Positions 1 through 64,000 of a DNA stretch of 64,000 nt are shown piece by piece (positions within the stretch are counted from its first letter, which is position 1; each line of letters begins with the position of its first letter). A program made the translations under genes and the position numbers. The stretch covers positions 2,000,001-2,064,000 of the forward strand of contig NZ_CP150496.1 in assembly GCF_038019025.1 (NCBI RefSeq). Direction: 5' to 3'. Origin of the DNA: Polaribacter marinaquae (GTDB lineage: Bacteria > Bacteroidota > Bacteroidia > Flavobacteriales > Flavobacteriaceae). The notes beneath the pieces are model-generated. The model made no database searches. It was not told the DNA's origin and saw only the letters and a program-made list of their open reading frames with translations.

Positions 1-51
1 AAAAGAACAGCTACTATATTATTAATAAGAACAAACTTAAATTTTATAAAA

Positions 52-387
52 ATGAAAAAAATACACAGTGTAGCATTCGTGCTATTTATAGCTACGGCTT
101 TATCTTTTACAACTAAATTTTCTGATATTCAAAATACAATAACTGCTACATTTATTGAAATTACAAACGATGATTTTTTTAAATTTATAGATGCTGATAA
201 AAAAGAAATCCTTTTTTATGATGTAATCGAAGAAGTAGAAATAAGTTTATATGATGATGAAAATCTAAACAAGAAATTTACAATTACTTGGGTAGAAAAA
301 GAAATCGAATTAATGGACGAAGAAGGAGATTTAACCGGAGAAAAAAAGAAAGTAAAATCGATAACTTCACTTACTTTAGTAAACTAA
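52..387 (+). CDS. Small secreted protein, family copy 1
   Basis: A 111-residue protein with an N-terminal hydrophobic signal-like segment (residues 5-20) and a short acidic, beta-rich body. It aligns by eye with the products starting at 3417 and 4052: an opening T-A-T/I-F/Y, a D-[ND]-F-FKF/KF block, a ...SL-[YWF]-D-[DE]... block, then a T-W/K-W-V stretch and a closing G-[ED]-[KT]-x-K-VK. It is the most divergent copy and has no obvious cleavage motif. I know of no named function for the family; export to periplasm or surface is an inference from the N-terminus. Only 51 bases of upstream sequence are in the window, so the promoter cannot be judged. A hairpin terminator follows. Confidence 0.7.
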   Translation: MKKIHSVAFVLFIATALSFTTKFSDIQNTITATFIEITNDDFFKFIDADKKEILFYDVIEEVEISLYDDENLNKKFTITWVEKEIELMDEEGDLTGEKKKVKSITSLTLVN

Positions 388-397
388 TTTAAAATAG

Positions 398-426
398 AAA
401 CCGCTTTACAAATAAGCGGTTTTTTT
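398..426. terminator. Bidirectional terminator between converging genes
   Basis: The stem AAACCGCTT / AAGCGGTTT encloses a short AT loop, with a T-run on the plus strand and an A-run on the other side. It serves the gene ending at 387 and overlaps the stop region of the converging glycosyltransferase gene. Confidence 0.75.
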
Positions 427-1129
427 ATACATTTTCTCTTAAAAGGCTTTTATACGTTTTTCGAAGCTTTACAGGTGATACACCTAACTTATATTGTAAA
501 AACACATAACCGTTTATTAAATTTACTTTTAACCAAGAGTTATGTTCGTATTTTCTAGCGCTAACCGTAGCCTTAGATTGTATAATTTTAAATTTTATTT
601 TTTGTTTTCGAACTCTACCAATCATTTCAAAATCTTCCATAATACAAAACTGTTCGTTAAAACCATTTAGATTATGAAATGTTTCTTTGGTAAAAAATTG
701 GCATTGATCTCCGCCACCCGCAAATAAGCCATCTTTGGTTGTAAACTTGCTGTTAAAGTTTAAAAATGCAGAATCTTTATCAAATTTATAAGCAAAAAAA
801 CCTGCTTTATTTCCTTGGTTTACTGCTGTAATTATTTCTGAATAAAAATTAGTTGGTAATGCAACATCTGCATGTAAAAAAAGTAAAATATCACCGTTTG
901 CCTTTTTTGCGCCAAAATTCATTTGTGCTGCTCTTCCTTTTTTATCGCTTGTAAAATATGTAACTTTAGAAAAAGTTTTACAAACTTCCGGACTTTCATC
1001 TGTAGTTTCTGGAGAGTTAGAAACAATAATTTCTAAAGGAAATTTGTTAGCTTGCTCACATAAAAACGACAACCTCTTTAGAAGGTTTTCTTTCTCATTA
1101 TATACCGGAATAATAATACTTAATAACAT
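425..1129 (-). CDS. Family 2 glycosyltransferase (TIGR04283-like)
   Basis: A 234-residue GT-A fold glycosyltransferase with the nucleotide-sugar site in the N-terminal half. It opens with SIIIPVYNEKENL (residues 4-16), the standard GT2 start, and has the HAD metal-binding triad at 86-88 and a catalytic-type ED at 165-166 (GFNEQ.CIMEDFEM). The GRAAQMNFGA segment (65-74) and the short length match the subfamily annotated as rSAM/selenodomain-associated transferase 2. The acceptor is unknown. There are no transmembrane helices apart from a weak hydrophobic stretch near residue 208. Its start codon lies 22 bases from that of the divergent DUF547 gene. Confidence 0.85.
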   Translation of the reverse strand: MLLSIIIPVYNEKENLLKRLSFLCEQANKFPLEIIVSNSPETTDESPEVCKTFSKVTYFTSDKKGRAAQMNFGAKKANGDILLFLHADVALPTNFYSEIITAVNQGNKAGFFAYKFDKDSAFLNFNSKFTTKDGLFAGGGDQCQFFTKETFHNLNGFNEQFCIMEDFEMIGRVRKQKIKFKIIQSKATVSARKYEHNSWLKVNLINGYVFLQYKLGVSPVKLRKTYKSLLRENV

Positions 1130-1151
1130 ATTTAAACGTACGTAAATTTAT

Positions 1152-1913
1152 ATGAAACAGTTTTTTTTAATACTTGCTTTTGCTTTTAGTTTTAACCTTG
1201 TTGCACAAGATAACATAAATTATAATGAGGTTTCTCAAGATTTATTACAAAATATTATGGATGGAAAATCGTATGCAAAAGAAGTTAAAATCTTAGAAGA
1301 AAGTACTTTAGAAAATTTGGTGACACAATTAAAAACCGACAAGCATAAAATTGCTTTTTGGGTTAATGTTTACAATTCTTTTATTCAAATATCTTTAACA
1401 GAAAACCCTAAAGAATACGAAGATAGAGGCGCATATTTTAAAAAAGAACGTGTAAAAATTGCTGGTGAAATTTTATCTTTTGATGATATAGAACACGATA
1501 TTTTAAGAAGATCTAGAATAAAACTAAGTTGGGGTTATTTAAGAAAGTATTTTAGACCAAAATGGGAACGTAAATTACGTGTAAAAAATATTGATTGGAG
1601 AATTCATTTTGCTCTAAATTGTGGTGCTAAAAGTTGTCCGCCAGTAGCAAAGTTTACAGCAGAAGGTTTAGATAAAGAGTTCGATTTTATGACAACGGAA
1701 TACTTAAAAGAACAAACTACATATAATAAAGATACAAGAACAGCCAAATCAGTTTCTTTGTTCTCTTGGTTTAGAGCAGATTTTGGTGGTTTGTGTGGCG
1801 CAAGACAAATTTTAGCCGATTACAAGATTACATCAGAAAAACCTAAAAAATTAGAATTTAATAATTACGATTGGACATTAAGTTTAGGTAATTTCAGAAA
1901 AATTCCTAACTAG
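1152..1913 (+). CDS. DUF547 secreted protein
   Basis: A 253-residue protein with a Sec signal peptide (residues 1-19, ending LVAQD) followed by a DUF547 domain. The family hallmarks are visible: KIAFWVNVYNSF (about 66-77) and NCGAKSCPPV (156-165), whose Cys/Ser/Pro cluster is characteristic. The biochemical role of DUF547 is not established; the fold resembles papain-like/transglutaminase proteins with an Asn and Cys in place, so enzymatic activity is only a possibility. The ATG at 1152 gives a complete signal peptide, supporting this start. It is divergent from the glycosyltransferase with almost no room for a separate promoter, and a strong hairpin follows. Confidence 0.85.
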   Translation: MKQFFLILAFAFSFNLVAQDNINYNEVSQDLLQNIMDGKSYAKEVKILEESTLENLVTQLKTDKHKIAFWVNVYNSFIQISLTENPKEYEDRGAYFKKERVKIAGEILSFDDIEHDILRRSRIKLSWGYLRKYFRPKWERKLRVKNIDWRIHFALNCGAKSCPPVAKFTAEGLDKEFDFMTTEYLKEQTTYNKDTRTAKSVSLFSWFRADFGGLCGARQILADYKITSEKPKKLEFNNYDWTLSLGNFRKIPN

Positions 1914-1934
1914 TTTACCAATATTTATTTTTAG

Positions 1935-1974
1935 AAAAAAGCCTTCTATTTTAGTAAATAGAAGGCTTTTTTTT
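1935..1974. terminator. Strong bidirectional terminator
   Basis: A perfect GCCTTCTATTT / AAATAGAAGGC stem is flanked by A6 and T8 runs. It lies between the converging DUF547 and MFS genes and ends both transcripts. Confidence 0.85.
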
Positions 1975-3241
1975 AAACTTCTTTTTGATTGTTTTCTATT
2001 TCTTCTGTTAAATCTAAATCTCTTAAAACTGGGTTTTTTAAAGCGGTTACACCAACAGTTAATAAAGTCATTGTTCCACCAAAAACTACGGCCGCCACTG
2101 GGCCAATAAGTTTTGCAGCTAAACCACTCTCAAAAGCACCTAATTCGTTCGATGAACCAACAAACATAGAGTTTACAGAAGAAACTCTACCTCGCATATC
2201 GTCTGGTGTTTTTAACTGTAAAATGGTTTGTCTAATAACCATCGATATTCCGTCTGCAGCACCACTTATAAACAACGCCAGAATACTTACCCAAAATATA
2301 GAAGATAATCCGAAGGCAATTATACTAAGTCCAAAAATAAAGACAGATACTAACATTTTTTTACCTGTATTTTTATTAATGGGAATATATGTTGTTAAAA
2401 ACATTGTTACGATACTTCCCATAGAAATAGAAGCATTTAAAATACCAAAACCTTCTGGACCAACTTTTAAAACATCTTGTGCAAATACAGATAAAATAGC
2501 AACTGTACCTCCAAATAAAACAGCAATCATGTCTAGAGTTAAAACGCCTAAAATTGCTTTGTTTTTAAAGACAAAACTAATTCCTGCCTTTAAACTTTCT
2601 TTCATTGGTTCACCTATTTTTTTATTTAAAATCGGTTTCTTTTTAATTAAAAAGGTAAAAATTAAAGATAAAATTACTAAAATAAAAACTAAGCAAAGAG
2701 TTTTGTCTACACCAATCCAACTTATTAAAAATCCTGCGGCTAAAGCACCAGAAACGGAAGCAGTTTTCCAGGTACTTGTGCTCCAGGTTGCTGCATTATG
2801 ATAAATATTTTTTGGAACAAGTAAGGCAACTAAAGAAAATATAGTTGGTCCGAAAAAAGATCTTAAAAATCCACCGAAAAAAACCAAACCATATATAGAA
2901 TACAGTATCGAGTTGGTAGACCAGCTATTTATTACACTGTCTGTAGTTAGTAAAAATAACCCTAAACTAATTAAAGAAAATGCTGCTGTGCATAAGGCTA
3001 ATAGATTTCTTTTTTCTTTTTGATCTACAATATGACCCGCAAATAATGCCATTGTAAATGCCGGTATAATTTCCATTAAACCAATAATACCCAAAGATAA
3101 CGGATCTTTTGTAATCGAATATACTTGCCATTCGATAACAATAAATTGCATAGACCAACCAAAAACCAATAAAAATCTTACAAATAAGAAAATATTAAAT
3201 TCTCTAATTCTTAATGCTGCGTATGGATCGAGCTTATTCAT
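1973..3241 (-). CDS. MFS transporter, MFS_3/EntS-like exporter
   Basis: A 422-residue integral inner-membrane protein with about twelve hydrophobic segments and the MFS signature loop GHIVDQKEKRNLL after helix 2. The opening (R-E-F-x-x-F-L-x-V-R-F) and the DDMRGRVSSVNSMF segment near residue 350 are typical of the MFS_3/EntS-like family, which exports siderophores or drugs using proton motive force. The substrate cannot be read from sequence. It is a single gene with a terminator behind it. A long reading frame on the opposite strand (1989-2801) is a shadow of this gene. Confidence 0.87.
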   Translation of the reverse strand: MNKLDPYAALRIREFNIFLFVRFLLVFGWSMQFIVIEWQVYSITKDPLSLGIIGLMEIIPAFTMALFAGHIVDQKEKRNLLALCTAAFSLISLGLFLLTTDSVINSWSTNSILYSIYGLVFFGGFLRSFFGPTIFSLVALLVPKNIYHNAATWSTSTWKTASVSGALAAGFLISWIGVDKTLCLVFILVILSLIFTFLIKKKPILNKKIGEPMKESLKAGISFVFKNKAILGVLTLDMIAVLFGGTVAILSVFAQDVLKVGPEGFGILNASISMGSIVTMFLTTYIPINKNTGKKMLVSVFIFGLSIIAFGLSSIFWVSILALFISGAADGISMVIRQTILQLKTPDDMRGRVSSVNSMFVGSSNELGAFESGLAAKLIGPVAAVVFGGTMTLLTVGVTALKNPVLRDLDLTEEIENNQKEV

Positions 3242-3347
3242 TTTGATAAATTTTAAATATTGAACTTTTTAAAAAACCAATTCTTAATTAAAATCGTAAG
3301 TCTTTTGAGTTCTTTTTGTTTTCAACTTAAAATAATTTAAAACAAAA

Positions 3348-3376
3348 GTAGGGTAATTCTAAATAGAGTTGTCTTA
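3348..3376 (+). promoter_or_regulatory. Putative ECF-sigma promoter, site A
   Basis: GTAGGGTAA (3348-3356), 11 bases, then GTTGTCTTA (3368-3376). Its second block ends 40 bases before the ATG at 3417. The same blocks with identical spacing occur at 16305-16333, 16371-16399 and 16956-16984, around the ECF sigma/FecR locus. The promoter reading is an inference from conserved spacing and orientation. Confidence 0.65.
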
Positions 3377-3416
3377 TTAATGAACAAGAATAAAATTAAC
3401 CTTAAAAAACATACAG

Positions 3417-3752
3417 ATGAAAAAAATTACATTATTAACAGTATTTATTATTACAAGCTTATTTAGTATGAGCTCTAATGCACAATCAAACGAAAAATCT
3501 TTAACTGCAATTTATAAAGGAATGACGGTTTCAGATAATTTTAAGTTTGAAGACAGCAAGGGAAACCCTATTGTTTTTCATGATGAAGACCAATCTTTTA
3601 AAGGTTCTATTACCCTTTGGGATGAAGGTTTAATAGGTAAAAGAATTAAAGTTTCTTATAAATGGGTAGATGTGCATTTATTTAATGACCAAGGTTTAGC
3701 TACAGGAGAAACTATGAAAGTTAAAAGAATTTTTAATTATAGTTTACTATAA
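3417..3752 (+). CDS. Small secreted protein, family copy 2
   Basis: A 111-residue protein with a clear Sec signal peptide (residues 1-22, ending SNAQS). The mature part has the conserved blocks S-L-TAIYKGMTVSDNFKFED, IVFHDED, LWDEGLIGKRIKVSYKWVDV and TGETMKVKRI, nearly the same as in the gene starting at 4052 and more distantly the one at 52. The predicted mature domain is about 85 residues, rich in beta strands, and of unknown function. The upstream region carries a copy of the two-block motif found around the ECF sigma/FecR locus at 16-17 kb, so it may belong to that regulon. The adjacent paralogue has a different promoter, suggesting that duplicates are separately regulated. Confidence 0.8.
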   Translation: MKKITLLTVFIITSLFSMSSNAQSNEKSLTAIYKGMTVSDNFKFEDSKGNPIVFHDEDQSFKGSITLWDEGLIGKRIKVSYKWVDVHLFNDQGLATGETMKVKRIFNYSLL

Positions 3753-3786
3753 TTATTAGAATTTGAACTATTTTGAATTAATTATG

Positions 3787-3814
3787 AAAAGCCGGCTTTA
3801 TGCTGGTTTTTTTT
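3787..3814 (+). terminator. Weak hairpin terminator
   Basis: AAAAGCCGGC, TTTAT, GCTGGTTTTT followed by a T-run, pairing with some G-U or mismatched positions. It follows the gene ending at 3752. Confidence 0.5.
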
Positions 3815-3895
3815 ATGTTCATTTAAAAGATAACATTTTTAAATACTGATATACAGTTGTATAATCTGTTAAAATTGTTGAATGTATTTTCTATT

Positions 3896-3924
3896 TGGGT
3901 TAACGTTTTTTACATATGGGTTAA
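3896..3924 (+). promoter_or_regulatory. Direct repeat, LytTR-type binding-site candidate
   Basis: TGGGTTAA occurs at 3896-3903 and again at 3917-3924, 21 bases (two helical turns) apart, each preceded by an AT-rich triplet. LytTR-family regulators bind paired direct repeats with this geometry. Downstream, TTACTTTG (3945-3952) is one mismatch from the Bacteroidota -7 element, and there is no clear -33 element, as expected for an activator-dependent promoter. A LytTR protein is encoded at 27102-27977, but any link is speculative. Confidence 0.4.
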
Positions 3925-4051
3925 TCTAAAATATAATTAGGCCGTTACTTTGTATCAGAATTAAAGGATACATTTTAAAACCTTAATCTATAAAGAAAGA
4001 CAATAATTAAAATTGTCATCAATCAATAAAAACTTTAAAATATTAGAAATT

Positions 4052-4459
4052 ATGAAAAAATTATTTACTCAAACAGTTGCCTTTTTATTTGTTGCCATTT
4101 TATCTTTTAATGCACAAAGTACAAATGCACAAGAAACTACAAAAACAAGTAACGAAAAAACTTTAACTGCTACTTTTAAAGGTTTAAACGTTAGTGATAA
4201 CTTTAAATTTGAATTTAATAACGGAGAAGCAATTGTATTTCACGATGAAGCGAAATCATCACCAAGTAAAATTAGTTTATTTGACGAAGGATTAATTGGA
4301 GATAGATTTACAATTTTTTACAAGTGGGTAGATGTAATGTTATTTGATAACGGAGTGCCTACTGGTGAGACTATGAAGGTGAAAAGAATTTATAACATTA
4401 TGCCAGCAAATAATTCTTACCAAAGACCAGATGTTTTGGTTACTTCTAACGAACAATAG
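4052..4459 (+). CDS. Small secreted protein, family copy 3
   Basis: A 135-residue protein starting at the ATG at 4052; the frame extends upstream to a TTG at 4013, but only the ATG gives a clean Sec signal peptide (MKKLFTQ..., cleavage near STNAQE). The mature part repeats the family blocks TLTATFKGLNVSDNFKFEF, IVFHDEA, LFDEGLIGDRF, YKWVDVMLFD and PTGETMKVKRIYNI, with an extra 20-residue C-terminal tail absent from the other copies. Function is unknown. The 300-base upstream gap holds a direct repeat with 21-base spacing rather than the ECF-type motif found before the sister gene. A good terminator follows. Confidence 0.8.
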   Translation: MKKLFTQTVAFLFVAILSFNAQSTNAQETTKTSNEKTLTATFKGLNVSDNFKFEFNNGEAIVFHDEAKSSPSKISLFDEGLIGDRFTIFYKWVDVMLFDNGVPTGETMKVKRIYNIMPANNSYQRPDVLVTSNEQ

Positions 4460-4480
4460 AAAGAAAGAAAAAAATATAAA

Positions 4481-4514
4481 AAAAGGCTTAAGGTTTACAC
4501 TTTAAGCCTTTTTT
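4481..4514. terminator. Bidirectional terminator
   Basis: Stem AAAAGGCTTAA / TTTAAGCCTTTT with flanking A and T runs. It separates the converging genes ending at 4459 and 4515. Confidence 0.8.
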
Positions 4515-5174
4515 TTAGTTCAATTTCATGTCCATTAAAATGGCAAAAGTTTGATTGATATCTTGCTCTTTTACAACAATTGTCATTTCATTAGTAGTAG
4601 AAATAATTTCTTGTAACGGAATATCTGCCCAAGCTAATTGTTTTAAAATGAAGTAATAAATACCCGATTGTTCTAAGTTTTCTTTTGGCAACTTGATTGT
4701 AATTGAAGCCAAATCTAATACGTTAGATATTAACGTTTCTTTTTCGAATATTTCGTTTACAAATGGTTGTAAATTTTTACTTGTAACAATATTTGTCTCG
4801 AAAATTCCTTGAGAAACCGTTAAGAAATAATCTGAATTTTCTGATGATTTCGTTAGAATTTTTGCAATTTCTTTTAAAAGAGATGGTGTGTTTTTAAAAG
4901 TAAAATCACATAAATCTGATCTTACAATTACATCACCCAAATCTAAAGCTAACTTTTTTATATTCTTTCTAATACGAAGTTCGCTAGCAGGAGAAAGCCT
5001 GTTAATTGCCATCATTACTGCACCAACCTTAACATCTTTTTTTAGTAAAGTAGATACTTCTGGTAAAATAATTCTAGCCAAAGAAGAAACATTTATTAAT
5101 TTTTCATGCAACGCCTCTTCAATAAATGGTGTTTTTCTAATGGTACTTTCTACAACTTCTTGTATTGTTTTCAT
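4515..5174 (-). CDS. ACT-domain-like protein (aspartokinase regulatory-like)
   Basis: A 219-residue soluble protein with no signal peptide. The N-terminal third (residues 1-60) looks helical; the rest shows two beta-alpha-beta-like repeats (about 75-135 and 145-215) resembling paired ACT domains such as those at the C-terminus of aspartokinases (DLASITIKLP..., SGIYYFILKQLAWADIPLQEIISTTNEMTIVVKEQD). There is no kinase catalytic part, so if the resemblance is real it would be a free-standing amino-acid-sensing protein. The assignment rests on pattern only. It lies downstream of gpsA on the same strand, separated by 43 bases, and may be cotranscribed with it. Confidence 0.6.
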   Translation of the reverse strand: MKTIQEVVESTIRKTPFIEEALHEKLINVSSLARIILPEVSTLLKKDVKVGAVMMAINRLSPASELRIRKNIKKLALDLGDVIVRSDLCDFTFKNTPSLLKEIAKILTKSSENSDYFLTVSQGIFETNIVTSKNLQPFVNEIFEKETLISNVLDLASITIKLPKENLEQSGIYYFILKQLAWADIPLQEIISTTNEMTIVVKEQDINQTFAILMDMKLN

Positions 5175-5217
5175 ACTTATTGTTTAATATAACATACTAA
5201 TGTTCAAAATTAAACAA

Positions 5218-6213
5218 TTAATCTAATTTATTAGTCAACTTTTTAAATTCTTTTTTAGCGTCTTTATTATTGTATAAAACGTTGTAAACTGCATTAATGA
5301 TTGGTGTGTTTGCTCCATTTTGAGCTGTCATTTTAAAAGCACTTTTTGTAGCATAAAAACCCTCTGCAACCATACTCATTTCCATTTGTGCAGATTTTAC
5401 AGTGTAACCTTTACCAACCATATTACCAAATTGTCTGTTTCTACTAAAAATAGAATAACCTGTAACTAATAAATCACCTAAATAAGCAGAGTTATTAATG
5501 TTTCGCTTCATTTTATGAACTTTTTTAATAAAGCGTTTCATTTCTCTAATCGCATTACTCATTAACACAGATTGAAAGTTGTCTCCGTAACCCAAACCAT
5601 GTGCAATACCAGCAGCAACTGCATAAATATTCTTTAACATTGCGGCATATTCTGTACCAATAATGTCATCAGAAATTTTAGTTTTTATATACCAACTTTT
5701 AAGAGATTTGCTCATTAACTTCGCATTTTCTTGGTTTTGACATGCAATTGTTAAGTAAGACAAGCGTTCCATAGCAACTTCTTCTGCGTGACAAGGCCCT
5801 GTAATAACTCCAATTTTTTCATAAGGAATATCATAAACATTATGAAAATGCTCGCCAACAATTAAACCTGTCTCTGGAACGATACCTTTTATTGCAGAAA
5901 AAATTATTTTTCCTTTTAACGATTTCTTCAATTTTTCTAACTCACCAACTAAAAATGCAGACGGAATAGCGAAAATTAAAACATCGTAGTTTTCTACCAT
6001 TTTATTAATATCGCTAGATAAATCTAACTGACTTGCATATACATCTGCAGATCTTAAATAATTAGGATTATGATTGTTCTTTTTTATATGATCTATGGCT
6101 GATTTGCTTCGCATATACCAACCAACAGTTTCTAAATTTTCTGAAAGCATCTTCACAATTGCAGTTGCCCAACTTCCTCCACCTATAACCGCTATTTTTT
6201 TCTGATTATTCAT
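5218..6213 (-). CDS. gpsA: Glycerol-3-phosphate dehydrogenase [NAD(P)+]
   Basis: A 331-residue cytoplasmic enzyme that reduces dihydroxyacetone phosphate to sn-glycerol 3-phosphate, the entry step to phospholipids. The Rossmann motif IGGGSWATA (10-18) binds the cofactor. The catalytic-domain signatures SAIKG (106-110, with the conserved Lys) and GPCHAEEVA (139-147) are present, as is KNIYAVAAGIAHGLGYGDN near residue 190, which includes the conserved Lys and Asn. Length is normal for the family. It is likely transcribed with the ACT-like gene that follows. Confidence 0.95.
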   Translation of the reverse strand: MNNQKKIAVIGGGSWATAIVKMLSENLETVGWYMRSKSAIDHIKKNNHNPNYLRSADVYASQLDLSSDINKMVENYDVLIFAIPSAFLVGELEKLKKSLKGKIIFSAIKGIVPETGLIVGEHFHNVYDIPYEKIGVITGPCHAEEVAMERLSYLTIACQNQENAKLMSKSLKSWYIKTKISDDIIGTEYAAMLKNIYAVAAGIAHGLGYGDNFQSVLMSNAIREMKRFIKKVHKMKRNINNSAYLGDLLVTGYSIFSRNRQFGNMVGKGYTVKSAQMEMSMVAEGFYATKSAFKMTAQNGANTPIINAVYNVLYNNKDAKKEFKKLTNKLD

Positions 6214-6282
6214 TTATTTATAAATTTTATGCCCCAAAAGTAAGAAATTTACTATCTAATGATGAATGCTAGTATGAATTAT

Positions 6283-6290
6283 TATATTTG
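6283..6290 (+). promoter_or_regulatory. Promoter -7 element (TATATTTG)
   Basis: An exact match to TAnnTTTG, 19 bases before the ATG at 6310. Its position supports 6310 rather than the upstream in-frame ATG at 6259 as the start of the esterase gene. Confidence 0.55.
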
Positions 6291-6309
6291 TAAGACTTCA
6301 AACTTTATT

Positions 6310-7176
6310 ATGAAAATACAAATCTCTATTCTTTTTAGTGTTTTTTTATTGATAACATCTTGTAAAGTTGCATCACAATCCAAAGAAAAATCTAACATTA
6401 AATTTGTAAAACAAACCGAAACTAAAGGTACTGTTACTATTTTAGAGAAAGAATTTGTTATTAAAAATCTAAATACAATTTCACATAAAGTTTGGGTGTA
6501 TTTGCCACCAAATTATACAACTTCAAAAAATAAATATCCTGTAATTTACATGCACGATGCTCAAAATCTATTTGATGCAAAAACCTCTTTTGCTGGCGAG
6601 TGGGAAGTTGATGAAACTTTAGATAATTTATATAATAAAACTAAAAAGGGTTTTATTGTTGTGGGTATAGAAAATGGCGGAGAAAAAAGGATTGAAGAAT
6701 ACACACCTTGGTCTAACACAAAATATGGTGGCGGTAAAGGAGATGTTTATTCAGATTTCTTGGTAAATACATTAAAACCATACATAGATAAAAATTATAA
6801 AACTAAAACCACTGCAGAAAACACGGCTATTATTGGTAGTTCTTTAGGCGGTTTAATTTCTTTTTATGCTGGTTTAAAACATTCAAAAGTATTTGGTAAA
6901 ATTGGTGCACTTTCTACTTCTTTTTGGTTTTCTAACAAAGTAAATTCTTTTGCAGAACAACACGCAAACCTAAAAAACACAAAATTGTATTTATTAGTTG
7001 GCGATAAAGAAGGTGGTTCTATGGTGCCAGATACAGAAAATATGGCCGAGAGATTAATAGATAATGGTTTTAATCAAAATAATATAAAAACTAAAGTTGC
7101 TGCAAACGGTAAGCATACAGAATCGTTTTGGAAATCAGAATTTTTAGAAACAATAACTTACTTATTCAATTTATAA
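6310..7176 (+). CDS. Esterase-D-like alpha/beta-hydrolase lipoprotein
   Basis: A 288-residue protein from the ATG at 6310. This start gives a lipoprotein signal peptide with lipobox LITSC, whereas the upstream ATG (6259) would add 17 residues and overlap the TATATTTG promoter element. The body is a putative esterase (esterase D/Fes-like) domain: KVWVYLPPNY, YPVIYMHDAQNLFD, VVGIENGGEKRIEEY and the nucleophile elbow GSSLGG (GxSxG), with His expected in NGKHTESFW near the C-terminus. Relatives hydrolyse siderophore or carbohydrate esters; the substrate here is unknown. It probably acts at the outer membrane or in the periplasm. dut follows after six bases, so cotranscription is likely. Confidence 0.85.
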   Translation: MKIQISILFSVFLLITSCKVASQSKEKSNIKFVKQTETKGTVTILEKEFVIKNLNTISHKVWVYLPPNYTTSKNKYPVIYMHDAQNLFDAKTSFAGEWEVDETLDNLYNKTKKGFIVVGIENGGEKRIEEYTPWSNTKYGGGKGDVYSDFLVNTLKPYIDKNYKTKTTAENTAIIGSSLGGLISFYAGLKHSKVFGKIGALSTSFWFSNKVNSFAEQHANLKNTKLYLLVGDKEGGSMVPDTENMAERLIDNGFNQNNIKTKVAANGKHTESFWKSEFLETITYLFNL

Positions 7177-7182
7177 ATAAAA

Positions 7183-7614
7183 ATGAACGTACAAATTATA
7201 AATAAATCTAAACACGCTACACCAAATTACGAAACAAATGGTGCTGCTGGTATGGATTTAAAAGCTAATATAGAAGAAGCAATAACACTAAAACCTTTAG
7301 AAAGAGCCATTATTAAAACGGGCTTATTTATAGCCTTACCAATCGGTTTTGAAGCACAAGTTAGACCTAGAAGTGGTTTGGCTGCAAAAAAGGGAATTAC
7401 CGTATTAAATTCTCCTGGTACTGTAGATGCAGATTACAGGGGAGAAATCGGTGTAATTTTAGTAAATCTTTCTAATGAAGATTTTATTGTAAATGATGGT
7501 GAAAGAATTGCTCAATTAGTAATTGCAAAACATGAAAGAGTTGTTTGGCAAGAAGTAGATATACTTAGCGAAACAGAAAGAGGTTCTGGAGGTTTTGGAA
7601 GCACAGGCGTTTAA
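7183..7614 (+). CDS. dut: dUTP diphosphatase
   Basis: A 143-residue homotrimeric enzyme converting dUTP to dUMP and pyrophosphate, keeping uracil out of DNA and supplying dUMP for dTMP. All five family motifs are visible: AAGMDLKA (21-28), PRSGLA (62-67), [15 protein letters not shown] (77-91, with the catalytic Asp), GERIAQLV (106-113) and [10 protein letters not shown] (133-142). Length is typical. It follows the esterase by six bases and is followed one base later by a small hypothetical gene, forming a plus-strand cluster. Confidence 0.97.
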
Positions 7615-7615
7615 A

Positions 7616-7981
7616 ATGGATGAAATAGATTTACAGCCTTTAAGAATTACAAATAGTTGGCATGTAGAGTGGAATTTATTTTATGAAATTGATCCTTCTA
7701 TAGAAACCATGCATTACCTAGATTCTAGCTCTTTATTACATCTAAATAATTACAGTTTAAAGCGTGCTATAAATTTAGATTATAGGCCAGAAAATGATGT
7801 AAACGGATACTTTTATTTAAGAGTTCTTAATTTAAAAGAAATCATCAACTCTAAATCTAAAGAAGTTTCTTTTGATGCAGATTGGGAAAATTTACATTTC
7901 GAATTAAAATCTAAAAGTAGAATTGAAATTGTTAAAGAAATAGAACGATTAGTTCGAGAAATCCCTCCTTTTAAAGGATAA
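7616..7981 (+). CDS. Conserved-type hypothetical protein after dut
   Basis: A 121-residue soluble protein starting at the ATG at 7616, one base after the dut stop; the longer frame from 7595 would overlap dut and is less likely. It is acidic with aromatic clusters (NSWHVEWNLFYEIDPS near the N-terminus) and mixed alpha/beta character, and has no signal peptide or membrane segment. I do not recognise the family. Tight spacing implies translational coupling with dut and the small PspC-like gene downstream, but the content gives no functional hint. Confidence 0.7.
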   Translation: MDEIDLQPLRITNSWHVEWNLFYEIDPSIETMHYLDSSSLLHLNNYSLKRAINLDYRPENDVNGYFYLRVLNLKEIINSKSKEVSFDADWENLHFELKSKSRIEIVKEIERLVREIPPFKG

Positions 7982-8006
7982 TAAATAAACTAAATAAATT
8001 TAAATT

Positions 8007-8159
8007 ATGATTTTAGGTGTATGCGAATGGTTAAGTACAAAAACGCAATTTTCAGCAAAAAACATTAGAATTCTATTTGTACTTCTTGTTTTATTTGCAG
8101 GTTTAGGTATTGGTGCTTACTTTATTTTATGGTTGGTAAAAATTCTTTCTAAAGAATAA
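8007..8159 (+). CDS. 50-residue PspC-domain membrane protein
   Basis: A 50-residue ORF, MILGVCEWLSTK..., that consists of little more than a PspC domain: a short amphipathic start (GVCEWL), the N-I-R-I-L-F-V-L core, and one transmembrane helix (about 24-45) ending ILWLVKIL. PspC proteins in other bacteria act in phage-shock/envelope-stress signalling as inner-membrane partners of PspA/B; such minimal versions occur in Bacteroidota, where the role is unclear. It is 25 bases downstream of the hypothetical gene in the dut cluster. Its small size makes it easy to miss, but the domain match is convincing. Confidence 0.75.
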   Translation: MILGVCEWLSTKTQFSAKNIRILFVLLVLFAGLGIGAYFILWLVKILSKE

Positions 8160-8166
8160 ATTAAGA

Positions 8167-8703
8167 TTATAAAAGCTTATAAACTTGGCTCATTTTTCTT
8201 ACCTCGTCGTGTAATAATTCGAAAGGTAAAAAAGTATGTGAATGGTATTTATAATCTAATTTTTTATAAAACTGAAATGCTTGTTCTTGCATATTCATAG
8301 CGTCTAGCCATAAAACACTATAATCTTTTTGTTTTGCTAAATTTTCTAACCAATTTACTATTTTTTTACCAAAACCTTTGCCTTGAGTTTTTTTATGAAG
8401 ATATAATCTATGTAATTTTAATTGTTTTTCTTCGGATAAACCTTCTAAGTTTTCATCCCAAATAATTCTTATATTTCCAACTACTTCATTCTTACAACAG
8501 ATAAAGTAATAAGAAGAATTCTCTTGTAAAAGCTCTTGTTCTAGGTTTTCTTTAGAATATTGATAGTTAACATACCAATCTCCTTTATCTTTCCAAAAAT
8601 GACTGTATGCAGACAGATATACTGTTTTCATTAAGGTATGTAAAATCTCTGCATCAGAAAGTAAAATATTTTTTAATGTAAGATCTTCTGTAATTTTAAT
8701 CAT
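8167..8703 (-). CDS. GNAT family N-acetyltransferase
   Basis: A 178-residue cytoplasmic acetyltransferase. The acetyl-CoA site is visible as LHRLYLHKKTQGKGFGKKIVNWLE (about residues 98-121; Q/R-x-x-G-x-G/A motif), followed by SVLWLDAMNMQEQAFQFYKKLDYK, the usual GNAT beta5/alpha4 region. The acceptor is not predictable. It converges on the small PspC-like gene and is separated from recA upstream by a terminator, so it has its own transcript. Confidence 0.87.
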   Translation of the reverse strand: MIKITEDLTLKNILLSDAEILHTLMKTVYLSAYSHFWKDKGDWYVNYQYSKENLEQELLQENSSYYFICCKNEVVGNIRIIWDENLEGLSEEKQLKLHRLYLHKKTQGKGFGKKIVNWLENLAKQKDYSVLWLDAMNMQEQAFQFYKKLDYKYHSHTFLPFELLHDEVRKMSQVYKLL

Positions 8704-8722
8704 AACAATTAAATATAATAAA

Positions 8723-8757
8723 AAACTGCCATAGATTGATTAATTCTATGGCAGTTT
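8723..8757 (-). terminator. recA terminator
   Basis: An 11-12-bp perfect stem, AACTGCCATAGA / TCTATGGCAGTT, with a T-run on the minus-strand transcript side. It lies 27 bases after the recA stop. Confidence 0.85.
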
Positions 8758-8783
8758 ATAATAGTTAGAACTTTTAAATAAAC

Positions 8784-9791
8784 TTATTCTTGATTTTCGA
8801 TAGCAACTTTTATTTTACCTTCAAGTTCTTCTGCTAATTCAGGATTGTCTTTAATTAAACCTTTAACGGCATCTCTACCTTGACCTAATTTTGTCTCTCC
8901 GTAACTAAACCAAGATCCACTTTTCTTAACAATACCTAAATCTACACCAATATCTAAAATTTCACCAACTTTAGATATTCCTTGCCCATACATAATATCA
9001 AACTCTGTAATTTGAAAAGGTGGTGCAACTTTATTTTTAACAATTTTAACCTTTGTACTGTTACCAATAACTCGGTCTCCGTCTTTAATTTGTGTTCTTC
9101 TTCTAATATCTAATCTAACAGAAGCATAAAACTTTAATGCATTACCACCCGTTGTTGTTTCTGGGTTACCAAACATTACACCAATTTTTTCTCTTAATTG
9201 GTTAATAAATATAACTGTACATTTTGTTTTAGAAATAGTACCTGTTAATTTACGTAATGCTTGCGACATTAAACGTGCATGAAGACCCATTTTAGAATCT
9301 CCCATTTCTCCTTCTATTTCAGATTTTGGTGTTAATGCTGCTACAGAATCAATAACAACAATATCAATTGCACCAGAACGAATTAAGTTTTCTGCAATTT
9401 CTAATGCTTGCTCACCATGGTCTGGTTGAGAAATTATTAAATTATCTATATCTACACCTAAGTTTTCTGCATAAAATTTATCGAATGCATGTTCTGCATC
9501 AATAAAAGCTGCAATACCACCTGCTTTTTGTGCTTCTGCAATTGCGTGTAACGTTAAAGTTGTTTTACCAGAAGATTCTGGACCGTAAATTTCTATAACT
9601 CTACCTCTTGGATAACCACCTACTCCTAAAGCCAAATCTAAACCTAAAGAACCAGATGAAATTGCATCTATATCTTCTGTAACTACATCACCTAATTTCA
9701 TTACAGAACCTTTACCATATGTCTTATCTAGCTTATCTAGAGTAAGTTGAAGTGCTTTAAGTTTTGCTGCTTTTTCTTTATCTGCCGCCAT
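8784..9791 (-). CDS. recA: Recombinase RecA
   Basis: A 335-residue DNA strand-exchange ATPase and SOS co-protease. The Walker A motif GPESSGKTT is at 70-78, and the long conserved core includes [39 protein letters not shown] (loop L2 region) and [11 protein letters not shown]. The C-terminal tail is short and ends with the acidic/basic helix typical of Bacteroidota RecA. It is a monocistronic unit with its own terminator. No LexA-type operator is evident upstream. Confidence 0.98.
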
Positions 9792-9899
9792 AAATCTTGC
9801 TTGTTTTATTTTTAAATAAGTGCCACAAGTTACAAAAAACTAAGATGAATTCACTAAAAAAAAAGAGTCAAATTTATACTATTTTTACACAAATTATTT

Positions 9900-10697
9900 A
9901 TGCAAATGAAAACCAAGGTAATCTTACAAAACAATTTTTCTACTGTTGTAATAGAAAAAGGAGAGTTAATCAGTTTTATAAAAAACAACCAAGAATTTAT
10001 ACATCAAAAAGGAAATAAAGGTTGGCGAAATTCTGATGATGAAATGTTTCCGGTAATTGGTCCTACGGTTAAAAATAATTTTAGAGTACATACAAAAAAT
10101 GGCGACGCTATTTTAGATCAGCATGGTTTGTTACGAGAATTAGATTATAATTTAATTTCTTCGGATGAAACTTCTGCAAAATTTAAAAAAGAATACATTA
10201 AAAATACTTTAGTTACAAATAGTAAGTTTCCTGTTAAATCAAAAGAAGAACACCTTAATTGGCCTTTTAATTTTACGTTTGAAAAACATTTTACTTTAGA
10301 AAATGATATTCTAAAAATAGATTTTATTATACATTCTGAAGAAGGAATGCCGTTTATGTTAGGTTATCATCCGGCTTTTTTATTATCTAATACTGGTAAA
10401 GAAATATTAGAAGCAGGTAAAGAAAAAATTACATTAAAAGATGTTTATAAAGCTGGCTCAAACGCTTTTCCGGTATTAGGTACAGAAAAAATTACGTTAA
10501 AAAACATCAATAAAAACGACTTAGAAATTACCACAATTGGTTTTAACAACTTTATGCTATGGACAGAAGTTGACAACATGCTTTGTATAGAACCAATAAC
10601 GCAATATACTTCTTATACAGATCAAAAATTTTCGGAAGAAAACATGAGTTTGTCTAAGGGTAAAAATGAATTTTCTGTAATTTTAAATGTATTATAA
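9900..10697 (+). CDS. Aldose-1-epimerase-like protein
   Basis: A 265-residue galactose-mutarotase-fold protein; a second in-frame ATG at 9906 is equally plausible as the start. The signature MLGYHPAFLL near residue 160 carries the catalytic-type His, and FRVHTKNGDAILDQHGLLRELDY near residue 60 carries the second conserved His and Arg/Glu residues. The C-terminal MLCIEPITQYTSY supplies the Glu region. The family (GalM/LacX/YeaD type) equilibrates alpha and beta anomers of aldoses or hexose 6-phosphates; the exact sugar is unknown. There is no signal peptide. The adhesin gene begins six bases later but may have its own promoter. Confidence 0.85.
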   Translation: MQMKTKVILQNNFSTVVIEKGELISFIKNNQEFIHQKGNKGWRNSDDEMFPVIGPTVKNNFRVHTKNGDAILDQHGLLRELDYNLISSDETSAKFKKEYIKNTLVTNSKFPVKSKEEHLNWPFNFTFEKHFTLENDILKIDFIIHSEEGMPFMLGYHPAFLLSNTGKEILEAGKEKITLKDVYKAGSNAFPVLGTEKITLKNINKNDLEITTIGFNNFMLWTEVDNMLCIEPITQYTSYTDQKFSEENMSLSKGKNEFSVILNVL

Positions 10698-10703
10698 TTG
10701 CTT

Positions 10704-13136
10704 ATGAAAAAAATGAAGTTTCTTTTCATTTTAATTTTTATTAGTATAAATATCTGTTCACAAAACACATATGTACCTGATGATAATTTTGAACAATTAC
10801 TTATTGATTTTGGATACGATTCTGGACCTTTAGATGATTATGTTCCCACAAATAATGTAAATTCCGTGACAGAAATATTTATAAATGATTCTTCTATTAA
10901 AGATTTCACTGGATTAGATGGCTTTACTTCACTTACTCGTTTAGGTATAGAAGTAAATGATGTTACAGAATTAGATATTTCTAAAAATATAAAATTAAAA
11001 GACCTATTTATTTCTAATGGTTCACTTAAAAGTATAGATGTTTCTAAAAATACAGAACTAGAAACGCTACGTTTAATTGTAGTAAATGTTTCTACAATTA
11101 ACTTAAAAAATAATACGAAATTAAAAGATTTAACAATAGGAAATACCAGTATTACAAATTTAGATTTAAGTTCAAATTCTCAGCTTTTAAATATAGATTT
11201 AAGTCACGGAATTATAGAAAACATCAATTTAAAAAATAGCAACAATACAAATATTAATACTTTCTTTTGTTCTAATAATTCTGAATTAAAATGCTTACAA
11301 GTAGATAATAAATCTTATAGTATTACTAATTGGACGGATATTGACGACAATACTGTTTACAGTGATAATTGTAGTGTTTTTAAAAATTTAACATATGTAC
11401 CAGATGATAATTTTGAACAAAAGCTTATTGACTTAGGCTATGATTCTGGTAGTTTAGATAATTATGTACCTACAGCCAATATTAATACTATTAAAAACCT
11501 TAATATTACAAATGAAAACATATCTGATTTAACAGGTATTCAAGACTTTATTTCTTTAGAGGATTTACAATTTACTCAAAACAATGTCTCTAATATAGAT
11601 TTGTCATCTTTAATAAATTTGAAAACACTTTATTCAAACAATAACAATATTCTATCTATTGATGTTTCTAACAACATTAATTTAATAGATTTATTTACAG
11701 GATCCAATCCTCTTACAAAAATAGGTGTATCTAAAAATTTAAATTTAAAACAACTAGATGTTTCTAATACTAATGTTTCAACTATAGACCTTTCTAAAAA
11801 TAAAAAGCTTACTTTATTCGGCTCTTCAAACACCAATATTTCAGCATTAAATACTTCAAATAATCTAAATTTAACATACTTGCATTTAAGTTTTAATAAA
11901 ATATCAGAATTAGATTTAACTATAAACGATAAATTATTCGAATTGAATTGTTCAAATAATCCCTTGACAAAGTTATCTCTTCCACCAAATAATATTTTAG
12001 ATGGTTTACATGTTAATAGTACACTAATTTCTGAACTTGATTTAAGAAATCAAGCTAACTTAATATCTAATGTAGCCTCTTTTTTAGAAATACAAGATAA
12101 TGTAAATTTAAAATGCGTTTATGTAGATGACGTTAGTTATTACAATTCAGATCCAATGGGTTCAATAACAAAAGATGCACAAAGCACCTTTGTTTTAAAT
12201 GAAGCAGAATGTGCTAAGTTAGATTGTAAAATTGATGTAGATACGTTAAATGATGTTAATGAGTGTAATAGTTTTGAACTTCCAAATTTAACTAATGGTA
12301 GTTTTTACACACAATCTAACGGAAAGGGAACAAAGTTAAATGCAGGTGATTTTTTATATCATTCACAAACAATTTACATTTATAACGAAGATCCTTCTAA
12401 TAATGCTTGTTTTAATGAAACTAGTTTTAAAGTTAAAATAACACAAAAGCCTACGGTAGATACGTTAAATGATGTTAATGAGTGTAATAGTTATGAACTT
12501 CCAAATTTAACTAATGGTAGTTTTTATACACAATCTAATGGAAATGGCACAAAGTTAAATGCAGGTGATTTTTTATATAATTCCCAAACAATTTATATTT
12601 ATAACGAAGATCCTTCTAACAATGCTTGTTTTAATGAAACTAGTTTTAAAGTTATAATAACACAAAAACCTTTAGTAGATAATTTAAGCGATGTTTCAAT
12701 AAATAATAATTATCTACTACCAGAACTAACCAATGGCAATTATTATACACAATCTAATGGAAATGGTACAAAGCTAAATGCAGGAGATTTCTTATATACA
12801 TCGCAAACAGTTTATATTTACAATGAAGATTCTTCTAATGCTGCTTGTTCTAATGAAACTAGTTTTAAAATTAATATCAATTCAGATTTAGAAATTCCAA
12901 ATTATTTTACACCAAATAACGATGGTTTAAATGACTATTGGGCAATACAAAATAACTCTCAAATTAGTGAAATTTTAATCTATGATAGATTTGGTAAATT
13001 AATAGCAAAACCTAATATAAGTATTGGTTGGAATGGAAACATTAATGGTAAACTATCAATACCAAATTCATATTGGTATTTAATAATTTTAAAAAATGGT
13101 AAAAAATATAAAGGTTCTTTTTCTTTAATAAAATAA
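10704..13136 (+). CDS. Leucine-rich-repeat surface protein with T9SS type B sorting domain
   Basis: An 810-residue exported protein from the ATG at 10704, with a signal peptide (1-20, ending ICSQ). Two LRR modules follow (about 22-229 and 230-505), both opening with TYVPDDNFEQ and a LIDxGYDSG stretch, so one arose by duplication. Next come three 73-residue repeats (512-730) with LPxLTNGxxYTQSNG and LNAGDFLY blocks. The C-terminus (about 735-810) is a CHU_C-type T9SS type B sorting domain, with YFTPNNDGLNDYW, IYDRFGKLI and the GWNG...LPxxxYWY-like close. It is expected on the cell surface after gliding-type secretion. The ligand is unknown; an adhesin role is inferred. Confidence 0.88.
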   Translation: MKKMKFLFILIFISINICSQNTYVPDDNFEQLLIDFGYDSGPLDDYVPTNNVNSVTEIFINDSSIKDFTGLDGFTSLTRLGIEVNDVTELDISKNIKLKDLFISNGSLKSIDVSKNTELETLRLIVVNVSTINLKNNTKLKDLTIGNTSITNLDLSSNSQLLNIDLSHGIIENINLKNSNNTNINTFFCSNNSELKCLQVDNKSYSITNWTDIDDNTVYSDNCSVFKNLTYVPDDNFEQKLIDLGYDSGSLDNYVPTANINTIKNLNITNENISDLTGIQDFISLEDLQFTQNNVSNIDLSSLINLKTLYSNNNNILSIDVSNNINLIDLFTGSNPLTKIGVSKNLNLKQLDVSNTNVSTIDLSKNKKLTLFGSSNTNISALNTSNNLNLTYLHLSFNKISELDLTINDKLFELNCSNNPLTKLSLPPNNILDGLHVNSTLISELDLRNQANLISNVASFLEIQDNVNLKCVYVDDVSYYNSDPMGSITKDAQSTFVLNEAECAKLDCKIDVDTLNDVNECNSFELPNLTNGSFYTQSNGKGTKLNAGDFLYHSQTIYIYNEDPSNNACFNETSFKVKITQKPTVDTLNDVNECNSYELPNLTNGSFYTQSNGNGTKLNAGDFLYNSQTIYIYNEDPSNNACFNETSFKVIITQKPLVDNLSDVSINNNYLLPELTNGNYYTQSNGNGTKLNAGDFLYTSQTVYIYNEDSSNAACSNETSFKININSDLEIPNYFTPNNDGLNDYWAIQNNSQISEILIYDRFGKLIAKPNISIGWNGNINGKLSIPNSYWYLIILKNGKKYKGSFSLIK
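12237..12893 (+). repeat. Three tandem 219-bp coding repeats
   Basis: Repeat units start at 12237, 12456 and 12675, with a period of exactly 219 bases (73 codons). Units 1 and 2 are nearly identical at the DNA level; unit 3 has diverged, most at its start. Confidence 0.9.
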
Positions 13137-13141
13137 TATAC

Positions 13142-13720
13142 ATGAGTAATCATCATCATTTTATGATTCATAAACCTTGGGGAATGATTTCTCAGTTTAT
13201 AAATCCCGCGAAGCGGAAAAAAAAATTATTAGGAGATTTGTACGATTTTCCTGAAGGAACGATGGCAATTGGTCGTTTAGATGTGCCTTCTGAAGGTTTA
13301 TTACTTTTAACTACAGATGGTAAAGTATCCGCAGAAATTAGATCTAGAAAATACGAAAAAGAATATTATGTACAAGTAGATGGTGTTATAACTGAAAAGG
13401 AAGTTGAGCAATTAAGAAATGGTGTAGAAATAGGTTTTAATGGTAAGAAATATACCACAAAACCCGGAAAAGCTTTTATAATTGATGATCCTAAATTTCC
13501 GTTAAGAAGTCAGAAAATAAGAGATGAAAGACATGGCCCAACAAGTTGGGTTTCTATAATAATTAGAGAAGGTAAATTTAGGCAAGTTCGAAAAATGACT
13601 GCTGCTGTTGGGTTACCAACTTTGCGCTTAATTAGAGTAAGAATTGGCGATATACTTTTAGGAGATTTAGAAGTAGGCGGCGTTAAAGAAATAACTAATT
13701 TAATAGAAAAAGAGAAGTAA
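13142..13720 (+). CDS. rRNA pseudouridine synthase, RsuA/RluE type
   Basis: A 192-residue pseudouridine synthase lacking an N-terminal S4 domain, as in RluE (23S rRNA U2457). The catalytic signature GRLDVPSEGLLLLTTDG (about 41-57) contains the essential Asp. YEKEYYVQVDG and EGKFRQVRKMTAAVGLPTLRLIRVRIGDI give the remaining RsuA-family motifs. The length matches RluE, but the choice between RluE and related S4-less enzymes is a family-level call. It begins five bases after the adhesin gene stops, yet has an unrelated function. Its stop lies inside the following terminator hairpin. Confidence 0.88.
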   Translation: MSNHHHFMIHKPWGMISQFINPAKRKKKLLGDLYDFPEGTMAIGRLDVPSEGLLLLTTDGKVSAEIRSRKYEKEYYVQVDGVITEKEVEQLRNGVEIGFNGKKYTTKPGKAFIIDDPKFPLRSQKIRDERHGPTSWVSIIIREGKFRQVRKMTAAVGLPTLRLIRVRIGDILLGDLEVGGVKEITNLIEKEK

Positions 13721-13737
13721 AATTACTTCTCTTTTTT
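13711..13737. terminator. Terminator overlapping a stop codon
   Basis: Stem AGAGAAGTAA / TTACTTCTCT followed by T6; the TAA in the left arm is the pseudouridine synthase stop. The A-run on the other side may also serve the converging barrel gene. Confidence 0.8.
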
Positions 13738-13751
13738 ATTTTTGGTTCTAA

Positions 13752-14339
13752 CTAAAATTCAAATCCTAAATAGATTTGTACTACTCTATTTTTTGGTTTG
13801 TCTTGGTCATAAATATCACTTTGACCAATATGATATCTGGCACCTAAACTAACACCTGCATCACTTTTAAAACCAGCACCAACATTTACACCCCAATCAA
13901 AATTACTTGGTTCAAACTCTTGTTCTGTATCATATAAAACAAAACCAGCATCAAAAGTTTCTTTGTGTGAAATCGAAAATCCTATTTGCGGACCAGCTTC
14001 TATAAAAAAGCTTTTAACTGGATACATTTTTAACATTAAAGGCACATTTATATATTCTAATTTTTGTGTGTAAGTACCGTTATCATCAATTATTTTATAA
14101 CCTTGTTGTGAATATAAAATCTCTGGCTGAATTGCAATGTGTTTACCAATGTAAGATTCGCCATAAATACCAACATGAAATCCGTGTAAATTAGAAGTTT
14201 CAGATGTTCCGTCGAAACTTACAGAAGATAAATTGTAACCACCTTTAATACCAGCCGAAGCTGAGTTTTTTCTGTCTTGAGCGTTTAATGTAATACTTGT
14301 AATAAACATTAAAGCTATTGTAAAATATAATGTTTTCAT
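13752..14339 (-). CDS. Outer-membrane beta-barrel protein (PorT/OMP_b-brl family)
   Basis: A 195-residue protein with a Sec signal peptide (1-20, ending LNAQD) and an eight-strand-like barrel: GIKGGYNLSSVSF start, IAIQPEILYSQQGYK, YINVPLMLKMYPVKSFFIEAGPQIGF and a terminal aromatic IYLGFEF. These are the typical motifs of the Bacteroidota outer_membrane_beta-barrel family. Location in the outer membrane is inferred. It is the last gene of a minus-strand operon (lipoprotein, metalloprotease, barrel), 16 bases after the metalloprotease, facing away from the ECF sigma locus. Confidence 0.88.
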   Translation of the reverse strand: MKTLYFTIALMFITSITLNAQDRKNSASAGIKGGYNLSSVSFDGTSETSNLHGFHVGIYGESYIGKHIAIQPEILYSQQGYKIIDDNGTYTQKLEYINVPLMLKMYPVKSFFIEAGPQIGFSISHKETFDAGFVLYDTEQEFEPSNFDWGVNVGAGFKSDAGVSLGARYHIGQSDIYDQDKPKNRVVQIYLGFEF

Positions 14340-14355
14340 TTTTTAAAATTTTAAA

Positions 14356-15132
14356 TTATTTACCGCCATTTGCCCTTAAATCTGCTAAACATTGTGCATC
14401 TAAAGTTGGTAAACTTCCGCCAGAAACCATATTGCCAATTCCTTGGCTAGATTCTGCGGCCCAATACATTAAACAATCTTGTTCGATGCAATGTTTTGGA
14501 TGTTCTTCATCTTCATGATCACTTTGTAAATCGGTTCCATGATTTGTTAAACCTAAAATATGACCAAATTCGTGATGAATAACAGAGCTTTCTAAAAGAC
14601 TTCTATTTGGCTCGAATGTGCTATCGCTTAAACCTTGTATTGTTTCTTGGTAAATAACAAAAGAAGTGTTCCAATAAGCGGTTCCTAAAATTGCACCTTG
14701 GTTGGTGTCTTTAGATGATTTACCATCAATAAATAACACCCAAACTGCAATTGTATTATTTGTGTTGTATTGTGTTCTGTTTACTTTTTCAATTTCTACA
14801 ACCTCATCTAAAGTATAAGTTGTTTTGCCTGTGTTTTCTATTGATTTTTCTACAAAAGTTACACCTTCTGGTTTAAAAGTTCTATCGTTTATAAAATTTT
14901 TAAAGTTATTTAAAGCTGTTTCTGTTGGTTTAAAACCTTCTATGTAAGCAACTTCAACAATCATTTTTTTAAAAGCAGAAGCAGAAAGTAAATCGTTAGC
15001 AGAAGAACCTGTTTGTTGTCTATTTAAATTAACATTTATAGGTGTTTCTGATTCTGTAATTATATCTGTTTCTGATGAACAAGATGTAATTATTAAACAA
15101 ACTAAAAATACTTTTAATAAAAATTTTATCAT
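14356..15132 (-). CDS. Metzincin-like zinc metalloprotease lipoprotein
   Basis: A 258-residue protein with a lipoprotein signal (lipobox IITSC, Cys18). The zinc site is HEFGHILGLTNH (187-198): H187, E188 and H191 as in HExxHxxG, with Asn197/His198 at the usual third-ligand place, so the third ligand is probably His198, one residue later than in classical metzincins. A CLMYW segment (220-224) fits a Met-turn. An Asp/His-rich patch (SDHEDEEHPKH, 204-214) could bind additional metal. It is likely anchored to the outer membrane and degrades an unknown substrate. It is the second gene of the operon governed by the putative ECF promoters at 16.3 kb. Confidence 0.85.
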   Translation of the reverse strand: MIKFLLKVFLVCLIITSCSSETDIITESETPINVNLNRQQTGSSANDLLSASAFKKMIVEVAYIEGFKPTETALNNFKNFINDRTFKPEGVTFVEKSIENTGKTTYTLDEVVEIEKVNRTQYNTNNTIAVWVLFIDGKSSKDTNQGAILGTAYWNTSFVIYQETIQGLSDSTFEPNRSLLESSVIHHEFGHILGLTNHGTDLQSDHEDEEHPKHCIEQDCLMYWAAESSQGIGNMVSGGSLPTLDAQCLADLRANGGK

Positions 15133-15150
15133 TATTTATTGTTCTTTAAA

Positions 15151-15189
15151 ACTTTACAATTGCTATTAATTACATAACAATTGTAAAGT
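15151..15189 (-). terminator. Intercistronic hairpin between lipoprotein and protease genes
   Basis: A perfect 12-bp inverted repeat, ACTTTACAATTG (15151-15162) and CAATTGTAAAGT (15178-15189), with a 15-base loop and only a short T-run on the minus strand. It may be a leaky terminator or an mRNA processing/stabilising element. Confidence 0.5.
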
Positions 15190-15210
15190 AATTCTATTAT
15201 TTTTTTACTA

Positions 15211-16263
15211 TTAAAGTTTCTGAAAAGTTAATGTAATGCTAGCATCTGTTTTACTTTGTAAAGCAACCATTGTATCGCTGTAAGTAGCAATAACCCAATC
15301 GTTATTTAAAGCACTAACAGTATTATTGCTACCAAATGCAATGTTTAAAAATACTGATGTATCTGAACTTACAGCATAGGTACCCTCTATTTCTGATAAT
15401 GTAGCGTTTACATTATTTTTAGCAACTAATTTAAGATCGTTTGTGAACTCTATCGACCAATCTGCAAAATCTGCTGCAGTATTAACACCTGCGTTTACAA
15501 AACTTTGTACTTTAAATTGTGTGTTTGTTAAAGTTGCTTCTACTTCTGCAGCCATTGTTGCAGCCTCATCTTCTTCTTCTTCAAATTGAACACAATCTGA
15601 AATTGAATCTCTAAACTCTGCATCAGAATTTAATTGAACAGTTGTACCATTGCTTAATGTTGCACTTACAGGATAATTAACTGTAAAAAATTCATCTGCT
15701 TGTAAACCAGTCATAAAAGTATATAATTGCTTTTCAGATTGTAAAACAACTGTACCTGTTTGCTCTAAAGCAATATCGTACGTTAACATTGTAATAGGAA
15801 AATTAAAATCTATACAAGAAATAGCATCTCTACCTTCTGCTTCTGCATTTTCACATGCTGCATTTAAAGCGTCTAATTCTTCTTGATTATTAACTGTTAC
15901 TTCTGTGTAATTACTAGTTCTTACTCTTATAGGAAAGTTAAATGTAACATTATCTGCATCATCATTAAATTCTGCAAAAATTTCTAAAACTGTAGAAAAA
16001 TCTAACTCAGATATTATTGAAATATTTTGTCCGTTTACGGTTGCTGTTAAAGGAAATAACAACTCTGTACACGCATTACCATCTAAAAAATCATCATCAG
16101 AACCATCGTTCATAGATGCTCTTTCAAAATTAGATGCTGTTGGCGATGTAGAAGAGTTTGCGTTTGGGTTAGCACCAACTTCTGTATTTTCTTCTGATTG
16201 ACAAGATGTAAATCCTAAAACTGCTGTTAATGCAAATACTGTAATTAATTTTAATGTTTTCAT
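15211..16263 (-). CDS. Lipoprotein of unknown function, first gene of ECF-linked operon
   Basis: A 350-residue protein starting at the ATG at 16263; the upstream TTG would bypass the lipoprotein signal and place the putative promoter inside the gene. Signal: MKTLKLITVFALTAVLGFTSC. The mature part is acidic, with three similar segments built on 'CxxxxFPI/Vxxxxx.NG...v.v.s..ef...' (FPLTATVNGQNI, FPIRVRTSNYTEV, YPVSATLSNGTTV), suggesting an internal repeat of a small beta domain. The C-terminal part resembles lipocalin-like Bacteroidota domains (ADFADWSIEFTNDLKLVAKNN). Function is unknown. It heads the operon with the metalloprotease and barrel, and two putative ECF promoters precede it. Confidence 0.8.
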   Translation of the reverse strand: MKTLKLITVFALTAVLGFTSCQSEENTEVGANPNANSSTSPTASNFERASMNDGSDDDFLDGNACTELLFPLTATVNGQNISIISELDFSTVLEIFAEFNDDADNVTFNFPIRVRTSNYTEVTVNNQEELDALNAACENAEAEGRDAISCIDFNFPITMLTYDIALEQTGTVVLQSEKQLYTFMTGLQADEFFTVNYPVSATLSNGTTVQLNSDAEFRDSISDCVQFEEEEDEAATMAAEVEATLTNTQFKVQSFVNAGVNTAADFADWSIEFTNDLKLVAKNNVNATLSEIEGTYAVSSDTSVFLNIAFGSNNTVSALNNDWVIATYSDTMVALQSKTDASITLTFQKL

Positions 16264-16304
16264 TTTAATACGTTTTAATAATAAATGTTTATTGTTTCTG
16301 TTAG

Positions 16305-16333
16305 TAAGACAACTCAATTTTATTTTACCCTAC
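16305..16333 (-). promoter_or_regulatory. Putative ECF-sigma promoter, site B
   Basis: On the minus strand: GTAGGGTAA (16333-16325), 11 bases, GTTGTCTTA (16313-16305), ending 41 bases before the lipoprotein ATG. The distance is almost the same as at site A, where it is 40 bases. Confidence 0.7.
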
Positions 16334-16370
16334 TTTTTTTTGAAAGACTATTTTTTTGCCCTTCTGTTAA

Positions 16371-16399
16371 TAAAACAACTACACATTTATTTACCCTAC
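16371..16399 (-). promoter_or_regulatory. Putative ECF-sigma promoter, site C
   Basis: On the minus strand: GTAGGGTAA (16399-16391), 11 bases, GTTGTTTTA (16379-16371), pointing toward the lipoprotein operon, in tandem 66 bases upstream of site B. Its outer edge overlaps the TACCTTTG element of the sigma gene promoter on the plus strand. Confidence 0.6.
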
Positions 16400-16404
16400 C
16401 TTTG
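16397..16404 (+). promoter_or_regulatory. Sigma gene promoter -7 element (TACCTTTG)
   Basis: An exact TAnnTTTG match 39 bases before the ECF sigma ATG, suggesting that the sigma gene is read by the housekeeping sigma. No convincing -33 element is visible. It overlaps site C by three bases on the opposite strand. Confidence 0.55.
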
Positions 16405-16443
16405 TATTCTATTTTTTTTATTTTTATAATTTAAAACCCTACA

Positions 16444-16953
16444 ATGACTAATAAATCTCTTTGCGACGAAATTTATTTTAATGAGTTTTACACATCTCAT
16501 ATACAGTCTGCTAGTAACTTTGCTTACTACAAATCTGGCAATAAAAATACGTCTTTAGATTTAGCGCAAGAAGCTTTTATAAAAATATGGGAAAATTGTG
16601 CAAAAATAGATTTTTCTAAAGCTAAATCTTACTTATTTACAGTTGTTAACAATCTATTTTTAAATAAAGTTAAGCACGAAAAGGTTGTTTTCGAGTATGC
16701 AAAAAATAGTCCGTATTTAGATGTTAACAATCAAAGTCCAGAGTATTTATTAGAAGAAGAAGAATTTAAAAATAAACTTAAAAATGCCATAGAAAACTTA
16801 ACCGAAGGTGAAAGAGAAGTTTTTCTGATGAATAGAATAGACGGCAAAAAATACAGAGAAATAGCAGAAATGCTAGAAATATCGCAAAAAGCAGTAGAAA
16901 AAAGAATGTCTTCTGCCCTTAAAAAATTAAGAAGTAAAATAGATGGAATTTAA
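16444..16953 (+). CDS. ECF RNA polymerase sigma factor (FecI-like)
   Basis: A 169-residue sigma-70 family factor with only regions 2 and 4. Region 2: DLAQEAFIKIWENCAKIDFSKAKSYLFTVVNNLFLN (about 40-75), with the characteristic LAQEAFIKIW. Region 4: LTEGEREVFLMNRIDGKKYREIAEMLEISQKAVEKRMSSALKKLR (about 119-163), a helix-turn-helix for -35 recognition. It is directly followed by FecR and an STN-TonB receptor, the classical FecI-FecR-FecA arrangement for cell-surface signalling, in which the receptor's ligand state releases the sigma through FecR. The likely target motif is seen four times in the window. Confidence 0.93.
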   Translation: MTNKSLCDEIYFNEFYTSHIQSASNFAYYKSGNKNTSLDLAQEAFIKIWENCAKIDFSKAKSYLFTVVNNLFLNKVKHEKVVFEYAKNSPYLDVNNQSPEYLLEEEEFKNKLKNAIENLTEGEREVFLMNRIDGKKYREIAEMLEISQKAVEKRMSSALKKLRSKIDGI

Positions 16954-16955
16954 AA

Positions 16956-16984
16956 GTAGGGTAAATAAACATTTAGTTGTTATA
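16956..16984 (+). promoter_or_regulatory. Putative ECF-sigma promoter, site D
   Basis: GTAGGGTAA (16956-16964), 11 bases, GTTGTTATA (16976-16984), located between the sigma stop and the FecR ATG (18 bases downstream). It would allow FecR and the receptor to be induced independently of the sigma gene. Confidence 0.65.
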
Positions 16985-17002
16985 TATATAGAAGTCTAAA
17001 AA

Positions 17003-17917
17003 ATGGAAAATAACAAAGACATATTAAAATGGCTAAACAGAGATATTTCTGATGAAGAATTACTGCGTTTAAAAGAAAATGAAGGTTTTGATACTTTAGA
17101 AAAAATTGCGCATTACACATCGCAAATAGAAACACCTAAAGTTAATGTAGAAAATGCATTGGCAGACTTAAAATTAAAAACTCAAAACAAAACCAAAAAA
17201 CAAAAAGTTATTGCTTTTAGTTTTAATAAAGTCTTTAAATACGCGGCAGTTATTGCAGTATTGTTAACAACTAGTTACTTTTTACTTTATAGTAACGATA
17301 CCAATTATACTACAGAATTTGCAGAAACTAAAACCTTTAATTTACCCGATAATTCAGAAGTTATTTTAAATGCAAATTCTAACGTTTCTTATGTTAAAAA
17401 AGAGTGGGAAAATAATAGAAATTTAACCCTAGACGGAGAAGCATTTTTTAAAGTACAAAAAGGTGAGAAATTTACTGTAAATACAGAAATAGGTAATGTT
17501 ACCGTTCTTGGTACGCAATTTAATGTTAAAGAAAGAGCCAATTATTTCGAAGTAAAAACATACGAAGGTTTGGTAAGCGTAGCTTATAAAGACACACTTG
17601 TAAAATTACCTAAAGGAACAATTTTTAAAGTTGTAAACGGTATTATAGATACTAATACTACTTTTGATACAACAGAAAAATCTTGGTTACAAAAAGAATC
17701 TAATTTTAAAAGTACACAGTTAAAATTTGTACTTAAAGAAATAGAAAATCAATTTGGTTATACAATTACAACTAACAACATTAATTTAGAAACTTTATAT
17801 TCTGGTGGCTTTACACATTTAGATATTAATGTTGCATTACAATCGGTAACAATACCGTTGCAGTTGTCTTATAAGATTGATGGTAAAACAATTACGATCT
17901 TTACATATGATCAATAA
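17003..17917 (+). CDS. FecR-family anti-sigma regulator
   Basis: A 304-residue single-pass inner-membrane protein: cytoplasmic anti-sigma part (1-75), transmembrane helix (about 78-96, YAAVIAVLLTTSYFLLYS), a periplasmic FecR domain (about 103-200, with FNLPDNSEVILNANS, LDGEAFFKVQKGEKFTV and VTVLGTQFNVK), and a C-terminal DUF4974/STN-like domain (about 230-300, LKFVLKEIENQFGYTI...YSGGFTHLDINVALQSVTIPL). It transduces the receptor signal to the adjacent sigma. It overlaps the start of the TonB receptor gene by 11 bases, indicating translational coupling. Confidence 0.93.
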   Translation: MENNKDILKWLNRDISDEELLRLKENEGFDTLEKIAHYTSQIETPKVNVENALADLKLKTQNKTKKQKVIAFSFNKVFKYAAVIAVLLTTSYFLLYSNDTNYTTEFAETKTFNLPDNSEVILNANSNVSYVKKEWENNRNLTLDGEAFFKVQKGEKFTVNTEIGNVTVLGTQFNVKERANYFEVKTYEGLVSVAYKDTLVKLPKGTIFKVVNGIIDTNTTFDTTEKSWLQKESNFKSTQLKFVLKEIENQFGYTITTNNINLETLYSGGFTHLDINVALQSVTIPLQLSYKIDGKTITIFTYDQ

Positions 17918-20438
17918 AATAGCTATAATTTTATTAGGTTTTTTACTTACTACAAGTATAAATTATGCTCAGAAATCGTCTTCTAAAGTTGGGCTTTCTT
18001 CTTTGCTAATTTCCTTAGAAAAAACATACGATATTAAGTTTTCTTATTCTGATGATGACATCGAAAACATAAAAATTATAGCACCACAAACAGGTATTTC
18101 TTTAGAATCTCTTTTAAGTTATCTAAACGATAAAACTTATTTACAATTTAAAACATTAGACAACAAATATGTAACAGTTTCGTTTTTAAATAAAACTATA
18201 AATATCTGCGGAAACGTATTAGAAAGTCAAAATCTTATGCCTTTAGCTTTAGCATCTATAAAAGTAAATGGTTATAATTTAGGAACAACATCAAATACAA
18301 ACGGATCTTTTTATTTGCAAAATGTGCCGGTAAAATCTGTAATAAATATATCATATATCGGTTTTAAAAACTTAGAAATTTCTGCTAAAGAATTATTTCT
18401 AAATGCTAATTGTAAACAGCTGTATTTAGAAGAATCTTCAGAAATTTTATCAGAAATTACAATGCAAAAGTTTTTAACTTCTGGCTTGCAAAAAAGTGCC
18501 GATGGAAGCACAATTTTAAACACAGAAAAATTCGGAATTTTACCAGGATTAATAGAACCCGATATTTTAAAAACTATTAAAATTTTACCTGGCGTAGAAA
18601 GTGTAAACGAAAGTATTTCTAATATAAATGTAAGAGGTGGTACAAACGACCAGAATTTAATGCTTTGGGACGGAATTAAAATGTACCATGCAGGTCATTT
18701 TTTTGGTTTAATTTCTGCTTACAATCCGTATTTAACTAAAAAAGTTACGGTTACTAAAAATGGTACAAGTAGTGTTTTTTCCGACGGAGTTTCATCAACA
18801 ATTAATATGGAAACCTCGAATAGAATAACGAATAAATTTTCTGGCGGTGCAGGTTTTAATTTGATAAGTGCAGATGCTTTTGTACAAATACCAATTAAAG
18901 ATAATTTAGAATTACATGTTTCTGGTAGAAGATCTTTTACAGATTTTTTAAACACACCAACTTATACCAATTATTTTAATAGAAGTTTTCAAGATAATTC
19001 TATTGCTTCTAACAGTGTTAACAACGCAGAATCTAAATTTTTCTTCTACGACTATTCGTTTAAAATTTTATACGATCTTAATTACAATCATGCAATTAGA
19101 GCCAACTTTATTCACATAAAAAATAATTTAGATTATCTAGAACAATACACAAACAATAACAATTCTATTGAAGAAAATAGTAATTTAAAACAAGAAAATT
19201 TAGGTGCCAGAATTAATTGGGAAGCCAACTGGAACTCTAAATTTACAACCAATCTTTCGGCATTTATTTCTGATTATAGAATCAATTCTTCAGATTATAA
19301 TAAAGATACAGATCAGTTTCAAACACAATTTAACAATGTTTTAGAAACAGCGGTAAAACTAAATACTGTGTATGAATTTTCTGATTTTTTTTATTTAACA
19401 AACGGTTTTGTTTTTAACGAAATAGGCGTTAAAAATACCACAAGTATTAACGCACCAACTTTTTCTAAAACAATAAAAGAAGTGTTGTTAAAAAGTGCTT
19501 TTTATTCAGAAATTGAATATAAGAAAAACAATACTTACGCTAGAGTTGGTTTTAGAGCTAATTATTTTGATAAGTTTCAAAAATTTATTTTCGAGCCTAG
19601 AATAAACATAAGACAAAAACTAAATGAAACGTATTCTTTAAAGTTAGAAGGAGAGTTTAAAAATCAAACAACAGCTCAAAAAATAGATTTTGAAGATAAT
19701 TTTTTAGGTATCGAAAAACGTAGATGGATTTTATCTGATAATGATAGAACGCCAATAATAACAAGCAAACAAGCTTCTTTTGGTATTTCTTATACCAAAA
19801 ATAAATTATACGCAGATATTACAGGTTTTTATAAAGTAGTTAACGGTATTTCTACTGCAAATCAAGGTTTTTACAACAACACTCAGAATTTTAGTTCTAT
19901 TGGTAATTATAAAACTAAAGGAATTGAATTTTTAATTAACAAACAAACTAATACAATTAGTACTTGGTTAAGTTATACGTTGGCAGAAAACAACTACACA
20001 TTTGGTGTTTTTAATCCAAAGAAATTTGCAAATAGCTTAGATATTACACACTCTTTAAGTACTGCTTTTAATTATAATTTTACCAAAAATTTAAAAGCAT
20101 CTATTGGCGGAATTTTACGTTCTGGTAGGCCTTATACAAAACCTGTAGATGGTAACGAAACCTTACAAAATGGCGATAAAACTATTGTAAATTATGATAA
20201 CCCTAATACAGAAAATTTAGACAATTTTTTTAGAATTGATGTTTCTGGAAGTTATAATTTTACATTTTCTGAAGCTATAAAAGCCACAATTAGACTTGGT
20301 TTTACTAACATTACAGATAGAAAAAACACCATAGACTCTTACTATATTGTAGATGAATCGCAAGAAAATAATGTGAGAAGAATAGATAATTACTCGTTGC
20401 CTTTTACACCTAATTTAAGTTTTAGAGTACGTTTTTAG
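17907..20438 (+). CDS. TonB-dependent receptor/transducer with STN domain
   Basis: An 843-residue outer-membrane receptor starting at the ATG at 17907 (a longer frame begins in FecR). Signal peptide to about residue 22 (INYAQ). An STN signalling domain follows (about 30-95, DIKFSYSDDDIENIKI...LESLLSYLNDKTYLQFK), then a carboxypeptidase-regulatory-like domain (about 98-175, GNVLESQNLMPLALASIKVNG..GTTSNTNGSFYL), plug (LKTIKILPGVESVNESISNINVRGGTNDQNLMLWDGIKMYH) and a 22-strand-type barrel ending in LSFRVRF. The STN domain is what contacts FecR in Fec systems. The ligand is unknown and could be a siderophore or another large substrate. The gene ends two bases from the converging elaA-like gene with no clear terminator. 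Confidence 0.93.
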   Translation: MINKIAIILLGFLLTTSINYAQKSSSKVGLSSLLISLEKTYDIKFSYSDDDIENIKIIAPQTGISLESLLSYLNDKTYLQFKTLDNKYVTVSFLNKTINICGNVLESQNLMPLALASIKVNGYNLGTTSNTNGSFYLQNVPVKSVINISYIGFKNLEISAKELFLNANCKQLYLEESSEILSEITMQKFLTSGLQKSADGSTILNTEKFGILPGLIEPDILKTIKILPGVESVNESISNINVRGGTNDQNLMLWDGIKMYHAGHFFGLISAYNPYLTKKVTVTKNGTSSVFSDGVSSTINMETSNRITNKFSGGAGFNLISADAFVQIPIKDNLELHVSGRRSFTDFLNTPTYTNYFNRSFQDNSIASNSVNNAESKFFFYDYSFKILYDLNYNHAIRANFIHIKNNLDYLEQYTNNNNSIEENSNLKQENLGARINWEANWNSKFTTNLSAFISDYRINSSDYNKDTDQFQTQFNNVLETAVKLNTVYEFSDFFYLTNGFVFNEIGVKNTTSINAPTFSKTIKEVLLKSAFYSEIEYKKNNTYARVGFRANYFDKFQKFIFEPRINIRQKLNETYSLKLEGEFKNQTTAQKIDFEDNFLGIEKRRWILSDNDRTPIITSKQASFGISYTKNKLYADITGFYKVVNGISTANQGFYNNTQNFSSIGNYKTKGIEFLINKQTNTISTWLSYTLAENNYTFGVFNPKKFANSLDITHSLSTAFNYNFTKNLKASIGGILRSGRPYTKPVDGNETLQNGDKTIVNYDNPNTENLDNFFRIDVSGSYNFTFSEAIKATIRLGFTNITDRKNTIDSYYIVDESQENNVRRIDNYSLPFTPNLSFRVRF

Positions 20439-20440
20439 TT

Positions 20441-20881
20441 CTAAATTCTATCCATTCTTATATGCGGAATACCATCTTCTAAGTACTCCTCTCCTACTTT
20501 TGTAAAATTATGAGATTCATAAAATTTTTGTAAATATTTTTGAGCAGAAATGGTAATTGTATCGCTTTTAAAATTTTCTTTAATTGCGTTTATAGAAGCT
20601 TTCATTAAATTGTGCCCGTAACTATGTTTTCTTTCTAAAGCTGCTACTACTACTCTACCAATGCTAGCATTTTTAAAATAATCACCAGGTTTAAAAATAC
20701 GCGTGTAAGCAATAATTTTATCATCTTTAAAACCAATTACATGTAAAGATTTTTGATCTTTAAAATCTATATCTTGATACACACAATTTTGTTCTACCAC
20801 AAAAACTTCCGATCGTAATTGTAAAATTGCATACAATTCGTTTACTGTCAATTTGTTAAAAGATTTTACTTTGATATTCAT
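20441..20881 (-). CDS. elaA: GNAT N-acetyltransferase, ElaA family
   Basis: A 146-residue acetyltransferase whose pattern LYAILQLRSEVFVVEQNCVYQDIDFKDQKSLHVIG is diagnostic for ElaA, followed by the acetyl-CoA binding segment IGRVVVAALERKHSYGHNLMKASI. The C-terminal FYESHNFTKVGEEYLEDGIPHIRM is also typical. The physiological acceptor is not established. Its stop is two bases from that of the converging TonB receptor gene, so the two transcripts probably overlap at their 3' ends. Confidence 0.88.
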   Translation of the reverse strand: MNIKVKSFNKLTVNELYAILQLRSEVFVVEQNCVYQDIDFKDQKSLHVIGFKDDKIIAYTRIFKPGDYFKNASIGRVVVAALERKHSYGHNLMKASINAIKENFKSDTITISAQKYLQKFYESHNFTKVGEEYLEDGIPHIRMDRI

Positions 20882-20906
20882 AATTAATATAAACTACTAG
20901 ATATTA

Positions 20907-20953
20907 AAAAAATCACTCAAACTAAATTTTATAGCAGTTTAAGTGATTTTTTT
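20907..20953 (-). terminator. rpiB terminator
   Basis: A long stem, AAAAATCACTcAAACT / AGTTTaAGTGATTTTT, with an AT-rich loop, between the rpiB stop and the elaA start. The T-run is suitable on the minus strand. Confidence 0.7.
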
Positions 20954-20959
20954 AAAAGA

Positions 20960-21394
20960 TTATCCTGCGCAAGAAATTTTACTTACTCTATTAGCATGTC
21001 TACCACCTTCAAATTCTGTAGAAAGAAAAATATCTACAAAACCTATAGCTTGTTGTAAAGAAACAAAACGTGCCGGAATTGTAAGAATATTTGCATCGTT
21101 ATGTTGTCTTGTTAATGCAACTAACTCATTGTTCCAACACAAAGCAGCTCTTATACCTTGGTGTTTATTTGCTGTCATTTGTGCGCCGTTACCAGAACCG
21201 CATAAAATAACTCCTAACGTAGCTTTACCAGTTTCTACTGCTTCTGCCGTTGGATGAATAGCATCTGGATAATCCATAGACGCATTAGAATCTGTACCAA
21301 AATTAATAACATTATATCCTTTCTCTTCTAAATGTTTTATAATTTCGAACTTGTATTCTGTACCAGCGTGATCGTTACCAATTGCAATTGTCAT
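20960..21394 (-). CDS. rpiB: Ribose-5-phosphate isomerase B
   Basis: A 144-residue RpiB/LacAB-fold enzyme that interconverts ribulose 5-phosphate and ribose 5-phosphate. Motifs: IAIGNDHAGTEYK near the N-terminus with the catalytic-region Asp-His, DYPDAIHPTAEAV, GVILCGSGNGAQMTANKHQGIRAALCW (residues about 62-88, with the active Cys and phosphate-binding GSGNG), and an HNDANIL segment containing the conserved Asn/His. Length is normal. It lies beside a 580-base AT-rich non-coding stretch that is a candidate replication origin. Confidence 0.93.
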   Translation of the reverse strand: MTIAIGNDHAGTEYKFEIIKHLEEKGYNVINFGTDSNASMDYPDAIHPTAEAVETGKATLGVILCGSGNGAQMTANKHQGIRAALCWNNELVALTRQHNDANILTIPARFVSLQQAIGFVDIFLSTEFEGGRHANRVSKISCAG

Positions 21395-21978
21395 AATAAA
21401 TTGATTTTAATTAAGTTGTGTACTACAAAAATACAGAAACTAACGGTTATCAACAGTTATAAACAATCAAAAAAATAGCTTTTTTAATAACTCTTTAGTT
21501 TTTAAGTTTTTAGCATTTTAATAGAATATTAAGAAGTTGCAATGAAAAACTGAAAAGTATTTTTGGTGAATTCAATATTTATTACAATACAGCGAGTAGT
21601 TTAACATATGCAACTTTTTTTATGAGTTTTTGATAAAAGTTTATCAACATAAAATTTACAATTTGTTTACATAGAAATACAACATAGTTATTCAGAATAT
21701 TTAGTTAATACCTGTTTATAACTATTGTTAATAACTCTACTTTTTAATTGATTTTAAAGCTTTTAAACTACTAATAACATGTAAACGTTTTTTAATAACT
21801 CAAATATTAAAATAAATATTATAAAATTTATAGTAGCTATTCACACACTATTATAACCATCATAGTTTTTTTAAAATTTTATAAAAGAAAAATAATTATA
21901 ATATAGAATGTTTATAACTGTGAAAAACTCGAAAAAAAATAAATTGAAATTAGAAAGAGAAAATTTTTGAAAAAAAAA
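21395..21978. other. AT-rich non-coding region, candidate oriC
   Basis: 584 bases without a supported gene. It has two TTATCAACA sequences (21447-21455, 21641-21649), one base from the E. coli DnaA box, and near-variants TTATAAACA (21457-21465, 10 bases after the first box) and its reverse complement TGTTTATAA (21713-21721, 21909-21917), plus TGTTAATAA (21726-21734). Long A/T tracts surround them. This is the largest intergenic gap in the window, and the parS-like pair 14 kb away supports origin proximity. It is a candidate only. Confidence 0.4.
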
Positions 21979-22152
21979 TTAAACTGTTTTCTTTTCTGCT
22001 TTTAGTAGGTAAGTGGTGTCTTTTTGAATTTCTACGCTTTTTTCTTGCGGATCTATTTTGTTAAGAGATTTGTTTACCGTTATAATGGTTACAAAGATGC
22101 CTGCAACAAAAATAATTAGAAATAAGCCGATAATTTTACGTAGATTTTTCAT
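21979..22152 (-). CDS. 57-residue single-pass membrane protein
   Basis: A short ORF, MKNLRKIIGLFL..., with one transmembrane helix (residues 7-26), a positively charged N-terminus and a 30-residue charged tail (NKIDPQEKSVEIQKDTTY...). It starts at the ATG complementary to 22150-22152. I do not recognise a family. It sits between the lipid kinase gene (same strand, 90 bases upstream) and the candidate origin, with tandem stop-distal A/T runs but no clear terminator. The regular codon pattern and clean topology support it as real. Confidence 0.6.
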   Translation of the reverse strand: MKNLRKIIGLFLIIFVAGIFVTIITVNKSLNKIDPQEKSVEIQKDTTYLLKAEKKTV

Positions 22153-22242
22153 CTTAATTTAAAAGTCTCTTTCTATAAAGACGCTTCTTTTTAAGATTCG
22201 TTACAAAAAAATTAAGATTTTTTTAACTTTTATACTTGATAA

Positions 22243-23169
22243 CTAATTAATTACAAAATTAATTGCTTTAGGTATAATGCTAATTTGAAGTTTACCAGAA
22301 GTTATCAACTCGCCATCTGCTTGTATAAAAGGTTTAGCATTTATAGGCGTTACCGTAATTTTTAATGTTTTGTAAGTATTTACTTTTTTATGATTTACAA
22401 TTGCACCAGAGTAAAGTTTAGGTAGATTAATTATTAAATCTAAAAAATTTAAGTTTTTAGCAATTGTTATGTCTAATAAGCCATCTGTAGTATTAACATC
22501 TTTTGTAAACTGCATTCCGCCACCAGAGTATTTACAAATTCCGCATACAACCATTAAACATTTTTCTTTTAATTCTTTATTGTTTATAAGTATCTTATAT
22601 GCACTTTTTTTATAAAAAATTAAACCATAAATACCTGCTAATAAATAAGATAAAGCACCAAATTTTTTAAGATATTTTAGTTTATTAACAATATATCCGT
22701 CATAACCAATACCGGCTACATTATTATAATAAATAGTATTTTTATCAGTAGTAATAACACCAATATCTTGTAAAATTGTAGTTTTTTTTGATATAATTTC
22801 TAAAGCTTTTTCTATAGAATTAGTTTGTTTGTAGGTTTTAATCCAATCGTTGCCAGTTCCTAAAGGTAATACGCCAATAGTTATATTAGAAGTTTTTACA
22901 TACCTTTGCAGCATTACTCCGTTTACAACATTATTTAATGTTCCGTCTCCGCCCACAGATATAATGTTTCTATAACCCTTTTTAATAGCGTTTTGTACCA
23001 AATCTATTTCGTGTTTAGAAAACTGAGTAAAAGCAAAAGAATAGTCTAAATTCTTGTTTTTAAGTAATTGCTCAATTTTTTTCCAAATTTTAGAAAAATT
23101 TTTATTTCCAGAAGCTGGGTTTGCAATTATAAACCAAGAATTAGTATTGATTTTATCAATAGTAGACAT
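22243..23169 (-). CDS. Diacylglycerol/lipid kinase family protein
   Basis: A 308-residue DAGK-catalytic-domain protein. It shows IIANPASGNK near residue 13, the nucleotide-binding SVGGDGTLNNVVNG (about 67-80), LPLGTGNDW (about 100-108) and KYSGGGMQFTKDVNTTDGLLDIT (about 213-235), all typical of the DagK/YegS group, which phosphorylates diacylglycerol or related lipids at the inner-membrane face. The lipid substrate is unknown. It is divergent from rnr. Confidence 0.9.
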   Translation of the reverse strand: MSTIDKINTNSWFIIANPASGNKNFSKIWKKIEQLLKNKNLDYSFAFTQFSKHEIDLVQNAIKKGYRNIISVGGDGTLNNVVNGVMLQRYVKTSNITIGVLPLGTGNDWIKTYKQTNSIEKALEIISKKTTILQDIGVITTDKNTIYYNNVAGIGYDGYIVNKLKYLKKFGALSYLLAGIYGLIFYKKSAYKILINNKELKEKCLMVVCGICKYSGGGMQFTKDVNTTDGLLDITIAKNLNFLDLIINLPKLYSGAIVNHKKVNTYKTLKITVTPINAKPFIQADGELITSGKLQISIIPKAINFVIN

Positions 23170-23314
23170 AAATAAATTATTATAAACAAGCCAAATTACA
23201 AAATAGATTCATAACAGTTTTTTAATGCTTTATTAAACTTATAATTGTAATTTGCAGAGTACGTTAATTTTTATCAAAAAAACAGAAAGAATTAACGCTA
23301 AAACAGAAGTATAA

Positions 23315-25540
23315 ATGACAAAAAAAAAGAAAAAAATATATAAAAAGAAAGGTAAAGTCGTAAAAAATTTAACTAAAAATATATTCAGAATTTTAAATGA
23401 AGACAGCGATAAGTTTTACAATTACAAACAAATTGCTGCAAAATTAAGTATTGTAGATACCGATGGTAAAAACCAAGTAATTAAAAAGTTGGCAGAATTA
23501 GCATCAACAAAAAAAATTGTAGAAGTAGATAGAGGTAAATTTAAAATAAATGCAGATAGAAAATACTCTGTAGGTACTTTAGATATTACATCTAACGGTA
23601 ATGGTTACTTTGTTACAGAAGATTATGAAGATGATATTTTTATACCAAATGTAAATTTAGGTAAAGGTTTACACAACGATATTGTAAAAGCTTATGTATA
23701 TAAAAAACGAAGCGGTAAGAAGTTAGAAGCAGATGTTGTAGAAATTTTAGAACGTGCTAAAACAGAATTTGTTGGTGTTTTACAAAAAAGTAAAAACTTT
23801 GGTTTTGTGTTACCAGACAGTAATAAAATGTATGCCGATATTTTTATTTCTGAAAACAAAATGAATGGTGCCGAACACGGAGATAAAGTACAAGCTACAA
23901 TTTCTGATTGGCCACAAAACTCTAAAAATCCGTTTGGTAAAATAACCAAAGTACTAGGTAAACCAGGAGATCATAATACAGAAATGCATTCTATTTTACT
24001 AGAATATGATTTACCATACGAGTTTCCAGAAGAAGTAGAAAAAGATGCAGAAAGTTTACCGTTAGAAATTACTGAAGAAGAAATTTCTAAACGTAGAGAT
24101 ATGCGTAAAGATTTAACGTTTACCATAGATCCTAAAGATGCAAAAGATTTTGATGATGCTTTGTCTTTTGTAAAATTAGAAAATGGTAATTACGAAGTTG
24201 GAATTCATATAGCAGATGTTTCGCATTATTTACAACCAAAAACTATTTTAGATGATGAGGCTTATGACAGAGCAACATCTGTTTATTTGGTAGATAGAGT
24301 AGTACCAATGTTACCAGAAATGTTAAGTAATGGTGTTTGTTCTTTAAGACCACACGAAGAAAAATTAACGTTTTCTGCAGTTTTTGAAATTAATCAAAAA
24401 GCGCAAGTAGTAGGAGAGTGGTTTGGTAGAACTGTAACATATTCAGACCAACGTTTTGCTTATGAAGAAGCACAATCTATTATAGAAAATTGCGAATTAT
24501 CTGATGATGTACAACCTTATACAATGCCATTAGAAACTTCTATCATAGACAAAGAATACGAAGTTACACCAGAAATTGTAGAAGCAACTTTACAGCTAGA
24601 TAAATTAGCAAAAGTATTGCGTAAAAAGAGAATGAAACAAGGTGCAATTTCTTTTGATAGAGTAGAAGTGAAGTTTAATTTAGATGAAGAAGCAAATCCA
24701 GTTGGTGTTTTCTTTAAAAAATCTAAAGATGCTAATAAATTAATTGAAGAATTTATGTTATTAGCTAACAGAAAAGTAGCAGAATTTATTGGTCGTAAAA
24801 AAGGAAAACCTTCTAACGATACTTTTATTTACAGAGTTCATGATGAGCCAGATTTAGAAAAATTAGCCTCTTTACAAAACATCATTAGTAAATTTGGTTA
24901 CAAGATAAATACAGAAACTAAAGAAAGTACATCTGCAACTTTAAATCAGTTATTAAATGATGTAAATGGTAAAGCAGAATCTAATATGATAGAAACTTTG
25001 GCAATCAGATCGATGTCTAAAGCAGTTTATACCACACAAAATATTGGTCATTATGGTTTAGCTTTCGATTATTACAGCCACTTTACATCGCCTATAAGAC
25101 GTTATCCTGATGTAATGACACATAGATTACTGCAACATTATTTAGATGGCGGAAAATCGCCAAAAGCAGAATTGTACGAAGAAAAATGTAAACATTCTTC
25201 TAAAAGAGAAGAATTAGCATCAAAAGCAGAAAGAGATTCTATAAAATACATGCAGGTAAAATACATGCAAGATCACAAAGATGAAGTTTTTGATGGTGTA
25301 ATTACAGGTGTAACAGAATGGGGTATTTATGTAGAAATTTCTACTAATAAATGCGAAGGAATGGTAAGAATTAGAGATATAAAAAGCGATTATTATATTT
25401 TTGATGAAAAACAATATGCTATTGTTGGGCAATCTACAAAAAACATGTATCAATTAGGTGATGATGTAAAAGTACAAGTTAAAAAAACAGATTTAGAGCG
25501 TAAACATTTAGATTTTAATTTAATTGAAGATTACTTATAA
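23315..25540 (+). CDS. rnr: Ribonuclease R
   Basis: A 741-residue 3'-5' exoribonuclease for structured RNA. A Lys-rich N-terminus (about 2-20) precedes a winged-helix-like region and two cold-shock domains (about 85-230). The RNB catalytic domain contains TIDPKDAKDFDDALS around residue 275, with the Asp cluster that coordinates metal, and HYGLAFDYYSHFTSPIRRYPDVMTHRLLQHYL. An S1 domain closes the protein (VFDGVITGVTEWGIYVEI... to the C-terminus). The last base of its stop codon is the first base of the YbjQ-type gene's ATG, so the two are translationally coupled. Confidence 0.95.
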   Translation: MTKKKKKIYKKKGKVVKNLTKNIFRILNEDSDKFYNYKQIAAKLSIVDTDGKNQVIKKLAELASTKKIVEVDRGKFKINADRKYSVGTLDITSNGNGYFVTEDYEDDIFIPNVNLGKGLHNDIVKAYVYKKRSGKKLEADVVEILERAKTEFVGVLQKSKNFGFVLPDSNKMYADIFISENKMNGAEHGDKVQATISDWPQNSKNPFGKITKVLGKPGDHNTEMHSILLEYDLPYEFPEEVEKDAESLPLEITEEEISKRRDMRKDLTFTIDPKDAKDFDDALSFVKLENGNYEVGIHIADVSHYLQPKTILDDEAYDRATSVYLVDRVVPMLPEMLSNGVCSLRPHEEKLTFSAVFEINQKAQVVGEWFGRTVTYSDQRFAYEEAQSIIENCELSDDVQPYTMPLETSIIDKEYEVTPEIVEATLQLDKLAKVLRKKRMKQGAISFDRVEVKFNLDEEANPVGVFFKKSKDANKLIEEFMLLANRKVAEFIGRKKGKPSNDTFIYRVHDEPDLEKLASLQNIISKFGYKINTETKESTSATLNQLLNDVNGKAESNMIETLAIRSMSKAVYTTQNIGHYGLAFDYYSHFTSPIRRYPDVMTHRLLQHYLDGGKSPKAELYEEKCKHSSKREELASKAERDSIKYMQVKYMQDHKDEVFDGVITGVTEWGIYVEISTNKCEGMVRIRDIKSDYYIFDEKQYAIVGQSTKNMYQLGDDVKVQVKKTDLERKHLDFNLIEDYL

Positions 25541-25863
25541 TGATTTTAACAACTACAAACAACATAGAAAATTTTAAAATAGTAGATTATTTAGGTATTG
25601 TAACGGGTACAGCTTACGATTCTAGTTATTCTGCTAACGGATCTAAACTATCTTTTAAAGATATGTTTAGTATGTCTAAATATTACGAAAAATATAGTTT
25701 AGCATTAGAAGGTATTAAAGAAAAAGCATTTCAGAATTTAAAAAACAATGCGACAAAGTTAGGTGCAAATGCAGTTGTTGGTATACAATTAGATGTAGAA
25801 CCGCTTGCAAACTCGTCTACATTATTGGTTTCTATCACTGGTACAGCTGTTAAAGTAAAATAA
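25540..25863 (+). CDS. YbjQ/UPF0145 (DUF74) family protein
   Basis: A 107-residue cytoplasmic protein of the heavy-metal-binding-domain-like YbjQ family. The conserved opening VDYLGIVTGTAYDS and closing FQNLKNNATKLGANAVVGIQLDVE (glycine/alanine-rich helix) are clear. YbjQ forms pentameric rings; its function is not established. Its ATG overlaps the rnr stop codon (TAATG), showing cotranscription with RNase R. Confidence 0.85.
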   Translation: MILTTTNNIENFKIVDYLGIVTGTAYDSSYSANGSKLSFKDMFSMSKYYEKYSLALEGIKEKAFQNLKNNATKLGANAVVGIQLDVEPLANSSTLLVSITGTAVKVK

Positions 25864-25951
25864 ACACGTATAGATTTATAATATTTTTAATAATTTTCCT
25901 TTATTATAATGGTATAATTGTTGTTTTATATTAAATATCAAACTTATAAAA

Positions 25952-26641
25952 ATGAAAAATTTAATCTTAGTATGTGCTTTTATTGTTGGTTTATCAACAT
26001 ACGCACAAAATACAATTAAACAAGATCTAGGAGACTTTAACACGCTTAAAGTATATAATGGTATAGAATTAGAATTGATTAAAGCTTCTAACCAAAAAAT
26101 AGAAATTACAGGTGAGAAGGCAAATCTTGTAAAAATCAAAAATGTAAATAATACATTAAAACTTTCTTTACCTTTTTCTTTAAAACCATCAGATAATTCT
26201 GCAGAAGGTAAAATACTTATTAAATTATATTACAATAAAAATATAGATTTAATTGATGTAAATGAAGGTGCAACTATTACTAGTAAAGATTTTAACCAAG
26301 ATAAAGTATCTTTAAATGCACAAGAAAGAGGTTTTATTAACTTAACTACAAAAACAAAGTATTTAAGTATTAGAGCAACTTCTGGCGGTATTATTAAAGT
26401 TTCTGGTGCATCTAAAAACCAAGAAGTAGATTTAGATTTGTATGGTATTTACCATGGTTTTAATTTAAAATCTACAGGTAATTCTAATGTTAAAGCTGGT
26501 ACAGGTGCAAAAGCAGAAATAAATGCTGGCGAAACTTTAAATGCTAAAGTAAGTTTTGGTGGTACAATATTTTATAAAGGAAACCCAGAAGTTGTAAAAG
26601 ACAAAAAGGTTATTGGTGGTATTATCGAGAAAAGAAATTAA
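25952..26641 (+). CDS. GIN-domain (DUF2807) secreted protein
   Basis: A 229-residue exported protein with a signal peptide (1-18, ending TYAQN) and a head-GIN domain: DLGDFNTLKVYNGIELELIKASNQKIEITGE, KIKNVNNTLKLSLPF and repeated beta-helix-like strands (about 70-225) with alternating G/N/S turns. GIN proteins are common in Bacteroidota and adopt a right-handed beta-solenoid; the role is unknown, possibly adhesion or envelope binding. It is an independent gene before tatA. Confidence 0.85.
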   Translation: MKNLILVCAFIVGLSTYAQNTIKQDLGDFNTLKVYNGIELELIKASNQKIEITGEKANLVKIKNVNNTLKLSLPFSLKPSDNSAEGKILIKLYYNKNIDLIDVNEGATITSKDFNQDKVSLNAQERGFINLTTKTKYLSIRATSGGIIKVSGASKNQEVDLDLYGIYHGFNLKSTGNSNVKAGTGAKAEINAGETLNAKVSFGGTIFYKGNPEVVKDKKVIGGIIEKRN

Positions 26642-26658
26642 TACAGAAACAGATTAGA

Positions 26659-26687
26659 TTGCTTTAACAACCTTTTTTGTATCTTTG
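26659..26687 (+). promoter_or_regulatory. tatA promoter
   Basis: TTG (26659-26661), an 18-base spacer, and TATCTTTG (26680-26687), matching the Bacteroidota -33/-7 arrangement, 19 bases before the ATG at 26707. Confidence 0.65.
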
Positions 26688-26706
26688 TAACTTATAAAAT
26701 TATATA

Positions 26707-26901
26707 ATGATGAATAATTTATCTATTTTTTTTGGATTTGTTAGCGGACCTCAAATTGCAATTATACTTGTAGTTGTTTTATTATTATTTGGTGGAAAAA
26801 AAATACCAGAATTAATGAAAGGTTTAGGTAGCGGAATTAAGGAATTTAAAAACGCTTCTAAAGAAGAAAATCCAGAAGAAAAACTAGAAGAAAAAAAGTA
26901 G
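26707..26901 (+). CDS. tatA: Twin-arginine translocase subunit TatA/E
   Basis: A 64-residue membrane protein that oligomerises to form the folded-protein channel of the Tat system. One N-terminal transmembrane helix (about 15-33, [15 protein letters not shown]) precedes the hallmark amphipathic helix [22 protein letters not shown] (32-53) and an acidic tail. A second in-frame ATG at 26710 could also be the start. A second TatA/B-type protein is encoded at 44302-44583, so the two may have separate roles. Confidence 0.93.
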
Positions 26902-26930
26902 ATATTAATCACTTTTTTAACAAAATAAGA

Positions 26931-26965
26931 AAGCTCAATTTGTATAAATACAAGTTGAGCTTTTT
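26931..26965 (+). terminator. tatA terminator
   Basis: Stem AAGCTCAAtTTGT / ACAAgTTGAGCTT followed by a T-run, 30 bases after the tatA stop. Confidence 0.8.
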
Positions 26966-27101
26966 AGTTATCAAATTAAAATATTCCCCCAAATATTTAA
27001 TCTAAATTTCTTCGAGACAAATATAGTTATCATTATAATATCTTTAACTTATTTGTTGTAAAAAGGAAGATTTATTGGGTTTTTGGGATAAATGGGAACG
27101 T

Positions 27102-27977
27102 TTAACTAATTAATCTTAATAATGATTGCTTAGAAAAACTTCTAGATACAGGTATATCTATTTCAATAACCTTAGATTTTAATAAATAACCTCTTGCATT
27201 TCCAGAAATATCTGTAATATAATTGGTGTTTACAATATAACTTTTATGACATCTAATAATAGTAGGATATTTTTCTAATTTTGCAATAATTTTTGCAAGT
27301 GTAACTCGTAATATTTTCTCATTAATTTTGTCATCTTTTTTAATAAAAAAACTTGCATAATTTCCTTGCGAAGTTACATACACTAAATTGTCGATACAAA
27401 AACTAATTTTCTCTTTACCATTTTCTGATGTTATACTAACTTCTTTAGTTAATTTTTCTGTGTTATTTAGTTCTTGTACTTTTTTTAATTCTCTAATTTC
27501 TTTAACCTTTTTTTCTCTTCGTAATCTTATATTTTTTTCATTTAGAAATACAAAAAATGTTAAGGGTATAAGGCTAACTAAAAAAGTATATGATAAGAAT
27601 TGTAAAAGGTTTATTTTTCTTAGGTTATAGGGTTCTTTATAAATTTCACCAAAATACCATAAAGCAACTCCTATAAAGGTTACACCAACAAACATTAATA
27701 ATAAATTTCTGCCTATAGTCCAATTATCTTCACTAAAATAATCTTTAAAAATAAGTGCTGGTAAGTATAAAATTAAAAAAGTGGCAACAAAAGCTGTAAT
27801 ACCAATACCTATGGTATATGGTAATATAATTTCATCAAATTCGTGTAGATAAAAAGGTCTAAAAATATATAAAAAAAGAAAAATAAATAAACCATGATAA
27901 ATACTTATCTTTAACTTATACAGAGGTTTAGGATTAAAATAATACGGTTTATTTAACCATGAAAAAATAGCTTTCAT
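27102..27977 (-). CDS. LytTR-family membrane-linked transcriptional regulator
   Basis: A 291-residue protein with about four transmembrane helices (roughly 28-45, 52-75, 92-110, 126-145), a charged linker/coil (150-180) and a C-terminal LytTR DNA-binding domain (about 190-291, IDNLVYVTSQGNYASFFI...RVTLAKIIAKLEKYPTIIRCHKSYIVNTNYI.. SRSFSKQSLL). The LytTR core HKSYIVN is clear. Such membrane-attached LytTR proteins without a receiver domain respond to unknown envelope or small-molecule signals. Its binding sites are unknown; a two-turn direct repeat at 3896-3924 is one candidate. Confidence 0.9.
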   Translation of the reverse strand: MKAIFSWLNKPYYFNPKPLYKLKISIYHGLFIFLFLYIFRPFYLHEFDEIILPYTIGIGITAFVATFLILYLPALIFKDYFSEDNWTIGRNLLLMFVGVTFIGVALWYFGEIYKEPYNLRKINLLQFLSYTFLVSLIPLTFFVFLNEKNIRLRREKKVKEIRELKKVQELNNTEKLTKEVSITSENGKEKISFCIDNLVYVTSQGNYASFFIKKDDKINEKILRVTLAKIIAKLEKYPTIIRCHKSYIVNTNYITDISGNARGYLLKSKVIEIDIPVSRSFSKQSLLRLIS

Positions 27978-28012
27978 TAAAATTTTTTAGTAAAAATAAA
28001 AAAAATTAATAA

Positions 28013-28045
28013 AAAAAGACAGTAATTTATATTACTGTCTTTTTA
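28013..28045 (-). terminator. Terminator of the SPFH gene
   Basis: A perfect stem, AAAAAGACAGTAAT / ATTACTGTCTTTTT, with a four-base loop, just downstream of the SPFH gene stop on the minus strand. Confidence 0.85.
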
Positions 28046-28068
28046 GTTTTGTTATCGAGAACAATTAA

Positions 28069-28998
28069 TTATTCTTCTAATTTTTTAGTTTTAGCATTTT
28101 TCATTGCTTCGCCAATTTGGTTACTTGCTGTAAAACTTGCAACCATATCGTTTAGCATTTGGCTACCTGCTTGTGGCGAGTTTGGTAATAAAATTAAATT
28201 ACTATTTGTTTCTTGTCCTATAGATTGTAAAGTATCATAATGTTGTGTTACAACAATTAAAGCAGATGCTTCTTGCGAGTTGATACCAACTTTGTTTAAA
28301 ACTTCTACAGATTCTTCTAAACCACGTGCAATTTCTCTTCTTTGGTCTGCAATACCTTGTCCTTGTAAACGCTTGCTTTCTGCTTCTGCTTTAGCTCTTT
28401 CTACAATTAAAATACGTTGTGCATCTCCTTCAAATTGTGCTGCTGTTTTTTCTCTATCTGCAGCGTTAATTCTATTCATGGCAGCTTTTACTTGGGCATC
28501 TGGATCTATATCTGTTACTAAAGTTTTAATAATATCATAACCATAATCTGTCATGTATTCTTGTAATTCTCTTTTTACTGCAATTGCAATATCATCTTTT
28601 TTAACAAAAACGTCATCTAATTTCATTTTTGGTACTTCTGCTCTTACAACATCAAAAACAAAAGAAGTAATTTGATCGTGAGGATAATCTAATTTATAAA
28701 ACGCATCATAAACTTTATCTCTTATAACTTTGTATTGTACAGAAACTTTTAATTTTACAAATACATCATCTAAAGTTTTTGTTTCTATAATTACATCTAA
28801 CTGCTGAATTTTTAAACTTAACTTACCAGAAACTTTATCTATTAAAGGTATTTTAAATTGAAGACCAGATTGTCTTATGCTTTGAAATTTTCCGAAACGT
28901 TCTATAATAGCTGCGCTTTGCTGTTTTACAATAAAAAATGATGCAAAAATTATTAATCCGATTATAACAATAAAAATAATAAATGGTGGTGATATCAT
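28069..28998 (-). CDS. SPFH/Band 7 membrane protein (QmcA-like)
   Basis: A 309-residue stomatin/prohibitin-type protein anchored by one N-terminal helix (about 3-22). The SPFH domain (about 25-200) contains IIERFGKFQSIRQSGLQFKIPLIDKV and YKVIRDKVYDAFYKL; next is a long helical region with AMNRINAADREKTAAQFEGDAQRILIVERAKAEAESKRLQGQGIADQRREIARGL, typical of QmcA/HflK-like oligomerising proteins. Family members form ring scaffolds that organise membrane proteases or microdomains. No NfeD or FtsH partner gene is adjacent. Confidence 0.9.
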   Translation of the reverse strand: MISPPFIIFIVIIGLIIFASFFIVKQQSAAIIERFGKFQSIRQSGLQFKIPLIDKVSGKLSLKIQQLDVIIETKTLDDVFVKLKVSVQYKVIRDKVYDAFYKLDYPHDQITSFVFDVVRAEVPKMKLDDVFVKKDDIAIAVKRELQEYMTDYGYDIIKTLVTDIDPDAQVKAAMNRINAADREKTAAQFEGDAQRILIVERAKAEAESKRLQGQGIADQRREIARGLEESVEVLNKVGINSQEASALIVVTQHYDTLQSIGQETNSNLILLPNSPQAGSQMLNDMVASFTASNQIGEAMKNAKTKKLEE

Positions 28999-29104
28999 AA
29001 CAAGGTTTTTAATAGTTAATAAATAGTTGAATTGTAAATATACTTCTTTTAAGCATTTAATTATTTGACGCAGATTTGTTTATAATGTTACATTTTAAAA
29101 TAAA

Positions 29105-29137
29105 AAAAACCTCTCGAAATTAACGAGAGGCTTTTTA
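29105..29137 (-). terminator. gltX terminator
   Basis: The stem CCTCTCG / CGAGAGG plus flanking A/T runs lies 14 bases from the gltX stop. Confidence 0.8.
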
Positions 29138-29151
29138 TTTAGTTGTAATAA

Positions 29152-30672
29152 TTATAATTTTTCTATGGCGTTTTTAAGTCTTAATAAAGTTTCTTCTTTA
29201 CCAATCATAGCAATAATATCAAACAAATGTGGGCCAGCTAATTTACCAACCAAACTTAATCTTAATGGTTGCATAACTTTACCAAAACCAACTTCTTTCG
29301 CAGTTATCCATTCTTTTATTTCTTTTTCTGTATTTTCTGATGAAAAATCTTCGATTGATGAAATTACGGTAATTAATTCATTCATTAAATCAGCAGTTCC
29401 TTCTTTCCAGTTTTTCTTAGAAGCTTTGGCATCGTATTCTGTTGGTGTTTCAAAAAAGAAATTAGATAAATCCCAAAAATCATTTACAAAAACAGCTCTT
29501 TCTTTAATAGCAGAAACAACTTTTAAAACGTATTCTTTGTCTTTTGTGATTCCCTTATCTGCTAAAATTGGTAAAAATAGTTCTGTTAATTCAGTATCAG
29601 ACTTTGTTTGCATGTATTGCTGATTGAACCACTTTGTTTTATCTGGACTAAATTTAGCACCAGATTTACTAACTCTTTTTAAATCGAAAGCTGCAATTAA
29701 TTCTTCTAAAGAGAAGATTTCTTGTTCTGTACCAGGATTCCATCCTAAGAAAGCTAACATGTTTATAAAAGCATCATTAAAATATCCATCTTCTTTATAA
29801 CCACGTGAAACATCACCAGTTTTTTCGTTGGTATATTCTAACGGAAATACAGGAAATCCTAATTTATCACCGTCTCTTTTACTTAATTTACCTTTACCAA
29901 CTGGTTTTAAAATTAATGGTAAATGAGCAAATTTTGGTGCTTCCCAGCCAAATGCTTTATATAATAAAACGTGCAATGGCATAGACGGTAACCATTCTTC
30001 CCCTCTAATTACATGCGTAATTTCCATTAAATGATCATCAACAATATTTGCTAAATGATAAGTTGGCATACCATCTCCTTTAAATAAAATTTTATCATCT
30101 AAAGTATTGGTATCAATTTTAATATTTCCACGAATTTCGTCTTCCATTCTTAAAAGTTCGTCTTGCGGTGTTTTAAAACGGATTACATAATTTTCGCCAG
30201 CATTTATTTTTGCTTGCACTTCATCATCAGTTAATACCAAAGAATTTACCAATTTGCCTTTTTCTCTATTATGCCAATTGTAAATAAACGTTTTTCCTTC
30301 TGCTTCGTGTCCTTTTCTATGTGCATCTAATTGTTCTGATGTATCAAAAGCATAATAAGCCCAACCAGTTTTTATTAAAATATCTGCGTATTCTTTATAA
30401 AGATTTTTACGTTCAGATTGTCTGTATGGTCCAAATTTTTCATTTTTATTTGGTCCTTCATCAAAAGGAATATTACACCATTCTAAAGCGTCTATAATAT
30501 ATTGTTCGGCATTTGCAACGTAACGAGTTTGGTCTGTATCTTCTATACGTAATACAAAAGTACCGTTGTATTTTTTTGCAAATAAATAATTATATAAAGC
30601 TGTTCTTACACCACCAATATGTAAAGGTCCTGTAGGACTTGGTGCAAAACGCACACGAACATTAGATTCCAT
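29152..30672 (-). CDS. gltX: Glutamate--tRNA ligase
   Basis: A 506-residue class I aminoacyl-tRNA synthetase charging tRNA-Glu. The N-terminal HIGH-type signature is PSPTGPLHIGGVRTALYNYLFA (starting about residue 11) and the KMSKS-type loop is KLSKRDGD (about 257-264). The catalytic core shows HVIRGEEWLPSMPLHVLLYKAFG. The C-terminal helical anticodon-binding domain is present. Length is normal for Bacteroidota. It has its own promoter element (30695-30702) and terminator. Confidence 0.96.
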   Translation of the reverse strand: MESNVRVRFAPSPTGPLHIGGVRTALYNYLFAKKYNGTFVLRIEDTDQTRYVANAEQYIIDALEWCNIPFDEGPNKNEKFGPYRQSERKNLYKEYADILIKTGWAYYAFDTSEQLDAHRKGHEAEGKTFIYNWHNREKGKLVNSLVLTDDEVQAKINAGENYVIRFKTPQDELLRMEDEIRGNIKIDTNTLDDKILFKGDGMPTYHLANIVDDHLMEITHVIRGEEWLPSMPLHVLLYKAFGWEAPKFAHLPLILKPVGKGKLSKRDGDKLGFPVFPLEYTNEKTGDVSRGYKEDGYFNDAFINMLAFLGWNPGTEQEIFSLEELIAAFDLKRVSKSGAKFSPDKTKWFNQQYMQTKSDTELTELFLPILADKGITKDKEYVLKVVSAIKERAVFVNDFWDLSNFFFETPTEYDAKASKKNWKEGTADLMNELITVISSIEDFSSENTEKEIKEWITAKEVGFGKVMQPLRLSLVGKLAGPHLFDIIAMIGKEETLLRLKNAIEKL

Positions 30673-30694
30673 TTTTTTCTGTTTTTTAATGCTG

Positions 30695-30702
30695 CAAAGA
30701 TA
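30695..30702 (-). promoter_or_regulatory. gltX promoter -7 element
   Basis: TATCTTTG on the minus strand, 22 bases before the gltX ATG; exact TAnnTTTG match. No clear -33 element was seen. Confidence 0.5.
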
Positions 30703-30741
30703 GTTTTTAAAAGAGAAAATAGAAATTAGAGACCAAAAAAA

Positions 30742-30771
30742 AGACTTTAGAATATTATTTTCTAAAGTCTG
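30742..30771 (-). terminator. Terminator of the OM protein gene
   Basis: Stem AGACTTTAGAA / TTCTAAAGTCT with an A-rich left flank that gives a T-run on the minus strand. Confidence 0.75.
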
Positions 30772-30793
30772 TATTATTTAATAATATTTTGGC

Positions 30794-31633
30794 TTAAAAT
30801 GTATTAAAAATTCCGATTGAAAAAGCTGTTTTTTTAGGAACGTTATTACCAAAAAAAGCATTACCAAAACTTGTTGTAATACCTAAATTACACAACTGTA
30901 AAATTCCTTTTAATCCGTAAGCACCATATTCTTGATCTGTTACATACAAACCATTTCTTGGTGTTAATGTTTGCGGATTAATTTCACCTGGTTTGTATAC
31001 ACCATTATCTAAATTCTTTACAATATCTACAAAGCCAATTAACCAAATATTTTTTGATATTTTACCACCAAATTCTCCACCAATTTTAAAATTGTTACTG
31101 TAATCGTTTGTTCTTATATCTGCACCAATTTGTGTTTGTAAAAATGTTTTACCAAAACTTTTACCAATTAGCAATTGAGGTGTAAAGGTAAAAGCATCGT
31201 AGCCAGTTCTAATTTTTGTATTTTCATCAAAAGAACTTGTATTTAATTCTGTAACCAATTGCCCAGAAATAACCCAATTTTTATTATAAAATTGATGTTT
31301 TAAACCCAAAGATATATTACCAAAAGCAGTTTTAGAACCAGAATCTAAGCTAGATATTAAATTGTTAGTATCTTCTGTTTTTATAGATTTTAAAGGGATA
31401 TTAAAAACAAATGCTGTTTTATTTGTTAACCCATATTCACCGTAAATTTGATACGTTTTATCTGTAATATTTTTCTCGGTTTTATAATATGGATCGCCAA
31501 ATAATTCGTTGTAATTTGCTATTGAAGTGTAAGATAAATTTAGAAACAAATCTTTCTTTTCTTTTGTCCACGGACTTTGAGAAAATGCTGATAAACTTGC
31601 TATAAAAAATACTATTTTAAGGCTATTTTTCAT
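30794..31633 (-). CDS. Outer-membrane protein, predicted beta-barrel
   Basis: A 279-residue protein starting at the ATG at 31633, which begins a signal peptide (MKNSLKIVFFIASLSAFSQS); the longer frame starts with a non-ATG codon. The mature part has many alternating amphipathic strands: YQIYGEYGLTNKTAFVFNIP, GNISLGLKHQFYNKNWVISGQL, PQLLIGKSFGKTFLQTQIGADIRT and a terminal aromatic FNTF. This fits a twelve- to fourteen-strand barrel resembling transporter-type Phenol_MetA_deg/OmpL47-like proteins, but I cannot name the family. The substrate is unknown. It is a single gene between gltX and the divergent DUF4175 gene. Confidence 0.75.
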   Translation of the reverse strand: MKNSLKIVFFIASLSAFSQSPWTKEKKDLFLNLSYTSIANYNELFGDPYYKTEKNITDKTYQIYGEYGLTNKTAFVFNIPLKSIKTEDTNNLISSLDSGSKTAFGNISLGLKHQFYNKNWVISGQLVTELNTSSFDENTKIRTGYDAFTFTPQLLIGKSFGKTFLQTQIGADIRTNDYSNNFKIGGEFGGKISKNIWLIGFVDIVKNLDNGVYKPGEINPQTLTPRNGLYVTDQEYGAYGLKGILQLCNLGITTSFGNAFFGNNVPKKTAFSIGIFNTF

Positions 31634-31746
31634 GATCTTTTTTTTATTTAAATTTAGTTGCAAACTTTTTTAAAAACTTACAAAAAGCTTTTAACATTTA
31701 ATTTCATTGTAAATCCTATCAAAAATACTATTTTTATTAGTTGATT

Positions 31747-34700
31747 ATGAGCGCATTTAAAATAATTGAGCAAAAGCTACATCAGTTTACAAGAAAATAT
31801 TACGTAAACGAATTAATTAAAGGAGTAATTTTATTTCTTTCTTTAGGATGTTTATATTTCTTTTTTACTCTTTTTTTAGAGTATTTTTTATGGTTAAAAC
31901 CAACGGCAAGAACATTTTTGTTTTGGCTTTTTATTTTAGTAGAATTATTTCTATTAATTAAGTTTATTGCTATTCCAATTTTTAAATTATTTGGTCTACG
32001 AAAAGGGATTTCTTTAAAAGAATCATCAGCAATAATTGGCAATCATTTTCCGGATGTAAAAGATAAATTGTTAAATGTAATTCAGTTACAAGAATCGTCT
32101 TTACAATCAGAATTATTATTGGCAAGTATCAATCAAAAATCTAATGATTTACAACCGATTCCTTTTGTTAAAGCAATTGATTTTACTCAGAATAAAAAGT
32201 ATTTAAAATATGCTATTTTCCCTATTTTAATTTTTGTAACTATCTTATTTACAGATAATAAACAAATTTTTTCTGAAAGTTTAGATAGAGTTGTAAACCA
32301 TAGAACTGCATATACGCCGCCAGCACCATTTTATTTTGATATTACCAATACTTCTTTAAAAGTAATTCAAGGAAATTCTATTACAATAGATGTAAAAACG
32401 ATTGGTGAAGTTTATCCATCCGAAGTAAAAATTCATTTTAATAACGAGCAATATTTTCTTAACAATAACAATAATGGTACTTTTTCTTACACTTTTTCTG
32501 ATGTTTTAAATCCTGTTGATTTCTATTTAGAATCCAACGGAGTTTTATCGAATAATTATAAAATAGACATTGTAAAAACTCCAGTTATTAACAATATAAG
32601 TTTAGAATTAAAATATCCTTTTTACACAGGCAAAAAAAATGAAGTTATAAATAATTCTGGTAATTTAATTGTACCAGAAGGCACAAAGATTAATTGGTTA
32701 GTTACTGCAGTAAATACTAACCAAGTTTTTTTTATCAATAATAACAAAAGGGAAAAATTTAAAAACGAAGGACAAGATAATTTTACATTTTCTAAAAGAA
32801 TAAGAAATACTGTTAATTATGAAATTTCTTCTTCTAATGCTAATTTACAAGATTATGAAAATTTACAGTTTTCTGTAAATGTTATAAAAGATGAATTACC
32901 AGAAATTGAAGTGAAAACAAATATCGATTCCATTTCTAGAGGTACTGCTTTTTTTGCTGGTCAGATTTCTGACGATTATGGTTTAAAGAAATTGCAATTA
33001 ATTTATTATGATGAAAATAATCCTGAAGCGATTAAAACAGATCAACTAAAAATTTCTAGTACAAATGTTCAAACTTTTTTTTATGAATTTCCAAATAATT
33101 TAAACTTACAAAAAGGTATCAATTATGAATTATTTTTTGAAGTTTTTGATAATGATGCTGTAAACGGAAGTAAGAAAGCGCGTACTAAAGTTTTTAAATA
33201 TCGTCAAAAAACAAATGATGAAGTAGAAGAGGAGCTTTTGCAAGAACAACGTAATACAATTAATAGTTTAGAAAACTCTATTCAGAAACAACAAAAGCAA
33301 CAGAAAGACTTAGATCAAATAAAAGAACAACTTCAGAATAAGAAAAAGTTAGGTTGGAATGATAAAAAGAAGGTTGAGAGTTTTATAAAAAGACAAGAAC
33401 AATATAAAAATATGATGCAACGTCAAACTGATATGTTGCAAGAAAATTTAGATGAAAAGAAAGAACAATCTGAAGATTTACAGAATAAAAAAGAAGAATT
33501 AAAAAAGCGCATCGAAGAATTAAAGAAAACCGATAAGCAACAAAAACTCTTAGATGAAATTGCAAAACTTGCAGAAAAGTTAAACAAAGAAGACTTGGTT
33601 AAAAAGGCTAAACAATTAGCACAACAAAATAAACAACAACAAAGAAGTTTAGAACGTATGTTAGAATTAACAAAGCGTTTTTACGTTGAGCAAAAAACCA
33701 TGCAAATTGCTAATAAGTTAGATCAATTATCAAAAAAACAGGAAGATTTAGTAAAGCAAGATTCATTAGATTTAAATTCCCAAAAACAAATTAACAAAGA
33801 GTTTAACGAATTAAAACAAGAATTAGATGAATTGGCTAAGGATAATGAAAAATTAAAAGAGCCAATGGAACTGCCAGATGTTGAAGATGAAAAAGAGGCT
33901 ATAGATTCAACTTTAAAAAAGTCTGAAGAAGATATCCAAAAAAAAGATCAAAAATCTGCTAAAGATTCTCAGAAAAAAAGTGCTGCTAAGATGAAAGAAA
34001 TGAGTTCTAAAATGCAGCAAGCGATGATGGAGATGGAAGGAGAATCCATAGAAGAAAATATGGATGATCTTCGTAAAATTTTAGAAAACTTAGTCACTTT
34101 TTCTTTCAAACAAGAAAATTTAATGAATAAGTTTAGTGAAATTTCTACCACACATCCAGATTTTGGTAAAGACTTAAAAAAGCAAAATGACATAAGAACT
34201 TATTTTGAACATATAGATGATAGTTTATATGTGCTTTCTATGCGTCTTCCTAAAATTTCGGCTAAAATACAAGACGACTTATCATCTGCACATTATAATT
34301 TAGAACAGTCTTTAGAAAATTTTTCAGAAAATAGGTTTAACAACGGTGTTTCTAATCAACGTTATGTCATGACAGCTACAAATAATTTAGCAGATTACTT
34401 AAGTAATATGTTAAATAGTATGAAAAATGCTTCAATGAAAATGGGTAAAGGAAAAGGAAAGGGTAAAGGTAATGGATTCAGTTTACCTGATATCATTAAA
34501 AAACAGGGTGAACTTTCAGAGAAGATGCAGCAAGGAATGAAAAAAGGATCGAAACCCGGAGAAAGTAAAATGGGTGGTAAAGAAGGTAAGAAACCAGGAA
34601 ATCAAAAAGGAGAAAAAGGTCAATCTGGAAAAGATAGTAAAGACGGTAAAGACGGAAAAGGAAATAAAAAAGGTAATGGTGAAGGAAATAGTGAGGGTGG

Positions 34701-35178
34701 AAATGGAAAAAATAATGGACAAGGTAATTCTGATAACTATGATTTAGATGGAGAACTTTATGAAATTTATAAAGAACAAACCCAACTTAGACAACAGCTT
34801 CAAGATGCTATAAAAGAATCTGGTGAATCAGGTTCTGGAAACAATTCTAATGCAAAAAAGGTTTTAAAAACCATGGAGCAGTTAGAAAACGAAATATTAG
34901 AAAAAGGTTTTAATGCCGGTACAGTTCAGAAAATGCAGCGCCTCAATTACGAATTATTAAAATTAGATAAAGCAGCTTTAGAACAAGGAAAAGATAGTAA
35001 GCGTAAATCCAATACTAATAATTTACTTAATAAACGTAATACTATTAAAGCTTTAGAATTTAAAAAGCAGTTTTACAATCAAATAGAAATATTAAACAGA
35101 CAATCATTACCTTTGCAACAAAATTATAAATTAAAGGTTAGAGAATTTTTTTCTCTACCTAAGAATAAAGCAAAATGA
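31747..35178 (+). CDS. DUF4175 large membrane-anchored coiled-coil protein
   Basis: A 1143-residue protein starting at the ATG at 31747; the upstream TTG is less likely. There are two to three N-terminal transmembrane helices (about 22-45, 55-75, 150-165) and a long beta-rich extracytoplasmic region (about 190-480). Extended Lys/Glu/Gln coiled coil covers about 490-760, with a Met/Lys segment near 760, and a low-complexity Gly/Lys/Asn region spans about 900-1000 (GKGKGKGKG, GKDGKGNKKGNGEGN). This is the DUF4175 family of Bacteroidota, of unknown function. It overlaps ybeY by four bases (ATGA) and appears to lead the ybeY-mnmG-methyltransferase transcription unit. Confidence 0.85.
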   Translation: MSAFKIIEQKLHQFTRKYYVNELIKGVILFLSLGCLYFFFTLFLEYFLWLKPTARTFLFWLFILVELFLLIKFIAIPIFKLFGLRKGISLKESSAIIGNHFPDVKDKLLNVIQLQESSLQSELLLASINQKSNDLQPIPFVKAIDFTQNKKYLKYAIFPILIFVTILFTDNKQIFSESLDRVVNHRTAYTPPAPFYFDITNTSLKVIQGNSITIDVKTIGEVYPSEVKIHFNNEQYFLNNNNNGTFSYTFSDVLNPVDFYLESNGVLSNNYKIDIVKTPVINNISLELKYPFYTGKKNEVINNSGNLIVPEGTKINWLVTAVNTNQVFFINNNKREKFKNEGQDNFTFSKRIRNTVNYEISSSNANLQDYENLQFSVNVIKDELPEIEVKTNIDSISRGTAFFAGQISDDYGLKKLQLIYYDENNPEAIKTDQLKISSTNVQTFFYEFPNNLNLQKGINYELFFEVFDNDAVNGSKKARTKVFKYRQKTNDEVEEELLQEQRNTINSLENSIQKQQKQQKDLDQIKEQLQNKKKLGWNDKKKVESFIKRQEQYKNMMQRQTDMLQENLDEKKEQSEDLQNKKEELKKRIEELKKTDKQQKLLDEIAKLAEKLNKEDLVKKAKQLAQQNKQQQRSLERMLELTKRFYVEQKTMQIANKLDQLSKKQEDLVKQDSLDLNSQKQINKEFNELKQELDELAKDNEKLKEPMELPDVEDEKEAIDSTLKKSEEDIQKKDQKSAKDSQKKSAAKMKEMSSKMQQAMMEMEGESIEENMDDLRKILENLVTFSFKQENLMNKFSEISTTHPDFGKDLKKQNDIRTYFEHIDDSLYVLSMRLPKISAKIQDDLSSAHYNLEQSLENFSENRFNNGVSNQRYVMTATNNLADYLSNMLNSMKNASMKMGKGKGKGKGNGFSLPDIIKKQGELSEKMQQGMKKGSKPGESKMGGKEGKKPGNQKGEKGQSGKDSKDGKDGKGNKKGNGEGNSEGGNGKNNGQGNSDNYDLDGELYEIYKEQTQLRQQLQDAIKESGESGSGNNSNAKKVLKTMEQLENEILEKGFNAGTVQKMQRLNYELLKLDKAALEQGKDSKRKSNTNNLLNKRNTIKALEFKKQFYNQIEILNRQSLPLQQNYKLKVREFFSLPKNKAK

Positions 35179-35588
35179 TTACGTTTAATTACGAAACCAA
35201 TTTTAAATTAGATAATGAGAGTTCAACAGAAAATTGGATTCAAACTATTATTGATAAACATAACTGTGAGTTAGGTGAAATTAATTATATTTTTTGTGAT
35301 GATAATTATCTTCATAAATTAAATGTTCAATTTTTACAACACGATACACTTACAGATATTATTAGTTTCGACAATTCACTTGGTAAACTTATAAATGGTG
35401 ATATATATATTTCTATTGAAAGGGTAGAGGATAATGCCAAAGATTTTAAAGTTTCATTTACTGAAGAATTGCATAGAGTAATTATTCACGGCGTTTTACA
35501 TTACATTGGTTTTAAAGATAAAACAGAAGCTGATCAAAATGAGATGACTTTACAAGAAAACCTTGCTTTAAAAGAGTTAAAATATTAA
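35175..35588 (+). CDS. ybeY: Endoribonuclease YbeY
   Basis: A 137-residue rRNA-maturation RNase involved in 16S 3' processing and ribosome quality control. The core FCDDNYLHKLNVQFLQHDTLTDIISFD (about 40-66) and the metal-site helix HGVLHYIGFKD (105-115) are clear. In the usual motif HGxLHLxGYDH the third ligand is His; here position 115 is Asp and 114 is Lys, so the zinc site is atypical. I recall similar substitutions in other Bacteroidota YbeY proteins. It overlaps the DUF4175 gene by four bases and precedes mnmG. Confidence 0.93.
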   Translation: MITFNYETNFKLDNESSTENWIQTIIDKHNCELGEINYIFCDDNYLHKLNVQFLQHDTLTDIISFDNSLGKLINGDIYISIERVEDNAKDFKVSFTEELHRVIIHGVLHYIGFKDKTEADQNEMTLQENLALKELKY

Positions 35589-35609
35589 AAATCAATAAGT
35601 TAATTTACA

Positions 35610-35625
35610 CGTTTCACGTGGAACT
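35610..35625. promoter_or_regulatory. parS-like palindrome upstream of mnmG
   Basis: CGTTTCACGTGGAACT matches the 16-base parS consensus (TGTTnCACGTGnAACA) at all inner 14 positions, with mismatches only at the two outermost bases. It lies 8 bases upstream of the mnmG ATG. Confidence 0.65.
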
Positions 35626-35632
35626 ATAAAAA

Positions 35633-37510
35633 ATGAGTTTATTTTCAACAATATTTGATGTTATAGTAGTTGGTGGTGGTCACGCTGGTAGTGAAGCAGC
35701 AGCAGCGAGTGCAAATATGGGTGCACATACATTGTTAATTACAATGAATTTGCAAAATATTGCGCAAATGAGTTGTAATCCTGCAATGGGTGGAATTGCA
35801 AAAGGACAGATAGTAAGAGAGATTGATGCGTTAGGTGGTTATAGCGGAATTGTGACTGATAAAACAGCAATACAATTTAAAATGCTTAATAAATCTAAAG
35901 GACCTGCAATGTGGAGTCCAAGAGCACAATCTGATAGAATGCAATTTGCAGAATGTTGGAGAACGATGCTAGAGCAAACAGATAATTTAGATTTTTATCA
36001 AGATTCTGTAAATGGTTTATTGTTTGATGGTGATAAAATTGTTGGTGTAAAAACTGCTTTAGGTTTAGAGATAAAATCTAAAACTGTTATTGTTACAGCA
36101 GGTACTTTTTTAAACGGATTGATTCATATTGGTGATAAAAGTTTTGGTGGTGGTAGAGCAGGTGAAGGTGCGTCAAAAGGAATTACAGAAGATTTAGTTG
36201 CGAAAGGTTTTGAATCTGGAAGAATGAAAACTGGAACTCCGCCAAGAGTTGATGGAAGATCTTTAGATTATTCTAAAATGTTAGAACAACCTGGTGATGA
36301 AATTACAGAAAAGTTTTCTTATTTACCAACCACAAAAGCATTACAAAAACAACGTTCTTGTTGGTTGACGTATACAAATCTTGATGTTCATGATTTACTT
36401 CGTGAAGGTTTTGATCGTTCGCCAATGTTTAATGGTAGAATACAATCTACGGGCCCGAGATATTGTCCTTCTATAGAAGATAAAATAGATCGTTTTGCAA
36501 CCAAAGATAGACATCAAATTTTTGTTGAACCAGAAGGTTGGTCTACGGTAGAAATGTATGTAAATGGTTTTTCTACTTCTTTGCCAGAAGATATTCAAGA
36601 TAAAGCAATACGTTCTATAGATGGTTTTGAAAACGTAAAGTTTTTAAGATATGGTTATGCGATAGAGTATGATTATTTTCCGCCTACACAATTAACACAT
36701 ACTTTAGAAACAAAGTTAATAGAGAACTTATATTTTGCTGGTCAAATTAACGGAACAACTGGTTATGAAGAAGCTGCTTCGCAAGGTCTAATGGCTGGTG
36801 TAAATGCTGCTTTAAAAGTACAAGATAAAGAACCTTTTATTTTAAAAAGGAATGAAGCTTATATTGGTGTTTTAATTGATGATTTAATCACTAAGGGTAC
36901 AGAAGAACCATATAGAATGTTTACTTCTCGTGCAGAATATAGAACTTTGTTAAGACAAGATAATGCAGATCTAAGATTAACACCAAGAGGTTTTGAAATT
37001 GGTTTAGCATCTAAAGAACGTATGGATCGTGTTTTAGAAAAGCAAGAAAAGACAGAAATGTTGATTCAGTTTTTGCATAAAACTAGTGTAAAACAAGAAG
37101 AGGTAAATCCTATTTTAGAGGCTAAAAATTTAGCATTAGTGAATCAATCTATGAAATTGTTTAAAATTGCTGCAAGACCTCAATTGTCTTTTGATGATTT
37201 TAAATCTATAAAAAAATTAAATGATTTTATAATTGAAAATAACATTCAACAAGATGTGATAGAGCAAGCTGAAATTCATTTAAAATATTCGGGATATATT
37301 GATAAAGAAAAGAACAATGCAGATAAATTAAATAGGTTAGAAAATGTTGTAATACCTTCTAATTTTAAATATGAAAAAGTAAAATCTCTTTCTTTTGAAG
37401 CTAGAGAAAAATTAAATAAAATTAAACCAGTATCTATTTCGCAAGCAAGTAGAATTAGCGGTGTATCACCTAGTGATATTTCTGTGCTTTTGGTTTATAT
37501 GGGAAGATAA
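35633..37510 (+). CDS. mnmG: tRNA modification enzyme MnmG (GidA)
   Basis: A 625-residue FAD-dependent enzyme that with MnmE installs the 5-carboxymethylaminomethyl group on U34 of tRNAs. The N-terminal FAD motif VVGGGHAGSEAA (about 11-22) is followed by SCNPAMGGIAKG, GGGRAGEGAS and MKTGTPPRV (Cys and Gly motifs of the family), and the C-terminal PVSISQASRISGVSPSDISVLLVY region binds tRNA. Length is normal. mnmG is often near the replication origin in bacteria, and parS-like palindromes bracket it here. Confidence 0.97.
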   Translation: MSLFSTIFDVIVVGGGHAGSEAAAASANMGAHTLLITMNLQNIAQMSCNPAMGGIAKGQIVREIDALGGYSGIVTDKTAIQFKMLNKSKGPAMWSPRAQSDRMQFAECWRTMLEQTDNLDFYQDSVNGLLFDGDKIVGVKTALGLEIKSKTVIVTAGTFLNGLIHIGDKSFGGGRAGEGASKGITEDLVAKGFESGRMKTGTPPRVDGRSLDYSKMLEQPGDEITEKFSYLPTTKALQKQRSCWLTYTNLDVHDLLREGFDRSPMFNGRIQSTGPRYCPSIEDKIDRFATKDRHQIFVEPEGWSTVEMYVNGFSTSLPEDIQDKAIRSIDGFENVKFLRYGYAIEYDYFPPTQLTHTLETKLIENLYFAGQINGTTGYEEAASQGLMAGVNAALKVQDKEPFILKRNEAYIGVLIDDLITKGTEEPYRMFTSRAEYRTLLRQDNADLRLTPRGFEIGLASKERMDRVLEKQEKTEMLIQFLHKTSVKQEEVNPILEAKNLALVNQSMKLFKIAARPQLSFDDFKSIKKLNDFIIENNIQQDVIEQAEIHLKYSGYIDKEKNNADKLNRLENVVIPSNFKYEKVKSLSFEAREKLNKIKPVSISQASRISGVSPSDISVLLVYMGR

Positions 37511-37529
37511 AAAAAAGAAAAATTGCAAA

Positions 37530-37545
37530 TGTTCCTCGTGGAACA
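37530..37545. promoter_or_regulatory. parS-like palindrome downstream of mnmG
   Basis: TGTTCCTCGTGGAACA differs from the pseudomonad-type parS TGTTCCACGTGGAACA at only one central base (A to T). It lies 19 bases after the mnmG stop. Confidence 0.7.
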
Positions 37546-37564
37546 AATTTAAAAATTGAGTAAT

Positions 37565-38422
37565 ATGGAGAATGAAAAAGAACTCTATACAAATTTAATC
37601 CCTCTTTTAAATTGTAAAGATTATACTGTTTCTGGTGATACTTTTGAAGTAATGCAGAACCAAGATTATGAAATGCTGGTTACGTCTCCTGTGCCAGCAG
37701 ATTTAGAAAACTACTATAAAAGTGAAAACTACATTTCACATACAGATAGTAAAAAATCACTGTTCGATAAAGTTTATCAAAAAGTAAAAAACCATACTTT
37801 AAAACAAAAGTTAAGTTTACTTAATTCTTTTAAAACAGAAACTAAATCTGTTTTAGATGTTGGTGCAGGAACCGGAGATTTTTTAAAAGTTTGTAAAAAT
37901 AATAGTTGGGAAACTTTTGGAGTAGAACCAAGTTTAGATGCTAAAAAAATTGCAGAAACTAAAGGTATCTTTTTAGAAAGTGATTTGTTTGAAATTTCAA
38001 ATAAGAAATTTGATGTTATTACTCTTTGGCATGTTTTAGAACATGTAGAGAGTTTAAAGAAAACTATTAAAACTTTAAAAAAATTATTAAAGCCAAATGG
38101 TAGGGTAGTGGTTGCTGTACCTAATTATAAAAGTTACGATGCAAAGTATTATAAAGAATATTGGGCTGCTTATGATGTACCAAGACATCTTTGGCATTTT
38201 AGTCAATGTTCTATTCATAAATTATTTTCTGAAGTAGAAATGATAGTAGAAAATACTTTACCTATGAAATTTGATAGTTATTATGTTTCATTATTAAGCG
38301 AAAAATACAAATCAGGTAAATCGAAACCTTTAAAAGCAAGTTACGTTGGTTTTGTATCAAATTTTAAAGCAAGATCAACTTCTGAGTATTCCTCACTGAT
38401 TTATGTTCTTAAAAACTACTAA
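37565..38422 (+). CDS. Class I SAM-dependent methyltransferase
   Basis: A 285-residue protein starting at the ATG at 37565 (an upstream TTG is weaker and just past the parS-like site). The SAM-binding motif VLDVGAGTGDFLKVC is at about 98-112, and VITLWHVLEHVESLKKTIK and LLKPNGRVVVAVPN are the following Methyltransf_23-type motifs. The N-terminal segment KDYTVSGDTFEVMQNQ and the C-terminal tail match the family that modifies sugars or polyprenyl-linked substrates, but the acceptor is unknown. It lies downstream of mnmG, separated by the second parS-like site. Confidence 0.85.
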   Translation: MENEKELYTNLIPLLNCKDYTVSGDTFEVMQNQDYEMLVTSPVPADLENYYKSENYISHTDSKKSLFDKVYQKVKNHTLKQKLSLLNSFKTETKSVLDVGAGTGDFLKVCKNNSWETFGVEPSLDAKKIAETKGIFLESDLFEISNKKFDVITLWHVLEHVESLKKTIKTLKKLLKPNGRVVVAVPNYKSYDAKYYKEYWAAYDVPRHLWHFSQCSIHKLFSEVEMIVENTLPMKFDSYYVSLLSEKYKSGKSKPLKASYVGFVSNFKARSTSEYSSLIYVLKNY

Positions 38423-38490
38423 AAACAGATTTTTAAAGGTTTTAATTGTGTTTTTATTACGAAAACGTATAAATACTATCTAATAATTAA

Positions 38491-38526
38491 AAAAGGTCTT
38501 AAAACGCATGTTTTAAGACCTTTTTT
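38491..38526. terminator. Bidirectional terminator
   Basis: Stem AAAAGGTCTTAAAAC / GTTTTAAGACCTTTT with GCAT loop and T-run on both strands. It separates the methyltransferase and the converging DoxX gene. Confidence 0.85.
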
Positions 38527-38575
38527 AATAGTTTTTAATTATTTTAAATTTATATTTAATAGTTTTTAATTATTT
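38525..38575. repeat. 20-bp direct repeat at DoxX 3' end
   Basis: The 20-base sequence at 38525-38544 recurs at 38556-38575, 31 bases later; both copies contain TAGTTTTTAATTATTT. The second copy overlaps the DoxX gene end (38566 onward), consistent with a local duplication. Confidence 0.7.
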
Positions 38576-38964
38576 AGAAGATAAACACCAATTACTGTTA
38601 AGATAAAATAGACGGTTAAAGACATCGCTCCTGCATAATCTTTTGCAAGACGTTGACCAACTAATAAAAAAAGTAAAGTAATCGCAGAGAGCTCAATTCC
38701 TAACAAAGCAATTTCTTTGGCTTCTGATGTGTAAATTTCATAAACTCCAATAATCATTAATATTGATGCGAAAATTTCTAAAACTAAAACTACAGCAAGT
38801 AAAACCGGAACGTAATTTTTTAATGGAGAGTTTTTAAAATGATCTTTTATAAATGCAATATTTCCTTTCCAGTCTGTTATTTTATCTATGCTAGATTGTA
38901 CATAAGTAATTATTAAAAAGAAAAGAATTAAAATTTCTGCAGGATAATTAGATAATAATTTCAT
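38566..38964 (-). CDS. DoxX family membrane protein
   Basis: A 132-residue protein with four hydrophobic segments (about 8-24, 48-70, 80-100, 108-130) and the DoxX-like opening ILILFFLIITYVQSSIDKITDWKGN. DoxX-type proteins are small inner-membrane proteins, some linked to oxidative stress or quinone systems; the reaction is unknown here. It is the last gene of a five-gene minus-strand cluster (dehydrogenase, DUF1801, VOC, coiled-coil protein, DoxX), four bases after its neighbour. Confidence 0.8.
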   Translation of the reverse strand: MKLLSNYPAEILILFFLIITYVQSSIDKITDWKGNIAFIKDHFKNSPLKNYVPVLLAVVLVLEIFASILMIIGVYEIYTSEAKEIALLGIELSAITLLFLLVGQRLAKDYAGAMSLTVYFILTVIGVYLLNN

Positions 38965-38968
38965 GTTT

Positions 38969-39343
38969 TTATTTTCCGAATAATCGTTTAAAAAATCCTT
39001 TTGTTTTAGTTGTAGCTTCTTCTATTCCTTCTTTAGCATCTTCTGCTAAATCTGCTAAATTTTCTACTGCATCACTGGCTTTTTCAGAGACATCTTCTAA
39101 AACTTCTTTGGCATCATCTGTATATTCATCTAACTTCTCTTTTACTTTGTCAATATTTTCTTCAGAAAAAGTTTCATTCATTTTTTCTTTTACTGTTTCA
39201 AAAGCTTCTTTAGATTCTTCTTTTAACTCTGTTGCTTTATCTTTTACCTCCTTTTTAAGCTCTTTTGCTTGTTGTTTTATATTTTCTAAAGCATTTTTAT
39301 CAGTGTTTTTTACACTTTTATTTGGTGTTAAATCTTTATTCAT
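38969..39343 (-). CDS. Charged helical repeat protein (YtxH/LEA-like)
   Basis: A 124-residue, highly charged protein made of short amphipathic-helix repeats (KELKKEVKDKATELKEE, AKEVLEDVSEKASDAVENL) with a basic/hydrophobic C-terminus GFFKRLFGK. It has no signal peptide or clear membrane helix. The 11-residue-like periodicity resembles LEA/apolipoprotein-type or YtxH stress proteins. A protective or membrane-surface role is plausible but not established. It is four bases from the downstream DoxX gene. Confidence 0.75.
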   Translation of the reverse strand: MNKDLTPNKSVKNTDKNALENIKQQAKELKKEVKDKATELKEESKEAFETVKEKMNETFSEENIDKVKEKLDEYTDDAKEVLEDVSEKASDAVENLADLAEDAKEGIEEATTKTKGFFKRLFGK

Positions 39344-39375
39344 TTTTATTAATTATATGATTATCAGTGTTCTAT

Positions 39376-39765
39376 TTATTTAAAAGCTTCATCTACTGGC
39401 TCCCAAAGTTCTATTTTATTGTTTTCGTTGTCTAAAATCCATCCAAATTTACCATATTCAAATTCCTGAATTTCACCAACAACAGTTACACCTTCTTCTT
39501 TTAGTTGTGCTAATAATTCAACTAAATTTTCTACCCTATAATTAAACATAAAGTCTTTTTTAGAAGGTTCAAAATAATCTGTATCGCTGCTAAAAGGACT
39601 CCATTGTGTGGTAGCGTCTTTACCGTCTTTATCTTTCCACCAAAAAGTAGCACCCCAATCGTCTGTATTAAAACCTAAATGTTTTTGATACCAATCTTTT
39701 GCATTTTGTGGATTATCAGATTTAAAAAATACACCACCAATTCCTATTACTTTTCCTTTTTTCAT
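39376..39765 (-). CDS. VOC (glyoxalase/bleomycin-resistance) family protein
   Basis: A 129-residue vicinal-oxygen-chelate protein with two beta-alpha-beta-beta-beta modules: GIGGVFFKSDNPQNAKDWYQKHLGFN (about 7-32), FMFNYRVENLVELLAQLKEEGVTVVGE (about 73-99) and the terminal GKFGWILDNENNKIELWEPVD (metal Glu near residue 121). Substrate unknown; it could detoxify a small electrophile or dioxygenate. Its start codon directly abuts the stop codon of the DUF1801 gene. Confidence 0.85.
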   Translation of the reverse strand: MKKGKVIGIGGVFFKSDNPQNAKDWYQKHLGFNTDDWGATFWWKDKDGKDATTQWSPFSSDTDYFEPSKKDFMFNYRVENLVELLAQLKEEGVTVVGEIQEFEYGKFGWILDNENNKIELWEPVDEAFK

Positions 39766-40224
39766 CTATTTGTTATTAATTGAAGATTCATACAAAGAAA
39801 TCCAATCTTCTACAGTTACTTTTTTACACAATGCTGCAATTAACTCAAACGGAATTTCTTCTATTTTTTTGAATCGGATACAACTTTTACCCATATCTAA
39901 TTTTCTTTTGCAATGTTTTGGATATTCATTTACAAACCAATTCTTCAATTTTTCATTTGCATAAATACCGCTATGATATAAATTTATAGAGTTTTTTTGT
40001 GATGCAAAACTCATAAAAGGCAATGGTTCTTTTGGATTGCAATGATAACCGTTTGGATAAATTGAATGTGGTACATAAAAGCTAATAAAATTGTATTGCA
40101 TACCTTCTTCAAATCCTTTTGGTAGATTTTCTTTGATAATTTTACGCAGTTTTTTAAGCGTTTCTTGTCGCTCTTTCGGAACCTGATTTATATAATCTTC
40201 TGGTGAATTTGCCTTGTATTGCAT
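39766..40224 (-). CDS. DUF1801 domain protein
   Basis: A 152-residue cytoplasmic protein with the DUF1801/YdhG-type pattern: SPEDYINQVPKERQETLKKLRKIIKENLPKGFEEGMQYNFISFYVP and SFASQKNSINLYHSGIY, followed by MGKSCIRFKKIEEIP. The family function is not established; structures resemble the iron-uptake-related YdhG fold. It is immediately adjacent to the VOC gene and 24 bases from the dehydrogenase gene, in one probable operon. Confidence 0.82.
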   Translation of the reverse strand: MQYKANSPEDYINQVPKERQETLKKLRKIIKENLPKGFEEGMQYNFISFYVPHSIYPNGYHCNPKEPLPFMSFASQKNSINLYHSGIYANEKLKNWFVNEYPKHCKRKLDMGKSCIRFKKIEEIPFELIAALCKKVTVEDWISLYESSINNK

Positions 40225-40248
40225 TTGTATAAATTTAGTGCTAACAAG

Positions 40249-41187
40249 TTAACAAAATTTAGATTTAATTTTATTTACAATAGTTTGAGCTAACCTTTCT
40301 TTGCTTTCAATTGTCCATCCGGCAACATGTGGCGATAAGATAACTCTATCAGAATTTATTAAATATTCGAAAGCTTCTGGCATTTTATTATCTGAAAATA
40401 GGTTTTCGAAAGATGATTTTTCGTATTCTAAAACATCCAAACCTGCGCCTAAAATTTTACCAAATTTTAGAGCTTCAACCAAATCTTTAGTAACTACAGA
40501 TGTTCCACGTGCGGTATTTATCAGCCAAAAATTCTTTTTAAAATTATTGATAAACGCTGCATTGATCATATTTTTAGTTAAAGGTGTTTGTGGTGTATGT
40601 AAACTTAAAACATCTGCTTTTTCTTGCAATTCTTTTAAAGAAACTTGCTTGCAGTTTTTGTCGCCAACATTTGGTTTTAAATCATAACAAAATACTTCTA
40701 CATCAAAACCGCGTAATTTTTTTGCAAAAGATTTTCCCATGTTACCATAACCAATTAAACCTACTGTTCTACCGTCTAATTCTATGCCTCTATTATCTTC
40801 TCGAAGCCATTTACCATTTCTAACCTCTTTATCGGCTTTATTTAGCTTGTTAAACAAAGAAAGCAGCATTGCTAAAGAATGTTCGCCTACAGCGTTTCTA
40901 TTGCCTTCTGGTGCAGCAATTAGAGTTATTCCTTTGCTTTCGGCATAATCGCAATCTATATTTTCTAAACCAGCGCCAACTCTACCAATAAATTTTAAAT
41001 TTTTGGCTTTATCTAAGAATGCTTTATCAATAGAAAAACGACTTCTAATGATAAAACCATCATACAAATGAATTTTTTCTTCTACAGTTTTTTTCGAAGA
41101 AGTATAATCTTCATCATTAGTAAAACCTAAAGCATTTAATTGATTTATTAACAATGGATGGTTAGAATCTAAATGTAAAATTTTCAT
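40249..41187 (-). CDS. D-2-hydroxyacid dehydrogenase family protein
   Basis: A 312-residue NAD(P)-dependent enzyme with the SerA/hydroxyacid-dehydrogenase fold: VGLIGYGNMGKSFAKKL (about 143-159) is the Rossmann cofactor motif, and the catalytic Arg/Glu/His are in NTARGTSVV, GAGLDVLEYE and LSPHVAGW. It starts with an N-terminal substrate-binding half (KILHLDSNHPLLINQLNALGF). It could be phosphoglycerate dehydrogenase-like or a 2-ketoacid reductase; the substrate cannot be fixed. It leads the five-gene minus-strand cluster. Confidence 0.88.
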   Translation of the reverse strand: MKILHLDSNHPLLINQLNALGFTNDEDYTSSKKTVEEKIHLYDGFIIRSRFSIDKAFLDKAKNLKFIGRVGAGLENIDCDYAESKGITLIAAPEGNRNAVGEHSLAMLLSLFNKLNKADKEVRNGKWLREDNRGIELDGRTVGLIGYGNMGKSFAKKLRGFDVEVFCYDLKPNVGDKNCKQVSLKELQEKADVLSLHTPQTPLTKNMINAAFINNFKKNFWLINTARGTSVVTKDLVEALKFGKILGAGLDVLEYEKSSFENLFSDNKMPEAFEYLINSDRVILSPHVAGWTIESKERLAQTIVNKIKSKFC

Positions 41188-41215
41188 GTTTTTTACTTTA
41201 ATTTATTGGATAAAA

Positions 41216-41260
41216 ATAAAGGCAGAAATCTAAAAAATGTCTCTAGATTTCTGCCTTTAT
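41216..41260 (-). terminator. panB terminator
   Basis: A long stem, ATAAAGGCAGAAATCT / AGATTTCTGCCTTTAT, 26 bases after the panB stop on the minus strand. Confidence 0.85.
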
Positions 41261-41285
41261 ATAAAATTATAAGTTTTAATTTTTA

Positions 41286-42104
41286 TTAGTATTGTTCTTT
41301 TTCGCTTGGGAAATCTCCGCTTTTAACATCAGAAATATAATTCTCGAAAGCGCCTGTCATGTCTTTGTATAAATCTAAATATCTACGTAAAAAACGAGGG
41401 TTAAATTCATGTGTCATTCCAATCATATCATGCGTAACCAAAACTTGTCCGTCTACGCCGTTACCAGCACCAATACCAATTACCGGAATTGTTAATGCAT
41501 CTGCTACTTTTTTAGCTAAAGAAGCCGGTACTTTTTCTAGAACCAATGCAAAACAACCAATTCTCTCTAACATTAATGCATCTTCCATTAATTTTTCTGC
41601 TTCTTCTTCTTCTTTTGCTCTTACGGTATACGTACCAAATTTATAGATAGATTGTGGTGTTAAACCCAAGTGACCCATTACCGGAATACCGGCATTTAAT
41701 ATTCTTTTTATAGATTCTTTAACCTCTTTACCACCTTCTAATTTTATAGAATGTCCGCCAGATTCTTTCATAATTCTAATAGCAGAACGCAGTGCTTCTT
41801 TTGGGTCAGATTGATAACTACCAAAAGGTAAATCTACCACAACCAAACAACGTTCTATTGCTCTAACTACAGAACTTGCATGATAAATCATTTGATCTAA
41901 AGTAATTGGCAATGTTGTTTCGTGACCCGCCATAACGTTAGATGCAGAATCTCCTACAAGTAAAACATCGATTCCAGAACCATCTAAAATTTTTGCCATT
42001 GTAAAATCGTAAGCAGTTAACATGGATATTTTTTCTCCATTTGCTTTCATTTCTACCAAAGATTTTACGGTAACACGTTTATATTGCTTCTTAGCTACAG
42101 ACAT
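41286..42104 (-). CDS. panB: 3-methyl-2-oxobutanoate hydroxymethyltransferase
   Basis: A 272-residue enzyme that transfers a hydroxymethyl group from methylene-THF to alpha-ketoisovalerate, the first committed step to pantothenate and CoA. Conserved segments are [39 protein letters not shown] (about 27-65, with metal-binding Asp), [29 protein letters not shown] (about 140) and VIGIGAG. Length is standard. No other pantothenate gene is next to it. Confidence 0.96.
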
Positions 42105-42231
42105 ATTTTTATCATTTTATTAGGTTGTAAAAGTAAGGAATATCAATAGATATTTTGGTATTTAAAATTCTAGGGATAAAAAATTATTATTTTAAAATTA
42201 GTAGTTTTATGTTTTTAAAAATCAAAACAGT

Positions 42232-42711
42232 ATGTTACAAAAGTTCGTTTTTATTATTTTAGTTTTAGGATTTAATGTGTTATTTGCCCAAAATAAATCA
42301 GAAGAAATAGCAATTAAAAATGTTATTCATACTTTTTTTGAAGGATTACACAAAGGTGATAGTACAATTATGAAAAAGACTTTGCATAAAAATATTAAAA
42401 TACAAACCACAAGTACAAATAAAAAAGGTTTACCTATTCTAAAAACAGAAACTAGAAATCAATTATTAACAAGTATTGCTAAAAAAAATCCGGAGTATGT
42501 TTATTTAGAAAAATTACTGTCTTACACAATTAAGATTGATGGAAACTTAGCTTCTGTTTGGACACCTTATGAGTTTTATTTTAATGAGAAGTTTAGTCAT
42601 TGTGGTGCAAACTCTTTTCAGTTGTTTAATGATAACGGAACCTGGAAAATTATTTATTTAGTTGATATGAGACGAAGAGAAGATTGTAACTATTTAAAAG
42701 AAAAAAATTAA
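42232..42711 (+). CDS. Secreted NTF2-like (SnoaL/DUF4440-type) protein
   Basis: A 159-residue protein with a signal peptide (1-19, ending LFAQN) and a single cone-like NTF2 domain: SEEIAIKNVIHTFFEGLHKGDSTIMKKTLHKNIKIQTT, SYTIKIDGNLASVWTPYEFYFNEKFSHCGANSFQLFNDNGTWKIIYL. This family is often annotated as nuclear transport factor 2 family or putative lumazine-binding. Ligand and function are unknown. It precedes the second ECF sigma gene by 27 bases, and may be in the same unit or simply adjacent. Confidence 0.85.
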   Translation: MLQKFVFIILVLGFNVLFAQNKSEEIAIKNVIHTFFEGLHKGDSTIMKKTLHKNIKIQTTSTNKKGLPILKTETRNQLLTSIAKKNPEYVYLEKLLSYTIKIDGNLASVWTPYEFYFNEKFSHCGANSFQLFNDNGTWKIIYLVDMRRREDCNYLKEKN

Positions 42712-42714
42712 CGT

Positions 42715-42722
42715 TATCTTTG
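42715..42722 (+). promoter_or_regulatory. Promoter -7 element for the second ECF sigma gene
   Basis: TATCTTTG, an exact TAnnTTTG match, 16 bases before the ATG at 42739. A TTTA at about 42693 is a weak -33 candidate. Confidence 0.5.
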
Positions 42723-42738
42723 AGGCTTTAAATTATCA

Positions 42739-43305
42739 ATGGCAGAAAAAATACACACAATAAATACAAATAAATGGATAGATAATTATGCCGATTATTT
42801 GTATAATTACGCTATTTCTCGTGTTAATAACAGTGATTTGGCCAAAGATCTTGTGCAAGAAACTTTTTTTGCAGGATTAAAATCTGCAAAGAATTTTAAA
42901 GGAAAAGCTTCTGAAAGAACTTGGTTGGTTTCTATTTTAAAAAGAAAAATTATAGATCATTATAGAAAAATAAATTCTAAAAAAGGACAGGCAGAAGTTC
43001 GAATGAATTTTTATAATGATGGCGAAAATGAAGGAGATTGGTTAGAAGAAAGAGTACCACAAAAGTGGGATAATACTTCTGAAACTTCTATAGAAAATGA
43101 AGAATTAAAAGACCAATTAGAAGCTTGTATAGACAATTTGCCAGAAAAATATGCAATGGTTTTTAGAATGAAAACTGTGCAAGAATTTGAAACGGAAGAA
43201 ATTTGTAAGGAGTTAGATATTACAGCGTCAAACTTATGGGTTATTATACACAGAGCTAGAACTCAGCTTAGAAAATGTATGGAAGATAACTGGTTTAATA
43301 ATTAA
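42739..43305 (+). CDS. ECF sigma factor with soluble zinc anti-sigma partner
   Basis: A 188-residue sigma-70 family factor: region 2 YAISRVNNSDLAKDLVQETFFAGLKSAKNFKGKASERTWLVSILKRKIIDHYR (about 27-77) and region 4 CIDNLPEKYAMVFRMKTVQEFETEEICKELDITASNLWVIIHRARTQLRKCME (about 131-182). The DxVQETFFxxxK pattern is typical of the ECF group regulated by ZAS-type anti-sigmas. The next gene, three bases later, encodes a small protein with a HxxxCxxC motif. There is no FecR or receptor here, so it is a different type of system from the one at 16 kb. Likely signals are redox or metal stress, by analogy only. Confidence 0.92.
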   Translation: MAEKIHTINTNKWIDNYADYLYNYAISRVNNSDLAKDLVQETFFAGLKSAKNFKGKASERTWLVSILKRKIIDHYRKINSKKGQAEVRMNFYNDGENEGDWLEERVPQKWDNTSETSIENEELKDQLEACIDNLPEKYAMVFRMKTVQEFETEEICKELDITASNLWVIIHRARTQLRKCMEDNWFNN

Positions 43306-43308
43306 GAA

Positions 43309-43572
43309 ATGTTTAAGAGTTTAAAAATTACCTGCGACGAAGCCACAGCAATTTGTGATAAAAACCAATATGGCGAAGCTTCTATTAAAGAGCTAATAAA
43401 GTTAAATATTCACTTTATTAAATGTAGAATTTGTGCAAAATATACCAAACAAAACATGGCTTTAAGTAAACTTTACAAAGGCTATTCTAAAAATTGTAAG
43501 AGTATAAAACATTGTTTGTCATCCGAAGAAAAAGACGCTTTAAAAAATGCTTTAGAAGAAAGCAACCAATAA
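43309..43572 (+). CDS. Putative zinc anti-sigma factor (ZAS, soluble)
   Basis: An 87-residue protein with His35-x3-Cys39-x2-Cys42 (LNIHFIKCRICAKY), the core signature of zinc-binding anti-sigma domains, preceded by ITCDEATAICDKNQYGEASIKELIKLN, which matches the helical start of ZAS domains (Cys9, Cys16 extra). It has no transmembrane helix, so the anti-sigma would act in the cytoplasm, as in RsrA. It begins three bases after the sigma stop. The call rests on the motif and adjacency; zinc binding is inferred. Confidence 0.72.
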   Translation: MFKSLKITCDEATAICDKNQYGEASIKELIKLNIHFIKCRICAKYTKQNMALSKLYKGYSKNCKSIKHCLSSEEKDALKNALEESNQ

Positions 43573-43588
43573 AACAAATAACAATATT

Positions 43589-43626
43589 AAAAAACGGAAC
43601 TTATAATTTATAAGTTCCGTTTTTTT
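43589..43626 (+). terminator. Terminator of the second sigma operon
   Basis: Stem AAAAACGGAACTTATA / ATAAGTTCCGTTTTT with an ATTT-like loop, then T-run. The promoter of the next gene (43628-43635) abuts it. Confidence 0.85.
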
Positions 43627-43627
43627 G

Positions 43628-43635
43628 TATTTTTG
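43628..43635 (+). promoter_or_regulatory. Promoter -7 element of the O-methyltransferase gene
   Basis: TATTTTTG, an exact TAnnTTTG match, 21 bases before the ATG at 43657; it starts right after the preceding terminator. Confidence 0.5.
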
Positions 43636-43656
43636 AACTTTCTTAATCGTTATAAA

Positions 43657-44298
43657 ATGCACTTTTTACCAGAAAAATTAGACAATTACGTTGTTGCACA
43701 TTCGCAAATAGAACCTAAAATTTTACAAGAACTTACTAAAGAAACTTGGCAAAAAGTTTTAAATCCTAGAATGTTAAGTGGTGCTTTTCAGGGTAGAATA
43801 TTATCGATGATTACAAAATTGATTCAGCCAAAATCTATCTTAGAAATTGGAACTTACACAGGTTATTCTGCTTTGTGTTTGGCAGAAGGTTTGCATAAAG
43901 ATGGTGAGATAATCACTTTAGACAAAAATGAAGAATTAGAAACACTTCAAAATAAATATTTCGAAAAGTCTGGATTTAGAAATAAAATTACGCAACATGT
44001 TGGTAACGCAATAGAAATTATACCAACTTTAGATAAAAAGTTCGATTTGGTGTTTATAGATGCAGACAAATCTAACTACATAAATTACTTTCATTTAATT
44101 ATCGATAAAATGAATTCTGGCGGAATAATTTTATCTGATAATGTACTTTGGAGTGGTAAAGTTGTCGAAGAATTAGACTTAAAAGACAAAGACACTAAAG
44201 TACTTTTAGAATATAATAGGTTGTTAAATGAAGATGAAAGAATAGAAACTGTATTGTTGCCAATACGAGATGGTTTAACAATAAGTAGAGTAAAATAA
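43657..44298 (+). CDS. O-methyltransferase, COMT-like family 3
   Basis: A 213-residue SAM-dependent methyltransferase starting at the ATG at 43657. SAM motif ILEIGTYTGYSALCLAEGL (about 58-76), IITLDKNEELETL, VFIDADKSNYINYF (metal-binding Asp) and GGIILSDNVLWSGKVV are the standard Methyltransf_3 signatures. Relatives methylate catechols or caffeoyl-type phenolics, and many bacterial ones have unknown acceptors. It converges on the TatA/B gene three bases away. Confidence 0.9.
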   Translation: MHFLPEKLDNYVVAHSQIEPKILQELTKETWQKVLNPRMLSGAFQGRILSMITKLIQPKSILEIGTYTGYSALCLAEGLHKDGEIITLDKNEELETLQNKYFEKSGFRNKITQHVGNAIEIIPTLDKKFDLVFIDADKSNYINYFHLIIDKMNSGGIILSDNVLWSGKVVEELDLKDKDTKVLLEYNRLLNEDERIETVLLPIRDGLTISRVK

Positions 44299-44301
44299 AC
44301 G

Positions 44302-44583
44302 TTAAAATTGCCTTTTAATTGGGCCTGTAAAATCGTCTATATCATCCTTAACTGCATTAATTTCTTTATTAATGTCTTTAGCGATATTTGTATCTAAACC
44401 AGTTTTTTCTGAACTGTCTTTAATTTCCCTTTTAATATCATTGGTGGCATCTTTTACTTGCCTAATACCTTTACCCAAACCTCTAGCAATTTCGGGTATT
44501 TTATCTGCACCAAAAACCATTACAACGATTAACATAATCACCATAATCTCTGGACCACTAATAAATAAGAATACTGTATTCAT
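44302..44583 (-). CDS. Twin-arginine translocase subunit TatA/TatB family
   Basis: A 93-residue protein with the Tat-type N-terminus: a helix (about 8-23, PEIMVIMLIVVMVFGADKIPEIARGLGKGIRQVKDATNDIKREI). The F-G-A-D-K-I-P-E motif and the longer charged tail (50-93) make it closer to TatB than the 64-residue TatA at 26707, although Bacteroidota often lack a distinct TatB. It is transcribed alone. The strong promoter element is only five bases from the ATG. Confidence 0.85.
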   Translation of the reverse strand: MNTVFLFISGPEIMVIMLIVVMVFGADKIPEIARGLGKGIRQVKDATNDIKREIKDSSEKTGLDTNIAKDINKEINAVKDDIDDFTGPIKRQF

Positions 44584-44587
44584 AGTA

Positions 44588-44595
44588 CAAAGATA
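44588..44595 (-). promoter_or_regulatory. TatA/B gene -7 element, possible leaderless start
   Basis: TATCTTTG on the minus strand ends five bases before the ATG. If transcription begins about seven bases later, the mRNA would start at or next to the initiation codon. Confidence 0.45.
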
Positions 44596-44699
44596 GTCAG
44601 TTATTTTTATAAAAAGAATAAACTATAATTGTTTAACGCAATTTTCTGGTTTTCTATATCAAATAACCACATAATTCTGTATTTTTACTAAAAAAAAAG

Positions 44700-44906
44700 A
44701 TGCTTTTTATTACTTCTTTTGGTGTAACAGTTATTGTTGGTCTTTTATTAATTTTGATTATTACAGCACTTGTACTTGCTGCAAAAAGTGAAAGTAATTT
44801 ACGTTTTTTAATTTGGGGTGCAATTATTTTGTTTGTTCCGTTTTTAGGCGCAATTGCATGTATAATTAATTACTACGCTTCTAAAAATAAGGTAAAATCT
44901 GCTTAA
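44700..44906 (+). CDS. Small PLDc_N-domain membrane protein
   Basis: A 68-residue membrane protein with two hydrophobic segments (about 6-28 and 36-60) and the pattern RFLIWGAIILFVPFLGAIACIINYY, which matches the phospholipase D-nuclease N-terminal (PLDc_N) domain found alone in small inner-membrane proteins. Function is unknown. It converges on the RNA methyltransferase gene with a gap of only three bases and no clear terminator. Confidence 0.72.
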   Translation: MLFITSFGVTVIVGLLLILIITALVLAAKSESNLRFLIWGAIILFVPFLGAIACIINYYASKNKVKSA

Positions 44907-44909
44907 AGA

Positions 44910-45368
44910 TTATTTGAAGTTTAATTTTGCTTGTCTATCGTACATAATAATACTTCCGGCAACAGAAACATTCAAACTCAATTCCGATTTAAATTTTACC
45001 AAATGATGCGATTTCTCTATCGCAACTTTAGACATTCCATGATCTTCTGCGCCCAATAAATAGACACAACGTTTAGGGTGTTTAAAGGTTTCTAATTGCA
45101 CTGCTTTTTCATCTAATTCGACACCAACTAACATTGCACCTTTTGGTAGGTTTTCAAAAAAATCATCAAAAGTTTCATAATGAAAATAAGGCATTGCACC
45201 CACAGCTTTATGTGTATCGCAAGCTTGTTTTGCATATCTATTGCCAATTGTAAAAATAAAACTTGCGCCCATATTCTGTGCCGAACGCCATAAAACGCCT
45301 AAGTTTTCTGGTGTTTTTCCATTCTGAATTCCGATACCGAAAAAACCTTGTTCTAAATTGTTTACCAT
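44910..45368 (-). CDS. TrmH/SpoU-family RNA methyltransferase (TrmL-like, short)
   Basis: A 152-residue SPOUT-class methyltransferase of the minimal type without an extra N-terminal domain. KTPENLGVLWRSAQNMGASFIFTI (about 17-40) is motif 1, VYLLGAEDHGMSKVAIEKSHHLVKF is the SAM-binding trefoil knot, and LSLNVSVAGSIIMYDRQ (about 133-149) is motif 3. It probably 2'-O-methylates tRNA; the position is not predictable (TrmL-type wobble methylation is one possibility). Length is about 150 residues, as in TrmL. Confidence 0.88.
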   Translation of the reverse strand: MVNNLEQGFFGIGIQNGKTPENLGVLWRSAQNMGASFIFTIGNRYAKQACDTHKAVGAMPYFHYETFDDFFENLPKGAMLVGVELDEKAVQLETFKHPKRCVYLLGAEDHGMSKVAIEKSHHLVKFKSELSLNVSVAGSIIMYDRQAKLNFK

Positions 45369-45518
45369 TATTTTTTAAGAGGTTTTATTTATTGGGTATA
45401 AAAGTAAATTAATTTAGTTAAAATTTATTTTTTTTAAGTTTTTTTAAATTTAAATGAAAATAAATATTCATTTACTTTTAAAATATAAAAACCTTTAAAT
45501 TAAGGTGTTATATTTTTT

Positions 45519-45561
45519 ATCCCTGAATTCAGGGATATGAATTTATACCATTTTCAGGGAT
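45519..45561 (+). promoter_or_regulatory. Operator-like palindrome plus extra half-site
   Basis: ATCCCTGAATTCAGGGAT (45519-45536) is a perfect 18-base palindrome. A further half TTCAGGGAT (45553-45561) lies 25 bases after the first TTCAGGGAT (45528-45536) and overlaps the -33 TTG of the promoter (45561-45563). Confidence 0.6.
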
Positions 45562-45591
45562 TGACAAATAGGTTTTTATCTTTTATGTTTG
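45561..45591 (+). promoter_or_regulatory. Promoter of the interrupted lipoprotein gene
   Basis: TTG (45561-45563), a 20-base spacer, TATGTTTG (45584-45591); good Bacteroidota -33/-7 match, 27 bases before the ATG at 45619. Confidence 0.7.
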
Positions 45592-45618
45592 GTGAAAAAA
45601 TTACTAAAATTAAATACT

Positions 45619-47085
45619 ATGAAAAAGAAAAAAAACAAATTAATTAAACTTTTAAAAACTGGAATTCTATTCTTTGGAATTTCGTTATTACTATGAAATT
45701 GTGAAAAAGAGGAAGAAAATCAGTTAATAGAGTCTAATACTTCTCTTAAAACTGTTACTAAAAAAGAGTCTATTAATTTTCTTAATAGCAATACGAATTT
45801 TTCTAAAGGTAATTCTTCTTATTTAACATATGATGTTTCTAAAATTACCTTTGAAAACATATCGAATACTGACTCTAAATTAGCTATTATACCTGCAAAA
45901 TTAGTTGATAGTGACTTTTATAGTAGGATTCTATTACTTAATATTAACAATTCAATTAAAAGTATTGTTTATAATATGTATTCTTACCCAAATCAAGAAA
46001 CTACAAATTTTTCTGGTGAAGTAACTTTGAATACTTTAGACGGAAAACTAATAAAGGCATTTAGATTTTTAGATGGTGTAATAACAAATGCTTATTTACC
46101 AAAGGAAATCAATTATCAATATAAAAACTCATTAAATGATGATGCTGCAGAATGCAGAATTGCATATGGTTGCAATCATACATCTTCAGATAAAGACTGT
46201 ATTTGTAATAATGAGTTTTTAAATGAAATTGAAATAAAATCTCCACCTAGAAGAGACAGTGCTGCTTACATATCTGTTTCTGATTTATACGGTAGTGGTG
46301 GACCTGAAGATTTTAGCCCTTATGGTTGTGAAGTAGGTTGTAACGGATGGGATAGTGGTGCTGGAAGTAGCTCTACAAGCGACCAAATAAAAAATAAACT
46401 CACAAATAAATGTGCAAAAGATATTTTCACAGAATTAGAAAATGGTATATTTGAAAATCACCCTTTAAAACCCGAAATTCAAATACCTATCAGTAACCAA
46501 CTAACTTTAAATTTTTCTGAATCAATTTTAAAATTATTCAATGATAGTAGTAATATCAATTTAACAATTCAAAATGGTACAACCAATGGTTCTAATGCTA
46601 GTACAAATGGTGCAACAATTACTGTAAATGATAATTATTTAGCAAATGCTACTCGATTATCTATAGCTAGAACCATTATTCATGAATCAGTTCATGCATA
46701 TATAAATGCATTATATTCAAATGTTGTTTCTTTTAATAGTTTTTCTTTTGCAGATAAAATTGAAAAATATTCAGAAGATAAAGGTTATGTTATAGGTACA
46801 AATAACTTTCATCATAATTTTATGGGTCAATATATAGATGCTATGGCTTATTCTTTATACGAATGGGATAAAACATATGGTACAGGAGGTAATTTAGGTT
46901 GGAAATATTATCAAACAATGGCATATTCTGGAATGTTTCAAGTAAATTCAAATGGTACTATTGTTACAGAAAATGATACATTTAAAGAATTAGTACCAAA
47001 CGCAAATGATAGACAAGCAATAGCAGATATAATATTAAATGAACAAAATGGAAATAACGATGCACAAGGAACAAAATGTTATTAA
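45619..47085 (+). pseudogene. HExxH metalloprotease-like lipoprotein, interrupted by one TGA in signal peptide
   Basis: The frame ATG 45619 to stop 47085 would give 488 residues, but codon 26 is TGA (45694-45696). It lies just before the lipobox: ...FFGISLLL-stop-NCEKEEEN. A Trp codon (TGG) there would give the common LLLWNC lipobox, so one base change accounts for the lesion. No other stop or frameshift occurs in the remaining 462 codons, and the reading is open and well-coded. The rest has HESVH (355-359, zinc-type HExxH) in a domain with NFHHNFMGQYIDAMAYSLYEW. It may be a recent pseudogene, a sequencing error, or a gene re-initiating at the internal ATG at 45976. The following gene overlaps it by 26 bases. 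Confidence 0.7.
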
Positions 47086-47734
47086 ATCTTTATTAATAGT
47101 AGTTATTATTTGTTTATCAAATAATCTTTACTGCCAAAAAAAAATTATTGGTAACTATAGTAGTTTGAAGGCTTACCAAGAACATTACAAATACTATAAA
47201 TTTAATGAGAATGGTATATTTGAATATCATTCAGGAGCAAGTTTAGGTGATGATGAGTATGGCAAGGGGCATTATCAAATAAAAAATGACAGCTTAATTT
47301 TAAATTATGATTTGACAGAATTAAAGCTGAAAAGCTATCATAAAATAAAAGAATATTATAATACTAAAAATATTGTAACCATAAAGGTTATTGTAAAAGA
47401 TTTTAAAGGGAATATTAATACTAACACCAATGTTTATATTCAAAAAGATAAAATAGGTTATACTATAAGAGAGAAAGGTTTCGTAAATATTAATCTTAAA
47501 AAAGAAAAAAAAGATTATTTTCTTGGTGTTTCTAATTTAGGGTATGATTCTTATAAATTAAAACTATCGAAATTAAAAAATTATGAAATAGAGATTTTTT
47601 TAAAAAAAGCATCTACTGTTTCGAAAGCAATAAAAAATGACATCAAAAAATTTAAAATAGTTGAATATAAGGACGATTATATGAAGCTTGAAAATAATAA
47701 AGAGGTTATAAAATTAATTAAACAAACTGAATAA
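47060..47734 (+). CDS. Secreted protein of unknown function, partner of the HExxH lipoprotein
   Basis: A 224-residue protein from the ATG at 47060, which overlaps the end of the lipoprotein gene by 26 bases. A hydrophobic segment (about 7-25, ending NNLYCQK) is a signal peptide or lipoprotein-like start. After a lipocalin-like N-terminal part (IIGNYSSLKAYQEHYKYYKFNENGIFEYHSGASLG...DSLILNY), there is a carboxypeptidase-regulatory-like segment (TIKVIVKDFKGNINTNTNVYIQKDKIGYTIREKGFVNINLKK). Function is unknown; tight overlap indicates coexpression with the HExxH gene. It still appears intact. Confidence 0.68.
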   Translation: MHKEQNVIKSLLIVVIICLSNNLYCQKKIIGNYSSLKAYQEHYKYYKFNENGIFEYHSGASLGDDEYGKGHYQIKNDSLILNYDLTELKLKSYHKIKEYYNTKNIVTIKVIVKDFKGNINTNTNVYIQKDKIGYTIREKGFVNINLKKEKKDYFLGVSNLGYDSYKLKLSKLKNYEIEIFLKKASTVSKAIKNDIKKFKIVEYKDDYMKLENNKEVIKLIKQTE

Positions 47735-47763
47735 AATACAAACAACAACAACAAATAAAAGAT

Positions 47764-47802
47764 AGTAGTTAAGTGTAAATTTCAATGTTTTTACTTAACT
47801 GC
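47764..47802. terminator. Bidirectional hairpin between converging genes
   Basis: Stem AGTAGTTAAGT / ACTTAACTGCT (one mismatch) with an 18-base loop, between the gene ending at 47734 and mutS ending at 47867. Confidence 0.5.
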
Positions 47803-47866
47803 TATTTTAATTTACAGACTGAAAATAATAGCAATTTTACTCTGCTACTTTTCATATTTACAAACG

Positions 47867-50476
47867 TTACTTTTTAATCAACATTCGTTTAATTTCATTC
47901 AACTTCATTAAGGCTTCAATAGGCGTTAGAGCATCTATATTTGTTGCTAAAATTTCTTCTTTAATATTTTCTAATAAAGGATCATCTAGTTGAAAGAAAC
48001 TCAATTGCATTTCTTCTTCTTGTGTTTGTTTTAAAACGTCTTTTACTTCAGAATTCTTGTTGTTTTTTTCTAATTTTTCTAGAATTTTATTTGCTCTATG
48101 AATCACCATATTTGGCATTCCAGCAAGTTTAGCAACATGAATACCAAAACTATGATTAGAGCCACCAGAAACCAATTTACGTAAGAAAATAATGTTGTCT
48201 TCCAACTCTTTTACAGACACATTAAAGTTTTTTATACGCTCGAATGTTGTGGTCATTTCATTCAATTCGTGGTAATGCGTAGCAAAAAGTGTTTTTGCTT
48301 TGGTTGGGTGTTCGTGTAAGAACTCAGAAATGGCCCAAGCAATCGAAATTCCGTCATAAGTAGAAGTTCCTCTACCAATTTCATCTAATAAAATTAAACT
48401 ACGCTCAGAAACGTTATTTAAGATCGATGCAGTTTCATTCATTTCTACCATAAAGGTAGATTCGCCCATAGAAATATTATCACTTGCGCCAACTCTTGTA
48501 AAAATTTTATCTACAATACCTATTTTTGCGTTTTGAGCAGGAACATAACTTCCCATTTGTGCTAATAAAACAATGAGTGCTGTTTGTCTTAAAATAGCCG
48601 ACTTACCAGACATGTTTGGTCCGGTAATCATAATAATTTGTTGCTGATTTCTGTTTAAAACAACATCGTTTGCAATATAGGTTTGATCTATTGGTAATTG
48701 TTTTTCTATAACCGGATGACGACCATTTTTTATCTCTAAATCTGTGCTTTCATCCATAATTGGGCGCACATAATTATTATCAATTGCTAAAACAGAGAAT
48801 GACAATAAACAATCTATTTTTGCAATAATTTGTGCATTTTCTTGCACAATTTGTACATATTGAATGATGTATTGCAGTAATTTAGAAAATATTTCTTGTT
48901 CTAATTTTGCTATTTTTTCTTCAGCACCTAAAATTTTAGTTTCGTATTCTTTTAACTCTTCAGTAATATATCTTTCTGCCGAAACTAAGGTTTGTTTTCG
49001 AATCCATTCTTCAGGCACTTTATCTTTATGCGTATTTCTAACTTCAATATAATACCCAAACACGTTGTTAAACGCAATTTTTAAACTTGTAATTCCGGTA
49101 CGCTCGGTTTCACGCGCCAACATATTATCTAAATACTCTTTACCAGAGTTCGAAATTGCACGTAAATCATCTAATTCTTGATGTACTCCGTTAGCAATCG
49201 CATTTCCTTTATTGATGTTTACCGGAGCTTCATCAAACAAGGTTTCAGAAATTTTATCAATTAAATCTTGGCAAGTATGTAACTGATTTCCTAAAGATTT
49301 TACAGCGTTGTTTTTGCTGCTTTCTGCGGATGATTTTATCGGTAAAATTGCTTTTAAAGAATCTTTTAAAAGTACAATTTCTCTTGGCGATGCTTTGCCA
49401 GTTGCAACTTTAGAAATTAAACGTTCTATATCAGAAACTTGTTTTAATTGATACGTTACAGTCTGAGAAAAATCATCAGAATCTATAAAAAACTTTACCA
49501 ATTCATGACGATTTTTAATCTCGTCGATATTTTTTAAAGGAAGTGCCAACCAACGTTTTAACAAACGTCCGCCCATTGGCGAAATAGTTTTATCTATTAC
49601 ATCTAAAAGTGTTACTGCATTTATAGAGTTAGGATTGTACAATTCTAAATTTCGAACAGTAAATCGGTCCATCCAAACATAATTATCCTCTGCAATTCTG
49701 CTGATATGTTGAATATGTTTTAACTGATTGTGTTGTGTTTCCGATAGATAATACAACACTGCACCAGCAGCAATAATTCCGTTTTTAACATCTTGTACAC
49801 CAAAACCTTTTAAGCTTTTTACCTCAAAATGATTTTGTAAAGTTTCGTTGGCATATTCCTTTTGAAAAACCCAATCATCTAAATAAAAAGTATAATATCG
49901 GTTTTCAAAAAGTTCTAAAAATTGTTGTTTGTTTTGTTTTTGAACTAAAACTTCACTCGGATTAAAGTTTTGCAACAATTTATCGATGTATTCTGCAGTT
50001 CCTTGCGCAACTAAATATTCACCTGTAGAAACATCTAAAAATGAAATTCCGAGTTGTTTTTTATCAAAATGAACGGCAGCTAAAAAGTTGTTGGTTTTGG
50101 TTTGTAAAACTTCGTCGTTTAAAGAAACTCCAGGAGTTACTAATTCTGTAACACCACGTTTTACAATGGTTTTGGTCATTTTAGGATCTTCTAATTGATC
50201 GCAAATAGCAACTCGCATACCCGCTTTTACCAATTTTGGTAAATAGGTATTTAAAGAATGATGCGGAAAACCTGCCAAAGCAGTTTCAGAATCTGAACCA
50301 GCGCCACGTTTAGTTAACGTAATTCCTAAAACTTCTGCAGCCTTTTTAGCATCTTCACCAAAAGTTTCGTAAAAATCGCCAACTCTAAAAAGCAACATCG
50401 CATCAGGATATTTATTCTTGATTGCATTGTATTGTTTCATTAAAGGGGTAACCTTTTTAGCTTTTGATTTTGCCAA
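47867..50476 (-). CDS. mutS: DNA mismatch repair protein MutS
   Basis: An 869-residue MutS that recognises mispairs and small loops. N-terminal mismatch-reading [20 protein letters not shown] (about 32-50) with the Phe-x-Glu motif, the connector and clamp domains, Walker [17 protein letters not shown] near residue 619, and the Walker B-type [16 protein letters not shown] and THYHEL signature. C-terminal helix-turn-helix (about 820-869) with [17 protein letters not shown]. Length is normal. It is divergent from a SpoU methyltransferase gene. Confidence 0.97.
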
Positions 50477-50517
50477 GTTTTAGAAATTTTCTGTTAGTTT
50501 TGCGAAGATAGAAAAAA

Positions 50518-50592
50518 GTCTTTAGCCTTTAGCTCTTAGCCATTAGTTTTCATACCAAACTAGCTAAAAGTAGAAAGCTAAAAGCTAAAAGT
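50518..50592. repeat. Low-complexity hairpin of TTAGC/GCTAA units
   Basis: A left arm of repeated TTAGC/TTTAGC-like units (CTTTAGCCTTTAGCTCTTAGCC) is followed by a right arm of GCTAAAAG units, giving an imperfect inverted repeat between mutS and the SpoU gene. See the similar element at 58926-58994. Confidence 0.6.
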
Positions 50593-50599
50593 TTAAAAC

Positions 50600-51127
50600 A
50601 TGAGGAAATTAAAAAATAACGAATTAGGTAGAATAACTGTTGATGAGTTTAAAACAGTAAAAAAAACGCCAATTATTGTAGTTTTAGACAATATTAGAAG
50701 CTTAAATAATATTGGTTCTGTGTTTAGAACTAGCGATGCTTTTTTAGTTGAAAAAATATATTTGTGTGGTATTTGTGCTACGCCACCAAATAAAGAAATT
50801 CATAAAACGGCTTTAGGTGCAACAGAATCTGTTGATTGGGAATATGTAGAAGATACGTTAACTTTAGTTGAAAAACTAAAAACAGAAAATGTAAAAGTTT
50901 TAGCGATAGAACAAGCAGAAAACTCAACAAAACTAGATGCTTTTCATCCGAAGAAAACAGAAAAGTACGCAATTGTAATGGGTAACGAGGTAAAAGGTGT
51001 ACAACAAGAAGTTGTAAATGCTTCCGATATGTGTATCGAAATTCCGCAATTAGGCACCAAACATTCGCTAAATATTTCGGTTACTACAGGTGTTGTTATT
51101 TGGGATTTGTTTCAGAAATTACAATAG
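50600..51127 (+). CDS. TrmH/SpoU-family RNA methyltransferase
   Basis: A 175-residue SPOUT methyltransferase: VLDNIRSLNNIGSVFRTSDAFLVEKIYLCGICATPP (about 31-67) is motif 1, YAIVMGNEVKGVQQEVVNASDMCIEIPQLGTKHSLNISVTTGVVIWDLF (about 122-171) holds motifs 2 and 3. It lacks the longer N-terminal substrate domain of RlmB, as in TrmH-like enzymes. The target is a rRNA or tRNA ribose 2'-OH; position unknown. It is the first gene after the divergent mutS. Confidence 0.9.
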   Translation: MRKLKNNELGRITVDEFKTVKKTPIIVVLDNIRSLNNIGSVFRTSDAFLVEKIYLCGICATPPNKEIHKTALGATESVDWEYVEDTLTLVEKLKTENVKVLAIEQAENSTKLDAFHPKKTEKYAIVMGNEVKGVQQEVVNASDMCIEIPQLGTKHSLNISVTTGVVIWDLFQKLQ

Positions 51128-51203
51128 AAACTTTTTTATTATAAATGAAAGGACTAATTTTATGGTGCTATAAATTTAAGAAGTAAACACTTCTTTTTGA
51201 ACT

Positions 51204-53162
51204 ATGAAAAAAGAGAATTCTCTAATACTTTTATTTACCGTATTTGCAGTTTTTAATGCATTTACACAAACACCAAAAGACTCACTAAATTTTTATTTAG
51301 ACAATGCTAAAGGATCTAATAAAGTTAGATATCTTAAAAAAGCAATTACGTTATTAGAAGATTTAAAAATAGATTCTTTAATACAACAAACTAGCATAGA
51401 ATATGCCAAAGAAAGTTATTTTGCGAAAGATACTTTAGGTTTAACTTTTTCTAAGAATAAATTACAAAATCATTTTAAACGCAGTAAAGATTCTTTTTCA
51501 TTAGCAAAAGCATACCATTTTGCCGCTTTAAATCATAAAATAAAAAATAATTTAGATAGTAGTTTTTATTATTATCAAGAATCTAAAAAAATTTTTATTG
51601 GCTTAAAAGATTCTGTAGAAACCGGACGAAGATTGCTTTCTATGGCAATCCTACAAGTTAAAGAACTCGATTATTTAGGTTGCGAAACAACTGCTGTAGA
51701 AGGTTTAAAATATATAGAACCTGCTCAAGATAAAGAATATAGAACTCTAATTTCTTTATATCAAACCTTAGGAAATGCTTTAGGACATTTAAATAGACCT
51801 AAAGAATCTAGAGCTTATTATCTTAAGGCAAGAGAGCTGGCAAAATTTAATACGGTAACTTCTAGACGAGAAGTAAATTACCTAAACTTATACAATAATA
51901 TTGGTGCAACTTATGTAGATGAAGGTAATTTTGATAAAGCAATTACTTTATTTAAAGAAGGTTTACGTTTTGATAGTATTGCGATAAAATACCCAAGACA
52001 ATACCAAAACTTATTAGGTAGCTTATCTTCTGCATATTTTAGACAAGGTAAAATAGATAAAGCAATTTCTGGTTACAAAACAGTTTTAGAAGGTAGAAAA
52101 AAATCTAAATTTGTTTATGCTGAAAGTGTTTCTCATAGTTTATTAGCAGAAGCTTACATGAAAAATAAACAATATAATTTGGCAAAAAAACATGCTTATA
52201 TTGGTTTAGAGTTGGGTAAAAAAACAAGAAATAACGAGCAAGTTTTAGATTGTTTGCAATTTTTAACTGAGCTAACTTTTGGAGAAACAGCCAAAAAGCA
52301 TTTTAAAGAATATGTTCAGTTAAAAGACAGTTTATTTACTAGAGAAAGAACTCGAAAAAATCAATTTGCAAAGGTTATTTACGAAACAGAAAAAAAAGAA
52401 AAAGAAAACACCAGTTTAAAATTAGAAAATCAACGTAAAGAATTACTCATAAAAAGTGAAAAACAACAAAAAACGATTGGTTTTTTAATTGCAGGTGCTG
52501 GTATTCTTTTTATTGGTTTTGGTGCAAACATAGTTGCTAGTAGAAGAAAAAAAATACTTTTTGAAGCTAAATTAGCTCAAGTAGAAGCTAGAGAAAAAGA
52601 AAGGCAACAAATTGCTAAATCTCTTCATGATGAGGTTGCTGGCGATATTAGAATGTTGCATTTAAAATTAGAAAAGTCTAACCAATTAGAAGAAGCAAAA
52701 AGCTTACATATTATTAAAGAGAACGTTCGTAATTTATCGCACCAATTAAGTAGCGAGAGCTTTAATAAAGTATCATTTAAAGACCAAATTATAAACTTAG
52801 TATCAGATTACTTTGAACCTGATTTTAAAATTAAAGTAGAAAATATTAATACTATTTCTTGGACAGAAATTAACAATTCTATCAAAAGAACTTTGTTTTT
52901 AGCTGTTAGAGAAAGTATACAGAATGCCAAGAAATACGCAGAAGCAACAAAATTAATTGTTAGGTTTTCTGAAAATAAAAAAACAATAACTTTAGAAATT
53001 TCTGATAATGGAATAGGTTTTGATGCTGAAGTTAAGAAAACCGGAATAGGTTTAAAAAATATTAGAGAAAGAGTAGAAGATTTAAACGGTGTTTTTAGTA
53101 TTGATAGCGAGCTAGAAAAAGGAACAACCATTAAAATTGATGTTTCAAAAAATGGAAAATAA
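51204..53162 (+). CDS. TPR-containing sensor histidine kinase
   Basis: A 652-residue kinase: a signal peptide (1-21) leads to a periplasmic region of five to six tetratricopeptide repeats (about 80-360), then a coil with a transmembrane helix near 425-445 (TIGFLIAGAGILFIGFGANIVAS). The cytoplasmic part has a HisKA_3-type dimerisation box EKERQQIAKSLHDEVAGD (His475 as the phospho-acceptor) and a HATPase with NxxKYA, DNGIGFD and GIGLKNIRERV. This TPR-HK architecture is common in Bacteroidota; the signal is unknown. It overlaps its response regulator by 11 bases. Confidence 0.92.
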   Translation: MKKENSLILLFTVFAVFNAFTQTPKDSLNFYLDNAKGSNKVRYLKKAITLLEDLKIDSLIQQTSIEYAKESYFAKDTLGLTFSKNKLQNHFKRSKDSFSLAKAYHFAALNHKIKNNLDSSFYYYQESKKIFIGLKDSVETGRRLLSMAILQVKELDYLGCETTAVEGLKYIEPAQDKEYRTLISLYQTLGNALGHLNRPKESRAYYLKARELAKFNTVTSRREVNYLNLYNNIGATYVDEGNFDKAITLFKEGLRFDSIAIKYPRQYQNLLGSLSSAYFRQGKIDKAISGYKTVLEGRKKSKFVYAESVSHSLLAEAYMKNKQYNLAKKHAYIGLELGKKTRNNEQVLDCLQFLTELTFGETAKKHFKEYVQLKDSLFTRERTRKNQFAKVIYETEKKEKENTSLKLENQRKELLIKSEKQQKTIGFLIAGAGILFIGFGANIVASRRKKILFEAKLAQVEAREKERQQIAKSLHDEVAGDIRMLHLKLEKSNQLEEAKSLHIIKENVRNLSHQLSSESFNKVSFKDQIINLVSDYFEPDFKIKVENINTISWTEINNSIKRTLFLAVRESIQNAKKYAEATKLIVRFSENKKTITLEISDNGIGFDAEVKKTGIGLKNIRERVEDLNGVFSIDSELEKGTTIKIDVSKNGK

Positions 53163-53829
53163 AATAAAAATTTTAGTTGTTGATGATCATCAATTGGTTA
53201 TTCAAGGAATTCTATGTTCGTTAAAAGAAATAGGAGATTTTGAAGTGGTAACAACTAATAGTTGTGATGAAGCTTTTTTGCTGATAAAACAAAATCAAGA
53301 CACCCAACCTTTTCAGCTTTTATTTACCGATTTAAGTTTCGATAACACAACCGAAGATACTAATTTAGATGGCGGAGAAGAATTAATTAAAGCCATAAGA
53401 AATAACGATTTTAACATAAAAATTGCAGTAATAACTGGGCATACAGAAACAAATAGAGTGTATAATGTTATTAGTAATTTAAACCCGAACGCATATTTAT
53501 TAAAAAGTAAATGTGATGCATCAGAAATTAGTTTTGCGCTAACTAAAATGTTAGCCAATGATTACTATTATACGCATGAAATTCATCAGAAAATAATGCG
53601 TAGAAACATCGTTCAAATACAAATGGATGATATTGCTATACAAGTCTTAAAAGAGTTGCCAAATCAGCCTAAAATAAGCAATTTAGAAGGTGTTATTAAA
53701 AAGAACGATGGTTCTATTGTAAAATTGAGATCTATAGAAACAAAATTGGCAAATCTTAGAACAGATTTAAACGCAAATAACAATACAGACTTAATTTTAA
53801 AAGCGAAAGAGTTAGGTGTAATCGACTAA
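53152..53829 (+). CDS. Response regulator with divergent output domain
   Basis: A 225-residue protein starting at the ATG at 53152, overlapping the kinase gene by 11 bases. Receiver domain 5-130: VDDHQL (acidic pocket), phosphorylated Asp60 in LLFTDLSFD, ITGHTE, and LLKSKCD with the conserved Lys. The C-terminal region (about 150-225) does not show the usual LuxR start (LTxREREVL); only the end, SIETKLANLRTDL...DLILKAKELGVI, resembles LuxR-type recognition/dimer helices. The output domain is a divergent HTH, or possibly a degraded one. Confidence 0.87.
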   Translation: MENKIKILVVDDHQLVIQGILCSLKEIGDFEVVTTNSCDEAFLLIKQNQDTQPFQLLFTDLSFDNTTEDTNLDGGEELIKAIRNNDFNIKIAVITGHTETNRVYNVISNLNPNAYLLKSKCDASEISFALTKMLANDYYYTHEIHQKIMRRNIVQIQMDDIAIQVLKELPNQPKISNLEGVIKKNDGSIVKLRSIETKLANLRTDLNANNNTDLILKAKELGVID

Positions 53830-54005
53830 ATATTGCTTTTGCGGAAAATAACATTTCAAATTACGGATTTCCACAATGTTAGTTTTTTTACTAATATTAT
53901 ATTTGTCTTGTAGATAATTATAACTCAATCATCTATAAAGAATGGGATTAATTGCGAAGAATAAGATTAGGGGCTTATTTTTAAACAATTATGAAGAAAA
54001 AGGAG

Positions 54006-54037
54006 AAAGCCTTTCTGTTAATTCAGGAAGGCTTTTT
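54006..54037. terminator. Bidirectional terminator
   Basis: Stem AAAGCCTTtCTG / CAGgAAGGCTTT with a TTAATT loop and T-run, between the response regulator and the converging mgtE. Confidence 0.8.
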
Positions 54038-55385
54038 AAATACCTAAAATCATTTTTGCAATCATAAAATAAATTAAGATTCCAAATATATCGTTACTCG
54101 TAGTAATAAACGGACCTGTTGCAATTGCCGGATCGATACCTCTTTTATGTAGAAATAATGGTACAAATGTTCCTATAAGTCCAGCAATAATAATAACAAC
54201 TACTAGAGATACAGAAATTGCAAGAGAAAGATTCACTTCTCCTTTATAAATCCAAACAAAAATAAATAGAAATAAGGCCAAAATAACACCATTTAAAGCC
54301 GCTAAAAGCATTTCTTTAAGTAATCTGCCATAAATACTTCCTTTTACATCATCGTTAGCTAAACCTTGTACAATAATTGCTGATGATTGTACACCAACAT
54401 TACCAGCCATGGCGGCAATTAATGGTGTAAAAAAGAAAAGTGTACCGTATTTAGAAAATATATCATGAAAACCTTCCATAATAATAAATGCTCCAACTCC
54501 ACCAACTAAACCCAAAAATAACCAAGGTAAACGAGCTTTGGTTAGTTCGAAAATACTGTCATCAGAATCTACATCTTGCGTTAAACCAGCAGCCATTTGA
54601 TAATCTTTATCTGCTTCTTCTTTTAAAACATCTACAATATCATCAATTGTAATTCTACCTAATAATACATTATTGTCGTCTACAACAGGTATGGCTTCTA
54701 AATCGTATTTTGCCATAATTTTAGCAACTTCCTCATCATTTTCGTTAACGTTTACAGCGTCTACTTTTGTTTTAGAAATTTCGGCAATTTTTTGTTCTGC
54801 TTTGGCAATTATTAAGTCTTTTAAAGACAATCTACCAACTAGTTTATCTTGTTTGTCTACAACGTAAATAGAGTGTACTCTGGTTACTTCTTTTGCTTGT
54901 CCTCTAATTCTACGCATACAACCAGCAACCGTCCAAGTTTCATAAACCTTTACCAATTCTTTAGCCATTAAAGCACCTGCAGTATTGTCTTCGTAAGATA
55001 AAAGTTCTTTAATATCTGCAGCTAATTCATCGTCTTCTAAAGCATCTATTACGCGTTCTTGGCGTTCTTCTGATAGTTCACCAATAATATCTGCGGCGTC
55101 ATCAGAATCCATTTCTCCAACTTCATCTGCAATTTCTTTAGCAGATAAGTTTTCTAAAATCTTTTCTCTGGTATCTTCATCTAACTCAGTAAGAATTTCT
55201 GATGTTTTTTCGCTATCTAAAAGTTTTATAATATAAATAGCTTCATCAAAATTTACTTCATCTAAAACCTCTGCAATATCTGCAAAATGCACCTCTTCAA
55301 AAAGTACTTTAATTGCAGTATCATCATTTTTATAGATTAAGCCAATTAAATTCTCTAGAAATTCATCAGTAATTTCAAATGCCAT
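54036..55385 (-). CDS. mgtE: Magnesium transporter MgtE
   Basis: A 449-residue inner-membrane Mg2+ channel. The cytosolic N-domain superhelix (about 10-130, [38 protein letters not shown]) is followed by two CBS domains (about 135-255, [13 protein letters not shown] and [27 protein letters not shown]), a plug helix and five transmembrane segments from about 280 to 449, with [27 protein letters not shown] and [41 protein letters not shown]. The metal-binding Asp is in DPAIATGP. Regulation by cytosolic Mg2+ through the N/CBS domains is known for the family. It overlaps rsmA by 11 bases. Confidence 0.94.
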
Positions 55386-56178
55386 TTTCTATTAATTTTT
55401 GTGTTAGAGAAATAAAGTCTTTAACAGATAATTGTTCTGGTCGTTTCGCAAATATAGGGTCTTCTTTTAAAGAATCCGAAAGTTGAAAAGACTTTAAACT
55501 AGAGCGCAACATTTTTCTACGTTGATTAAAAGCTGTTTTTACAACTCTAAAAAATATTTTTTCGTCTACAGGTAAAGAATAATCTTTTTTTCTGATTAAT
55601 CTTATAACGCCAGAATCTACTTTTGGTGGCGGATTAAATACTGTTGGCGGTACCGTAAATAAGTATTCTACATCAAAAAAAGCTTGCGTTAAAACAGATA
55701 GGATTCCGTAAATTTTACTTCCTTCTTTTTCTGCCACCCTCATAGCAACTTCTTTTTGAAACATACCTGCAAATTCTGGTACGAATTCTTTATTTTCTAT
55801 TGCTTTAAAAACAATTTGGGTAGAAATATTGTACGGGAAGTTTCCAATAATTGCTACTTGCTTTTTTTGAAATATTTCTTGAATATTTTTCTTTAAAAAA
55901 TCGCCTTCGATTATAGAAAAATGCTCTTTAGATGTGTCTAAGTTTATATGTTCTAAAGGAAAAGTGTCGTGTAAATATGCAACAGACTCTCTGTCTAATT
56001 CCATTACAGTAACTTTTGCTTTCTTTTCTAATAAATACTTGGTTAAAACACCCATTCCTGGTCCTATTTCTAAGACATCGTCATAACCGTTTTCTGTTAA
56101 AGCATCTGCAATATCTTTTGCGATACTTTCATCCGTTAAAAAATGTTGACCTAAATGTTTTTTTGCTTTTACAGACAC
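55375..56178 (-). CDS. rsmA: 16S rRNA dimethyladenosine transferase
   Basis: A 267-residue KsgA/RsmA that dimethylates A1518 and A1519 of 16S r[21 protein letters not shown] (about 5-22), SAM motif [17 protein letters not shown] (about 35-51), [16 protein letters not shown] (catalytic NFPY) and [12 protein letters not shown] are all characteristic. It overlaps the start of mgtE by 11 bases, and these share a promoter (56204-56211). Confidence 0.96.
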
Positions 56179-56203
56179 AATCTTTGTTTTTATCTTTCTA
56201 AGG

Positions 56204-56211
56204 CAAAGGTA
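56204..56211 (-). promoter_or_regulatory. rsmA promoter -7 element
   Basis: TACCTTTG on the minus strand, 25 bases before the rsmA ATG; exact TAnnTTTG match. Confidence 0.5.
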
Positions 56212-56285
56212 CAGTTTAAAAGGCGTAATTTTTATATAGTTATAAAATTATACAAACGCTCTTTTCGCTTTAAATAATACTTGTT

Positions 56286-56468
56286 TTATTCTTTTTTAAG
56301 ATTGAAAGAAAGTAGAAGTATACCAAAACCTAAACCAACTAGAAAACCAGCAATAGTCTCTTCTGGTTCTATACCCCAATTTAGAAAAGCAAGAATTGCG
56401 CCTAATAGCAATAATAAAATACTAAAAGCTCGTATCTTTTTTCTGTTATTATAAAAAAATAAATTCAT
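56286..56468 (-). CDS. Small two-helix membrane protein
   Basis: A 60-residue protein with two predicted transmembrane segments (about 13-30 and 37-55; AFSILLLLLGAILAFLNWGIEP and IAGFLVGLGFGILLLSF) separated by an acidic loop. It has a basic N-terminus (YNNRKKIR). I do not recognise a family. It begins at the base adjacent to the DUF4286 gene stop and is probably cotranscribed with it. Function is unknown. Confidence 0.65.
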   Translation of the reverse strand: MNLFFYNNRKKIRAFSILLLLLGAILAFLNWGIEPEETIAGFLVGLGFGILLLSFNLKKE

Positions 56469-56798
56469 CTAATTGCTTACACTTGTTGGAAAAAACTCTT
56501 TTACAATCTTTAATTCTGTTCTAAAAGCTAACATTTTATCTGCAAACTTTCTTAAAGCTTCTACACGTAAACTATCGGCATCTTCTTTATAATAAGATTC
56601 TAAATCTTCTCTAGACGCTGCAGTATATTGTATAGAATATGTTTTACCGCCCATTTCTTCTTCTATTAAAACTTCTGTAAGTTTTGCTGATGTAAATTTA
56701 CCCGTGTCTAAAACTTTTACGACATGAGATTCTATCCAAGTTAACCACTCTTTATGTACAGTGTTATCTATGTTTACTGTTACGTTATATATATACAT
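56469..56798 (-). CDS. DUF4286 family protein
   Basis: A 109-residue cytoplasmic protein of the DUF4286 family, with MYIYNVTVNIDNTVHKEWLTWIESHVVKVLDTGKF, EEMGGKTYSIQYTA and YYKEDADSLRVEALRKFADKMLAFRTEL. It resembles a ferredoxin-like alpha-beta dimer fold. The biochemical role is not known; it is common in Bacteroidota and usually adjacent to TPR or rsmA genes, as here. It is 27 bases from the TPR gene upstream. Confidence 0.85.
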   Translation of the reverse strand: MYIYNVTVNIDNTVHKEWLTWIESHVVKVLDTGKFTSAKLTEVLIEEEMGGKTYSIQYTAASREDLESYYKEDADSLRVEALRKFADKMLAFRTELKIVKEFFPTSVSN

Positions 56799-56825
56799 TT
56801 TAAACTTTTTATTGTTATTGATTTT

Positions 56826-58649
56826 TTATTGCGAAACATTATCGCCTCTTAATTTTCTAAACTTCTTTCTGGAATCTACTAAATAGATACTAGAGGTGTG
56901 ATCGAAAATTATTTTTTGATAATATTCTTGTGCTTTTTCTGAGTTTTTAAGATGATTGTTATAGGTTTCTGCCATCATAAAATAAACATCATCTGTTAAA
57001 AAACCTTGATTATCTGCTGCTATAATTTTATTTAAAGCTGTTATTGCTTCTTCATATTTTTTTTGTTTGATAAGAAGTTTTGCCTTAAAAAACAGTACAT
57101 CATCATAGATTACTTCGCTAGGAATAAATCCATTTATAAAAATATCTTTTCTTGTAAATAACGAGTTTAATTCTGATAATGCGGCTTTGTCTTTATTTTG
57201 AAAAGCAAGTAATTCTGCTTTTGCCAATTGCTTTAATCCAGACGGTATAGAATCTACAGGTTCATTGTCTGATATTTTTAAAAATAGGTTTACGGCATCA
57301 TTGGCAATTAATTGTGTTGTAGAACCTTTTAAAACTTTTAATTGTGCTTTTGCCCATTCGAAATCACCTTTAAAATAGCTAGTTTGTGCTACTTTAAACC
57401 TTGCTTCTTGTGCTAATTCGTGATTTTTTAGTTGTGTTTGAATCTGAGAAAAATAAATTAGTGCTTTATTAAATTTGTTAGTAAACACAAGAACGTCGCC
57501 AAGTTTTAGTTTAATTCTTGCTTTATCAAATTTTGAGTTTGCATAACTTAACGCTTCTTCTAAAACTGTATTTGCTTGCTGAGGTTCGTTTTTTGAAAAC
57601 GTTAAATAATCTGCATAAGCAACTTGTAATTTTATAGTTGCACTGTTTTTACCAAAAACTAAAAACAACTTTTTGAAAAGGTTTTCTGTTTCTGGATTCT
57701 TAGTTTCTATGGCAATTTTCATCAAAAATAAATGTGCATTAATAGTTTCGCTTTTGGTAGATGATTTTTCTACTATAAAATCGAAACACTGTTTAGCAGC
57801 TTCAAAAGAATTATTTTCGAATGCAATTTTACCTAATGTAAAAATTGCCCCTAGATCTTGTGTATTTCTTTGGTAAAGCGCATTTTCTTGTATAAAGGCT
57901 TTGTTATAGTCTTTTTGTTGTGTAAAAAGCCAACTTAACAAAACATTCCAAACATCTTTTGGGTTACTAGCAGATTTTCTTAAAAGTGTTTTTCTAAATA
58001 AAATGTTTGCCTCATTTTCTGCGTCATCTGTAATGTATTTGCTAGTATATCTTTGTACAAGGTCGAAATATTGTTCATTTTTATCAACTAAATCTATGTA
58101 CGATTCAAACATTTTTTTAAAATCGCCTTTTTCACCATAAATTTGAGCTATTTGAAAATTATAATTTGCGTTTTTGTTAGCTTCCATGGCTTTCTCATAT
58201 GCCAAAATTGCATTATCAAGTAGATTATAATCTTTAAACAAGCGTCCTATTATTCCGCCATAAGAAGGCATTTTATCCAAAGAATTTAACGCTAGTTTAT
58301 AATTTTCTGAAGCTTTTTCTGCTTGTTGTTGTCTTTGATAATTGTAGCCTAAATAAACGTATAAATATGCCTGACTTTTGTTCGCTTTAATTCTGCTTTT
58401 TAATAAGTTTTCAGCTAAAATAAATTGATCTGTTTCTTGGTAACAAGAAATTAATCTACTTAAATACGTAGTATTAAAAGGGCTAGAAGTATAAAGTTTC
58501 TTATAAATTTGTGTAGCTTTTTCATAAGCACCTTCTCGATAATAATTTTCTGCTAAGAGGTAATTATTTTTAGCATTTGTTTGCACTTTGTTTTGTGACA
58601 CTGCTAAGGTATTAATTGCTAGAAAAATAAGTAGAAATATTCTCTTCAT
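56826..58649 (-). CDS. Large TPR protein, exported
   Basis: A 607-residue protein starting at the ATG at 58649 (signal peptide MKRIFLLIFLAINTLAVSQ; the frame extends three codons further upstream). It contains many tetratricopeptide-like helical repeats from about 30 to 600, e.g. YYREGAYEKATQIYKKLY, YLGYNYQRQQQAEKASENYKLAL and KPLIKQKKYEEAITALNKII-type units. It is presumably periplasmic or surface-exposed and mediates protein-protein contacts. Orthologues in Bacteroidota lie next to DUF4286, serS and rsmA. Function is unknown. Confidence 0.82.
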   Translation of the reverse strand: MKRIFLLIFLAINTLAVSQNKVQTNAKNNYLLAENYYREGAYEKATQIYKKLYTSSPFNTTYLSRLISCYQETDQFILAENLLKSRIKANKSQAYLYVYLGYNYQRQQQAEKASENYKLALNSLDKMPSYGGIIGRLFKDYNLLDNAILAYEKAMEANKNANYNFQIAQIYGEKGDFKKMFESYIDLVDKNEQYFDLVQRYTSKYITDDAENEANILFRKTLLRKSASNPKDVWNVLLSWLFTQQKDYNKAFIQENALYQRNTQDLGAIFTLGKIAFENNSFEAAKQCFDFIVEKSSTKSETINAHLFLMKIAIETKNPETENLFKKLFLVFGKNSATIKLQVAYADYLTFSKNEPQQANTVLEEALSYANSKFDKARIKLKLGDVLVFTNKFNKALIYFSQIQTQLKNHELAQEARFKVAQTSYFKGDFEWAKAQLKVLKGSTTQLIANDAVNLFLKISDNEPVDSIPSGLKQLAKAELLAFQNKDKAALSELNSLFTRKDIFINGFIPSEVIYDDVLFFKAKLLIKQKKYEEAITALNKIIAADNQGFLTDDVYFMMAETYNNHLKNSEKAQEYYQKIIFDHTSSIYLVDSRKKFRKLRGDNVSQ

Positions 58650-58775
58650 CAAAATCAAAGATACTTAAGATTTATGTTAATTTTTTATTAAACCAAACGT
58701 ATTTTACATCTTCTTTGTAACATTTTGGCACAAAACTTGTCTGTAGGATGTAATAACTAATTAAAACTTAAAATT

Positions 58776-58919
58776 ATGAAAACTTTTTCTACCCAATACG
58801 AAGCTGCAAAAAGAAACTCTATAGAATTTATGCAAAAAGGACAAATAAGTGCTTACTTAAATGCCTTAGTAGAAATGAATAAATATAAAAGACTAATGGT
58901 AGCTGTTATTGCTAACTAG
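58776..58919 (+). CDS. 47-residue small protein
   Basis: A short ORF, MKTFSTQYEAAKRNSIEF..., rich in charged and polar residues, with a hydrophobic end (LMVAVIAN). It lies alone between the divergent TPR gene and the converging serS. No signal peptide or known domain is visible. Codon use resembles its neighbours and the ATG follows an AT-rich leader ending AAATT, as in real genes here, so it is a plausible small protein. I do not recognise a function. Confidence 0.5.
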   Translation: MKTFSTQYEAAKRNSIEFMQKGQISAYLNALVEMNKYKRLMVAVIAN

Positions 58920-58925
58920 GTTCGT

Positions 58926-58994
58926 TTTCAGTATCAGTTTACAGTTAAATTTTATCTAAAGATGATTAAGAACTGCAAACCGAAACTGAATACG
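58926..58994. repeat. Low-complexity hairpin of CAGTTT-type units
   Basis: The left arm TTCAGTATCAGTTTACAGTT and right arm AACTGCAAACCGAAACTGAA pair at 17 of 20 positions (remaining differences compatible with wobble or mismatch) around a 29-base loop. It sits between the 47-residue ORF and the serS stop and resembles the element at 50518-50592 in being made of reiterated hexamers. Confidence 0.65.
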
Positions 58995-59005
58995 TTGTAT
59001 TAAAA

Positions 59006-60280
59006 TTAATTTATCATATCAAAACCACAATAAGGTACTAAAACATCTGGTATTTTAATTCCGTCTGCAGTTTGGTAATTTTCTAAAATACCTGCTAAAA
59101 CTCTAGGTAAAGCTAAAGAACTACCGTTAAGAGTGTGTGCTAATTCGCTTTTACCTTCTTTATTTTTAAAACGTAGCTTTAATCTATTTGCTTGAAAAGT
59201 TTCGAAATTAGAAGCAGAACTAATTTCTAACCAACGGTCTTGTGCTGTAGAAAACAATTCAAAATCAAAAGTTAATGCAGATGTAAAACCTGTATCGCCA
59301 CCACACAAGCGTAAGATTCTGTAAGGTAATTTTAGTTCTCTTAAAATATCTTTAATATGCTCTACCATTCCGTTTAAAGCATTGTAAGAATTCTCTGGAT
59401 GTTCTATGCGTACAATTTCTACTTTATCAAATTGGTGCAATCTGTTTAAACCACGTACATGTGCGCCATAACTACCAGCTTCTCTTCTAAAACAAGGTGT
59501 ATACCCTGTTACAGTTATAGGAAAATCTGTTTCTTGTAATAAATTACCACGAAACATATTGGTAATTGGCACTTCTGCAGTTGGTATTAAATATAAATCA
59601 TCAACTGTAGAATGATACATTTGTCCGTCTTTATCTGGTAATTGCCCAGTTGCAGTTGCAGAATCTGTATTTACCAAATGTGGTACTTGTACTTCTTTAT
59701 AACCCGCTTTAACATTTTTGTCTAAAAAATAGTTAATTAAAGCACGCTGTAATCTTGCCCCTTTACCTTTGTAAACAGGAAAACCAGCACCAGCAATTTT
59801 AGTTCCTAATTCAAAATCTATAATATCATATTTTTTAGCTAACTCCCAATGTGGTAAAGCATTTTCGCCTAAATTTGGTATTGTGCCTTCGCTAAAAATA
59901 TTTTCATTGTCTTCTTCAGAATTTCCTGCTTTTACAGAAGCGTGAGGTACGTTTGGTATTTGATATAACAAACCTTGTAATTCATCAGAAAAAGTAGCTA
60001 ATTTTTCTGTTAATTCTTTAGATTGTTCTTTTAACTGACTAGTTTTTTCTTTTAAAACATTTGCTTTATCAACTTCACCAGACTTAAAAAGACCACCAAT
60101 TTCTTTGGATAATTTATTAGATTCGGCCAAAGTGTTATCAAGAGAAACTTGCGCTGCTCTTCTGTTTTCATCTGCCGATAAAACTTGTTCTACAATTGTT
60201 TCTGCGTTTGCAAAATTACGTTTTGCTAAACCCTTTAAAACAGTTTCTTTGTTGTCTCTAATAAATTGTACTTGTAACAT
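59006..60280 (-). CDS. serS: Serine--tRNA ligase
   Basis: A 424-residue class II synthetase charging tRNA-Ser. An N-terminal coiled-coil arm (about 30-110) binds the tRNA. The catalytic core has motif 2 FRREAGSYGAHVRGLNRLHQFDKVE and motif 3 LNGSSLALPRVLAGILENYQ (Arg-containing), with PTAEVPITN and GQLPDKDGQMY before. Length is normal. Confidence 0.97.
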   Translation of the reverse strand: MLQVQFIRDNKETVLKGLAKRNFANAETIVEQVLSADENRRAAQVSLDNTLAESNKLSKEIGGLFKSGEVDKANVLKEKTSQLKEQSKELTEKLATFSDELQGLLYQIPNVPHASVKAGNSEEDNENIFSEGTIPNLGENALPHWELAKKYDIIDFELGTKIAGAGFPVYKGKGARLQRALINYFLDKNVKAGYKEVQVPHLVNTDSATATGQLPDKDGQMYHSTVDDLYLIPTAEVPITNMFRGNLLQETDFPITVTGYTPCFRREAGSYGAHVRGLNRLHQFDKVEIVRIEHPENSYNALNGMVEHIKDILRELKLPYRILRLCGGDTGFTSALTFDFELFSTAQDRWLEISSASNFETFQANRLKLRFKNKEGKSELAHTLNGSSLALPRVLAGILENYQTADGIKIPDVLVPYCGFDMIN

Positions 60281-60400
60281 ATTTTCTATGAATTATGAAA
60301 TGCAAATATATAATTTGTGCTGCAGTTTTACCACGAATTCGTAAATAAATAAGTAAGCTTAAAAAGGAGAATTATTTTAGAATAAATAAATTGATAATTA

Positions 60401-61339
60401 CTACAATTCACAATTATTTTTGATGTAATCTCGGGCAGTTTCTTCGTCTTTTTTTAGTTGAAGAATTAAGTTTTCTATCGAATCGAATTTGTGTTCATCT
60501 CTTAGAAAATAAATCAAGGCTACTGTTAAATTCTTGTCATACAAATCTTCGTTAAAATCAAAAAAATGTACTTCGATTGTTTGATGGTTTCCGTTAACAG
60601 TTGGCCTGTTACCAATATTCATCATACCAAAAATTGTTTTAGAGTTTATAATTGACTTTACAACATAAACACCTGTTTTTGGAATTAATTTATACGTCTC
60701 TTTAACGTCTAAATTTGCCGTAGGAAAACCAATTTTACCCCCTAATTTTTTGCCATTTACAACTTTACCATTCAATAAAAAATTATAGCCTAAATAGTTA
60801 TTGGCTGTTTTTAAATTACCAGCATGTAAAGCGCGTCTAATTTTTGTAGAACTTACAGAAACATCATCTATATCTTGAGCCGGAATTTCTTCTACCGTAA
60901 AATCATATAAATGGCTATATTCTGTTAATTGCTCTATATTACCTTCTCTATTTTTACCAAAATGATGATCGTATCCAATAATTAATTTAGAAATATTAAA
61001 AGTGTTCACTAAAATATCTCTTACAAACTCTAAAGCTGTAGTTCTAGAAAATTTTTTACTAAAAGGATGAATAATTAAGTAGTCTAAACCTGTTTTTTCT
61101 AACAATTTTGCACGTTCGTCAATAGTATTTATCAACTCTATGGTTGCATCTTTTTGTAAAACCATTCTTGGATGCGGAAAAAAAGTAAGTAAAACAGATT
61201 TTTTTCCAGCATTTTTTGCTTCAGATACTAGTTTTTCTAATATTTTCTGATGCCCAAAATGAACACCATCAAAAGTACCAATTGTTACAAAAGTTTTTTC
61301 GTTTGTAGAGAAATTTGCAATATCATTAACTACCTTCAA
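60401..61339 (-). CDS. ribF: Bifunctional riboflavin kinase / FAD synthetase
   Basis: A 312-residue protein producing FMN and then FAD. The FAD-synthetase (nucleotidyl transferase) domain has TIGTFDGVHFGHQKIL (about 21-36) and LIIGYDHHFGKNREGN; the riboflavin-kinase domain (about 185-312) has GKKLGGKIGFPTANL with the substrate-binding PTAN motif and MMNIGNRPTVNG. Length is typical. There is a 190-base gap to the following TonB receptor gene. Confidence 0.96.
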   Translation of the reverse strand: MKVVNDIANFSTNEKTFVTIGTFDGVHFGHQKILEKLVSEAKNAGKKSVLLTFFPHPRMVLQKDATIELINTIDERAKLLEKTGLDYLIIHPFSKKFSRTTALEFVRDILVNTFNISKLIIGYDHHFGKNREGNIEQLTEYSHLYDFTVEEIPAQDIDDVSVSSTKIRRALHAGNLKTANNYLGYNFLLNGKVVNGKKLGGKIGFPTANLDVKETYKLIPKTGVYVVKSIINSKTIFGMMNIGNRPTVNGNHQTIEVHFFDFNEDLYDKNLTVALIYFLRDEHKFDSIENLILQLKKDEETARDYIKNNCEL

Positions 61340-61531
61340 GCGGATCTAATTTTAATAGTAACAAATGTACAATTTCTGAATGTTTAAATTCATAGAAAAA
61401 TAATTTTTTCGAATGTTAGATACCTTATTTTTATGCCTATTTTTTATTGATTACATAAAATTGACACCCAAATAATAAATAATTCAAAAAAAATTGTATT
61501 TTGCATATTAGTTAACAAATTAATTCAAATT

Positions 61532-64000
61532 ATGATAAAAAAGATTTTACTAATTGCATTTATAGCTTTTAGCAGTATTACTATGGTTGCACAAACCACA
61601 GTAACTGGTACAGTTAAAGATGCAAAAACAGGAGAGACACTTCCAGGTGCAAATATTAAAATTGAAAATAAAGCTGTAGGTACTAATACAGATTTTGATG
61701 GAAATTTTGTGCTAAAAGTTTCAGATAATCCGCCGTTTACTTTAGAAGTTTCTGTATTAGGTTACAAAATGGAAAAGATAGAGGTAACAAAAAACAATCA
61801 AAAAGTTACTGTTTCTTTAACAGAAAATGAAACATCTTTAGATGAAATTGTAGTGTCTGCTTCTAGAACTCCAGAACGTATTATGGAGTCTCCGGTTACT
61901 GTAGAAAGACTAGATGCAAGAGCTATTAAAAATACTTCTGCACCATCTTTTTACGATGGGTTAGAAAACTTAAAAGGTGTAGATGTTAATACAAACAGTT
62001 TAACATTTAAATCTGTAAACACTAGAGGTTTTGCAACATTTGCAAATACACGTTTTATGCAATTAGTAGATGGTATGGATAATTCTTCGCCAGCATTAAA
62101 TTTTGCAATCGGTAACCTTTTAGGAATGTCTGAGTTAGACGTAAATACAGTTGAATTATTACCAGGAGCTTCTTCTGCATTATATGGTGCAAATGCATTT
62201 AACGGTATTATGTTCATGACAAGTAGAAGCCCTTTTAACGATCAAGGAATCAGTTTTTCTTATAAATACGGTTTAACAAGCCAAAAAGCAGCAGGAGACA
62301 ATAGTTTTCATGATGTTAGTATTAGAATGGCATATGCTTTTTCTGATAAATTGGCAGCAAAAGCGTCTCTTTCTTATTTAAAAGGAACAGAATGGTATGC
62401 AACAGATTATAGAAATACAGCAAACGGTAAATACGCTGCAGGAGATAGATCTATTAACGATTATGATGGTTTAAATATTTATGGTGACGAGGTTGCTATT
62501 GATTTAGGTGGTGCTGTTGGTAGAGTTAGTAGAACTGGTTACCAAGAAGTAGATTTAATGAAAGATTATGAAGCAAAAAGTGTTAAATTAAATACAGCTT
62601 TACATTACCGTCCTTTTGGAGATGATAGATTAGAATTAATTTTTAACTCTAAGTTTGGTGTAGGTAACACAATTTATCAAGGTGCAAACAGATATAATAT
62701 TAGAGACTTTTATTTAGCGCAACAAAAATTAGAGTTAAAAGGGAAAAACTTTTTTGTGAGAGGTTATGTTACAACAGAAGACGCAGGTAACTCTTACGAT
62801 TCTCGTTTTGCTGCAATTAACGTTAACAGAAAATGGAAATCAGATCAAGATTGGTTTACACAATATGCAGGTACTTATTTGGTAACTGGTTCTCATGCGG
62901 CAGCAAGAGCGGCGGCAGATACTGGGCGTTTAATTCCTGGTACTAGCGAGTTTCAATCTGCATTCGACCAAGTTACTGCAGATCCTAACTTAGTTACAGG
63001 TGCTAGATTTCAAGATCAAACTAAATTATACCACAGTGATTTAAACTACAATTTTCAAGATCTAATCGATTGGGCAGAATTTCAAGTTGGTGGTTCTTAC
63101 AGAAGATATTCTTTAAATTCTAATGGTAGTATTTTTACAGATTATGATGGTGCTATAGATTATGATGAATTTGGTGTTTACACTCAAATGCAGAAAAAGT
63201 TTTTAGAAGAAGATCGTTTAAAGTTTACAGCTTCTATTCGTTATGATAAAGCACAAAACTTCGACGGAAACTTTTCTCCAAGAATATCTTTAGCATATGC
63301 TGCCGGAGAGAATAAGAATGATAACTTTAGAGCTTCTTTTCAAAAAGGATTTAGAAATCCAACAACTCAAGATCAATATATTGGTTTAGATGCAGGTGCT
63401 GCAATTTTAGTAGGTTCTGCACCAGATAATTTAGATAGATATACAAGTTCTCCTTTAAATGTAAGTACTGCAGGACAACCATTAGTTGGTGGTTCTACAA
63501 CTACACTTTCTGGTAGATTAGCATACGAAAATTCTTTTTCTGCTAGTTCAGTTCAAAATGGGGCGCCTGCAGCTTCTGCAGCACCATTAGTAAAGCCAGA
63601 AGAAGTTACTGCTTTCGAATTAGGATATAGAGGTTTAGTAAATACTGGCGAATCTAGAATTACTGTAGATTTAAGTGCATACTACAACAGTTATAATAAT
63701 TTTATCTCTGGTAAAAATGTTTTAGTTCCTTTTTACGGTACAGTAGGAGATAACAGTTTGTCTTTATTAGCGCTTCAAAACGGAGATTTTAAAGCTTTTC
63801 AAGTATATACAAATACAACAGCAGATATTAGTTCTTATGGTGCTTCTTTAGGGTTAAATACTAAAATTTTAAATGGTTTCGATTTAGGTGTAAATTATAC
63901 TTATGCTAAGTTCGATTTTGATCAATCTTCAGATCCAGATTTCGAGGCAGGTTTTAATACACCAGAGCACAAAGTAAAATTACAGTTTGGAAATCCAAAT
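61532..64000 (+). CDS. TonB-dependent receptor (partial, C-terminus outside the window)
   Basis: At least 823 residues; the frame stays open to the window end. Signal peptide (1-19, TMVAQ) and a carboxypeptidase-regulatory-like domain (about 22-100, VTGTVKDAKTGETLPGANIKI..NTDFDGNFVLKV) precede a TonB plug (about 104-215, LDEIVVSASRTPERIMESPVTVERL...GVDVNTNSLTFKSVNTRGF and VELLPGASSALYGANAFNGIMFM), then a beta-barrel. There is no STN domain, so it is not a FecA-type transducer. No SusD-like partner is visible within the window. The ligand is unknown. Confidence 0.93.
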   Translation, partial: MIKKILLIAFIAFSSITMVAQTTVTGTVKDAKTGETLPGANIKIENKAVGTNTDFDGNFVLKVSDNPPFTLEVSVLGYKMEKIEVTKNNQKVTVSLTENETSLDEIVVSASRTPERIMESPVTVERLDARAIKNTSAPSFYDGLENLKGVDVNTNSLTFKSVNTRGFATFANTRFMQLVDGMDNSSPALNFAIGNLLGMSELDVNTVELLPGASSALYGANAFNGIMFMTSRSPFNDQGISFSYKYGLTSQKAAGDNSFHDVSIRMAYAFSDKLAAKASLSYLKGTEWYATDYRNTANGKYAAGDRSINDYDGLNIYGDEVAIDLGGAVGRVSRTGYQEVDLMKDYEAKSVKLNTALHYRPFGDDRLELIFNSKFGVGNTIYQGANRYNIRDFYLAQQKLELKGKNFFVRGYVTTEDAGNSYDSRFAAINVNRKWKSDQDWFTQYAGTYLVTGSHAAARAAADTGRLIPGTSEFQSAFDQVTADPNLVTGARFQDQTKLYHSDLNYNFQDLIDWAEFQVGGSYRRYSLNSNGSIFTDYDGAIDYDEFGVYTQMQKKFLEEDRLKFTASIRYDKAQNFDGNFSPRISLAYAAGENKNDNFRASFQKGFRNPTTQDQYIGLDAGAAILVGSAPDNLDRYTSSPLNVSTAGQPLVGGSTTTLSGRLAYENSFSASSVQNGAPAASAAPLVKPEEVTAFELGYRGLVNTGESRITVDLSAYYNSYNNFISGKNVLVPFYGTVGDNSLSLLALQNGDFKAFQVYTNTTADISSYGASLGLNTKILNGFDLGVNYTYAKFDFDQSSDPDFEAGFNTPEHKVKLQFGNPN

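Follow-up and report, generated by a model that had tools for sequence, protein, structure and literature searches.

A two-block motif in Polaribacter marinaquae is very probably the promoter of a FecI-like ECF sigma factor and yields a candidate five-site regulon

The motif GTAGGGTAA-N11-GTTGTYWTA of Polaribacter marinaquae, two blocks with a fixed gap of 11 bases, very probably acts as the -35/-10 promoter of the neighbouring FecI-like ECF sigma factor. The whole explanation, in which the motif is the promoter of this sigma, signalling runs from a receptor through FecR, the regulon has five sites and the loop limits itself, is given a probability of about 0.88. Promoters of Bacteroidetes ECF sigma factors are rarely known. 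Prediction of ECF-controlled promoters has been called challenging and said to require transcription start data (PMC3878776), and when the motifs of Bacteroides thetaiotaomicron were reported, there was none for any of its ECF sigma factors (PMC7366714). Among the papers listed in literature searches, none describes the present motif; among the string matches listed, none was on Flavobacteriaceae promoters by title.

The window is a 64-kb stretch of P. marinaquae (GCF_038019025.1, NZ_CP150496.1, positions 2000001-2064000, + strand), and the genome searched is one contig of 3,165,535 bases. Four copies of the motif had been reported in the initial annotation, and all were recovered with 0 mismatches: site 1 at 3348-3376 (+), site 2 at 16333-16305 (-), site 3 at 16399-16371 (-), and site 4 at 16956-16984 (+). 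No additional match was present in the window, even with 3 mismatches allowed. In shuffled windows, the mean was 0.32 matches (up to 3 mismatches), and four matches were reached in 0 of 100 shuffles. A weight matrix derived from 137 sites in the loci of relatives gave 35.7, 43.5, 38.2, and 34.2 bits for sites 1 to 4, respectively; the runner-up place in the window scored -4.5, and the maximum in the reversed window was 0.8. The earlier statement that each copy points at a gene was borne out, with sites 2 and 3 sharing a target. The spacing of 40-41 nt between site and ATG also held, being 40 nt for site 1 and 41 nt for site 2. Site 4 lies 18 nt ahead of the fecR ATG. Site 3 stands in tandem upstream of site 2 and faces the same gene, 107 nt from its ATG.

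The genome-wide scan proposed in the initial annotation was carried out and gave 5 exact matches, no match with a single mismatch, one with two mismatches, and 14 with three, making 20 in total. The reversed pattern gave 22 matches at up to 3 mismatches and 0 at up to 1; hence, the 15 matches with two or three mismatches look like background. The fifth exact copy, absent from the earlier account, is located outside the window, 0.5 Mb away (genome positions 2505109-2505137). It ends 48 nt ahead of the ATG of a gene for a 148-aa secreted-looking protein with a His-rich stretch. A broader regulon in the P. marinaquae genome was not found at the fixed 11-base spacing (up to 3 mismatches, with the reversed pattern as background). 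As defined by the motif, the predicted regulon is five sites and four genes or operons. Besides the fifth site, the tandem pair and the lack of a site facing the sigma gene go beyond what had been noted before.

For comparison, the best 80 of 180 matching stretches were used, which are named loci carrying this sigma from Polaribacter, Tenacibaculum, Flavobacterium, Lacinutrix, Olleya, Winogradskyella, Confluentibacter, Leeuwenhoekiella, and others. The sigma factor of the window (16444-16953, +, 169 aa) has sigma regions 2 and 4 only (Sigma70_r2/r4; PF04542 at residues 16-79 and PF08281 at residues 111-162 of 169). Polaribacter strain BM10 has an identical sigma. Its best family was TIGR02985, Bacteroidetes FecI-like, at 121.8 bits, just below the cut-off of 126.4. 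Downstream is the gene for a FecR-like anti-sigma/sigma regulator of 304 aa (17003-17917, +), in which PF04773 (63.6 bits) and PF16344 scored above the cut-off; a homologue occurs in 80 of the 80 loci (best 80 of 180). The next gene (17907-20438, +) encodes a TonB-dependent receptor that, according to a domain scan, has an N-terminal signalling-like domain, CarboxypepD_reg, plug, and barrel. The coding region is taken from the first ATG in ORF 17877-20438, which itself begins with TTG. The plug was found, the barrel lay just below the cut-off, and the N-terminal region matched FecR_C weakly (E 5e-4). PF07660, which we take to be the STN domain, was not reported for this protein.

The main divergent target is the gene for a 350-aa acidic lipoprotein (15211-16263, -), with site 2 as its own predicted promoter. 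Two further genes follow on the same strand: one for a 258-aa lipoprotein with the motif of a metzincin-like metalloprotease (14356-15132, -; HEFGHILGLTN...HC-x4-C-x-M) and one for a 195-aa outer-membrane beta-barrel (13752-14339, -; PF13568), probably the last gene of the divergent operon. A terminator-like hairpin found by hairpin search lies past the operon (13706-13737, +); it is weak evidence, because 3 hairpins were found in the region against 2.1 expected by chance. Among the 67 full-length loci (>20 kb) of the best 80 of 180, FecR and the receptor were present in all 67, whereas 66 had the lipoprotein, 58 the metalloprotease, and 54 the barrel. The 350-aa lipoprotein of the window matched no Pfam or NCBIfam family, and its best match to solved structures had an E-value of 0.85. 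Its Cys21 is invariant across 43 aligned members, among which scattered weak Pfam matches occurred. The zinc motif HExxHxxG of the putative metalloprotease was found in 67 of the 67 homologues found, and CLM[YF], at the Met-turn, in 66 of the 67 (L114 is cut short). Asn occupies the place of the third ligand, which is H or D in the full HExxHxxGxx[H/D] motif, and metzincin and archaemetzincin families remained below the cut-off. A barrel homologue in genome G077 carries an exact site of its own (L183). A polysaccharide utilisation locus was rejected, as no SusD or CAZyme family was present among the ten window proteins scanned. If a guess is allowed, the lipoprotein, the putative metalloprotease, the barrel, and the His-rich protein suggest a role in the envelope or in metal or peptide handling.

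The motif travels with the sigma factor in relatives. At a threshold of 12 bits, 201 sites were found in the best 80 of 180 loci and 0 in the reversed sequences; the 201 sites arise partly by construction, because the 137 sites of the matrix come from the same 80 loci, and the reversed control is unaffected. A site precedes fecR in 79 of these 80 loci (best 80 of 180) and ends 9-22 nt (median 18) before the ATG; in the exception, L178, the sigma is present and the fecR site absent. At least one divergent-facing site upstream of the sigma gene was found in 75 of the 80 (best 80 of 180), with two sites in 28 loci, one in 47, and none in 5. In none of the 80 loci (best 80 of 180) does a site within 400 nt upstream face the sigma gene. 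By this measure, the sigma gene itself is outside its predicted regulon. Weak sites of 20-27 bits are the only ones in the Tenacibaculum loci L111-L115 and L119. There, 48 nt before the sigma gene, the fused GTAGGG/TAC[CT]TTTG box is kept and the -10 half has diverged to GTTTTCTAA; at 12 bits, no other site precedes the lipoprotein gene.

Among 97 sampled genomes of the genus, 36 contain the motif (up to 1 mismatch). The clade sigma (E<=1e-35) was found in 32 of the 36 motif genomes versus 22 of the 61 others (p 2e-7, with shared ancestry ignored), and the motif is present in all 17 sampled genomes whose sigma is at least 88% identical. Four genomes, G004, G029, G030, and G054, have a site (up to 1 mismatch) without the clade sigma at E<=1e-35; G030 is only 53% complete. 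The G004 site (L091) lies before a 111-aa homologue, those of G029 and G030 (L041 and L049) lie before His-rich homologues, and that of G054 (L045) precedes no ORF.

The sites also carry signatures of promoters. A pyrimidine-purine pair (YR) occupies motif positions 34-35 in all five sites of P. marinaquae and, counted over unique sites, in 72 of 77 + sites and 111 of 117 - sites; motif position 37 is A in 88% and 93% of the + and - sites, respectively. Transcription had been expected to start 5-10 nt after the second block, and the pair falls exactly 6 nt past it. Since an initiator is expected there, the predicted starts are 3382 for site 1, 16299 for site 2, 16365 for site 3, and 16990 for site 4, which would give fecR a leader of 13 nt. 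At motif position 26, the fecR site and the lipoprotein site agree in 72 of 75 loci (C at both in 60, T at both in 12) and differ in 3, an agreement that is partly phylogenetic, as shared ancestry inflates the counts and p values ignore it. In some loci, both sites have changed to GTGTC or the like, and a few loci have CGTC. The conservation of the fecR site, the position-26 agreement, and the placement of YR all support the original proposal that the blocks are a -35/-10 pair for this sigma.

Dimeric regulators, too, typically bind two conserved half-sites at a fixed distance, and the two blocks might then be the operator of a DNA-binding transcription factor. The blocks, however, are neither inverted nor direct repeats of one another, and the scan of ten window proteins recognised no further regulator. 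This reading is hardly probable and was rejected as the main one because of the constant start-like YR 6 nt past the second block and the distance of merely 9-22 nt from site to fecR start. The motif could instead be an ECF promoter that is read by another sigma or by several paralogous ones, without a private regulon. Such cross-recognition by another sigma is possible because the P. marinaquae genome has 11 sigma homologues. In relatives, moreover, inspection by eye of 14 loci showed near-identical sites, GTAGGGTA...TTGTTTTA or CTGTTTTA, close to the genes of paralogous sigmas (48-60% identity) in 10, and the four genomes named above have sites without a close sigma. Against this, the P. marinaquae genome has a single sigma at E<=1e-35, the next best being at about 1e-10, and all five exact sites have GTTGT, whereas the paralogue sites seen deviate at position 21 and/or 22. 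Reading by another sigma or by several is considered improbable, if less so than the operator. The preferred reading is that the motif is the promoter of the adjacent sigma.

The trans members of the regulon differ in how well they are supported. The fifth site is a strong candidate, because all 12 His-rich homologues in the genus sample have a site upstream (21.7-41.6 bits). Of the 97 genus genomes, 12 have this family, and 10 of these 12 belong to the 21 with a sigma at least 77% identical (p 1.4e-6 for co-occurrence, uncorrected for ancestry). In 11 named loci (best 80 of 180), the His-rich homologue is located 2.8-4.3 kb from the sigma gene, and a site is present in 11 of 11 (27.8-41.1 bits). 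The weaker candidate is the gene behind site 1 (3417-3752, +), which encodes a 111-aa secreted-looking protein without a Pfam family and had been taken for a remote regulon member. It has its own exact site, but only 4 of 28 homologues, itself included, carry one (31.6-38.8 bits), with scores of -9 or below for the remaining 24. The four site-bearing homologues are 50-100% identical to the window protein, and some homologues of 52-57% identity have no site. The 111-aa family as a core regulon member is thus unsupported, the 24 homologues without a site including the window paralogue at 4013-4459. This paralogue and another at 52-387 are 57% and about 30% identical to the 111-aa protein, respectively, and neither has an ECF site. 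The family is also repeated locally in G021 and G044. In L117, L121, L125, and L129, sites about 1.4-1.6 kb from the sigma gene precede a second gene of 349-355 aa.

Site 3, the sigma-proximal member of the tandem pair, overlaps the probable promoter of the sigma gene. On the + strand it reads TTACCC-TACCTTTG, and TACCTTTG (16397-16404, +) fits the Bacteroidetes housekeeping -7 consensus TAnnTTTG (PMC9723704; PMC7366714). The -35 block of site 3 and the -7 box have the bases 16397-16399 (TAC) in common. The same fused arrangement is found in relatives. In the two-site loci among the best 80 of 180, the boxes are fused at 14 of 28 proximal sites versus 0 of 28 distal ones (p 1.4e-5), and at the single sites of the same set (best 80 of 180), they are fused in 8 of 8 within 50 nt of the sigma gene and 0 of 39 farther away. 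In 11 common genomes of the Polaribacter type, mean spacer identity is 0.87 at site 3 versus 0.77 and 0.71 at the other sites. This -35/-7 overlap suggests that the sigma represses its own gene.

Site 3 could also be a mere duplicated promoter without a role in repression, its overlap with TACCTTTG being a coincidence. The stretches past sites 2 and 3 are alike (CTAACAGAA and TTAACAGAA), as from a tandem duplication, and in the Olleya/Lacinutrix group the equivalent site serves a candidate microprotein ORF, which is sufficient reason for keeping it. Half of the proximal sites (14 of 28, best 80 of 180 loci) are unfused, as are all 39 far single sites, those of Flavobacterium included. Against this explanation stands the fusion to TANNTTTG at proximal sites and never at distal ones (14 of 28 versus 0 of 28, best 80 of 180 loci). 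In Polaribacter-type genomes, moreover, the spacer of site 3 is the best kept, and several of these genomes have a degenerate site 2 or lack it. A duplication of this kind is a serious contender, at somewhat less than even odds. Self-repression through the overlap is the reading followed below.

In the proposed mechanism, the -35 box at about -34 to -26 and the -10 box at about -14 to -6 would be read by the sigma factor. The outer-membrane receptor would sense an extracellular ligand and signal via FecR, which would free or activate the sigma. Once active, the sigma would transcribe fecR and the receptor gene, the divergent lipoprotein-metalloprotease-barrel operon through its two tandem promoters, and the genes of at least two unlinked secreted proteins. 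We infer that the sigma gene has a separate housekeeping promoter and is not a target. An ECF-sigma polymerase bound at site 3 would exclude the housekeeping polymerase from the sigma gene; given the bases that the site-3 -35 box and the -7 box share, the active sigma is expected to prevent its gene from being transcribed. By blocking its own gene while raising its inhibitor FecR, the sigma would form a self-limiting loop.

In other genera, the proximal promoter may have a further product. In 19 distinct loci, the two divergent sites lie 150-169 nt from each other, and 16 of these loci have an ORF of 30-37 aa in between. The ORF is almost entirely one hydrophobic segment, such as METERLIEIVETLLIIVLLTSFAVSIYIINQLVDILG in Olleya (L152, positions 9754-9867, between the divergent sites and behind the sigma-proximal ECF site), and it begins 18-25 nt past the predicted start of the sigma-proximal promoter. 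The other loci with the ORF are L117, L118, L122-L124, L128, L130, L150, L161, L163, L164, L166, L201, L203, and L210. There is no such ORF in 3 of the 19 loci (L126, L139, which is the same as L202, and L204), and none was seen in Polaribacter-type loci, where 64-70 nt separate the sites. Synonymous divergence exceeded non-synonymous divergence in 116 of 120 pairs, which are non-independent, were aligned on amino acids, and include one ORF with an assumed TTG start. By this comparison, the candidate ORF is under purifying selection. In the Olleya loci, its TAG stop sits within the next GTAGGG (-35) box. The microprotein of the Olleya/Lacinutrix-type genera is apparently an overlooked, putative tiny membrane protein.

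In some relatives, mostly with paralogous sigmas, variants of the motif precede a conserved stretch of about 190 nt that has no ORF and ends in a terminator hairpin. This RNA-like element was found in 9 of 97 genomes at E<1e-19 (L225-L233, e.g., L028, positions 1530-1725, behind an ECF-site variant), and 18 more genomes have short weak matches. By eye, GTAGGGTAA stands directly ahead of the element in 9 of 9, with a different -10 block in G088 and G028. In the fold of 8 of the 9 elements, 8 of 48 predicted pairs had two-sided changes, all in the terminator stem. Rfam gave no match in ten loci. The P. marinaquae genome has a weak 62-nt match to the tail of the element (E 2.3e-5). A second kind of short non-coding stretch lies behind an ECF-like site in L032, L099, L190, and L025, with TGGGGAAT in common; in the first three, it has a hairpin and a T run (GGCTACC...GGTAGCC type). 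L098 has three sites about 400 nt apart.

The system is best likened to FecI-FecR-FecA signalling, to which the overlap with the sigma-gene promoter and the hidden microprotein would be added features. In Escherichia coli, the housekeeping sigma serves fecI, which is not autoregulated, fecIR is transcribed as one mRNA, and a single promoter is under FecI control (PMC9249621). The present locus likewise has an ECF sigma, a FecR-type regulator, and a putative signalling TonB receptor, and the sigma gene appears not to be autoregulated. Unlike in E. coli Fec, fecR would be a target, with a promoter between the sigma gene and fecR, and the predicted regulon has five sites, with unlinked targets and a divergent metalloprotease operon among its members. 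The proposed feedback most resembles HasI-HasS-HasR of Serratia, where hasI is not autoregulated and HasI raises hasS, the gene of its own regulator (PMC9249621), so that feedback acts on the inhibitor only. Serratia Has is not known to have such a promoter overlap, and its targets and phylum are other than those here.

Within the Flavobacteriaceae, the SM6 promoters of Flavobacterium psychrophilum are ECF-type, with a -10 CGT box and type IX secretion genes among the targets (PMC9723704). ECF-type promoters occur in both cases, and a few loci here have CGTC or GTGTC. Unlike the present motif, the SM6 promoters are not known to be tied to FecR; 'GTAGGG' and 'FecR' are absent from the main text of PMC9723704. 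Promoter motif 2 and the SigW-1/SigH-1 promoters of B. thetaiotaomicron have -30/-10 elements with TGTT near -10 (PMC7366714; PMC12596196). TGTT stands near -10 here as well, and the targets are other ones. The SigP motif (PMC4800418) differs from the one described here.

The motif is precise enough to give a candidate regulon list by sequence alone, and it is conserved across many genera. With it come a feedback design that can be tested and a candidate for a hidden microprotein gene. More tentatively, and less probably than not, the system may be self-limiting family-wide, the overlapping promoter may in several genera express a microprotein that regulates FecR or the receptor, and the sibling sigmas may extend the scheme to small RNAs. 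If this were true, the Flavobacteriaceae would have a family-wide surface-signalling sigma that induces its inhibitor and never itself.
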